From: Fibrobacter sp. UWR4
GTDB taxonomy: Bacteria > Fibrobacterota > Fibrobacteria > Fibrobacterales > Fibrobacteraceae
DNA: 32,670 nt
Assembly: GCF_003149045.1 (NCBI RefSeq)
Contig: NZ_QGDU01000036.1
Span: forward strand, 1 to 32,670
Direction: 5' to 3'
Position 1 is the stretch's first letter, and every line of letters begins with the position of its first letter. The translations under genes were made by a program, and so were the position numbers. Below, one piece after another: positions 1 to 32,670 of this stretch. The notes under the pieces are model-generated. The model was not told the origin of the DNA. It did not search any database and saw only the letters and a program-made list of their open reading frames with translations.

Positions 1-23
1 GAACAATCGGCCGAGAAAACGAC

Positions 24-52
24 TTGGATTTCTCACCCCATTAGAGTATATT
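24..52 (+). promoter_or_regulatory. Promoter of the beta-helix surface protein gene
   Basis: A TTGGAT -35 hexamer (24-29) is separated by exactly 17 bases from a TATATT -10 hexamer (47-52). Transcription would start near 59 and leave a leader of about 50 bases before the ATG at 108. The same hexamer types and spacing recur upstream of several other genes here, which supports the call. It is a sequence match only. Confidence 0.55.
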
Positions 53-107
53 TCTAGGCAAGTTAAACAAATTTACTTGGCGACTTAAATTCGCCAGAGA
101 TGAAAAT

Positions 108-2084
108 ATGAGAAAATACCTTTTCACAACCCTCGCAGTAGGCGCTCTCGCAGTAAGTGCGGGGGCGGCTGTTTCTGCGACTTCTGCTACAGATATGGAA
201 AATTTGAAAAATTCCGCAGGCTGTTACGAAATTTCCACTCGAGAAAACCTTGTTGGATTCGCCAATATTGTGAATGGCACTGATGGTTATACACGAAATG
301 TTTCTGCTTGCGGTGTTTTGACCAAGGATATTTACTACAACGAGAATGTTGTTAATTCCGGAAAAAATGGTCTAAATGGTAGTGGCTATGAAGAATGGAC
401 TCCTATCGCTGCGCAGTCAATTGTCGGTAATGACGTGGAGGCTAAGGCCTTTAAGGGAACTTTTGATGGTCAAAATCATGCTGTCTATGGTCTGTATGTG
501 ACTCAGCAGGGGTGGGAACCTAGTTTTATTGGTAATGCTCAGGGTGGCGCTGTCGTCCAAAATTTGAACATTAAGGATTCCTATTTTGCTCCGACTGGTG
601 GTGGTGCTGGGGCAATTATTGGTTCATCGAAGGCCGTGTCTGGTAATACTGCTGCGATTAATATTGATAACTGCTCATTTGATGGTTTCATCAATGGTGG
701 TTCTACCGAGAATAATGGCGGTTTAGTTGGCTCTGTGCAGGCTAGTACGACAGTTAAGATTTCTGATAGTTATAATGAGGGAAGGGTTGTTGGAAAAAGT
801 GATATCGCTGGTCTGGTGGCCATTGTATATTCTGGTGGTTCCTTGGTCCTTGATAACTGTTATAATGCGGGCTACGTTCAAGCAACAAATCGAAATCCCG
901 CTGTAAATCAAATTGTTGCCAATAAGAAAGGCTCTACTAGTGGAGCAAATATTGGTTGTTTGAGTTCGGGTACGGGATCTTCGAACTGTAGTAATGCAGG
1001 TTCCCCGACTAAAGCTGATTCCGCAACCACCGCACTCAACTATCTGAACAACAAGAGCGGTGCAAGCGACATCCAGTCTGAATGGAATACGCTAACCAAT
1101 GATGAAAAAATCGAACGCTTGACTCAAAATGTTGAAGGTATCGTGGTTGATACAGTTTGGTCTACAACCAAGCAACTTTGGATTACTAGAACTACAATCA
1201 AGACACAGTTGGACCTTTCTGAAAATAACGCCCTCATTATCAAGGAAGATGTTGTTGCCGACTCCATTACCTTTGATCGTGATTTCAAGAGTGGAGTTGC
1301 TTCCACCATCATGGTTCCGTTCAACTATAGCGTTGGATCTACCATGAAGGCTAAGTTCTACGAATTTGCTAATGTCTCACAAGATGCTGATGGTGCCTGG
1401 AAGGTGTCTGCTAAGCAGGTGTCTGTGTTGCAAGCTCATACTCCGTATCTGATTGTGCCGACTGCTGATGGCGAACTTACTTTCGTTGGTCCCTTCGTTC
1501 TTTGGGCTAATAACAACGGTGGTGCTTACGAAAAGTCCATCGGCAACACTGCATGGAAGGCAGTTGGCGTCTACACCAAGAAACGTTGGGATGTCGGCGT
1601 AAATGATGAAGAAATCGGTACGATTTACGGCTTTGCTGCACAGGCTAAGAGTGAAAAGAATCCGGGCGACTTCGTTCGCGGTGGTAAGAAGGTTGCAATC
1701 CTTCCGTTGCGTTCTTACCTGAAGTACGATGCCTCCGCTGATAATGAAACTGTTGTTTCTACTCCGGCATTGACCAAGATGCGTGCAATTAGCTCTACTG
1801 AAGTTGCTTCTATTGATGCTTTGCCGCAGAGTCTTTCCGTTGAACTTGAAGATGCTCCGGAAAGAGTTGAAATTATCGAAAGCATCGAAGTTCCGGAAGG
1901 CGAAGAAACTCAGGATGGCGAAGACCTCGGTGAAAAGCCTCTGGGTATCGCTCAGAATCCCATGGTTCGCCCGGATGCACAGAAGGCTGACTGCTGGTTC
2001 AACATCAATGGCCGTAACATGAAGAATAAGCCCAAGTCTCAGGGCGCATTCATCAAGAACGCTACGCCGGTTATCGTCAAGTAA
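108..2084 (+). CDS. Secreted beta-helix (GLUG-like) surface protein with C-terminal sorting-like tail
   Basis: This 658-residue protein starts with a Sec signal peptide (about 1-23). Residues 115-129 (FKGTFDGQNHAVYGL) are the repeat type seen in right-handed beta-helix/GLUG proteins, and GLUG-like units follow at about 203-226 and 235-256. A second part (about 385-550) contains a MVPFNYSVGS...KFYEF region like that of many Bacteroidetes surface proteins. An acidic linker (about 580-625) leads to a final segment (about 630-658) with WFNINGR...GAFIKN...VIVK, resembling the NGR/GxYIxNGxKVVxK tails used by type IX secretion substrates. I infer export to the cell surface; the ligand is unknown. 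A weak GAGA lies before the ATG. The 2098 peptide gene starts 13 bases after the stop and is probably co-transcribed. Confidence 0.8.
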   Translation: MRKYLFTTLAVGALAVSAGAAVSATSATDMENLKNSAGCYEISTRENLVGFANIVNGTDGYTRNVSACGVLTKDIYYNENVVNSGKNGLNGSGYEEWTPIAAQSIVGNDVEAKAFKGTFDGQNHAVYGLYVTQQGWEPSFIGNAQGGAVVQNLNIKDSYFAPTGGGAGAIIGSSKAVSGNTAAINIDNCSFDGFINGGSTENNGGLVGSVQASTTVKISDSYNEGRVVGKSDIAGLVAIVYSGGSLVLDNCYNAGYVQATNRNPAVNQIVANKKGSTSGANIGCLSSGTGSSNCSNAGSPTKADSATTALNYLNNKSGASDIQSEWNTLTNDEKIERLTQNVEGIVVDTVWSTTKQLWITRTTIKTQLDLSENNALIIKEDVVADSITFDRDFKSGVASTIMVPFNYSVGSTMKAKFYEFANVSQDADGAWKVSAKQVSVLQAHTPYLIVPTADGELTFVGPFVLWANNNGGAYEKSIGNTAWKAVGVYTKKRWDVGVNDEEIGTIYGFAAQAKSEKNPGDFVRGGKKVAILPLRSYLKYDASADNETVVSTPALTKMRAISSTEVASIDALPQSLSVELEDAPERVEIIESIEVPEGEETQDGEDLGEKPLGIAQNPMVRPDAQKADCWFNINGRNMKNKPKSQGAFIKNATPVIVK

Positions 2085-2097
2085 GGAGAACGTAAAA

Positions 2098-2274
2098 ATG
2101 ACTATCAAGTTTGAAAAGAAAGATTACGTTGCCCCCGCAATGACTGTTGTTGAAATGAGTGGTGAAGATGCACCGATTCTCTGCAGTTCTTGCATTACCG
2201 ATTGCTATGAAGGTGATGATGATGAAGACGCTCTCTTTGGTTCCATCGGTACCTTTGGTAACGACAAGGCATAA
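2098..2274 (+). CDS. Small 58-residue Cys-containing, acidic peptide
   Basis: This short ORF has a good ribosome site (AAGGAG, 7 bases before ATG) and lies 13 bases after the beta-helix gene, so it is probably its operon partner. The N-terminal half is basic then hydrophobic (FEKKDYVAPAMTVVEM). It is followed by three closely spaced cysteines (CSSCITDC, residues 34-41), an acidic run (EGDDDEDA) and a Gly-containing end. The opening resembles the K-x-Y-x-x-P-x-M-x-V-V-E start of short uncharacterised peptides common in Bacteroidetes. No signal peptide or membrane helix is visible. It could be a leader-plus-core modified peptide precursor or a partner of the surface protein. No modification enzyme lies next to it. 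The function is unknown. Confidence 0.7.
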   Translation: MTIKFEKKDYVAPAMTVVEMSGEDAPILCSSCITDCYEGDDDEDALFGSIGTFGNDKA

Positions 2275-2316
2275 CCCCTGCGATATCACATTTAACATTT
2301 AGAATCTCACAGAAGG

Positions 2317-2347
2317 CTTCCCCGCGCATGCGAGGAAGTTTTCTTTT
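2317..2347 (+). terminator. Intrinsic terminator after the 58-residue peptide gene
   Basis: A hairpin (CTTCC C CGC, loop GCAT, GCG A GGAAG, one internal mismatch) is followed directly by TTTTCTTTT. It sits 43 bases after the stop at 2274. Confidence 0.8.
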
Positions 2348-2372
2348 ATGACAAACAAAATTTGTCATAAAA
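2344..2372. repeat. Perfect 12-bp inverted repeat
   Basis: TTTTATGACAAA (2344-2355) and its exact reverse complement TTTGTCATAAAA (2361-2372) flank a CAAAA spacer. The left arm begins inside the T-run of the preceding terminator. No T-tract follows on either strand, so it is not a simple second terminator. It lies 44 bases upstream of the ispF -35 box and could be a protein-binding site or a 3' stabilising stem. Confidence 0.6.
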
Positions 2373-2415
2373 AGAGGTTCCCGTTTGGGCGTTTTTATGC
2401 GTTTGCGACTTTTTT

Positions 2416-2444
2416 TTGTTAACGCAACAAGATTGTTTTATTAT
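2416..2444 (+). promoter_or_regulatory. Promoter of ispF
   Basis: TTGTTA (2416-2421) and TATTAT (2439-2444) are separated by 17 bases. The predicted start near 2451 leaves a leader of about 40 bases with an AAGAGG ribosome site before the ATG at 2492. Confidence 0.6.
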
Positions 2445-2491
2445 TTTTGCCCATCATTGATGCTCAGTAAAGTCCCCTAAAGAGGTTCTAT

Positions 2492-2977
2492 ATGGATAAG
2501 ATTTATCGTTCTGGCATTGGTTTCGACGTTCACAAGCTGGTGGAAGGTCGCAAGTGCATCATTGGCGGCGTGGACATTCCCTACGAGAAAGGCCTGCTGG
2601 GTCATAGCGATGCCGACGTGCTGCTCCATGCTATTAGCGACGCTCTGCTGGGTGCTGCAGGCCTGGGCGACATCGGAACCTACTTCCCGGATACGGACCC
2701 CGCCTTCAAGGGTGCCGACAGTCTGGAACTTCTCCGCAAGGTAGGCGAGGAAGTGGCAAAGGCTGGTTACGACATCGTGAACATCGACGCTATTGTCATG
2801 TGCGAACGCCCCAAGGTGAACCCCCACAAGGACGCCATGAAGGCAAACATCGCCCGCGTCCTGGGTCTGGATGTAAAGCAGATCGGCATCAAGGGCACCA
2901 CCACCGAAAAGCTGGGCTTCACCGGCCGCGGCGAAGGCATCGCTAGCCAGGCTGTTGCCATGGTCCGCTCTAAATAA
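2492..2977 (+). CDS. ispF: 2-C-methyl-D-erythritol 2,4-cyclodiphosphate synthase
   Basis: IspF converts 4-diphosphocytidyl-methylerythritol 2-phosphate to methylerythritol 2,4-cyclodiphosphate and CMP, a cytosolic step of the MEP isoprenoid pathway. The 161-residue length is normal. The metal-site residues are present: D12 and H14 in GFDVH, and H46 in DVLLHAI. H38-S39-D40 (GHSDAD) and the family motif [14 protein letters not shown] (about 137-150) are also there. The ATG is preceded by AAGAGG. The gene is monocistronic, with its own promoter upstream and a strong terminator downstream. ispD, often adjacent or fused in other bacteria, is not in the window. Confidence 0.97.
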
Positions 2978-3010
2978 ACCATCGATTTGGTCTCAATACG
3001 AGCTTATCAT

Positions 3011-3043
3011 CTCCTGATTCGTAATCGGGGGGTGTTTTTTTTT
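3011..3043 (+). terminator. Intrinsic terminator of ispF
   Basis: A 9-bp stem (CTCCTGATT/AATCGGGGG, with G-T pairs) around a CGT loop is followed by a tract of nine T (3035-3043). It begins 33 bases after the ispF stop. Confidence 0.85.
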
Positions 3044-3092
3044 GCTCTTTTCAAGCGCTTATAGATCGGCTTAAAAATACAGGAGTGAACAC

Positions 3093-3120
3093 TTGTGCTT
3101 TGTTCGCCTTTTTCTATATT
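3093..3120 (+). promoter_or_regulatory. Promoter of the Na/Pi cotransporter gene
   Basis: TTGTGC (3093-3098) and TATATT (3115-3120) are separated by 16 bases. The start predicted near 3127 gives a transcript leader of about 145 bases, long for this window and consistent with the folded leader described at 3127-3271. Confidence 0.6.
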
Positions 3121-3126
3121 TGGCAG

Positions 3127-3271
3127 TACACTGATAGATGAACAACTACGCCGCGAGTTCGGACTAGCTGAAAGGCAGTGATGATGATCCGATAGCGGCG
3201 CAAACTCTGGCCGGCACGACTGCACCGAATAACATTTGCATCGCGCTTCGCTTAGCCAGAAAGGAATACAT
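3127..3271 (+). promoter_or_regulatory. Structured pseudoknot leader, candidate riboswitch
   Basis: Stem 1 pairs CGCCGC (3149-3154) with GCGGCG (3195-3200). Inside it CGGA (3160-3163) pairs TCCG (3188-3191), and a small hairpin (3164-3178) is capped by a GAAA tetraloop. GAGTT (3155-3159), inside stem 1, can pair AACTC (3203-3207) outside it, which makes an H-type pseudoknot. An alternative stem, TCTGGC (3206-3211) with GCCAGA (3255-3260), shares bases 3206-3207 with the pseudoknot and abuts the AAGGA ribosome site (3261-3265). The two folds exclude each other, as expected for translational control. I do not recognise a named riboswitch class. The downstream gene suggests phosphate or sodium as candidate signals, which is inference. 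Confidence 0.5.
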
Positions 3272-4993
3272 ATGCCCGCTGTGGACATGAAATTGGCTGT
3301 GCTGACGCTTCTCGGCTGTCTTGCACTTTTGATGTACGGTATGAAGACCATGTCCGAAGGTCTTCAGAAACTCACCGGTAACACTCTGCGTACTATGCTG
3401 GGTACCATGACTAAACACCGCGTAATGGGTGTAGCTACTGGTACCGCCGTGACTGCGACTATTCAATCTTCTACTGCTACCACCGTACTTACTGTAAGTT
3501 TCGTTAATGCTGGTCTGCTCACATTGAAGCAGGCCATTTCTATTATCATGGGCGCAAACATCGGTACCACCATCTCCGGATGGATCATGGTGCTGGGCTT
3601 CAAGTTCGACATGCTCTACCTGGTGTACCCCTGCTTCGTGCTGGGCATCATCACCAGCTACTTCAAGAAGAACAGCTCCAAGAGTTTCAGCGAATTCCTG
3701 TTCGGCCTCGCCTTCATGTTGTTCGCCATTACCACCCTCCGCAATACCGGCGCTTCCATGCACCTGGGCGAAATCCCCGCGGTGCAGAACTTTGTGGCCG
3801 CCTGCGGTAACTGGGGATTTGCAAGCACCTTGCTGTTCCTTTTGATCGGTAGCGTCCTCACCATGTGCGTGCAGTCCTCTGCGGCGGTCATGGCGATCAC
3901 CCTCATCCTCTGCTCCAGTGGCGCTCTTGAAATTTACCAGGGCATCGCGCTGGTGATGGGCGAGAACATCGGTACCACCGTCACCTCCAACGTGGTGGCC
4001 TTGAGTGCCTCCACTCAGGCTCGCCGCGCTGCCCTTGCCCACATGCTCTTCAACCTGTTCGGTGTGCTGTGGGTCCTCTGCGTGTTCCATCCCTTCATCA
4101 ACATGGTTTGCGGCATCGTGGGCTTCGACCCCAATGTCAAGCCTTCCACCCCCGAAGAAGTCAAGGCCGCCCAGGACGGCGTCACCTTCGCCGTGGCAGG
4201 CTTCCACACCATGTTCAACGTGGTGAACGTGCTGGTCCTCATCTGGTTCATCAAGCCCATGGAAACCATCATCTGCAAGATTATCAAGGATAAGCCCGAA
4301 GACGACGAGTTCCGCCTCAAGTTCATTTCAGGCGGCATCCTCAGCACTGCAGAACTTTCCATCTTCGAAGCCCGCAAGGAAATCGTTCTCTTTGGTGAAC
4401 GCTGCAAGAAGATGTTCAACATGGTGCCGGACCTGCTGACGACTAAGGATGAAAACGAGTTCACCAAGATTTTTAGCCGCATCGAAAAGTACGAAGGCAT
4501 CAGCGACAGCATGGAAGTTGAAATCGCCAAGTACTTGAACGAAGTCAGCGAAGGTCGCCTCTCTCCGGAAAGTAAGGGCACCATCCGCTCCATGCTTCGT
4601 GAAATTTCCGAAATGGAAAGTATCGGCGACGCCTGCTACAACATGGCCCGCGCCATCAACCACAAGTTCCGTAGCAAGGACGACTTCACCGAAGAACAGT
4701 ACGCCCATATCAACCACATGGTGGAACTCTGCAATGTGGCTCTGGACTACATGATCGAAGTGGAAGAAGGCAAGCCCGGCGCTGACTACAACCGTTCCCG
4801 CAACGTGGAAAACGAAATCAACAACTACCGCAAGAGCCTCAAGGAACGTAACGTGGTCGACATCAACGACAAGAAGTACGACTACCAGATGTCTGTGCAC
4901 TACATGGACGTGATCAATGCTTGCGAGCACTTGGGTGACTACGTCATCAACGTGGTGGAAGCCCGGACCAATAGCAAGAAACGCTCCGTTTAA
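3272..4993 (+). CDS. Na/Pi cotransporter family protein with C-terminal PhoU-like domain
   Basis: This inner-membrane protein of 573 residues has the two inverted repeats of the Na/Pi cotransporter family. Each repeat carries a QSS motif (residues 65-67 and 201-203) and an N-I-G-T-T loop (GANIGTT 94-100, GENIGTT 230-236). The last third (about 345-560) is soluble, helical and PhoU-like, as in the bacterial NptA/YjbB branch. It probably moves phosphate with sodium; direction and role (uptake or overflow export) cannot be read from sequence. I chose the ATG at 3272 because AAGGA lies 7 bases upstream. An in-frame ATG at 3236 has no ribosome site and would add 12 non-membrane residues inside the folded leader. 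A strong terminator follows. Confidence 0.92.
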   Translation: MPAVDMKLAVLTLLGCLALLMYGMKTMSEGLQKLTGNTLRTMLGTMTKHRVMGVATGTAVTATIQSSTATTVLTVSFVNAGLLTLKQAISIIMGANIGTTISGWIMVLGFKFDMLYLVYPCFVLGIITSYFKKNSSKSFSEFLFGLAFMLFAITTLRNTGASMHLGEIPAVQNFVAACGNWGFASTLLFLLIGSVLTMCVQSSAAVMAITLILCSSGALEIYQGIALVMGENIGTTVTSNVVALSASTQARRAALAHMLFNLFGVLWVLCVFHPFINMVCGIVGFDPNVKPSTPEEVKAAQDGVTFAVAGFHTMFNVVNVLVLIWFIKPMETIICKIIKDKPEDDEFRLKFISGGILSTAELSIFEARKEIVLFGERCKKMFNMVPDLLTTKDENEFTKIFSRIEKYEGISDSMEVEIAKYLNEVSEGRLSPESKGTIRSMLREISEMESIGDACYNMARAINHKFRSKDDFTEEQYAHINHMVELCNVALDYMIEVEEGKPGADYNRSRNVENEINNYRKSLKERNVVDINDKKYDYQMSVHYMDVINACEHLGDYVINVVEARTNSKKRSV

Positions 4994-5017
4994 AAGAAGT
5001 CTAAAGAACTTTTTACA

Positions 5018-5043
5018 AAGTCCCCCGTAAGGGGGCTTTTTTT
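5018..5043 (+). terminator. Intrinsic terminator of the Na/Pi cotransporter gene
   Basis: CCCCC, a GTAA loop and GGGGG form a compact stem extended by AAG/CTT with one bulged T, followed by a run of seven T. Confidence 0.9.
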
Positions 5044-5058
5044 ATGTCCGGGGGTATT

Positions 5059-5087
5059 TTGACACTTTTGTGACAGTCGATTATGCT
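5059..5087 (+). promoter_or_regulatory. Promoter of tex
   Basis: A consensus TTGACA (5059-5064) is followed after 17 bases by TATGCT (5082-5087). An overlapping TATATT at 5087-5092 would need a 22-base spacer. The leader of about 80 bases contains a small perfect hairpin (GCCGG-ACTG-CCGGC) before the ATG at 5175. Confidence 0.6.
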
Positions 5088-5174
5088 ATATTCCCTATAC
5101 TCAAGTCAACAGGGCCTTTGGGACCCTCAACCAAAAACGAGCCGGACTGCCGGCAATAGATTGGAATTAGAATT

Positions 5175-7583
5175 ATGGATTTTTCTGCGATTATTGCTGA
5201 AGAACTGAACCTTGAAGTATGGCGTGTCTCTAAGGCACTGGAATTGATGGACCAGGGTGGTACCATCCCCTTTATTGCCCGTTATCGTAAGGACCAGACG
5301 GGTACCTTGAATGAAATTGAACTGCGCGACATTAGCCATCGCCGTGACTACCTTCAGGAACTGACCGACCGTAAGGAAACTATCCTGAAGAGTATCGAAG
5401 AACAGGGCAAGATGACTCCGGAACTGAAGGCTCAGATCGAAGCCTGTAAGGACAAGACCCTGCTGGAAGATATTTACGCTCCCTTCAAGCCCAAGAAGCG
5501 CACCCGCGCAACGATTGCAAAGGAACTGGGCCTGGAACCTCTGGCTCGCCTCATGTGGGCTCAGGAAGAAACTGGCAACACTGCCGAACAGATTGCCCTT
5601 ATCTACCTGTCCGAAGAAAAGGGCCTGGCAGATCCGAAGGCCGCTCTCAAGGGTGCCTGCGACATTCTGGCCGAAGAAGTGGCTGACAATGCCGAATTCC
5701 GTCAGTACCTCCGTGCTGCCGTTGAACGCGAAGGCAAGATGTTCTCCAAGGTCAAGAAGGATTTCGAAGGCCAGGAAACCAAGTTCAAGGATTACTACGA
5801 TTACAGCGAAGCTGTTTCCAAGATTCCCAGCCACCGTATGCTGGCTCTCCGTCGCGGCGAAAAGGAAAAGGTCCTGCGCCTCTCTATCGAAGTGCCTACC
5901 GAAGAACTGGTGGGCTACCTCAAGTCCAAGATTATTAAGGGCCAGACTACCTGGACTCCGTATCTGGAAGCCATGTGCCAGGATGCCTGGGACCGTCTCC
6001 TTGCTCCCAGCATGGAAAGCGAAGTCCGTCTGATCCTGAAGGATGCTGCCGAAGAAGAAGCTTTCAAGGTGTTCAGCAAGAACCTGCAGGATGTGCTGCT
6101 GGCTGCTCCCGCTGGCCACAAGGCTGTGCTTGCCCTTGACCCGGGTTTCCGTACTGGCTGTAAGGTTGCAGTGCTGGACGAAAACGGCAAGTTCATGGAT
6201 CACGGCATTATCAAGCCCCACGAACCGTGGAACGACAAGGCTGGTTCCGCAGTTTACCTCATGGGTCTTATCGACAAGTACAAGATTGACTTGATCGCTA
6301 TCGGTAACGGTACCGCTAGCCGCGAGACGGACGCTTTCTGCGCCGAAATGGCAGCAAAGTTCAAGGGCAAGGTTCCGCCCCGCGTCATCGTGTCCGAAGC
6401 AGGAGCATCCGTATATAGCGCAAGCATGATCGCTATCCAGGAATTCCCCAAGGAAGACGTTACTACCCGTGGTGCAATTTCCATTGGTCGCCGTCTCCAG
6501 GACCCGCTGGCTGAACTGGTGAAGGTTGACCCGCAGTCCATTGGCGTGGGCCAGTACCAGCACGACGTGAACCAGCGCGAACTGAAGAAGCGCCTGGACG
6601 AAGTGGTGGAATCCTGCGTGAACATGGTGGGTGTGGACGTGAACAGCGCCAGCGCTCCGCTGCTCTCTCACGTTGCAGGCCTTAGCTCCACTCTTTCCGA
6701 AGCAATTGTCAAGTATCGTGACGAAAACGGCGCCTATGGCAGCCGTGAAGACCTGAAGAAGGTGAAGGGCTTTGGTCCTAAGGCTTTCGAACAGGCTGCA
6801 GGCTTTATGCGTATCCCGGGTGCAGAAAACCCGCTGGACGACTCCGCTGTCCATCCCGAAAACTACGCCCTCATCGAAAAGATGGCCGAAAAGGTGGGCG
6901 TACCTGTAAAGGATCTGGTGGGTAATGCGGAAGTGGTCAAGGGCATTAACCTCGAAGAATTCCTCAGCGACGAAGTGGGTAAGGAAACCTTGCAGGACAT
7001 CCTGAAGGAATTGAACAAGCCCAGCCGCGACCCCCGTAAGGAATTCCGTTACGCAAAGTTTGACGACAAGATCAAGGACATTAACGACCTCATTACCGGT
7101 AGCTGGATGGAAGGCGTGGTGACTAACGTGGCTAACTTCGGTGCCTTCATTGACATCGGCGTTCACCAGGACGGTCTGGTTCACGTTTCCGAAATCAGCG
7201 ACAAGTTCGTGGAAGACGCAAAGACTGTGCTTACCGTGGGTGACGTGGTGAAGGTCCGTGTTGTCGCCGTAGACGCAAAGCTCAAGCGCATTAGCCTGTC
7301 CATGAAGACTGAACAGGTGGATGGCGTGGCAGGTGCAGGCGCTAACGGTCCTCGTGGCCAGCGTGTTGGCGGTCCCCGTGGTCAGGGCGGTCATGGCAAC
7401 TTCGGTGGCCGTGATAATCGTGGCGGTCGTCCTCAGGGCGGCATCCAGGGCCATGCAACCATCGCCGATCTGAAGGCTCAGATTGCAGGCAAGGGCGCTC
7501 CCGGACAGCAGAAGAAGCCCGGCAACGCACAGCCCGCCAAGATGAACTCCCTCCTCAAGAACATGATGAAGGGACTCAAGTAG
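5175..7583 (+). CDS. tex: Tex family RNA-binding transcription accessory protein
   Basis: Tex proteins are cytosolic nucleic-acid-binding relatives of eukaryotic Spt6. The 802 residues follow the family order: helical Tex N-terminal region (about 1-190), YqgF/RNase H-like domain from about 317 (ALDPGFRTGCKVAV), helix-hairpin-helix region (about 489-552, with VAGLSSTLSEAIV and KVKGFGPKAFEQAAGF), and an S1 RNA-binding domain (about 641-712, with GVVTNVANFGAFIDIG). The tail after about 715 is Gly/Arg-rich, then basic, and ends KNMMKGLK. Such tails are common in this family and probably add RNA contacts. The ribosome site (GGAAT) is weak. The gene has its own promoter and is followed by an unusually elaborate 3' hairpin region and a terminator. 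Confidence 0.95.
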   Translation: MDFSAIIAEELNLEVWRVSKALELMDQGGTIPFIARYRKDQTGTLNEIELRDISHRRDYLQELTDRKETILKSIEEQGKMTPELKAQIEACKDKTLLEDIYAPFKPKKRTRATIAKELGLEPLARLMWAQEETGNTAEQIALIYLSEEKGLADPKAALKGACDILAEEVADNAEFRQYLRAAVEREGKMFSKVKKDFEGQETKFKDYYDYSEAVSKIPSHRMLALRRGEKEKVLRLSIEVPTEELVGYLKSKIIKGQTTWTPYLEAMCQDAWDRLLAPSMESEVRLILKDAAEEEAFKVFSKNLQDVLLAAPAGHKAVLALDPGFRTGCKVAVLDENGKFMDHGIIKPHEPWNDKAGSAVYLMGLIDKYKIDLIAIGNGTASRETDAFCAEMAAKFKGKVPPRVIVSEAGASVYSASMIAIQEFPKEDVTTRGAISIGRRLQDPLAELVKVDPQSIGVGQYQHDVNQRELKKRLDEVVESCVNMVGVDVNSASAPLLSHVAGLSSTLSEAIVKYRDENGAYGSREDLKKVKGFGPKAFEQAAGFMRIPGAENPLDDSAVHPENYALIEKMAEKVGVPVKDLVGNAEVVKGINLEEFLSDEVGKETLQDILKELNKPSRDPRKEFRYAKFDDKIKDINDLITGSWMEGVVTNVANFGAFIDIGVHQDGLVHVSEISDKFVEDAKTVLTVGDVVKVRVVAVDAKLKRISLSMKTEQVDGVAGAGANGPRGQRVGGPRGQGGHGNFGGRDNRGGRPQGGIQGHATIADLKAQIAGKGAPGQQKKPGNAQPAKMNSLLKNMMKGLK

Positions 7584-7647
7584 ATTTGGAAGCACGAATG
7601 CTTGCATTCGTATTTACAAATCTACGGTCCTAGCACACGAAGTGTGC
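7581..7647 (+). repeat. Nested inverted repeats in the tex 3' region
   Basis: Beginning at the tex stop codon, TAGATTTG (7581-7588) pairs CAAATCTA (7617-7624). Nested inside, ACGAATGC (7594-7601) pairs GCATTCGT (7604-7611) around TT. A second hairpin, GCACAC-GAA-GTGTGC (7633-7647), follows. All arms are perfect. They precede the terminator at 7683, so the tex mRNA would end with three consecutive stems. Confidence 0.6.
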
Positions 7648-7682
7648 AAAGGCTTGAGGTAAGTTGCGGTCAATCAAGACTT

Positions 7683-7718
7683 AAAAAAGGCGTCCCGAAA
7701 CAGGGGCGTCTTTTTTTT
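7683..7718 (+). terminator. Intrinsic terminator of tex
   Basis: AAAAAAGGCGTCCC pairs GGGGCGTCTTTTTT through 14 positions, including G-T pairs, around a GAAACA loop. The T-run continues to 7718. It lies 100 bases after the tex stop and 12 bases before the next start codon. Confidence 0.9.
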
Positions 7719-7730
7719 AGATTGATTATT

Positions 7731-8042
7731 ATGAATCGAATCCTGTTGTGTTCCGCCTGTATGATGATTTCGACCCTTGTGGGCTGCTCCGATAGCCAAT
7801 CGAACGATGTGGTTGGCAGCGATTCCGCAAAAGTGAACATCTTCTACGGAATGCCTCGGGGCGAAATAACCATTGCCTTTGAACAATCCCGCATACAGTT
7901 CTCTACCCTAGGGGACAAGATGATCTACGTACTTCCTAAGATGGACTTTTCCTCTCAGGACAGTAGCTGGCTTGTAGTGGAAAAAAAGGACTACTATGAA
8001 GCTGGTGGACACGACGACATCTGTATCCACCAGCAAGAGTAG
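7731..8042 (+). CDS. Small putative lipoprotein
   Basis: This 103-residue product begins with a short lipoprotein signal (MNRILLCSACMMISTLVGC, lipid-attachment Cys at residue 19) and then a polar region. I do not recognise the mature part (YGMPRGEITIAFEQSRIQFS...). An upstream extension of the frame would run through the tex terminator, so the ATG at 7731 is the best start. No ribosome site precedes it, only the terminator T-run, so expression may be low. An ATG at 7761 would disrupt the signal. The 3' end faces the end of the - strand barrel gene with only 7 bases between. It may be a real orphan or a decaying gene. Confidence 0.55.
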   Translation: MNRILLCSACMMISTLVGCSDSQSNDVVGSDSAKVNIFYGMPRGEITIAFEQSRIQFSTLGDKMIYVLPKMDFSSQDSSWLVVEKKDYYEAGGHDDICIHQQE

Positions 8043-8049
8043 CTGGATT

Positions 8050-8688
8050 TTAGTTGAAGGTTGCGCTGAACATTAAGTGGATTGCGTTAGCGGAACCGGT
8101 GCCGTTATCGCCACCAGTGGTGGAACTATGGACGAAACTAAGTTCTGCGCCAAGTCCCCAGTTTTCGCTGACCCACCATTCCTTACCAGCGCCAATCTGG
8201 AATGCAAATCCTTTGTCGGTGCCATAAAGGTCTTCATCCTTGCTTGTGTTCATGGTCAGCTGTCCCGCACCAATTGAACCTGTCACGAAGATGTTGTTGG
8301 ATAGGTAGTAGGTGAGGCCGCCTCCAAGGAAACTGATACCTGTTTGAATGTTTGAGTAATTGCTCATACCAACGTATTCGCCACTTTCAGATTGGATCGT
8401 AAGTTCTGCCCTAGTGTTTCTTGCGCCTGATGTAGCCAGTATGGTGGCATGCAAAAGCAAATTGTCGTAGATGCGACCACCAAGTTTTACGTCAAGCTCT
8501 GCGGCCAATCCACTATAATCTAAGTCGAGCGTGCTTTTCGTACTATACAGGGTTTTAGCTTGTGCTGTAACGTTATAGGTCATATAACCGTAACCCAGAG
8601 CGAGATTCAGGAAGAATCCATCATGAGTCTGTGGGGCGGCACAAGCAATAGCAGAAGCTGCCAATACAGGCAGTACAATCTTCTTCAT
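8050..8688 (-). CDS. Small outer-membrane beta-barrel protein
   Basis: The 212-residue product has a Sec signal peptide (1-18, cleavage probably ACA/AP). The rest is made of alternating aromatic/hydrophobic strands with Gly-rich turns: FFLNLALGYGYMTYNV, LSNNIFVTGSIGAGQL, FAFQIGAGKEWWVS, WGLGAELSFVHSS and a final HLMFSATFN. This is typical of 8-10-strand OmpA/OmpX-like barrels; the family cannot be named. AGGAGG lies 6 bases before the ATG, the best ribosome site in the window, which suggests good expression. It is monocistronic. Its promoter must lie in the short stretch before the upstream ferredoxin terminator. Confidence 0.75.
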   Translation of the reverse strand: MKKIVLPVLAASAIACAAPQTHDGFFLNLALGYGYMTYNVTAQAKTLYSTKSTLDLDYSGLAAELDVKLGGRIYDNLLLHATILATSGARNTRAELTIQSESGEYVGMSNYSNIQTGISFLGGGLTYYLSNNIFVTGSIGAGQLTMNTSKDEDLYGTDKGFAFQIGAGKEWWVSENWGLGAELSFVHSSTTGGDNGTGSANAIHLMFSATFN

Positions 8689-8735
8689 ATATCCTCCTAA
8701 CGATTTATGTGCAAAGATAAAAAATCCGGCCGGCG

Positions 8736-8765
8736 AAAAAAGAAGCCTCCCCGAGTGGGGGAGGC
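8736..8765 (-). terminator. Intrinsic terminator of the ferredoxin transcript
   Basis: Read on the - strand, GCCTCCCC-CACTC-GGGGAGGC is followed by TTCTTTTTT. The 8-bp GC-rich stem is perfect. It lies about 90 bases past the ferredoxin stop and separates that gene from the barrel gene downstream. Confidence 0.88.
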
Positions 8766-8854
8766 GTCCAGGGCGTGAACACTTAGCAATTTATTGCTTA
8801 GTGAGAACGGTCCGCGGACGGGGAGGAGGGCGCCAAGCCCTCCTTTGCATCTAA
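8766..8854 (-). other. Structured 3' untranslated region of the ferredoxin mRNA
   Basis: Between the ferredoxin stop and its terminator, the - strand holds GGAGGGC/GCCCTCC around TTGGC (8826-8844), a TCCGCGGA palindrome (about 8811-8818), and CACTAAGCAA/TTGCTAAGTG with one mismatch around TAAA (8780-8803). Together with the terminator this gives four consecutive foldable elements. It contains no ORF that I can support. It could act as an mRNA stabiliser or yield a 3'-derived small RNA; this is inference. Confidence 0.45.
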
Positions 8855-9058
8855 TTAAGCTTCTTCGAACTTAATAACGCCAGCGGGGCAGCCTGCAGCT
8901 GCGTCCTTGATAGCTTCTTCGTTAGCAGCGAGATCAGCGTCAGCCTTAACCTGCATCTTTTCAGGAACGGTGAAAACTGCGTCGCAAGTTGCTTCGCAAG
9001 CACCGCAAGAAACGCATTCGTCGGAAGATTCGTCGAGCCAAACCTTAGTAATTGCCAT
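8855..9058 (-). CDS. Single-cluster [4Fe-4S] ferredoxin
   Basis: This 67-residue cytosolic electron carrier has the pattern CVSCGAC (C15, C18, C21), with a further Cys at 25 and the final ligand C57 in AAGCPAGVIKFEE. That is the arrangement of mono-cluster low-potential ferredoxins (C-x2-C-x2-C...C-P) of the Desulfovibrio/Thermotoga/Bacillus type. The protein is strongly acidic, as expected. AAGAGG lies upstream of the ATG. It is transcribed alone from a promoter whose -35 lies in a palindrome shared with the divergent argB promoter. Redox partners, such as a pyruvate:ferredoxin oxidoreductase or hydrogenase, are not in the window. Confidence 0.95.
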   Translation of the reverse strand: MAITKVWLDESSDECVSCGACEATCDAVFTVPEKMQVKADADLAANEEAIKDAAAGCPAGVIKFEEA

Positions 9059-9099
9059 TTTATACCTCTTTGGGTTTAGTTATAGTTCTGTATGCTTTA

Positions 9100-9129
9100 A
9101 ATATAACAAAATGCATTGTGTTCGCACAA
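9100..9129 (-). promoter_or_regulatory. Promoter of the ferredoxin gene
   Basis: On the - strand TTGTGC (9129-9124) is separated by 18 bases from TATATT (9105-9100). The leader would be about 35 bases. The -35 hexamer lies in the right arm of the palindrome at 9113-9132. Confidence 0.6.
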
Positions 9130-9132
9130 TGC
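9113..9132. promoter_or_regulatory. Palindromic operator candidate between ferredoxin gene and argB
   Basis: GCATTGTG (9113-9120) and CACAATGC (9125-9132) are perfect 8-bp arms around TTCG. The left arm contains most of the + strand -35 (TTGTGT, 9116-9121) and the right arm most of the - strand -35 (TTGTGC, 9129-9124). One dimeric regulator bound here would occlude both promoters. On the + strand the stem is followed by TTTTTC, so it could also stop any transcript entering from the left. Confidence 0.5.
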
Positions 9133-9144
9133 TTTTTCTAAATT
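9116..9144 (+). promoter_or_regulatory. Promoter of argB
   Basis: TTGTGT (9116-9121) and TAAATT (9139-9144) are 17 bases apart. The predicted start near 9151 leaves about 33 bases before the ATG at 9184. The -10 is weaker than others in the window. Confidence 0.45.
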
Positions 9145-9183
9145 TTCGGCAAATCTTTTAACCTAGTGAGGACATCACAGAAA

Positions 9184-9975
9184 ATGAAAAAAGTGGTTGT
9201 AAAAATTGGTGGCAGCTTGGCTATCGACGAAGCTAAGTTGGCCGATTTTGTGGCAGCAGTTTCCAAGCTTCCGGCTATGGGCTGCCAGGTTGCCGTGGTT
9301 CACGGTGGTGGCAAGGACATTAACGAAAACATCGCCCTGCTGCGAGAACAGCCAACTTTTATTGATGGTCTCCGAGTGACTACACCCGGCATTATGAAGA
9401 TGGTGGAAATGACCCTTTCCGGTCACGTCAATAAGAAGCTTGTTCGCATGCTCCTGAACAACGGCGTGAACTCCATCGGTCTTTCCGGTGTGGATGGCAA
9501 GTTGTTTGAAGTTGTAAAGAAGCAGGGCAAGGTTGACCTTGGTCTGGTGGGCGAGGTAAAGACCGTCAATCCGAAGATTGTGGAAGACCTCTGGGCTGCT
9601 GGCTGGGTTCCTGTTGTTAGCCCCATCTCCTATGGTCCTGACGAGAACGGCGTGGGTGTTAGCTGGAACGTGAATGCCGACACTGCGGCAAGCGAACTGG
9701 CTGTGGCACTTCAGGCTGATCAGTTCGTGCTGGTGAGCGATGTGCCGGGTGTCATGGACGGCGAAAAGAATGTGATTCCTGAACTTTCTGAAAGTGATGC
9801 CGAAAAGCTCATCGAAGAAGGCGTTATCAGCGGTGGTATGATTCCCAAGGTCCGCGAAAGCTTCAAGTCTATCCGACGAGGACTGAAGAGCATCCATATC
9901 GTGGGCTGGAAGGACGCTGAATCCTTCATCAAGCAAATCAACGGCGAACACAACTACGGAACTATTCAGAAGTAG
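9184..9975 (+). CDS. argB: Acetylglutamate kinase
   Basis: ArgB phosphorylates N-acetyl-L-glutamate with ATP, the second step of arginine synthesis, in the cytosol. The 263 residues carry the amino-acid kinase motifs: VKIGG (6-10), VVHGGGKDIN (38-47), FIDGLRVT (59-66), MTLSGHVNKKLV, WNVNADTAA (161-169) and ISGGMIPK (215-222). I prefer the ATG at 9184, with AGGA 11 bases upstream. An in-frame GTG at 9166 has no ribosome site and adds six residues before the conserved start. argD follows after 100 bases on the same strand, so the two are probably co-transcribed. argC and argJ are not in the window. Confidence 0.96.
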   Translation: MKKVVVKIGGSLAIDEAKLADFVAAVSKLPAMGCQVAVVHGGGKDINENIALLREQPTFIDGLRVTTPGIMKMVEMTLSGHVNKKLVRMLLNNGVNSIGLSGVDGKLFEVVKKQGKVDLGLVGEVKTVNPKIVEDLWAAGWVPVVSPISYGPDENGVGVSWNVNADTAASELAVALQADQFVLVSDVPGVMDGEKNVIPELSESDAEKLIEEGVISGGMIPKVRESFKSIRRGLKSIHIVGWKDAESFIKQINGEHNYGTIQK

Positions 9976-9981
9976 TTGGAA

Positions 9982-10060
9982 GTAGACGGTAGGCAGTAGA
10001 AAGTAGACGATTTCATCAAGAGTCCCTTCCTACTTCCTACTAACAACTTCCTACTAATAA
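9982..10060 (+). repeat. Phased 7-nt repeats with inverted halves between argB and argD
   Basis: GTAG occurs exactly every 7 bases at 9982, 9989, 9996 and 10003. After a 19-base interval come five direct heptamers from 10026 to 10060: CTTCCTA, CTTCCTA, CTAACAA, CTTCCTA, CTAATAA. The halves are roughly complementary (GAAGTAG against CTACTTC), so the RNA can form a long imperfect hairpin just before the argD ribosome site (AAGGAA). The heptamer phase makes copy-number change by slippage plausible. Confidence 0.65.
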
Positions 10061-10075
10061 AAAAGGAATTGAAAA

Positions 10076-11266
10076 ATGAATTTTCTTGAACAAGATAAGC
10101 AGGTCATTGCTCCTCTCTACGGCAAGGCCGACATCGAAATCGTAAAGGGTGAAGGTTCCTACCTCATCGACACCAAGGGCGACAAGTATCTGGACTTCGT
10201 TGCAGGTATTGCAGTGAACGCTCTTGGCCATCAGAACAAGGCCATCAAGGAAGCGGTGATGAAGCAGATGGATAGCTTCAACCACATTTCCAACCTTTAC
10301 GTGAATATGCCCCAGGTTGAACTGGGCAAGAAGCTTTTGGAAATCACCGGCTTCGGCAAGGCATTCTTCTGCAACTCCGGTACCGAAGCTAACGAAGGCT
10401 GCATCAAGTTTGCACGTAAGTACTTCGACCGCAAGGGCGAACCCAACAGGCTGAAGATCATCACCTTCGTGAACAGCTTCCATGGCAGAACTTTCGCAGC
10501 CCTTTCTGCAACCGGTCAGCCGGCGCTCCGTCAGGGCTTCGGCCACATGCCGGGCGACTTCGTGCATGTGGCTTGGAATGACTGCGCTGCACTCAAGGCT
10601 GAAGTCAACAAGGACACCTGCGCCATCATGCTGGAATCCCTGGCTGCTGAAGGCGGCGTCATGACCCTTTCTGCAGAAATGGTGGAAACCATCAACAGCC
10701 TCCAGAAGGAATTCGGCGTGCTGGTGATTGTCGACGAAGTCCAGGCAGGCTGCGGCCGTCTCGGAACCTTCCTCGGCTTTGAAAAGTACGGCTTGAATCC
10801 GGACCTGGTCTCCCTGGCCAAGGGTATCGGTGGCGGCCTCCCGCTGGGTGCCGTTCTTCTCCGTCAGAAGATTGCGGACGAACTGAAGGCTGGTGACCAC
10901 GGTACCACTTTCGGTGGTAACCCCATCGCTTGCGCTGCAGGTCTCGCTGTGGTGAACCAGATTGACGCTGCCCTTATGAAGAACGTTGTTGAAAGGGGCG
11001 CGCAGATCCGCACCGCACTGGCAGATATCAAGGCCAAGTACAGCTTCATCAAGGAAATCCGCGGAGAAGGCCTGATCGTTGGCCTTGCTCTGGACGAATC
11101 CATGCCGGTGGGCAACGTGGTTGCAGCCGCCCGCGCAGAAAAGCTCATGGTGCTCTCTGCCAAGGGTAACGTGCTCCGTATGCTTCCGCCGCTGAATGTC
11201 AGCGAAGCCGAATGTAGCGAAGCCATGGCAAAGCTTGCTGCTGCATTTGCAAAGGTTGTTGGTTAA
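10076..11266 (+). CDS. argD: Acetylornithine aminotransferase
   Basis: ArgD is a cytosolic PLP enzyme that converts N-acetylglutamate semialdehyde to N-acetylornithine with glutamate; in some bacteria it also serves lysine synthesis. The 396 residues have class-III aminotransferase landmarks: SGTEANE (101-107), FHGRT (135-139), DEVQAGCGR (220-228) and the PLP lysine K249 in LAKGIGGGLPLGA. The ribosome site AAGGAATT lies before the ATG. The gene follows argB in what looks like an argBD operon and ends with a clear terminator. Ornithine or succinylornithine aminotransferase are close relatives; the argB neighbour favours ArgD. Confidence 0.95.
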   Translation: MNFLEQDKQVIAPLYGKADIEIVKGEGSYLIDTKGDKYLDFVAGIAVNALGHQNKAIKEAVMKQMDSFNHISNLYVNMPQVELGKKLLEITGFGKAFFCNSGTEANEGCIKFARKYFDRKGEPNRLKIITFVNSFHGRTFAALSATGQPALRQGFGHMPGDFVHVAWNDCAALKAEVNKDTCAIMLESLAAEGGVMTLSAEMVETINSLQKEFGVLVIVDEVQAGCGRLGTFLGFEKYGLNPDLVSLAKGIGGGLPLGAVLLRQKIADELKAGDHGTTFGGNPIACAAGLAVVNQIDAALMKNVVERGAQIRTALADIKAKYSFIKEIRGEGLIVGLALDESMPVGNVVAAARAEKLMVLSAKGNVLRMLPPLNVSEAECSEAMAKLAAAFAKVVG

Positions 11267-11292
11267 TTCCTCCACATACTAAAACTTAAAGA

Positions 11293-11317
11293 AGAGTCCT
11301 TGTGGACTCTTTTTTTT
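11293..11317 (+). terminator. Intrinsic terminator of argBD
   Basis: AGAGTCC (11293-11299), loop TTGT and GGACTCT (11304-11310) form a perfect 7-bp stem followed by seven T. Confidence 0.92.
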
Positions 11318-11390
11318 GTAATCGAACATTTTTTAATTGACATTTTCTTTCTTTGAAACGATAAGTAAGGCAAATAGAAGGAAATAGAAA

Positions 11391-11594
11391 ATGAGAAATG
11401 TTCAGGAAAACATTCAGAATCAGATTGAAAACCTTAAGCATAAGGTGGCCATGGACCGCTGTCGTCTGGAAGCGTATCAAATCATGGCTCCCAAGGACGA
11501 ATACCAGCGTACCTTGATTACAAAAGTTATTGCTTGTGCCAAGCACGATTTGGAAAATTCCCAGACGCGTCTTAACGCCTTGCTCGGTTGTTGA
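11391..11594 (+). CDS. Small uncharacterised helical protein
   Basis: The 67-residue product is charged and predicted helical (NQIENLKHKVAMDRCRLEAYQ... and ...HDLENSQTRLNALLGC), with heptad-like spacing suggesting a coiled coil or helical hairpin. It has no signal peptide or membrane segment. AAGGAA lies 8 bases before the ATG. It stands alone between two terminators, which supports a real short gene. I do not recognise the family. The two cysteines at about 24 and 49, plus a C-terminal Cys, show no metal-site spacing. Confidence 0.65.
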   Translation: MRNVQENIQNQIENLKHKVAMDRCRLEAYQIMAPKDEYQRTLITKVIACAKHDLENSQTRLNALLGC

Positions 11595-11615
11595 GCAGTC
11601 GTTTTCGGGGGAGCG

Positions 11616-11647
11616 AAAAAAGTCAGACCGCGTGAGCCTGACTTTTT
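11616..11647. terminator. Bidirectional terminator between the small helical gene and the radical SAM gene
   Basis: AAAAAAGTCAG and CTGACTTTTT form a 10-bp stem around an 11-base loop (ACCGCGTGAGC). Because the stem is flanked by A-run and T-run, it can end the 11391 transcript on the + strand and the radical SAM transcript on the - strand. Confidence 0.85.
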
Positions 11648-11658
11648 CATTGAAACCA

Positions 11659-11749
11659 GTGGGTCCTCTCTTACGACTCAAAAAAGACATTCTGACTAGC
11701 AGACCGGAAAGAGGTCTAGGAGAGAACCTGTGGGTTCTCTCTTACGACT
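11659..11749. repeat. Pair of 20-bp direct repeats at the radical SAM gene 3' end
   Basis: Positions 11659-11678 and 11730-11749 are the same 20-base sequence with one C/T difference, 71 bases apart. The right copy includes the stop codon and last bases of the radical SAM gene. Between them lie AGACC/GGTCT and GAGAGAACC/GGTTCTCTC hairpins, the latter overlapping the right copy. This looks like a small duplication of the gene's 3' end. Confidence 0.6.
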
Positions 11750-13247
11750 TATTAGTCGGTGCCTGTCTTGCAACAGGGGCCAACTCGCCGTGCTTGCGGA
11801 ACAGGTGCTTGACCAGAGTACTGAAGCCGCGGATCACGCGATAGCGTTCACGGGGATTCTTCAAGGCCATGATCCCCTGACGCCAGATGTAGCTGGGACG
11901 CAGGTAGAATTCACGGCGGGCCTTGTCACAGAAGTCCACCAGAGCCTGGCTAGTCAGTTCACCACGCTGGATGGTAGTACGGTGGAAACCGTCCTTGTCC
12001 AGCCACTGGTTGTAATCCTTGGTCTGCAATGCGCCGCTAGCCAAAGCCTCCTTATAAGCTTCAGTACCGGGGTAGGCCATGATGGGGTAGAACTGGGCCG
12101 TGTTGGGGTTCAGCTTCTTGGCGTAATCCAGAGTCATGCGAAGAGTCTGGGGAGTATCGCCGGGGTTACCCACCATAAAGCAACCATGAACCAGGAGGCC
12201 AGCCTTGCGGGCGTTCTTGGTGAATTCGATTGCCTTGTCGGTATTCTTCACTCCCTTGTGGATGTTCTGCAAGACTTCGGGAGATGCACTTTCGAAGCCG
12301 ACGCACATTTCGCGGCCGCCAGCCTTCTTCATGAGCTTCAGCAGTTCCAGAGGTACGTCTGCACGGGCGTTGCAGCTCCAGGTAATCTTGAGGCCGCGTT
12401 CCAGGATCAAGTTGCAGATATCGCGAACATGCTGGTGGTTTGCGGTAAAGGTATCGTCTTCAAAGAAGACTTCGCCCAGATCTTCAAAGTTTTCCTTGAT
12501 GTACTGCAGTTCGTCCACCACATCCTTGGGGTCGCGCATACGGAATACGTGACCATTCAGAGTCTGGGGAATCACGCAGTAGCTGCAGCGGTTGGGACAA
12601 CCACGACCGCTCAAAATGACAATCAGCGGATTTAGGTTGGCGCCGTAGAAATACTTCTTGTAGCAGCTGTAAAGATACTTGCGGTAGACCTTGGAAACCC
12701 AGGGCAGTTCGTTCAAGTTCTCGATCTTCGGGCCTTCGGGCTGGAAGTCGGTAGTGCCGTCTTCCTTGCGGTAGGCAAGACCAGGGAACTGACCGATAGG
12801 CAGTCCATCGCCACGGAGGCTGCGGGCCAGGTTACGGCAGGTGTAGTCCGCTTCGCCGATGACCACATAATCCAGGCTGGGTTCCATTTCCAGGGATTCC
12901 AGAGGCTCTGCGGTAGCGTGGGTGCCCATGATGGCGACCTTGGCGCTAGGCATGGCGTCCTTGATGGCGTGAACTACCTTAAGGTCGTTTAAAATACTAG
13001 GGGTACTGGTACTGCAGATCACAAGTTCCGGGTTGAATTTCTTCATCCCTTCCAGGGTCTGTTCCAGATTCAGTTCCATAGCGGGGCTGTCGATGAGCTG
13101 GATTTCGTTTCCGTCTGCTTCGGCAGTGCCGGCAGCATAGCTCAGGAACATGGGCCAATAAAGAGTACTAGACTTCGTTACACACGGGCTGCGAGATTCG
13201 CGGCTGAACATGGGGTGAAACGGAGGGTTCAAAAAAGTAATACGCAT
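11742..13247 (-). CDS. B12-binding-type radical SAM protein
   Basis: The 501-residue protein has an N-terminal Rossmann-like B12-binding-type domain (about 1-150; MGTHATAEP, DYVVIGEAD) and a radical SAM core with GRGCPNRCSYC, whose cluster cysteines are C217, C221 and C224. FFEDDTF and GCFMVGNPGDTPQ are further core motifs. It belongs to the large B12-type group that includes HpnJ and various methyltransferases or anaerobic cyclases; the substrate cannot be told. The DxHxxG cobalamin motif is not evident, so cobalamin may not be bound. I use the ATG at 13247; a TTG four codons earlier is possible. The divergent MORN gene starts 51 bases away, so promoters must overlap. Confidence 0.88.
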   Translation of the reverse strand: MRITFLNPPFHPMFSRESRSPCVTKSSTLYWPMFLSYAAGTAEADGNEIQLIDSPAMELNLEQTLEGMKKFNPELVICSTSTPSILNDLKVVHAIKDAMPSAKVAIMGTHATAEPLESLEMEPSLDYVVIGEADYTCRNLARSLRGDGLPIGQFPGLAYRKEDGTTDFQPEGPKIENLNELPWVSKVYRKYLYSCYKKYFYGANLNPLIVILSGRGCPNRCSYCVIPQTLNGHVFRMRDPKDVVDELQYIKENFEDLGEVFFEDDTFTANHQHVRDICNLILERGLKITWSCNARADVPLELLKLMKKAGGREMCVGFESASPEVLQNIHKGVKNTDKAIEFTKNARKAGLLVHGCFMVGNPGDTPQTLRMTLDYAKKLNPNTAQFYPIMAYPGTEAYKEALASGALQTKDYNQWLDKDGFHRTTIQRGELTSQALVDFCDKARREFYLRPSYIWRQGIMALKNPRERYRVIRGFSTLVKHLFRKHGELAPVARQAPTNKS

Positions 13248-13284
13248 ATTCCATCGCAAAATACATAATTCTAGCTGAATTAGC

Positions 13285-13290
13285 TACATT
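13285..13290 (+). promoter_or_regulatory. -10 element of the MORN-repeat gene, near-leaderless
   Basis: TACATT lies 8 bases before the ATG at 13299. Initiation about 7 bases past the -10 would leave a leader of 2 bases or less. No ribosome site precedes the start codon, which fits leaderless translation. No good -35 is visible. Confidence 0.35.
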
Positions 13291-13298
13291 TTAAGCAA

Positions 13299-13889
13299 AT
13301 GAAAACCTTTTTTTGCTCGGTAATACTAGGTGCGGCCTTCGCAATGGCCGAAGAAGTCCCTCTGGATACGGTGAAGACCCTTTTTCCGGATGGTTCTGTT
13401 GCCCGTATCTATACGGTCCAGAAAGGCACCGACGTGCGACAGGGCGTCTCCATTACCTACCATCCTAATGGAAAGGTGGCGGTGGAAGCTCCTTACGAAA
13501 ACGGCGTGCTAGACGGTGTGTTCCGTAGCTACTATGAAAATGGAAACCTGTGGCAGACGATCGGCTACCGAAATGGCGCCGAAGAAGGTATAAGCACGGT
13601 TTATTTTGAAAACGGCAAGAAGAAAAAGTCCGAGGTTTTCAGGTCCGGAATGCAACATGGCATGAGCGAGGAATTCAGCGAGCAGGGGAAACTGCAACGC
13701 CAGATTCCTTATGTGTTAGGTCAGGTTCACGGGGTTGCCAAGATCTATGACGATATGGGTGCTGTCGTAGAAGAAATGACTTTTGAACGTGGGCTGCGCC
13801 ATGGGGCTTACCGCAGGTACAAAAAAGGCCTCAAGATTCTTGAAGCCAAGTTCGAACGAAACCGTTGCATCGAAAACTGCGATTTCTAG
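13299..13889 (+). CDS. Secreted MORN-variant repeat protein
   Basis: The 196-residue protein has a short signal peptide (MKTFFCSVILGAAFAMA) and about five repeats of 22-24 residues of the MORN_2/YwqK type: GVSITYHPNGKVAVEAPYENG, GVFRSYYENGNLWQTIGYRNG, GISTVYFENGKKKKSEVFRSG, GMSEEFSEQGKL and GVAKIYDDMGAVVEEMTFERG. These form curved beta-hairpin arrays whose role is generally unknown in bacteria; database names such as 'antitoxin YwqK' are not good evidence of function. It is probably periplasmic or exported. There is no ribosome site, so see the near-leaderless -10 above. It converges with the lipoprotein gene at 13930. Confidence 0.85.
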   Translation: MKTFFCSVILGAAFAMAEEVPLDTVKTLFPDGSVARIYTVQKGTDVRQGVSITYHPNGKVAVEAPYENGVLDGVFRSYYENGNLWQTIGYRNGAEEGISTVYFENGKKKKSEVFRSGMQHGMSEEFSEQGKLQRQIPYVLGQVHGVAKIYDDMGAVVEEMTFERGLRHGAYRRYKKGLKILEAKFERNRCIENCDF

Positions 13890-13929
13890 ATGTAGAAGGT
13901 CCGGGACACCCTACTCATAGTACATTTGC

Positions 13930-14448
13930 TTATTTAAAGCGGTCCCGGGCGTTAAACAGCTCGATGCTTACGGAATCGTATCCCACGATGGAGTCGTTTT
14001 CATCGTAGATGTGGATGATTTTGTATGGTGGCTTTTCCTTAATCGGTTCAATGCTATCGCAGTAATATTCCTTGATTGTCCGCAAGTCCGTTATCTTGCC
14101 GTCTTTACCGATAAAATCCCTGCAATAGTAATCATTGGAGTAGATGCAATCGATGATGCGCTTGGCGGAATCGGTATGAATGATGTAGTGATGGCAGTAA
14201 GCGTCTTTGCAGCCTGCCCCGAAGTATCGGACTGTTCGTTCGTCGTATTCGTACCAACGGGCATTATTGGGCGGGACAAATTCCCTAAGAAGCCTGTCCT
14301 CGACATAAACGCGTTCTTCTTGAAGTTCTTCCTCAGGTTCTTCCTGGGATGTTTCTTCAGGAGAGACGCTTTCGACTTTCTTGCTGTTACTGTCTGAACA
14401 CGATAATAGTAATGCGACTGTAACTATAAGAAAGAATGTTTTTCCCAT
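13930..14448 (-). CDS. Putative lipoprotein downstream of the DedA gene
   Basis: The 172-residue product starts with a lipoprotein signal (MGKTFFLIVTVALLLSC, Cys 17) and a Ser/Glu-rich acidic linker (about 25-50). A compact region follows with four cysteines (about 80-125: FGAGCKDAYCHH, IIDCIYSNDYYC) that could form disulfides in the periplasm. I do not recognise the family. Its ATG lies 6 bases after the stop of the DedA-type gene, so it is the second gene of a two-gene operon, and its ribosome site (AGGA) lies inside the end of that gene. Confidence 0.7.
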   Translation of the reverse strand: MGKTFFLIVTVALLLSCSDSNSKKVESVSPEETSQEEPEEELQEERVYVEDRLLREFVPPNNARWYEYDERTVRYFGAGCKDAYCHHYIIHTDSAKRIIDCIYSNDYYCRDFIGKDGKITDLRTIKEYYCDSIEPIKEKPPYKIIHIYDENDSIVGYDSVSIELFNARDRFK

Positions 14449-14454
14449 GTCAGG

Positions 14455-15213
14455 TTATTCCTGGTTCTGGTTGGATTTCTTCTGGGGCTTGACGGCCTGC
14501 CAGACCATGAAACCGATGAACAGTACGCCGAAGCCTACCAGCGCCATGGCCAGTTCGGAATTATACTTTTCGATAATGTCCTTCTGGCCGTGAGCCATAT
14601 AACCAAGAACTGCGAGAACAGTATTCCAGATGGCTGCACCCAGGAATGTGAATAGAGTAAAGGGGATCAGCTTCATCCCGGCAAGACCTGCGGGAATAGA
14701 AATCAGCTGGCGGATGACTGTAATGAGGCGTCCCACGAAGGTGGAAATGACTCCGTGATCGCGGAAGTACTTTTCGGCCTTTTCCACCTTGGAGGTGTCC
14801 AGCAGGAGGAAGTGCCCCAGACGGCTGTCAGCAAATTTATAGATGATGGGGCGGCCCAGGAATTTTGCCAGATAGTAGTTGATGTAGGCTCCGATCAGAG
14901 CGCCGATGGTTGCGGCCAGCACAATCAGCACAATGTTCAGTTCGGAGCCGGGCTGCAAGGCCTTGTAGGCAGCTGGCGGAACCACCAGTTCGGAGGGGAA
15001 TGGAACGAAGGAACTTTCGATAGCCATCAACAGGGTGATGGTTCCGTAGTTCAGATGCTCATTGTACCAGTCGATAATCTGGTTGTAGATTCCTGCGCTA
15101 GCCGGTGCTTCTGCTGCCACTTGGGCTGCTGCGGTAGTGTCTGCTGCCATCAGGTTGGCCGTAAGCATAAGGACTGTTGCTGCGCAGATAATAAAAAAGC
15201 TCTTGTTCTTCAT
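14455..15213 (-). CDS. DedA-family (SNARE-associated/VTT domain) inner-membrane protein
   Basis: DedA proteins are polytopic membrane proteins linked to undecaprenyl-phosphate or phospholipid recycling and proton homeostasis. The 252 residues carry the family landmarks: MAIESSFVPFPSELVVPPA (E and P-x-P-S-E), LIGAYINYYLAKFLGRP, and FVGRLITVIRQLISIPAGLAGM, followed by a C-terminal membrane helix. Unusually, a signal-peptide-like stretch ending ANLMA/AD and an Ala-rich linker (about 24-42) precede the first family helix. There is no ribosome site; the -10 lies 10 bases before the ATG. The lipoprotein gene at 13930 follows after 6 bases, so the two products may work together. Confidence 0.9.
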   Translation of the reverse strand: MKNKSFFIICAATVLMLTANLMAADTTAAAQVAAEAPASAGIYNQIIDWYNEHLNYGTITLLMAIESSFVPFPSELVVPPAAYKALQPGSELNIVLIVLAATIGALIGAYINYYLAKFLGRPIIYKFADSRLGHFLLLDTSKVEKAEKYFRDHGVISTFVGRLITVIRQLISIPAGLAGMKLIPFTLFTFLGAAIWNTVLAVLGYMAHGQKDIIEKYNSELAMALVGFGVLFIGFMVWQAVKPQKKSNQNQE

Positions 15214-15223
15214 AGTGAAATCA

Positions 15224-15229
15224 AATATA
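15224..15229 (-). promoter_or_regulatory. -10 element of the DedA-type gene, near-leaderless
   Basis: On the - strand TATATT ends 10 bases before the ATG at 15213, so the transcript would carry about 4 leader bases. No ribosome site is present. The nearest -35-like TTTACA has a 21-base spacer, so the -35 is uncertain. Confidence 0.4.
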
Positions 15230-15253
15230 GAAAATCGGCTATTAGCTTGTTGT

Positions 15254-15288
15254 AAAAAAGCGAGGCTCTAAAGAGTCTCGCTTTTTTT
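15254..15288 (-). terminator. Intrinsic terminator after the Lys-tail outer-membrane protein gene
   Basis: On the - strand A-run, AGCGAGaCTC, a TTTAGA-type loop, GAGcCTCGCT and a run of six T form a stem with one mismatch. A-run and T-run on both sides make it bidirectional in principle. It lies 16 bases after the gene end at 15304. Confidence 0.85.
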
Positions 15289-15303
15289 AAGATTTGCTAG
15301 AAG

Positions 15304-16986
15304 TTACTTTTTCTTCTTGCCCTTAGCAGGTTTCTTTGCCTTGGGGGCTTTCTTCTTGGCGGGCTTCTTAGCCTTTGCCTTGGGCTTCGGAGCTTCTTCC
15401 ACTACTTCGTCCTCGTCATCTTCGTCGTCATCGTCGAAGGAGGTGGTGGGAACAACGTAACCTGCAGGAGCGTTGCTAGAAGATTCTTCTGCGGGTGCCG
15501 GTTCGGGGTCTGCAGCCTGGTGTTCCGGAGCTACGTTGGTGTTGGAAGCGTCGGTCTGGTACTCGATCATGGACTGCTCGTCGTTGTTGTTCTGCTTCAG
15601 AGCTTGTCTTGCTTCGTAGATGTACTTACCGTTGGGGAAGCGCTTCAGGTAGATTTCATAATCCTTCTTGCGGCCACCAGCCTTCACCAGTTCGAAAATG
15701 CCAGTTTCGGCTTCGTCGCGGAAGGCGCCATTGGGATTGTCGTTCAGGTAAGCCAAGTATGCCTTGAAGGTGTTCTGAGCCTGGATGGCGCGGAACTTGT
15801 CGTAGTCGCCCAGACCGTTAAGCTTTGCTTCGACTTCTGCCCTGCGGGGAGAATCCGGATAGTATTCCAGGAACATCTGGAGCATTTCGGGGTCGTTGGA
15901 GGCCATGACCTGGTCGAAACGAGAATCTTCCTGACGGACCTGATAGGCCTGAATTTCGACCTTGCCGCTATCCAAGGTTGCATAGAGCTGTTCCTTGGTG
16001 GCGAGATCTGCAGGGTGGCAGAATGCCAGGTAGCTTTCCAGCACGTCAGCGAACTGGGTGCGGGTGTAAGCTTCGCTCATGTCGGGCAGCTTGCCGTCAT
16101 CGTCGAGATAGAAGCGGTAGTCACGTTCGATAGCCATACAATCCCATTCGGTGATGGTATCCTTGACTTCGCTGTTCTTGCGCAGGACGTCGTCACGGTC
16201 ATGAAGCTTGAAACGCATCTTGCGGTCACGGCGGCTTTCACGGCCGAAGTCCAAAGACAGTTCCAGACCTACTCGTACGGGCCACTTGTACTCGATCTTG
16301 TCGAAATACAGGTTGGAGTAAGGAGAGGGGCTTGCATCGTGGTCTTCCTTACGGGCCTTGATATCTTCGTAGGCCAGGAATTCCTTACGGACGTTAATGC
16401 CGATCTTGAGATCTACGTCCTGGAACACTTCGGTGATGCGATATTCCAAAGCGCCGGACACGAATGAGGTATGGACAAAGTCGGTATAGGTTGTGGTGTT
16501 TCCGCCGTAGTCGTCGTAGAACGAGAAGAAGTGGAAACCGAAGCCACCCAGGACCCTAAGATCGAGGTCTCCAGCCAGGTTTACGGTGAAACCTGCCAGG
16601 ACGGAGGGAGCATAGGTCATGAAGGATAGTTCGCGGTCAGTCTGTTCACCCTTACGATCTTCACCATTAGCCTTGACGGTGTATTTGGGGCTATCCTCGA
16701 TTGTACCCATCTGGAAGGAGTTGACTTCGAGACCGAGCCAGAGGGTGAACGGGATATCCGCTTTCCAGAACGGAGTAATAAGCGGAGACCAGAGGAAACC
16801 AGCGGAAACGGGTACGGTAAAGACATCGGTGTCGATTCCATCGTCCAGGAGATTGTTGTCACCCTGGAAGCTCAGGAATGCGGGCTCACCTTGTAAGTAC
16901 AGCTGAGTATGCCAATTCGAACGTTCAAAGTCGGCTGCATAAAGAGCTGTTGCCAAAGCGGACAATGTTAATAGAATTCTACGCAT
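15304..16986 (-). CDS. Outer-membrane barrel protein with TPR-like region and acidic/lysine-rich tail
   Basis: The 560-residue protein has a signal peptide (1-17, ALYA/AD) and a beta-barrel-like N-terminal half (about 20-255) with alternating strands such as PVSAGFLWSPLITPFW and LDLRVLGGFGFHFFSFYDDY. A helical middle (about 300-470) follows, with repeats like FRAIQAQNTFKAYLAYLNDNPNGAF and YEIYLKRFPNGKYIYEARQALK, resembling TPR/Sel1-type units. The tail is striking: 12 acidic residues in 518-531, then 28 residues (533-560) with 16 lysines separated by Ala and Pro, like histone-H1 tails. No family name can be given. It has no ribosome site; a TTAAAT lies 8 bases before the ATG. It follows the PEGA operon by 73 bases and may be co-expressed. 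Confidence 0.8.
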   Translation of the reverse strand: MRRILLTLSALATALYAADFERSNWHTQLYLQGEPAFLSFQGDNNLLDDGIDTDVFTVPVSAGFLWSPLITPFWKADIPFTLWLGLEVNSFQMGTIEDSPKYTVKANGEDRKGEQTDRELSFMTYAPSVLAGFTVNLAGDLDLRVLGGFGFHFFSFYDDYGGNTTTYTDFVHTSFVSGALEYRITEVFQDVDLKIGINVRKEFLAYEDIKARKEDHDASPSPYSNLYFDKIEYKWPVRVGLELSLDFGRESRRDRKMRFKLHDRDDVLRKNSEVKDTITEWDCMAIERDYRFYLDDDGKLPDMSEAYTRTQFADVLESYLAFCHPADLATKEQLYATLDSGKVEIQAYQVRQEDSRFDQVMASNDPEMLQMFLEYYPDSPRRAEVEAKLNGLGDYDKFRAIQAQNTFKAYLAYLNDNPNGAFRDEAETGIFELVKAGGRKKDYEIYLKRFPNGKYIYEARQALKQNNNDEQSMIEYQTDASNTNVAPEHQAADPEPAPAEESSSNAPAGYVVPTTSFDDDDEDDEDEVVEEAPKPKAKAKKPAKKKAPKAKKPAKGKKKK

Positions 16987-17059
16987 CGGTCTAAATTTAA
17001 CTTATCTCTTTTGTTGGGGGAAATAAAAAATGAAAATGTAGGCTCTTTTTGGCCCTTTT

Positions 17060-18661
17060 TTAGAAGGAAAGAGCAAATCCTATGGCAAATAGGGCTGCGC
17101 CAACCCCTAAAAGGGATCCTCCAATGACCATTTTCCTGTCTCCATCGTGTACCAGGTCGTGGTTTTTCTTCACCATTTTTTGGTAATTTGCCCCATTTGT
17201 GGTGGCGGATCTGTTCAAGTCGTCCTTGATGTCACCTGCGTCGTTGTAATCCAGATAGGCGAGATAGGTGAATAAGGTTCCAATAAGCACAGGGGCGATT
17301 GCCGATCCCATCAGGGTTTGTCCAATGAAGATTTTCTTCTTTTCCCTGATCCATTCCTGCTGATTGATCAGTTCGGCAGGGTCGTTAATGGGGGTCATCT
17401 GCACTTCCACCGAGGTTAGTTCCATAGGGGCTGTGTAGACGGAGACTGTGGTATCGCGGAATCCTTCCTTACGGAGTTGTATGGTGGAAATGCCTGGTTC
17501 ATAGAGCGGGTACTTACTGGGGGTTTTACCGACTGCCTTGGTGGTCTTGGTCAGGGGTTCAGAACCGGCGTAGATTTCCGCACCTTCGGGAACAGAGGTA
17601 ATAAGCAATTCGGGCTTAGCCTTGGTAAGCTTCATTGAAATCTTGGCGGTGTCTCCAGGAATGATGGTCACATTGCTCCTGGCAGCCCAGATGTGTGCGT
17701 CGACGCTCCAGTGGGCGTAGAGGATGATCTTTCCTGTATCCAGGGTGGCGAAGGTGCAAGGAGTCTTGCAAATGGCGTCACGGCCTTCAATTTCCAGGGT
17801 GGCGCCTTCTGGATTAGATTCCACACGGATGTAGCTTTTCTTTTTATCCGTCTTCTTTTCGATTTGGATGCCCATGAGTTGAGTCAGGAATTCGCTGAGC
17901 TTGTTCTTCTCGATGGCGTCGTTCATGGCGGTAAAGGTGGATAATGTCATCTTTGCTGTGTGAACAGTATCTGCGGGAACGGCTGCACTGTCCGTTTTTT
18001 GAATGCCGCGATTAAAGATTGTGCGTGAAATGTCAATGTTCAGGGAGTCCTGGGCCCTGGCGGCGGCAATGCTTCCCTGGAATACGGAAGCGGCTCCATA
18101 GTGAAGGAGTGAATCCCGGATGCAGGCTTGTTCGCGACAGTAGCCGAAATCCGAGCGCTTGGCCATTACTACGGGAACGCCTTTTTCCTGCAGGAGACGA
18201 ATGGTAAGAGCATTCAGCTGGTCCGCCAGGATGGAATCTATGGATCGTCTTTCCAGTGCGACGAAAATGTGCTTTCCCTCTACAGAAGAGAGAAACTGGT
18301 AGGATGCGTTGCTGTTCTCCTGGGGGGGAGTCTGTGCAACAGTTTCTTCCTGGACGGATGGCTGTGCCGTAGAATCGTTATGGCTTGATGAATCCTTCGG
18401 ACTTTCTGTTGCAGGGGCGTTCAGCAAGTCATTGCCCTGTTCATCCATGATGCTCTTGAAGCGATTCTTCAGGATTTTAACGACGGTAAACTTTCCTTGA
18501 ATGATGCCACCCAAATGAACGGTGTCCTGATGGACTCCCAGGAACATGGCGTTTTGTTTGGCTCCGTTGACCAACTCCACGTTGGCACGGATGCCCGGTG
18601 CTTCCTGGGCGTGCAAGAAGGCGGTAACAAGAAGGAGTATTGCGAAAAAGAACTTGTTCAT
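17060..18661 (-). CDS. PEGA-domain membrane protein with CsgG/FlgO-like middle domain
   Basis: The last gene of the five-gene operon encodes 533 residues. A signal peptide (1-18, LHA/QE) is followed by a small beta region (about 26-72, VELVNGAKQNAMFLGV...) like Sm-fold domains. A Ser/Thr/Pro/Gln linker (80-120) precedes a domain (126-212) resembling CsgG/FlgO-type proteins (ALERRSIDSILADQLNALTIRLL; C175/C180; GAASVFQGSIA). Two PEGA domains follow (276-346 with SNPEGATLEIEG, 350-423 with SVPEGAEIYAG). The end is a membrane hairpin (444-470 and 511-531) closing in ALSF. PEGA domains are found in surface/S-layer contexts. It starts 7 bases after the previous stop. Confidence 0.85.
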   Translation of the reverse strand: MNKFFFAILLLVTAFLHAQEAPGIRANVELVNGAKQNAMFLGVHQDTVHLGGIIQGKFTVVKILKNRFKSIMDEQGNDLLNAPATESPKDSSSHNDSTAQPSVQEETVAQTPPQENSNASYQFLSSVEGKHIFVALERRSIDSILADQLNALTIRLLQEKGVPVVMAKRSDFGYCREQACIRDSLLHYGAASVFQGSIAAARAQDSLNIDISRTIFNRGIQKTDSAAVPADTVHTAKMTLSTFTAMNDAIEKNKLSEFLTQLMGIQIEKKTDKKKSYIRVESNPEGATLEIEGRDAICKTPCTFATLDTGKIILYAHWSVDAHIWAARSNVTIIPGDTAKISMKLTKAKPELLITSVPEGAEIYAGSEPLTKTTKAVGKTPSKYPLYEPGISTIQLRKEGFRDTTVSVYTAPMELTSVEVQMTPINDPAELINQQEWIREKKKIFIGQTLMGSAIAPVLIGTLFTYLAYLDYNDAGDIKDDLNRSATTNGANYQKMVKKNHDLVHDGDRKMVIGGSLLGVGAALFAIGFALSF

Positions 18662-18668
18662 GGCCGAC

Positions 18669-19286
18669 CTAGAATGAAATGATGAATCCTGCAGAGAGAA
18701 GGAGGGCGGCGCCTACGGCGGACCCGATGGAAACATTCCTTGCAGTTTTTGCTGTGGACCTTGCGTCCTTGAAATCCTGCTTGGCTTCGTCGTATTTTTC
18801 ACCCGACGCAATAGCGCTATTCTTGAGAATTTTTCGTGCGTCTTCTGCCAGGTTGATTTGATGCAAGGTAATTGCTGTGCTAGTTGCCGCTACTGCCAAC
18901 GGAATGATGGAGGACAACATGATTCCCCGACCTAGATTGCGGTTGCTGCGCCTGGAAAGAATTTTCTGCTGGCGCTTAATCTGCCGGTCATCGTAAGACG
19001 GCTTGAGGGATACGATAAGATAGGACGTGTCCTTGTCTGCGGGCAAATTCACATTAATGAGCGTATCTGTAAATTCCGGGTGGAAAATGGCGATAAGGAC
19101 TTGGCTTTCACTTGAATCTACGGGGATGAAAGCGGGGCTTGTGTGGTCCGGAAACTTGCTGTAGTCTGGGGCGGAATTACCTACGAAAATATCAGCCTTT
19201 GCAGGAATTGTCGAAACGTGGAGATATCTGGTCTGGCTATAACCCAGTGTTACGAATACTAGGAGAAGCAGAATCAATTTTCTCAT
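18669..19286 (-). CDS. PEGA-like membrane protein with C-terminal two-helix hairpin
   Basis: The 205-residue product has a signal peptide (1-17), a PEGA-like domain (about 18-97: LHVSTIPAKADIFVGN...FHPEFTDTLINVNLP), a basic segment (RQIKRQQKILSRRSNRN) and a membrane hairpin (about 120-142 and 183-205) closing in FIISF. The helix-polar loop-helix end matches the layout of the next protein (17060-18661), which suggests paralogous anchors. Its ATG overlaps the upstream TGA (ATGA, 19283-19286), and AGGAGA precedes it. It probably sits in the envelope beside the lipoproteins of the operon. Confidence 0.8.
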   Translation of the reverse strand: MRKLILLLLVFVTLGYSQTRYLHVSTIPAKADIFVGNSAPDYSKFPDHTSPAFIPVDSSESQVLIAIFHPEFTDTLINVNLPADKDTSYLIVSLKPSYDDRQIKRQQKILSRRSNRNLGRGIMLSSIIPLAVAATSTAITLHQINLAEDARKILKNSAIASGEKYDEAKQDFKDARSTAKTARNVSIGSAVGAALLLSAGFIISF

Positions 19287-20674
19287 AATGCTCTCCTTAA
19301 ATGGTAGAAGCCGCTTTCGTTTTTCGTTATGAGCCAGTCAATGGAGGGCAACTTGTTGCCTGCATAGTCTTCGGCATAGATGTTAATAAAACATTGTGTG
19401 TAGCAGTAGGAGGGATCGACATATAGTTCGTTCCCATCTAGTTGTGGTTGAACCGCTTTGTTATCAATCTGGAGAGAAATTTTTGACGGATTTATACCGG
19501 ATCCGTCGTCGTATATATGGAAAGTAGGGTTAAAGTTTAGTAGGAATGTTTCTCTTGTCGGTGCAATTTGCGGCGGCTGGGTATCCCTAAAATAAACAGT
19601 GTCCGTTTGCGTTGCGGTTCCCGGAAGCAAATCCACTACAATGGAGTCGGCGACGTAATCCTTTTTAGACTGTTCCTCGAAATAGACCTTTACGCCTTTT
19701 TGAGGACGGAAGTTGTAAAGAATTTCCTGATTGTAGGAACTGCCTGTATAGGTTTTTAAGGTGTCCCCAGTGGCGCTGACGATGTGGGCTACGGTCTTGA
19801 AACTATTGGGATTTTCAGTATTGTAGTAATTCAGATATTTGATAGGAATACTGAGCGTGGAAAGATTATCGTCCAGAAATTTTGTAGAAAAATGATTGAT
19901 CTTTGAATATTTTCTGGAATGCATCGCTCCATCCACGTAAATGGTATACTTTACACCCCAGTAGAACGTGATAGATTCTTTGCGAAGGTCTATTCCCTTT
20001 TGATAGAGCATTGCAGAGTCTCCAACGAGGGGACCCCAAAGATTTGCGGTGGTTCCGCAGTCTATTTCGCCAACTTGATTTGACCATACAGAATCCTTGT
20101 CTGTGCTGATATATACACCGCAGGATGCGTATTCCCATTCGTCAATTCCGTTGAGGGTCCAGCGTAAGGGAAAGTCTACTGGTTTAGAGGGTTCTGCCTG
20201 GTTATATCCGTCATAAGGAAAGACTAGCGTAAATTCTTCAGGTGTATTGACGCGAATGGTGAAGTTTGTGAACAGGGTGTCGTCAAATTCATCTACCGTC
20301 TGGAGCATTCCTTCGATGATGCCGGATCTCTTGAAGGTGTAGCGGAATGCATTGAGATTAAAGTATTCTCCATCGATTTTCCACAGGATGCTCTTGTAAG
20401 CCAATGCGGCGTCATTGTTGTACATCATTTCATTGTTGATGGAATAGAGGGCTTCGAATCTGACACTCTGACCTCTTTCGGCGGAGGCTCCTACAATGGG
20501 ATGGAGGTTGGTTTCCTGAATGGTCCCGCTATATCCGTCGGGGACCATGTAGACGTACTGGCGCATTTGAGGAATGTTAGATGCCTCGTAAAGGTTTTCT
20601 CCACAGGAAGCAAGGAATGCTGCCAGAAGGAGGAACAACCACAGAACCGTTATGTTCAGGATTCGTCTAGTCAC
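19283..20674 (-). CDS. Operon lipoprotein with Ig/PKD-like regions (463 residues)
   Basis: A lipoprotein signal (VTRRILNITVLWLFLLLAAFLASC, Cys 24) is followed by beta-rich regions with Ig/PKD character: a segment about an internal 'KSILWKIDGEYFNLNAF' motif, a middle FPLRWTLNGIDEWEYASCGVYIS region, and a final FNPTFHIYDDGSGINPSKISLQ...IYAEDYAGNKLPS typical of bacterial Ig-like folds. I chose GTG at 20674 because GAGGAGG lies 8 bases upstream and the signal then starts correctly. The frame is open 27 codons further, but that part lies inside the upstream gene. It overlaps the upstream stop by 8 bases and the downstream ATG by 4. Function unknown. Confidence 0.82.
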   Translation of the reverse strand: MTRRILNITVLWLFLLLAAFLASCGENLYEASNIPQMRQYVYMVPDGYSGTIQETNLHPIVGASAERGQSVRFEALYSINNEMMYNNDAALAYKSILWKIDGEYFNLNAFRYTFKRSGIIEGMLQTVDEFDDTLFTNFTIRVNTPEEFTLVFPYDGYNQAEPSKPVDFPLRWTLNGIDEWEYASCGVYISTDKDSVWSNQVGEIDCGTTANLWGPLVGDSAMLYQKGIDLRKESITFYWGVKYTIYVDGAMHSRKYSKINHFSTKFLDDNLSTLSIPIKYLNYYNTENPNSFKTVAHIVSATGDTLKTYTGSSYNQEILYNFRPQKGVKVYFEEQSKKDYVADSIVVDLLPGTATQTDTVYFRDTQPPQIAPTRETFLLNFNPTFHIYDDGSGINPSKISLQIDNKAVQPQLDGNELYVDPSYCYTQCFINIYAEDYAGNKLPSIDWLITKNESGFYHLRRAL

Positions 20675-21947
20675 CAGCGACCTCCTCGTAGGAAGTTTCG
20701 GGACGGATGTAGAAATTAGCGTGAACCTTGTTTCCACTGAAATCCTGTGCGGCAATCTTTAGACGTTTGACAGTCCAGGAATTTTCCAGAGAGAGGGGAA
20801 CGATCAAAGTGTCCCCACGGTATTGCAGTCCTGAGAGATGTGTTTCTTCCAGCTGGACTGAGATTCTGGAAAGCTTTAATTCGCCGCCTCCATCTCTAAT
20901 GATGAATCTCAGGCTGTCGGAGGCATTGAGCGTGTCGGAATGGTCGATGGAATAAATTTTAGGACCAATTTCATCTGCTAGCGCGAAGTATGCATTCGCG
21001 ATGCCTTTGGATGTAATCGTTACGGTATCTGTACTAGGCTTGAAGTCTGGTAAGGAATCTACGGAGCAGGTTAACAAGTACGTTCCCGAGGGAACAGACG
21101 TCAGGTAGAATGCTCCGTTGTCCTTAAGGCTGTAGTTTTTGAAGGTTTGTACGACCTGGCTTTCCTTATCCTGCAAGGTAAAACTGACCGTACTGCTCGG
21201 CTGCACGGAATTGAATTCTACATGCCCGAAAATAGCCCCTTGCTTGCCATAGCCTTCTGTATAGAAAGTGGCGTGGATAGCCTTGTCGGAGAACATGTTC
21301 AGCTCGTTTGCAGCGACTACACTCCAAAGGTATTTTTCTTGAGGTTCTAGTCCTGCGTAGTAGGTAAACTGGGGATCCGTAAGAAGGGTGTCTACCATAG
21401 GGATTGAATCCCCAAATTTTTTCAGGGTGAATCGGTAGAATACCTGCCAGAGAGCGTCGTTTTCCAGGTTAGTCCAGACGAAGTTCACCAGGTTGCTAGG
21501 ATTGACTCCCTGAGTGTTCTCTTTGGGAATGTAGTCCTTGTCGTCCAATGTAGGAGGTGCTCCCACATAGAGGGTAAGGGAATCGCTTATCAAATCTCCG
21601 AAATAATCAATGAGGATGAATTCAATCTTATGAATACCAGGTTCTGTAACGGTATTCTTGAAACTGAATTCATTGGCGAAGAACTTGCCGTCCATATTCC
21701 AGTAATACCGTTGCAGTCGTATTGACTTGGAGGGGTAAATGCTGGTGAAGAAAATGAGGGAATCTCCAGGAACGATGGTGTCCAGCTTTGTCTTTTCCGA
21801 TTCCTGTTCAAAGGAGCGGGTGATGTATGCCTGTACTTCCACATTCTTGGAACTTTCCGGCTTAAAGAGGTACTGGTCCGAGTCAGTACAGCCGTTTAGT
21901 CCAATCACGAGCAATGTTATCACTACGGTAAGGAATAGACGAATCAT
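20667..21947 (-). CDS. Operon lipoprotein with PKD-like and carboxypeptidase-regulatory-like domains (426 residues)
   Basis: A lipoprotein signal (MIRLFLTVVITLLVIGLNGC, Cys 20) leads to a PKD-like region (about 60-130: PGDSLIFFTSIYPSKSIRLQRYYWNMDGKFF). A fibronectin-like region (about 150-230: VNFVWTNLENDALWQVFY...YLWSVVAAN) follows, then a carboxypeptidase-regulatory-like beta sandwich (about 237-325: GAIFGHVEFNSVQPSSTVSFTL...GAFYLTSVPSGTYLLTC). It ends in an Ig-like unit (about 330-415, IRDGGGELKLSRISVQLE...AQDFSGNKVH) that parallels the last domain of the neighbouring lipoprotein. Exact residue limits are estimates. GGAGGAAAT precedes the ATG, which overlaps the previous stop (ATGA). Confidence 0.82.
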   Translation of the reverse strand: MIRLFLTVVITLLVIGLNGCTDSDQYLFKPESSKNVEVQAYITRSFEQESEKTKLDTIVPGDSLIFFTSIYPSKSIRLQRYYWNMDGKFFANEFSFKNTVTEPGIHKIEFILIDYFGDLISDSLTLYVGAPPTLDDKDYIPKENTQGVNPSNLVNFVWTNLENDALWQVFYRFTLKKFGDSIPMVDTLLTDPQFTYYAGLEPQEKYLWSVVAANELNMFSDKAIHATFYTEGYGKQGAIFGHVEFNSVQPSSTVSFTLQDKESQVVQTFKNYSLKDNGAFYLTSVPSGTYLLTCSVDSLPDFKPSTDTVTITSKGIANAYFALADEIGPKIYSIDHSDTLNASDSLRFIIRDGGGELKLSRISVQLEETHLSGLQYRGDTLIVPLSLENSWTVKRLKIAAQDFSGNKVHANFYIRPETSYEEVAGD

Positions 21948-22627
21948 ATTTCCTCCGGAGAGATTACGAGGAAATGATGGAGTGCCGATTCCGCCTTTGC
22001 TCCATGTTTGTCGATGATTTCGACTTTAACGGAATGCCAGCCAGGCTCAAAACCGGACTGGGTTACGGATGTAAGAACTCCGACATGATAGACTTGTTTG
22101 TCAATTGTCAACTGCGTCGAGATTTTTTCGTCATCGGAGTCATAGGCGTACCATTTGAATTCGATACCCTGGTTTATACTGACGTTATACACGGAACTAT
22201 CGGCAGGATAGAAAGTTGCGCTAAGGTGCGGAGGACTGTTCAGTATGGGTTCAAAGGTTTTTTCCAAGGTGTTCCCTTCCTTGTCCTTTACGACCACTCG
22301 ATTGGGAATATCCTCTGTTTGAACGAAAATATCTGTGTATACCCTGTCAAAACAAAGTTCGTCATTGTCATGGTACCAGGTGTATTTTAGTTCGCTTTCA
22401 TACTTGTCCGGATTTACAAGAACTGCAAACGATGCGCTGTCCTGGGTGCTGACTTTAAAGAGGGTTGAATCCTTGACGCCATTCTGGGCTACGTAGACCG
22501 TAAGTGAGGTTGCCTTGCCTGAGGAGGAAGGCTCGCTGGGAATATCGAGACACGCAGTCAAGACTCCGCAGATCCCAAGGAAAATGCAGAGAGTGAAAAG
22601 GGTGTAAATCGATTTCTTTGCGCTCAT
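21944..22627 (-). CDS. First operon lipoprotein with Ig/PKD-like domains (227 residues)
   Basis: The lipoprotein signal is MSAKKSIYTLFTLCIFLGICGVLTAC (Cys 26). It is followed by two beta-sandwich-like regions: one with FAVLVNPDKYESELKYTWYHDNDE and an RVVVKDKEGNTLEKTF ending, the other with INQGIEFKWYAYDSDDEKISTQ and GWHSVKVEIIDKHGAKAES. Both are PKD/cadherin-like in wording (W-x-x-D-x-D, V-D/K-D-x-x-G). I use the ATG at 22627; a TTG two codons earlier is possible. The divergent xseB start lies 30 bases away, and the -10 boxes are back to back. Its stop overlaps the next ATG. It heads the five-gene operon. Confidence 0.82.
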   Translation of the reverse strand: MSAKKSIYTLFTLCIFLGICGVLTACLDIPSEPSSSGKATSLTVYVAQNGVKDSTLFKVSTQDSASFAVLVNPDKYESELKYTWYHDNDELCFDRVYTDIFVQTEDIPNRVVVKDKEGNTLEKTFEPILNSPPHLSATFYPADSSVYNVSINQGIEFKWYAYDSDDEKISTQLTIDKQVYHVGVLTSVTQSGFEPGWHSVKVEIIDKHGAKAESALHHFLVISPEEI

Positions 22628-22637
22628 AACCAAGTTA

Positions 22638-22651
22638 AAGATAACTATATT
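22638..22651. promoter_or_regulatory. Back-to-back -10 elements of the lipoprotein operon and xseB
   Basis: The + strand TATATT (22646-22651) lies 7 bases before the xseB ATG, so transcription would begin at the start codon itself. The - strand TATCTT (22643-22638) lies 10 bases before the lipoprotein ATG at 22627. The start codons are only 30 bases apart and neither has a ribosome site, so both transcripts are probably leaderless or nearly so, and RNA polymerase could not use both promoters at once. Clear -35 boxes are not visible. Confidence 0.45.
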
Positions 22652-22657
22652 CAGAAT

Positions 22658-22870
22658 ATGAGTAACGAAAACTTCGAATACAAAAACGCCATGGAGCGTC
22701 TAGAAGGCATTTTGAACCGAATTGACAATTCCGAGATGGGTATCGATGAATTGGCTGGCCAGGTTCAGGAGGCTACGGAGCTTTTACGTAAGTGTCGTCA
22801 GATTCTTCTGAAGACAGAACAGAATGTACAGGAAGCTTTAGCGAACCTGGATAGTGAAGTCGATGGATAA
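22658..22870 (+). CDS. xseB: Exodeoxyribonuclease VII small subunit
   Basis: XseB joins XseA to form exonuclease VII, a cytosolic nuclease that degrades single-stranded DNA to oligonucleotides. The 70-residue length is normal. The sequence has the family pattern FEYKNAMERLEGILNRIDNSEMGIDELAGQ, then the EATELLRKCRQIL helix. xseA is not in the window. There is no ribosome site, and the -10 TATATT lies 7 bases before the ATG, so the mRNA is probably leaderless. The next gene, an ABC ATPase, overlaps the stop codon, so the two are translationally coupled. Confidence 0.93.
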   Translation: MSNENFEYKNAMERLEGILNRIDNSEMGIDELAGQVQEATELLRKCRQILLKTEQNVQEALANLDSEVDG

Positions 22871-23639
22871 TCCAGCCCTTGAAGTAAACGGATTGACGGT
22901 GAAGTTCCCCATTCGTGGGGGCGTTTTTGGCAAGGTCCAGAAATACTTTACTGCTGTCGACGATGTAAGCTTTACTCTTCCCCAGGGAAAGATTCTCAGT
23001 ATCGTGGGTGAATCCGGTTGTGGTAAGTCCACCCTGGTAAAATCCCTGGTGGGGTTAGTCCCTATTGCATCTGGGGATTTTAAACTGTTTGGAAAGACTG
23101 TCAAAAAGAACGACATTCCCAATGTGATGCAGATGATCTTCCAGGATCCCTTCAGTAGCCTGAATCCGAGGCAGACTGTGGTGGAAATTTTGACGGCACC
23201 CCTGGTTGCCCGAGGCGTTAGCTTTGAAAATGCCCGAAAGAAGGCCCAGGAATTGCTGGCCCGCGTGTCTATTCCCGAAGGGGCTCTGGACAAGTTCCCT
23301 CACGAGTTTTCTGGGGGCCAGCGTCAGCGTCTTTGCATTGCACGAAGCCTGATGGTGGATCCTAAGGTGCTTCTTTGCGATGAAGTCACCAGTGCATTGG
23401 ATGTTTCCGTGCAGGCTCAGATCTTGCATTTGCTGGATGATCTGCGTAATGATTTGGGTCTGTCTATTGTTTTCATTAGCCATGATATGCAGGTGGTTCG
23501 CGCTCTAAGTGACGAAGTGCTGGTGATGTACTTTGGTCATGTGGTGGAAAGAGGCGATGCCGATGATGTGCTGACCCACCCAAAACACGAATATACCCAG
23601 AAGCTTTTGGCTAGCGTGCCTACCATAAGACGCCGCTAG
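22863..23639 (+). CDS. ABC transporter ATP-binding protein, OppF/DppF-like
   Basis: The 258-residue cytosolic ATPase has Walker A GESGCGKST (49-57), Q-loop Q94 in FQDPFSSLNPRQ, signature FSGGQRQR (149-156), Walker B VLLCDE (169-174) and H-loop H207 (ISHDMQ). The FQDP-x-SSLNPR motif and the N-terminal FPIRGGVFGKVQKYFTAVDDVSF are typical of the second ATPase of oligopeptide/dipeptide importers. It ends before the extra C-terminal domain that many OppF proteins have. No permease or binding-protein gene is adjacent, so its partner is elsewhere. The ATG at 22863 overlaps the xseB stop; a GTG at 22854 is possible. Confidence 0.9.
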   Translation: MDNPALEVNGLTVKFPIRGGVFGKVQKYFTAVDDVSFTLPQGKILSIVGESGCGKSTLVKSLVGLVPIASGDFKLFGKTVKKNDIPNVMQMIFQDPFSSLNPRQTVVEILTAPLVARGVSFENARKKAQELLARVSIPEGALDKFPHEFSGGQRQRLCIARSLMVDPKVLLCDEVTSALDVSVQAQILHLLDDLRNDLGLSIVFISHDMQVVRALSDEVLVMYFGHVVERGDADDVLTHPKHEYTQKLLASVPTIRRR

Positions 23640-23673
23640 GGTCCCCGAGCTAAGCCTTGGGACGAGAACGAAT

Positions 23674-24996
23674 ATGTCTGAATACAAGAAGAATTTTAAA
23701 GGCCCGCGTGGAAACGATCGCAGGTTCTTTGGAAAACCCCGCGAAGAGAAAAAGCCTGAGATTAACGAACTGCGCATTGAAAAAATGGTCCAGGGTGGTG
23801 AAGGCATGGCTCATCTGGAAGACGGCCGCGTCTGTTTTGTCAGTGGAGCTCTTCCCGGTGAACTTTGCAAGGTAAAGCTGACCTTTAAGAAGAAGGATTT
23901 TACCAAGGGTAAGGCTATCCAGATTTTGGAAGCGAGTCCGGACCGTGTGGAGCCTAAGTGTCCTTTGTATGGTAAGTGCGGTGGCTGTAGCCTGCAACAT
24001 CTAGCTAGTGATAAGCAGGTGGCCTATATGGAACAGGTGGAACGAGAAAATTTCCGTCGCCTGGCTCATGCGGAACTTCCGGAGGATTTCAAGATCCATT
24101 GTGGCAATCCCTGGGGATACCGTAACCGAGCCCGCGTGGTGTGCCGCCCAGGAATTTCTGCGGAAGGTAAGACGGTCCGATTTGGTTTCCGTGAACAGGA
24201 ATCCAACGATATTGTGGGCTTTGAAAACTGCCCTGTTTTGACCTCTGGCTTGAACGATTTCCTGAAGGGGGAAGGCCGTAAGATTTTTGCTGCCAAGCAG
24301 GAAGCTCGTTCTATTCCTAGGGAACTTGATATCAATATCTTTGATAATGGAAAGGGTCAGATTTCCTATTACTACAGGGGAATGCATTCTTCTGAATTTG
24401 GAGAGAAGTCTGTTAGCGTCGTAGATGTGGGTGGGCGTAAAATTCAGGCTGACGCATCTGTCTTTTTCCAGAGTAATTTGGGACTTTTGCCGGAACTTGT
24501 AGATGCTGTTCGCAATGCGGTGGACGAAGGTCTTGAAAGTGGCAAGGCTAGTAACGAGTGGTTGATTGACCTGTTTAGCGGTGTAGGCTTCTTTGCGGCA
24601 ATCCTTCAGGATAAGTTCAAGAAGATTACCACCGTGGAACGGGAAGACGGCTGTCTAAAACATGCCAAGATTAACTTGTCTGAAAAGGCTGGCGTGGCGG
24701 GCGCCCTGGAAAATGTTTCCGCTCCCGCAGAAGAATGGCTCCTGGACCATGTGGTAGATGTTCCCGCAACCCTCATTGTGGATCCTCCCCGCACAGGGCT
24801 CCCTAAGGAAGCGCTTGATGCGATCGTGGGTAGTTCTGTCAACAGGCTGATTTACGTTTCCTGCGATCCAGTCACGTTGGCTCGTGATTATGCAAAATTT
24901 GCGGCAGCGGGCTTTACTTTGAAACATGCGGAAGGATTTGCGTTCTATCCCCAGACGCCTCATCTGGAAATGATGTTCGTTCTTTCTAGGGATTAG
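23674..24996 (+). CDS. 23S rRNA (uracil-5)-methyltransferase, RlmD/RumA type
   Basis: These cytosolic enzymes transfer a methyl group from SAM to C5 of a uridine in 23S rRNA. The 440 residues start with a basic tail (1-28), then a TRAM domain (about 29-88). An Fe-S site is formed by C96, C102, C105 (CPLYGKCGGC) and C186 (FENCPVL). The methyltransferase domain has FFQSN (264-268), the SAM motif DLFSGVGFFA (about 298-307), DPPRTGL (about 373), and the catalytic C397 in YVSCDP. It ends FYPQTPHLEMM, as in RlmD/RlmCD. Whether it modifies U1939, U747 or both positions cannot be told. It lies 34 bases after the ABC gene and may share its transcript. Confidence 0.92.
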   Translation: MSEYKKNFKGPRGNDRRFFGKPREEKKPEINELRIEKMVQGGEGMAHLEDGRVCFVSGALPGELCKVKLTFKKKDFTKGKAIQILEASPDRVEPKCPLYGKCGGCSLQHLASDKQVAYMEQVERENFRRLAHAELPEDFKIHCGNPWGYRNRARVVCRPGISAEGKTVRFGFREQESNDIVGFENCPVLTSGLNDFLKGEGRKIFAAKQEARSIPRELDINIFDNGKGQISYYYRGMHSSEFGEKSVSVVDVGGRKIQADASVFFQSNLGLLPELVDAVRNAVDEGLESGKASNEWLIDLFSGVGFFAAILQDKFKKITTVEREDGCLKHAKINLSEKAGVAGALENVSAPAEEWLLDHVVDVPATLIVDPPRTGLPKEALDAIVGSSVNRLIYVSCDPVTLARDYAKFAAAGFTLKHAEGFAFYPQTPHLEMMFVLSRD

Positions 24997-25052
24997 AAGT
25001 TCAAAAAACTTGTATTTGCTATTTTATGAAGGAAAATAAAAAGAGGCTAATT

Positions 25053-25490
25053 ATGAAGAAGTATATCATTTCTGCCTGTGCAGCCCTTGCAATGACGGTC
25101 TTTTCCGCTTGTTCTATTGAAAATCCTACCGTAGTTGCAGGTCGTGAATGGAATCCTGCCAATCAGTCCGTAGCGGATACGACCAGCGTCTTTAAGATGA
25201 ACGAACAGATGGTTGTCCAGTTCCGTTATGGAAAGAACTTTGATTTTGGAAAACTGAAGACAACCTTCTTTGAAGGTACTGCAGAAAATAAGGGTCGTGA
25301 AATTTGGTCTCACGAGGTTCCCGTAAGCCCGAAGGTAGCTGTCTACACCCTTCAGGGTAAGTCCAAGATGGGCGGCCTTATGAATGCCAAGGAAATGACT
25401 CGTCTTAAGAAGCCTGGAACCGTTCTCGTTGAATTTAGTGCCGATGGCCAGGTCCTTGCATCCAAGAATATTTCCGTGGAACTTCCGTAA
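25053..25490 (+). CDS. Small putative lipoprotein, first of three
   Basis: The 145-residue product has a lipoprotein signal (MKKYIISACAALAMTVFSAC, Cys 20), then an unrecognised beta-rich mature part (VVQFRYGKNFDFGKLKTTFFEG...). The ATG at 25053 is preceded by AAGAGG and starts a clean signal. An in-frame ATG at 25026 would add nine charged residues before it. The next lipoprotein gene follows with no gap (TAAATG). The rRNA methyltransferase gene ends 56 bases before this start, with no terminator that I can see. Predicted location: periplasmic face of a membrane. Confidence 0.72.
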   Translation: MKKYIISACAALAMTVFSACSIENPTVVAGREWNPANQSVADTTSVFKMNEQMVVQFRYGKNFDFGKLKTTFFEGTAENKGREIWSHEVPVSPKVAVYTLQGKSKMGGLMNAKEMTRLKKPGTVLVEFSADGQVLASKNISVELP

Positions 25491-26399
25491 ATGAAATTAA
25501 GAACTCTTTTGGGCCTTGGTGCCGCATTGTTTTTCTGCTCCTGCGATAAGGAAACCTTGACCATTAACTACACCCTTAATGAACCGGTGGACTTGGAACT
25601 TTATACTGAAGGTTACTTCTCCACATTGGACCAGAAGGGCGAAGAACGCATGGGTACCGTAACTGCGACCTATGTGGATTTACATTATTCTCAGGATAAG
25701 GATTCCTTGAAGGTCACTCGAAAGTTTACCGCCAACAATTCCCGCGGCTACCTGAAGCATTCCATGCCTTCTGAACTGGCCTGGAGAATTCGTCAGGTGG
25801 ATTTGACTGCCTTGGATCGCGATGTGGCTCATATCGAAGGCTACGAAGATGGTTATGACTCCGTGGTGGCTCACTTGCCCATTCCCGAACGTTGGCGTAA
25901 GCAGTTGGCTAATAAGGATTACATCCCTCACCTGAAACGCATGGAAAAGCACCGCTGGGAAATGGACCACCTGATTGTGGGCGAAATTCCGACCAAGGGC
26001 AATATTACGCAACTTTTGAAAGACCGTAACCGTCTGAACTTCGGCCTTATCCAGATTGACTCCGTGGTGGTAAAGGGCTTCGAAAACCGTGACCGTCGTC
26101 GCTGTCTGGATTATGTGGTGTACCTCCAGGAAAAGGAAAGCTTCCCCTATTACATTTGGGAACAGCATGTCAATAGCAAGATTGTTCCGGAATCTTTCCA
26201 GGCTTACAACAAGGGCCTACAGGCTGAGTACAAGGTTCAGTACGAAGTAATGATCGATCCTTCCAATGGTGTTCCCTGCCAGGAACGTGAAGTGAAGGTG
26301 GGTGTCAACACGATGGTGAACCCGGTCCTTCAGGATACTGCAACATTTACCAGCTATGTGACTTACGAACGCCTTTACAACGTGAAGCGCGGCGAATAA
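25491..26399 (+). CDS. Putative lipoprotein, second of three (302 residues)
   Basis: The signal is MKLRTLLGLGAALFFCSC (Cys 18). The mature part is rich in Lys/Arg/Asp/Glu and aromatic residues (LTINYTLNEPVDLELYTEGYFSTL; PERWRKQLANKDYIPHLKRMEKHRWEMDHLIVGEIP; YVVYLQEKESFPYYIWEQHV) and probably forms an alpha/beta globular domain. I recognise no family. Its ATG directly follows the stop of the preceding gene (TAAATG), so the two are translationally coupled and probably interact. The third lipoprotein gene begins 21 bases after its stop. Confidence 0.78.
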   Translation: MKLRTLLGLGAALFFCSCDKETLTINYTLNEPVDLELYTEGYFSTLDQKGEERMGTVTATYVDLHYSQDKDSLKVTRKFTANNSRGYLKHSMPSELAWRIRQVDLTALDRDVAHIEGYEDGYDSVVAHLPIPERWRKQLANKDYIPHLKRMEKHRWEMDHLIVGEIPTKGNITQLLKDRNRLNFGLIQIDSVVVKGFENRDRRRCLDYVVYLQEKESFPYYIWEQHVNSKIVPESFQAYNKGLQAEYKVQYEVMIDPSNGVPCQEREVKVGVNTMVNPVLQDTATFTSYVTYERLYNVKRGE

Positions 26400-26420
26400 T
26401 CTTTAACTGATTCGGGTGTT

Positions 26421-26858
26421 ATGAAAAAAATCCTCGCTTCTCTTGCCATGCTTTTTCTGGTGGGCTGTGCAGCCCATACGTCTCCTCAGCAGACGCTGGT
26501 AGATGACCGCTATCTGGTTTATAAGGAAACTTACAAGGCCTATAGGGAAGCGGAAGAAGATTACCTGAATTTGCTGTTCAATCTGGAACAGATGCCGGAG
26601 GAAGAAGAACTCTGGATTATGAAGCGTGACAAGATGCTGGAACTGGTGCAGTTGAGAGAATTGATGCTCAACGCCCGCACGGAACTGGACAATGCCATGC
26701 AGGATTGGGAACGCCACCTGACGGAACTGCAGTCCGAAATGAAACAGCCTAAGATCAAGTACAACCCTAATTTCGCAGGTGATGCAGGAAGACGCACTAG
26801 CCCTGGCCAGTTACTTCCTGGCGAAGTTCCCAACAAGAAAAAATCAAACGGGTTCTAA
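26421..26858 (+). CDS. Putative coiled-coil lipoprotein, third of three
   Basis: The 145-residue product starts MKKILASLAMLFLVGC (Cys 16). A long amphipathic helix follows (about 28-115, rich in Glu, Leu and Arg; YKAYREAEEDYLNLLFNLEQMPEEEELW...MLELVQLRELMLNARTELDNAMQDWERHL) and probably forms a coiled coil. The end is Pro/Lys-rich. It may act as an extended periplasmic or surface spacer, or bind one of the two preceding lipoproteins. The ribosome site is weak (GGGTG). A strong terminator follows and overlaps the 3' end of the convergent peptidase gene. Confidence 0.75.
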   Translation: MKKILASLAMLFLVGCAAHTSPQQTLVDDRYLVYKETYKAYREAEEDYLNLLFNLEQMPEEEELWIMKRDKMLELVQLRELMLNARTELDNAMQDWERHLTELQSEMKQPKIKYNPNFAGDAGRRTSPGQLLPGEVPNKKKSNGF

Positions 26859-26865
26859 TGATGCA

Positions 26866-26888
26866 GGGGGTGTTGCCCCCCCTTTTTT
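26866..26888 (+). terminator. Intrinsic terminator of the lipoprotein trio
   Basis: GGGGG, a TGTTG loop and CCCCCCC are followed by six T (26883-26888). The T-run overlaps the stop codon of the convergent peptidase-barrel gene (26887). On the - strand no T-run follows the stem, so it serves mainly the + strand. Confidence 0.88.
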
Positions 26889-29800
26889 ATTGCCATGTAT
26901 TGCTGAATCCCATCCCGATGGTAAAGTTGATGCGGGTGGGGGCGATGCTTTCCGGAATGAGCGGGAGATCGATGGGGTTCAACTTTCTACCGCCGCTCAG
27001 GTCCTTGTTTTCGCCAATACGGCTTAGACCTCGAGCCAGTGTGACGGAAATGTCCAGAGGCACGCTGTAGAACAGCTTGTTGCTCATTCTCAAGCTAATG
27101 CCTACGCTACGGTCCCAGAATCTGTGGTCCGTAAGTTTATCTGTGTCAATCCACTTGCCGTTCCAGGCAGCACCCATCTGGGCGAACAGGTCAAAATACA
27201 AGCTCCTGGTACTGAAAATCCAGGCAGACTTGCGCCAGTCATCGTAGATGGGGAATAGGTAATGGACTTCGGCCATGGCCGTTTTCATGCCAGCCAAGGT
27301 GTAGTCTTCGGAGCTTCTCAGGTAGGGGTAACCTTCCAGGAAAACGGCGTGGTGATAGTAGGAATCCAGGGTGTCCTGGTCTGCATCCGTATTCCAGCTG
27401 AGGATTCCTGCAATCTTACCGCCGGCGGCAAGGCGTGCGCCTGTCCAGGGGCTCTGAACGCTTCCGTACAGGTTTAGTCCCAATTCGTGAATATTGAAGT
27501 TCCGGTACTTAGGAGTGATGGCTCCGCTTGCATTCACCGTAAAGCTTTCTGCAAAAGTTCCTGGGCGGTAAAGATCGCTGTTGGAATACTGGTAGTACAG
27601 GAAGAGTCCGTCCCCCTGACCGCTAATTCCCGAACCGCCTTCTCCTTCGGAATCGCCATAAAGACCAAGAGCCACCAGGGCGCTGATTCGCTTCTGGTAA
27701 GTCCACTCAAAGTTATCTTCGTAAAGATTGAAGTTCGCCCAGTCGTAACCTACAGCGACTTGCAGGGTGTCGATAGTCTTGAAGATGCTGTAGCCGGCAG
27801 ACGCTGTAATCGCCTGCATGGGAACTGCGTAACGGCTAATGCCAAGGCTGTCTCCGTTATGGGCGCGAACGTCCTCGTAACGAACGGTGTCCTTGCTAGT
27901 GTAGTTGGCGTAAGTGTAGGAAAGTGCCAGGTCGATGGGGGTGCTATGGTTTTCCCAGGAGACGAAGAATTCCTTTTCCTGCTCCGGATTGAGGCCACTG
28001 CTGTTGATGAAATCAATGCCCGCTCCCAGTTCCAGCAAAAGCCCCATCTGGACGGTGTTCTTTTTAAGAGGGTCGCTGAGAACCACCGCTAGGCCCGCCT
28101 TCACTTTCAGCTGGCCTTCTCCAAAAACGGTCAGGTCCGGAGCATTTTCGTTTAGGACGATCATGGGGACGAACAGCGGGACGCTAGGAATTGGCTTGTA
28201 GTCCTGCTCGATGCCGGCAAATTCCAGGTCGTTTAGCTGCAGCTGCTTGAACTCGCGCCTGGGGGCTACTCCGTTAAGGACGATTTCCTTGGTACCTTCC
28301 TTAGGAACGATGGTACGGACCGTATCTACAATCTGGATGACACTATCACGAAGGGCGATAATCGGCTGGGATACACAGCTTGTATTTTTGAGGCAGTCCA
28401 TAGATGCAGAATCGGTGACTGCTGAATCCTGGACCGTAGAATCACAAACTGTCCAGGTGGTGTCGGATAACTGAACCGTGGAATCCCGCTGGCTTACGGT
28501 GATGGTCGTGTCTGCGGAAGCGGGGACGAATATGCTGTAGGCCAACTTGTACAAGGAAAATCCATCCTTGTCGTAGTTAGTGTAGTAAAGGGTATCCCCT
28601 GCAAGAACGGGAGTGAAGGCTCCACCGACGACATTGGTTAACGCATGTTCTGTTCCGCTTGCAATGTTCTTTTCGATCAGGTTGAAAATGCCGTTCCTGT
28701 TGCTGGAGAAGACGATCTTGTCGTTGTCCAGCCAGTTCACGTCACGTTCGTCAAATTCAGGATTGCTGACAGTCTTGAAGTTCTTTCCGTCGGCATCCAT
28801 CACGGCGATACCGCGGACCACATCATCGTAGTAGCCGATGGCGATGCGCTTTCCGTCGGGACTGAATTTAGGACTATAGATGTTGTAGTATTTCAGTTTC
28901 TCGTCGGGAACATAGATGTCCACAGGTTCCTCGGACTGACCCGCTTTAAGATCCTTGTTGAAAGGAATTTTGCTCAGGACGAATCGGGTGCTTGCGTTTT
29001 CCCTACGGACAAATATCATGGAGTCCCCTGCAGGATTGAATGCGGGGTAAACGGCATCCTGCAGGTAGGTAATGGTCATATGGTTCTTGTTGGTATCGCT
29101 GACTGCAATGTCGAAGTGGGCGTGTCCATCCTTGTCGCGGTTCTTGTAGCTCACATAGGCGATAATAGGACCGAAGGTAGAATCCTCCAGCACGTCAATG
29201 CCCTTGTCTAGCCAAGCCTTTTCCATGGTAAAGCCGTGCTTGGCGAAATCCCCGATGTTGATCGTGCTGTCGGCACCCTCGATTTCCACTTCCGCGTCGT
29301 CTACTGAAACCTTTCCTGCAGCAGCTACACTATCCTGTGTCGTAGTGGAGTCTGTGGCGGAGGAGTCCACGGAGGTTGTGTCTACCAGAGGCATCTTGAA
29401 AACGCCACCATCAAACCAGATGCCGCCAAAGTTGGATACGCCATAGAGGGTATTGCCTGCAATAATGGGAAAGTCGTTCCAGAAGGACTTGTCGGTAAGC
29501 TTGGTGCCTTCCACCAGCTCGCCTAGGGATTCCTTTTGCTTCTGGTAATCTTCCGTGATTTCCTTTTTCCAGGCGTTGTACAGTTCCTGTTCGCTAATTC
29601 CAAGGACTGCCTTGACGGCTCCGTCCAGAGTCATGCGGTTGAACTTGGACAGGTTTCCCCAAATCTTGGGAACGGCGTCTTCCCCGTAGTGCTTGTCGAT
29701 GTAACGGACTAGGGCAAAGCCCTGGGTGTAGGGACCTAATTCCGCAAAGAGGGAGTTGTCCGAGAAATCATGCATGTACTCCAGGGAAAGCAGGCTGTCG

Positions 29801-30429
29801 TTTAAGGCAGCAACGCGCAGGAGCATGTCTCGATGGGAATCCCATCCGTCAAAACCCATACGGCTGGATTCGTACTGGGCGGTGCCTTCTGCAAGCCATA
29901 GGGGCTGCATGGTGAAGGGGAGTAAACTCAGGAAATTGGTGGTGGTACGCTCGTTGTAATAGTCTGTGTAGCCAAACTGTACGCCATACAGGTGGGGATT
30001 GACTTTGCTACCACTTTCAATACTGACTAGATGGCTGAATTCGTGAGTGACCACATCGGCAAGCCAGCCATGGGAACTGCGAACCTTGAAATCCCAGTTG
30101 GTAAGCCACAGGTTCAGTGCGTTCTCGCTGGGGATTGCCGCACCGTTACTGTACAAGGCGTTATTCAGCGTGACGTTAATCCGGCTAGTAACTCCCTTCT
30201 GGTAGCGGCTGATGACACTGTCGTATACGGCTTCTGCATAAGCGGAAACCTTGGAGGCGTGATCGGTGTAATCTGCAGGGTAATGGAACTGGAAGTGATC
30301 CGTACCTGCTGTCTTCCAGCGGATATCGCTTTGATTGCCGTAAAAGCCGGCTGCAAGAGCCGTTCCTGCTGTCGTAATCGCCACAAAAAAAGTAGCGGCA
30401 ACTTTCGATAAGAACCTGTGTCGTTTCAA
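26887..30429 (-). CDS. Peptidase-MA domain/TolB-like propeller/beta-barrel fusion protein
   Basis: The 1,180-residue protein has a signal peptide (KRHRFLSKVAATFFVAITTAGTALA) and a gluzincin metallopeptidase domain with HEFSH (H129, E130, H133) and the third ligand E181 in WLAEGTAQY. TolB/WD40-type blades follow at about 320-630 (NPAGDSMIF; KFSPDGKRIAIG; NDKIVFSSNRNG), with Ser/Asp/Thr-rich inserts at about 345-375 and 640-690. Residues from about 780 form an outer-membrane barrel; LEGYPYLRSS...EVHYLFPIYDD recalls Omp85/surface-antigen strands. I infer an outer-membrane surface or periplasmic protease. The start is uncertain: no ATG fits, and I use TTG at 30429. An earlier TTG at 30483 lies inside the upstream terminator. 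Confidence 0.85.
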   Translation of the reverse strand: MKRHRFLSKVAATFFVAITTAGTALAAGFYGNQSDIRWKTAGTDHFQFHYPADYTDHASKVSAYAEAVYDSVISRYQKGVTSRINVTLNNALYSNGAAIPSENALNLWLTNWDFKVRSSHGWLADVVTHEFSHLVSIESGSKVNPHLYGVQFGYTDYYNERTTTNFLSLLPFTMQPLWLAEGTAQYESSRMGFDGWDSHRDMLLRVAALNDSLLSLEYMHDFSDNSLFAELGPYTQGFALVRYIDKHYGEDAVPKIWGNLSKFNRMTLDGAVKAVLGISEQELYNAWKKEITEDYQKQKESLGELVEGTKLTDKSFWNDFPIIAGNTLYGVSNFGGIWFDGGVFKMPLVDTTSVDSSATDSTTTQDSVAAAGKVSVDDAEVEIEGADSTINIGDFAKHGFTMEKAWLDKGIDVLEDSTFGPIIAYVSYKNRDKDGHAHFDIAVSDTNKNHMTITYLQDAVYPAFNPAGDSMIFVRRENASTRFVLSKIPFNKDLKAGQSEEPVDIYVPDEKLKYYNIYSPKFSPDGKRIAIGYYDDVVRGIAVMDADGKNFKTVSNPEFDERDVNWLDNDKIVFSSNRNGIFNLIEKNIASGTEHALTNVVGGAFTPVLAGDTLYYTNYDKDGFSLYKLAYSIFVPASADTTITVSQRDSTVQLSDTTWTVCDSTVQDSAVTDSASMDCLKNTSCVSQPIIALRDSVIQIVDTVRTIVPKEGTKEIVLNGVAPRREFKQLQLNDLEFAGIEQDYKPIPSVPLFVPMIVLNENAPDLTVFGEGQLKVKAGLAVVLSDPLKKNTVQMGLLLELGAGIDFINSSGLNPEQEKEFFVSWENHSTPIDLALSYTYANYTSKDTVRYEDVRAHNGDSLGISRYAVPMQAITASAGYSIFKTIDTLQVAVGYDWANFNLYEDNFEWTYQKRISALVALGLYGDSEGEGGSGISGQGDGLFLYYQYSNSDLYRPGTFAESFTVNASGAITPKYRNFNIHELGLNLYGSVQSPWTGARLAAGGKIAGILSWNTDADQDTLDSYYHHAVFLEGYPYLRSSEDYTLAGMKTAMAEVHYLFPIYDDWRKSAWIFSTRSLYFDLFAQMGAAWNGKWIDTDKLTDHRFWDRSVGISLRMSNKLFYSVPLDISVTLARGLSRIGENKDLSGGRKLNPIDLPLIPESIAPTRINFTIGMGFSNTWQ

Positions 30430-30465
30430 AATAAAATCCGGAAAATATTTACTGTAACAATGTAC

Positions 30466-30497
30466 AAAAAATGCCGTCTCCAAAAAGGAGACGGCAT
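30466..30497 (-). terminator. Intrinsic terminator of the GH5 lipoprotein gene
   Basis: On the - strand ATGCCGTCTCC, a TTTTT loop and GGAGACGGCAT form a perfect 11-bp stem followed by a T-run (30470-30466). It begins 38 bases after the GH5 stop and lies just upstream of the peptidase gene. Confidence 0.93.
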
Positions 30498-30534
30498 CGT
30501 TATAATCGGTTAGTTACGATGTTGTCAAAAAGGA

Positions 30535-32478
30535 TTAGTCCTTTAACTTCATGACATCTGCCAGACCTTCGTAGATCTTGCCGTCGTTATCCACAACGGA
30601 GAAACCGCCGGTGTAACCCCAGTGAGTCCAGGGAATCTGCAGGGTGTCGCAGATTTCGGTCATGGCCTTGTAGTAGTTCAGGACGGACTGGGCGTCGGAC
30701 TTATCGCGGAGGGCGCCAAATTCGTTGATGATCACCGGAACGTTGTTCTTGACGGCCCATTCCTTTGCCGGGAGAATTCCCTTGAGGATAGCTTCCTTGC
30801 TACCGTTCTTGTAGTAGTTCTTGATGGCAGTCTTTACACTGCTCTTAACGCCACCATTCACACCGTAGGTGAAAGAGTATTCGGACCAGTCTTCTGCCAC
30901 ATAGGGGAAGGGAATGTTGTGGATTGCAGCATAGTCGGTCCAGGAACCGCCCTGATGGGTGAAGAGGAAGGGCTCGTAGGTATGGATTGCGTAGACGATG
31001 TTGTCATCGGTAAACGGAGTGCGTTTTGCCAACAGGCTGATGGAGTACCACTGGGCGTCACCGAAGATGATGGTGTGCTTGGTATCAACGCTACGGATGG
31101 CGTCGATCATGGCCTGGGCGGCCACGGTCCAAACTTCAGACTTTACGGCACCGCTGGTCATATCCGGCTCGTTCAGCAATTCAAAGAAGATGTCTTCGCG
31201 TTCGCTATCGGCGAAATGCTTGGCCACATTCTTCCATACGCTAGCCATCATGTTGATGTAGTTGCTGTCGGCAGCGGAAGTCTTGTTATAGCTGTTGTCG
31301 TATTCATGATAGTCAATCACGAAGGACATGCCGTTTTCCTTGGTCCACTTGTCGAAGGCGTCGAGAACGATATAGATGGAATCGTCCATGACGGCTTCCT
31401 TTTCGGTACCAGCGATGAGTGCCTTGCGGTTGGTGGCGTAAAGGTCCAGGTCAATGGGCAGGCGCAGGCTCTTGAAGCCGTTTTCAGCAAGGAGCTTGAT
31501 GTCCTTTTCACCAAATTCGAAGTTGCCGTCGAACTTGCCGTCGGCTTCTTCCAGCCAGTTGGTGAAATTGACGCCCTTGTTTAGGTACTTCATGGCTTTT
31601 TCCTGCAGCGGGTTGCTGACTGCAACGTCGCCGATGGTCACGGTGGGGATAACCGCGGGGGTCTTTTCCATGTCTGCCACATCAACCGGCAGTGCATCGG
31701 TTGCCAGGAATGCCACGTTGTCGATCATCAGGGAATCAGAAGTGACCTTTGCGGATCCCTTGATGTGGAAACTAATCTGGAAGATGTTGTTCTTGTCAAA
31801 GACGACAGGAGTGCCCCAACCTTCCTGGATCAGGTCGCGGAACTTGATGTCCACGCACTTCCAGGCAGCCTTTGATGCAGCGGACTTGATGCCGTGTACA
31901 TCGTAGTCTTCAATGTCGGTTGTTTCTACGCGTGCGGTATGGGCAGGACCCTTATAGCAGTAATGGAAACCTCCGATATTGGAGAAATCCGCTTCGTCGA
32001 TTGCGACGCCAAGTGCTACATACGGATCGTATTCGTAGCCACCTTTGTCCAGGGTGTAGTTGATCTTGAATGCATACTTGGAATTGTAGCCGCCAGCAAC
32101 GGGAACGGGATAGCCTTCATCGCTTTCCGCGGTGGTGATGACGGATGCGCCACCATTGCCCTGGTCGTCATAGACGAACCAGCCCTTGCCTTGGGCGGTC
32201 TCGCCGTCGCCGTCTTCGAAGTCGTCAATCAGGATTCCCTTGGGTGCAAATTCCTCAATGGTACCTGGGGTGGGGTCGGTAGGATCCGTCACTGCGGGAT
32301 TGCCTGTGGTTGTATCTCCGGGAACAGGATCAACAGCAGGAATGGATTCAGTAGGAACGCTCGGATCCGGATTGGCCGGAGCGTTGGGCTTGCTGGAAGA
32401 ATCGTCACCGCAAGCGGTGGCCATCATGGCGATTGCTGCTGCAGAAAGTCCGATAAAGGCTTTTTTCTTGATGTTCAT
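30535..32478 (-). CDS. CBM11/CIA30-like domain plus GH5 glycoside hydrolase lipoprotein
   Basis: The 647-residue protein is a predicted surface lipoprotein: signal MNIKKKAFIGLSAAAIAMMATAC (Cys 23), then a Pro/Thr linker (30-75). A carbohydrate-binding jelly-roll (about 80-258) begins ILIDDFEDGD and ends DSLMIDNVAFL, like CBM11. The GH5 domain (about 285-640) shows KGVNFTNWLE, IDYHEYD, acid/base E437 in LLNEPD and nucleophile E586 in VIINEFG, with H499 in AIHTYEP. It probably hydrolyses beta-1,4-glucan (endoglucanase) or a related glucan or mannan; the subfamily cannot be fixed here. I use the ATG at 32478, with GAGGAAAC upstream. The frame extends 55 codons earlier but across the promoter region. 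Confidence 0.92.
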   Translation of the reverse strand: MNIKKKAFIGLSAAAIAMMATACGDDSSSKPNAPANPDPSVPTESIPAVDPVPGDTTTGNPAVTDPTDPTPGTIEEFAPKGILIDDFEDGDGETAQGKGWFVYDDQGNGGASVITTAESDEGYPVPVAGGYNSKYAFKINYTLDKGGYEYDPYVALGVAIDEADFSNIGGFHYCYKGPAHTARVETTDIEDYDVHGIKSAASKAAWKCVDIKFRDLIQEGWGTPVVFDKNNIFQISFHIKGSAKVTSDSLMIDNVAFLATDALPVDVADMEKTPAVIPTVTIGDVAVSNPLQEKAMKYLNKGVNFTNWLEEADGKFDGNFEFGEKDIKLLAENGFKSLRLPIDLDLYATNRKALIAGTEKEAVMDDSIYIVLDAFDKWTKENGMSFVIDYHEYDNSYNKTSAADSNYINMMASVWKNVAKHFADSEREDIFFELLNEPDMTSGAVKSEVWTVAAQAMIDAIRSVDTKHTIIFGDAQWYSISLLAKRTPFTDDNIVYAIHTYEPFLFTHQGGSWTDYAAIHNIPFPYVAEDWSEYSFTYGVNGGVKSSVKTAIKNYYKNGSKEAILKGILPAKEWAVKNNVPVIINEFGALRDKSDAQSVLNYYKAMTEICDTLQIPWTHWGYTGGFSVVDNDGKIYEGLADVMKLKD

Positions 32479-32489
32479 TGTTTCCTCAT

Positions 32490-32504
32490 TTGAAAACGTT
32501 TTTG
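32490..32504. promoter_or_regulatory. LacI/CRE-like operator upstream of the GH5 gene
   Basis: TTGAAAACGTTTTTG contains the perfect 10-bp palindrome AAAACGTTTT (32493-32502) centred on CG, the core of LacI/GalR-family operators. It lies 12 bases upstream of the GH5 ATG. AT-rich -10-like elements on the - strand (TATACC at 32520-32515, TATAGA at 32526-32521) place it just downstream of a likely transcription start, where a repressor would block elongation. The regulator gene is not in the window. Confidence 0.45.
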
Positions 32505-32595
32505 TTTTTCCAAAGGTATATCTATATCCAAATGGAGGTGTGGGAAAGTTTTTTAATAAAAAAGAAATAAAAAACGGCTCTTCATCAACATGTGT

Positions 32596-32618
32596 GGGTG
32601 GCTTCGCCACCCTTTTTT
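32596..32618 (+). terminator. Terminator-like hairpin in the GH5 upstream region, oriented +
   Basis: GGGTGGC (32596-32602), TTC and GCCACCC (32606-32612) are followed by six T on the + strand, with an extra CAACA/TGTTG pair outside. No + strand gene precedes it for over 5 kb, since the GH5 and peptidase genes are on the - strand. It may end a short unannotated + transcript, or it may only be a fold in the upstream region of the - strand gene. Confidence 0.5.
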
Positions 32619-32670
32619 GTTGACTTTCGCCTAAATTAAACAAAAAATGGGCTATTTTCTAAAATTTAAT

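Follow-up and report, generated by a model that had tools for sequence, protein, structure and literature searches.

A genus-restricted leader RNA upstream of Na/Pi transporter genes in Fibrobacter, a candidate translational riboswitch

Fibrobacter is a genus of gut bacteria that degrade fibre. In Fibrobacter sp. UWR4, a gene for a Na/Pi transporter is preceded by a leader for which an earlier note, made from the DNA sequence, had proposed a translational riboswitch, with a pseudoknot and an alternative stem competing for the region next to the ribosome site. We asked whether this leader contains a conserved RNA structure, how far such a structure extends beyond one strain, and which mode of regulation best accounts for it. 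All coordinates are positions in the window, that is, the whole 32,670-nt stretch of contig NZ_QGDU01000036.1 that was analyzed, and all features discussed lie on the forward strand unless stated otherwise.

A small conserved domain in the leader

The gene at 3272-4993, assigned by Pfam and NCBIfam matches, encodes a transporter with two PF02690 repeats and a C-terminal PhoU domain. On its 5' side lies an element with a core of about 52 nt (3149-3200). The sequence strings quoted in the earlier note were all found where it had placed them, and the minimum-energy fold of 3127-3275 contains the outer stem that it had described, here P1, enclosing CGGA/TCCG and a hairpin at GAAA; the same fold comprises P1, P2, the P3 hairpin and a separate hairpin at 3206-3260. 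P1 is formed by CGCCGC (3149-3154) and GCGGCG (3195-3200) and is followed by a purine-rich loop strand, RARY by column counts (3155-3158), in which A3156 is invariant. P2 pairs TCGGA (3159-3163) with TCCGA (3188-3192). P3, CUAGCU-GAAA-RGCAG (3164-3178), is near-invariant among 32 canonical sequences, and the 3' bulge YGAYGAUGA (3179-3187) is invariant except for C/U exchanges at three positions. Across the relatives, the apical block of about 24 nt, CUAGCUGAAARGCAGYGAYGAUGA, hardly varies, conservation falls on unpaired, near-invariant nucleotides, and the flanking sequence fails to align. The predicted domain is thus a small one, consisting of P1, an internal loop, P2, P3 and a conserved 9-nt bulge. 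The whole leader of 149 nt is no more stable than its shuffled counterparts (z -0.63); the core alone (3147-3202) is (z -2.6, equaled by 3 of 200 shuffles).

P1 covaries strongly. Among 34 distinct sequences, 96.6% of the P1 cells are paired, and the pair 3153-3196 occurs as A-U (16), G-C (13), U-A (4) and G-U (1), with no mismatches. When this pair is mapped on the tree of the downstream proteins, about five changes are seen on each side, with pairing always kept. The twelve P1 columns were then made to evolve independently along the protein tree, with the number of changes kept as observed; the observed P1 pairing was not matched in any of 1500 such simulations, even when each column was limited to the bases seen there. 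In P2, the outer pair 3159-3192 shows a C-G to U-A exchange, C3160-G3191 and G3161-C3190 are invariant, and the remaining pairs are mismatched in some species. P3 varies too little for a covariation test of its pairing, and its substitutions fit an alternative register, GCUG-AAARG-CAGY, equally well. A DNA operator was considered and rejected, as it cannot account for the compensatory changes in P1. A conserved cis-acting RNA structure is, in our assessment, nearly certain.

The competing folds fared differently. The window is the only sequence in which the proposed H-type pseudoknot, GAGTT/AACTC (3155-3159/3203-3207), attains five pairs in this register; the pairing is broken in the closest relatives, most other species retain three pairs or none, and the 3203-3207 partner is not conserved, so that compensating changes among homologues, on which the earlier note had staked both helices, speak for stem 1 and not for the pseudoknot. 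The TCTGGC...GCCAGA stem (3206-3260), which had been viewed as the alternative to the core, does exist and is maintained in the subclade of the window, where six distinct sequences share it with a tip of variable length; it is absent from species outside this subclade. It does not overlap P1-P3, and it is present together with them in the predicted fold, so the part of the claim by which it would exclude the core does not stand. Because the pseudoknot is confined to the window and the stem leaves P1-P3 free, the idea of mutually exclusive folds, which depended on the pseudoknot, is unsupported, and no conserved fold of this kind that might explain switching was found among the relatives compared. 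The stem behaves like an inserted spacer.

Leader start, phyletic distribution and gene context

The leader probably begins shortly after a promoter-like element, TTCTATATTT (3112-3121), which is conserved in relatives and features TATATTT at 3115. This element is rare by chance (2 occurrences in the window against 0.05 expected), and most relatives carry a similar box 33-37 nt on the 5' side of P1. A sigma-70 scan detected no promoter, so we infer the promoter from conservation, with transcription starting near 3127. The earlier note had used a promoter to place the start about 145 bases before the ATG; given the similar box before P1 in most relatives and the rarity of TTCTATATTT, a leader of about 145 nt is credible. 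At five loci (L065, L066, L067, L245 and L246), the Na/Pi gene has a TATATTT box just before the ATG and no RNA element, as if these were natural deletions in which the element had been lost cleanly. That the box is kept in the element-less genomes supports a transcription start upstream of the element.

A covariance model built from 17 sequences gave a hit to the element, with E below 1e-17, in 68 of the 80 Fibrobacter genomes; outside Fibrobacter, no comparable match was obtained among the 168 Fibrobacterota genomes searched (best E 0.002). The presence of the element follows that of the transporter, with 68 of the 75 genomes of the genus that possess a PF02690 gene containing it as opposed to none of the 5 that do not; the 12 genomes without the element therefore include 7 with the gene. 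Two copies occur in a few genomes, where each lies on the 5' side of its own Na/Pi paralogue. A DNA search of 61 relatives recovered the core without its flanks in most genomes of the same genus, and in sister genera the element is missing from the Na/Pi leaders. The public records with the element are, among the matches listed, named Fibrobacter, and a scan of viral contigs did not find it. Hits of a loose 24-base pattern to GTDB contigs of other organisms, among the matches listed, were discarded, as those inspected fall mostly within long coding frames and pair poorly.

At every locus examined, the Na/Pi reading frame lies directly 3' of the element; at a few loci, the automatic choice fell on an out-of-frame ORF, with the transporter start close by. 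The surroundings of this pair of features differ. The gene order ispF-NaPi-tex is found in the window and its relatives, the transporter gene stands alone in other Fibrobacter genomes, and a third group (L080/L271, L268 and L269) has an operon NaPi-phoB-phoR-NaPi. The two regulators of this operon are referred to only as PhoB-like and PhoR-like, because their best models, PhoB and PnpS/PhoR, scored under the model cut-offs. Neighborhoods vary, then, and the RNA stays with the transporter. Elsewhere in the window, positions 108-2084 encode a predicted secreted protein of 658 amino acids without a Pfam match, and positions 30535-32643 of the reverse strand encode a protein of 702 amino acids that contains a GH5 cellulase domain (PF00150).

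Three genomes contain a natural variant of the element (L060, L061 and L062/L269) that has the same P1 and P2 and a different apical sequence, CCGGTGGCATGGGATGTAAAAA. In each of these genomes (G118, G142 and G034), the variant precedes a second Na/Pi paralogue, and a canonical copy is found elsewhere; in G034, the paralogue preceded by the variant heads a phoB/phoR-like operon (L269).

Mode of control and competing explanations

The Shine-Dalgarno sequence AAGGA (3261-3265) is located six bases before the ATG at 3272 and is unpaired in the predicted fold. Of 27 sequences outside the subclade of the window, 26 have 6-10 nt between P1 and the Shine-Dalgarno sequence (AGGA), and the remaining one has 13 nt; within the subclade, the inserted hairpin leaves an unpaired linker of about 6-9 nt in most members. 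These short linkers, preserved even where a hairpin has been inserted, suggest that it is important for P1 to lie near the ribosome site. In most species outside the subclade, the Shine-Dalgarno sequence itself is predicted to lie in a hairpin, UAGGA-nnn-UCCUA. A related pattern is rare elsewhere, with 0-3 occurrences in each of seven genomes, a count that misses copies whose stem overlaps the ATG. The core and this hairpin coexist in the predictions, and in the window the ribosome site is predicted to be open. No terminator was found within the leader, and, since P1 also lies near the ribosome site, translational control is the favored mode.

Taken together, these observations are best explained by a ligand-sensing RNA, an orphan translational riboswitch candidate restricted to one genus, to which we assign a probability of roughly 0.6. 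The translational riboswitch of the earlier note thereby survives as a conserved, gene-specific structured leader near the ribosome site, stripped of its pseudoknot and its exclusive switch. Under this scheme, a ligand would bind the invariant nucleotides of the loop and the bulge and stabilize P1, and the folded domain would probably alter the access of the 30S subunit to the ribosome site, given the 6-10 nt that separate P1 from the Shine-Dalgarno sequence and the similarly short linker that the subclade hairpin leaves. An OFF switch appears slightly likelier than an ON switch. Judging from the identity of the gene and from the phoB/phoR-like operon of some species, plausible first candidates for the ligand are a phosphate-status signal or Na+, and that the ligand does report phosphate status is a tentative, rather unlikely proposition. 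Equally tentative is the broader possibility that the element represents the first natural riboswitch class for phosphorus homeostasis, which would control Na/Pi transport by directly sensing Pi, polyphosphate or a phosphate-status signal; the PhoB/PhoR-like pair would then be co-controlled in some species, and the variant would be a case of a swapped apical sensor domain.

The same conserved nucleotides could instead be contacted by an RNA-binding protein, whether a global regulator or one dedicated to repressing or activating translation here. The confinement of the element to a single genus and, in essence, a single gene family, as well as the repeated YGA triplets of the conserved bulge, would suit such a site, but no regulator gene is present in all neighborhoods, the phoB/phoR-like genes appearing only in some, and the three-genome variant exchanges the apical domain yet keeps P1 and P2; we regard a protein site as possible and rather unlikely. 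It is improbable that the element is a constitutive 5' structure, one that determines the stability of the mRNA or ribosome standby and senses nothing. The element does sit at the 5' end, between the promoter-like box and the ribosome site, and some genomes devoid of it retain the box and the gene, but helices alone would suffice for a stabilizer, and the most conserved positions of the element include unpaired nucleotides.

Pairing of a trans-acting small RNA with the apical block would be in keeping with the near-invariance of its approximately 24 nt; P3, however, takes up much of this block in the predicted fold, and a simple target would not need the conservation of P1 and P2, which makes this explanation very unlikely. 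Finally, the window does contain an in-frame ATG and stop codon at 3130-3170, encoding MNNYAASSD* and overlapping the 5' strand of P1, as would befit a leader peptide that controls attenuation and ends at the invariant UAG of CUAG. The start codon and frame are not conserved in relatives, the changes track P1 pairing rather than codons, and the leader has no terminator, so that the leader-peptide attenuator is refuted as a conserved feature and, as an explanation of the element, is scarcely credible.

Relationship to known regulatory RNAs

In agreement with the statement of the earlier note that no named class could be recognized, searches of Rfam with the window and five relatives produced no match to any family at strict or permissive thresholds. 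Even with E allowed to reach 10 for the window and 5 for the five relatives, the covariance model of the Na+-I riboswitch (DUF1646) gave no match; that of the fluoride riboswitch (crcB) had none in the window or in the five relatives. Inspection also led us to dismiss CUGA...GAUGA as a kink-turn or box C/D-like motif, the required side having no stem. In some members of the crcB class, UGAUG follows a hairpin capped by GAAA, a likeness that serves as a lead only.

The element is apparently undescribed so far. No description of a regulatory RNA or riboswitch in Fibrobacter was found in the literature searched, and the class would be an addition to this genus; the main texts of two genome surveys, one of them PMC11109978, do not mention Fibrobacter. 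According to a 2022 review of riboswitch ligands, no class is directly tied to phosphorus homeostasis and none is commonly found with phosphate transporters, the fluoride riboswitch preceding phosphate transporter genes only occasionally (PMC9971707). With a conserved RNA of about 55 nt that occurs only before Na/Pi genes and sometimes heads a phoB/phoR-like operon, this gap becomes directly testable.

Among the characterized classes, the Na+-I riboswitch (DUF1646 motif) resembles the Fibrobacter element in being a small RNA domain in the leaders of sodium-linked transport genes (PMC9337991). The published model of that class, however, is built of two extended helices, P1 and P2, and its conserved clusters are found in the loop of P2 and at the bottom of P1. 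In the Fibrobacter element, by contrast, conservation is concentrated in a single stacked stem, in its bulge and its hairpin. The element differs from the fluoride riboswitch (crcB motif) in that no conserved pseudoknot was found in it. A further parallel is offered by orphan riboswitch candidates obtained by comparative genomics, for example the nqrA-II or mgtE motif (PMC11109978), which differ in gene, host and sequence and share with the Fibrobacter element the general character of an orphan, conserved and taxon-limited leader RNA with covariation that precedes an ion transport gene.
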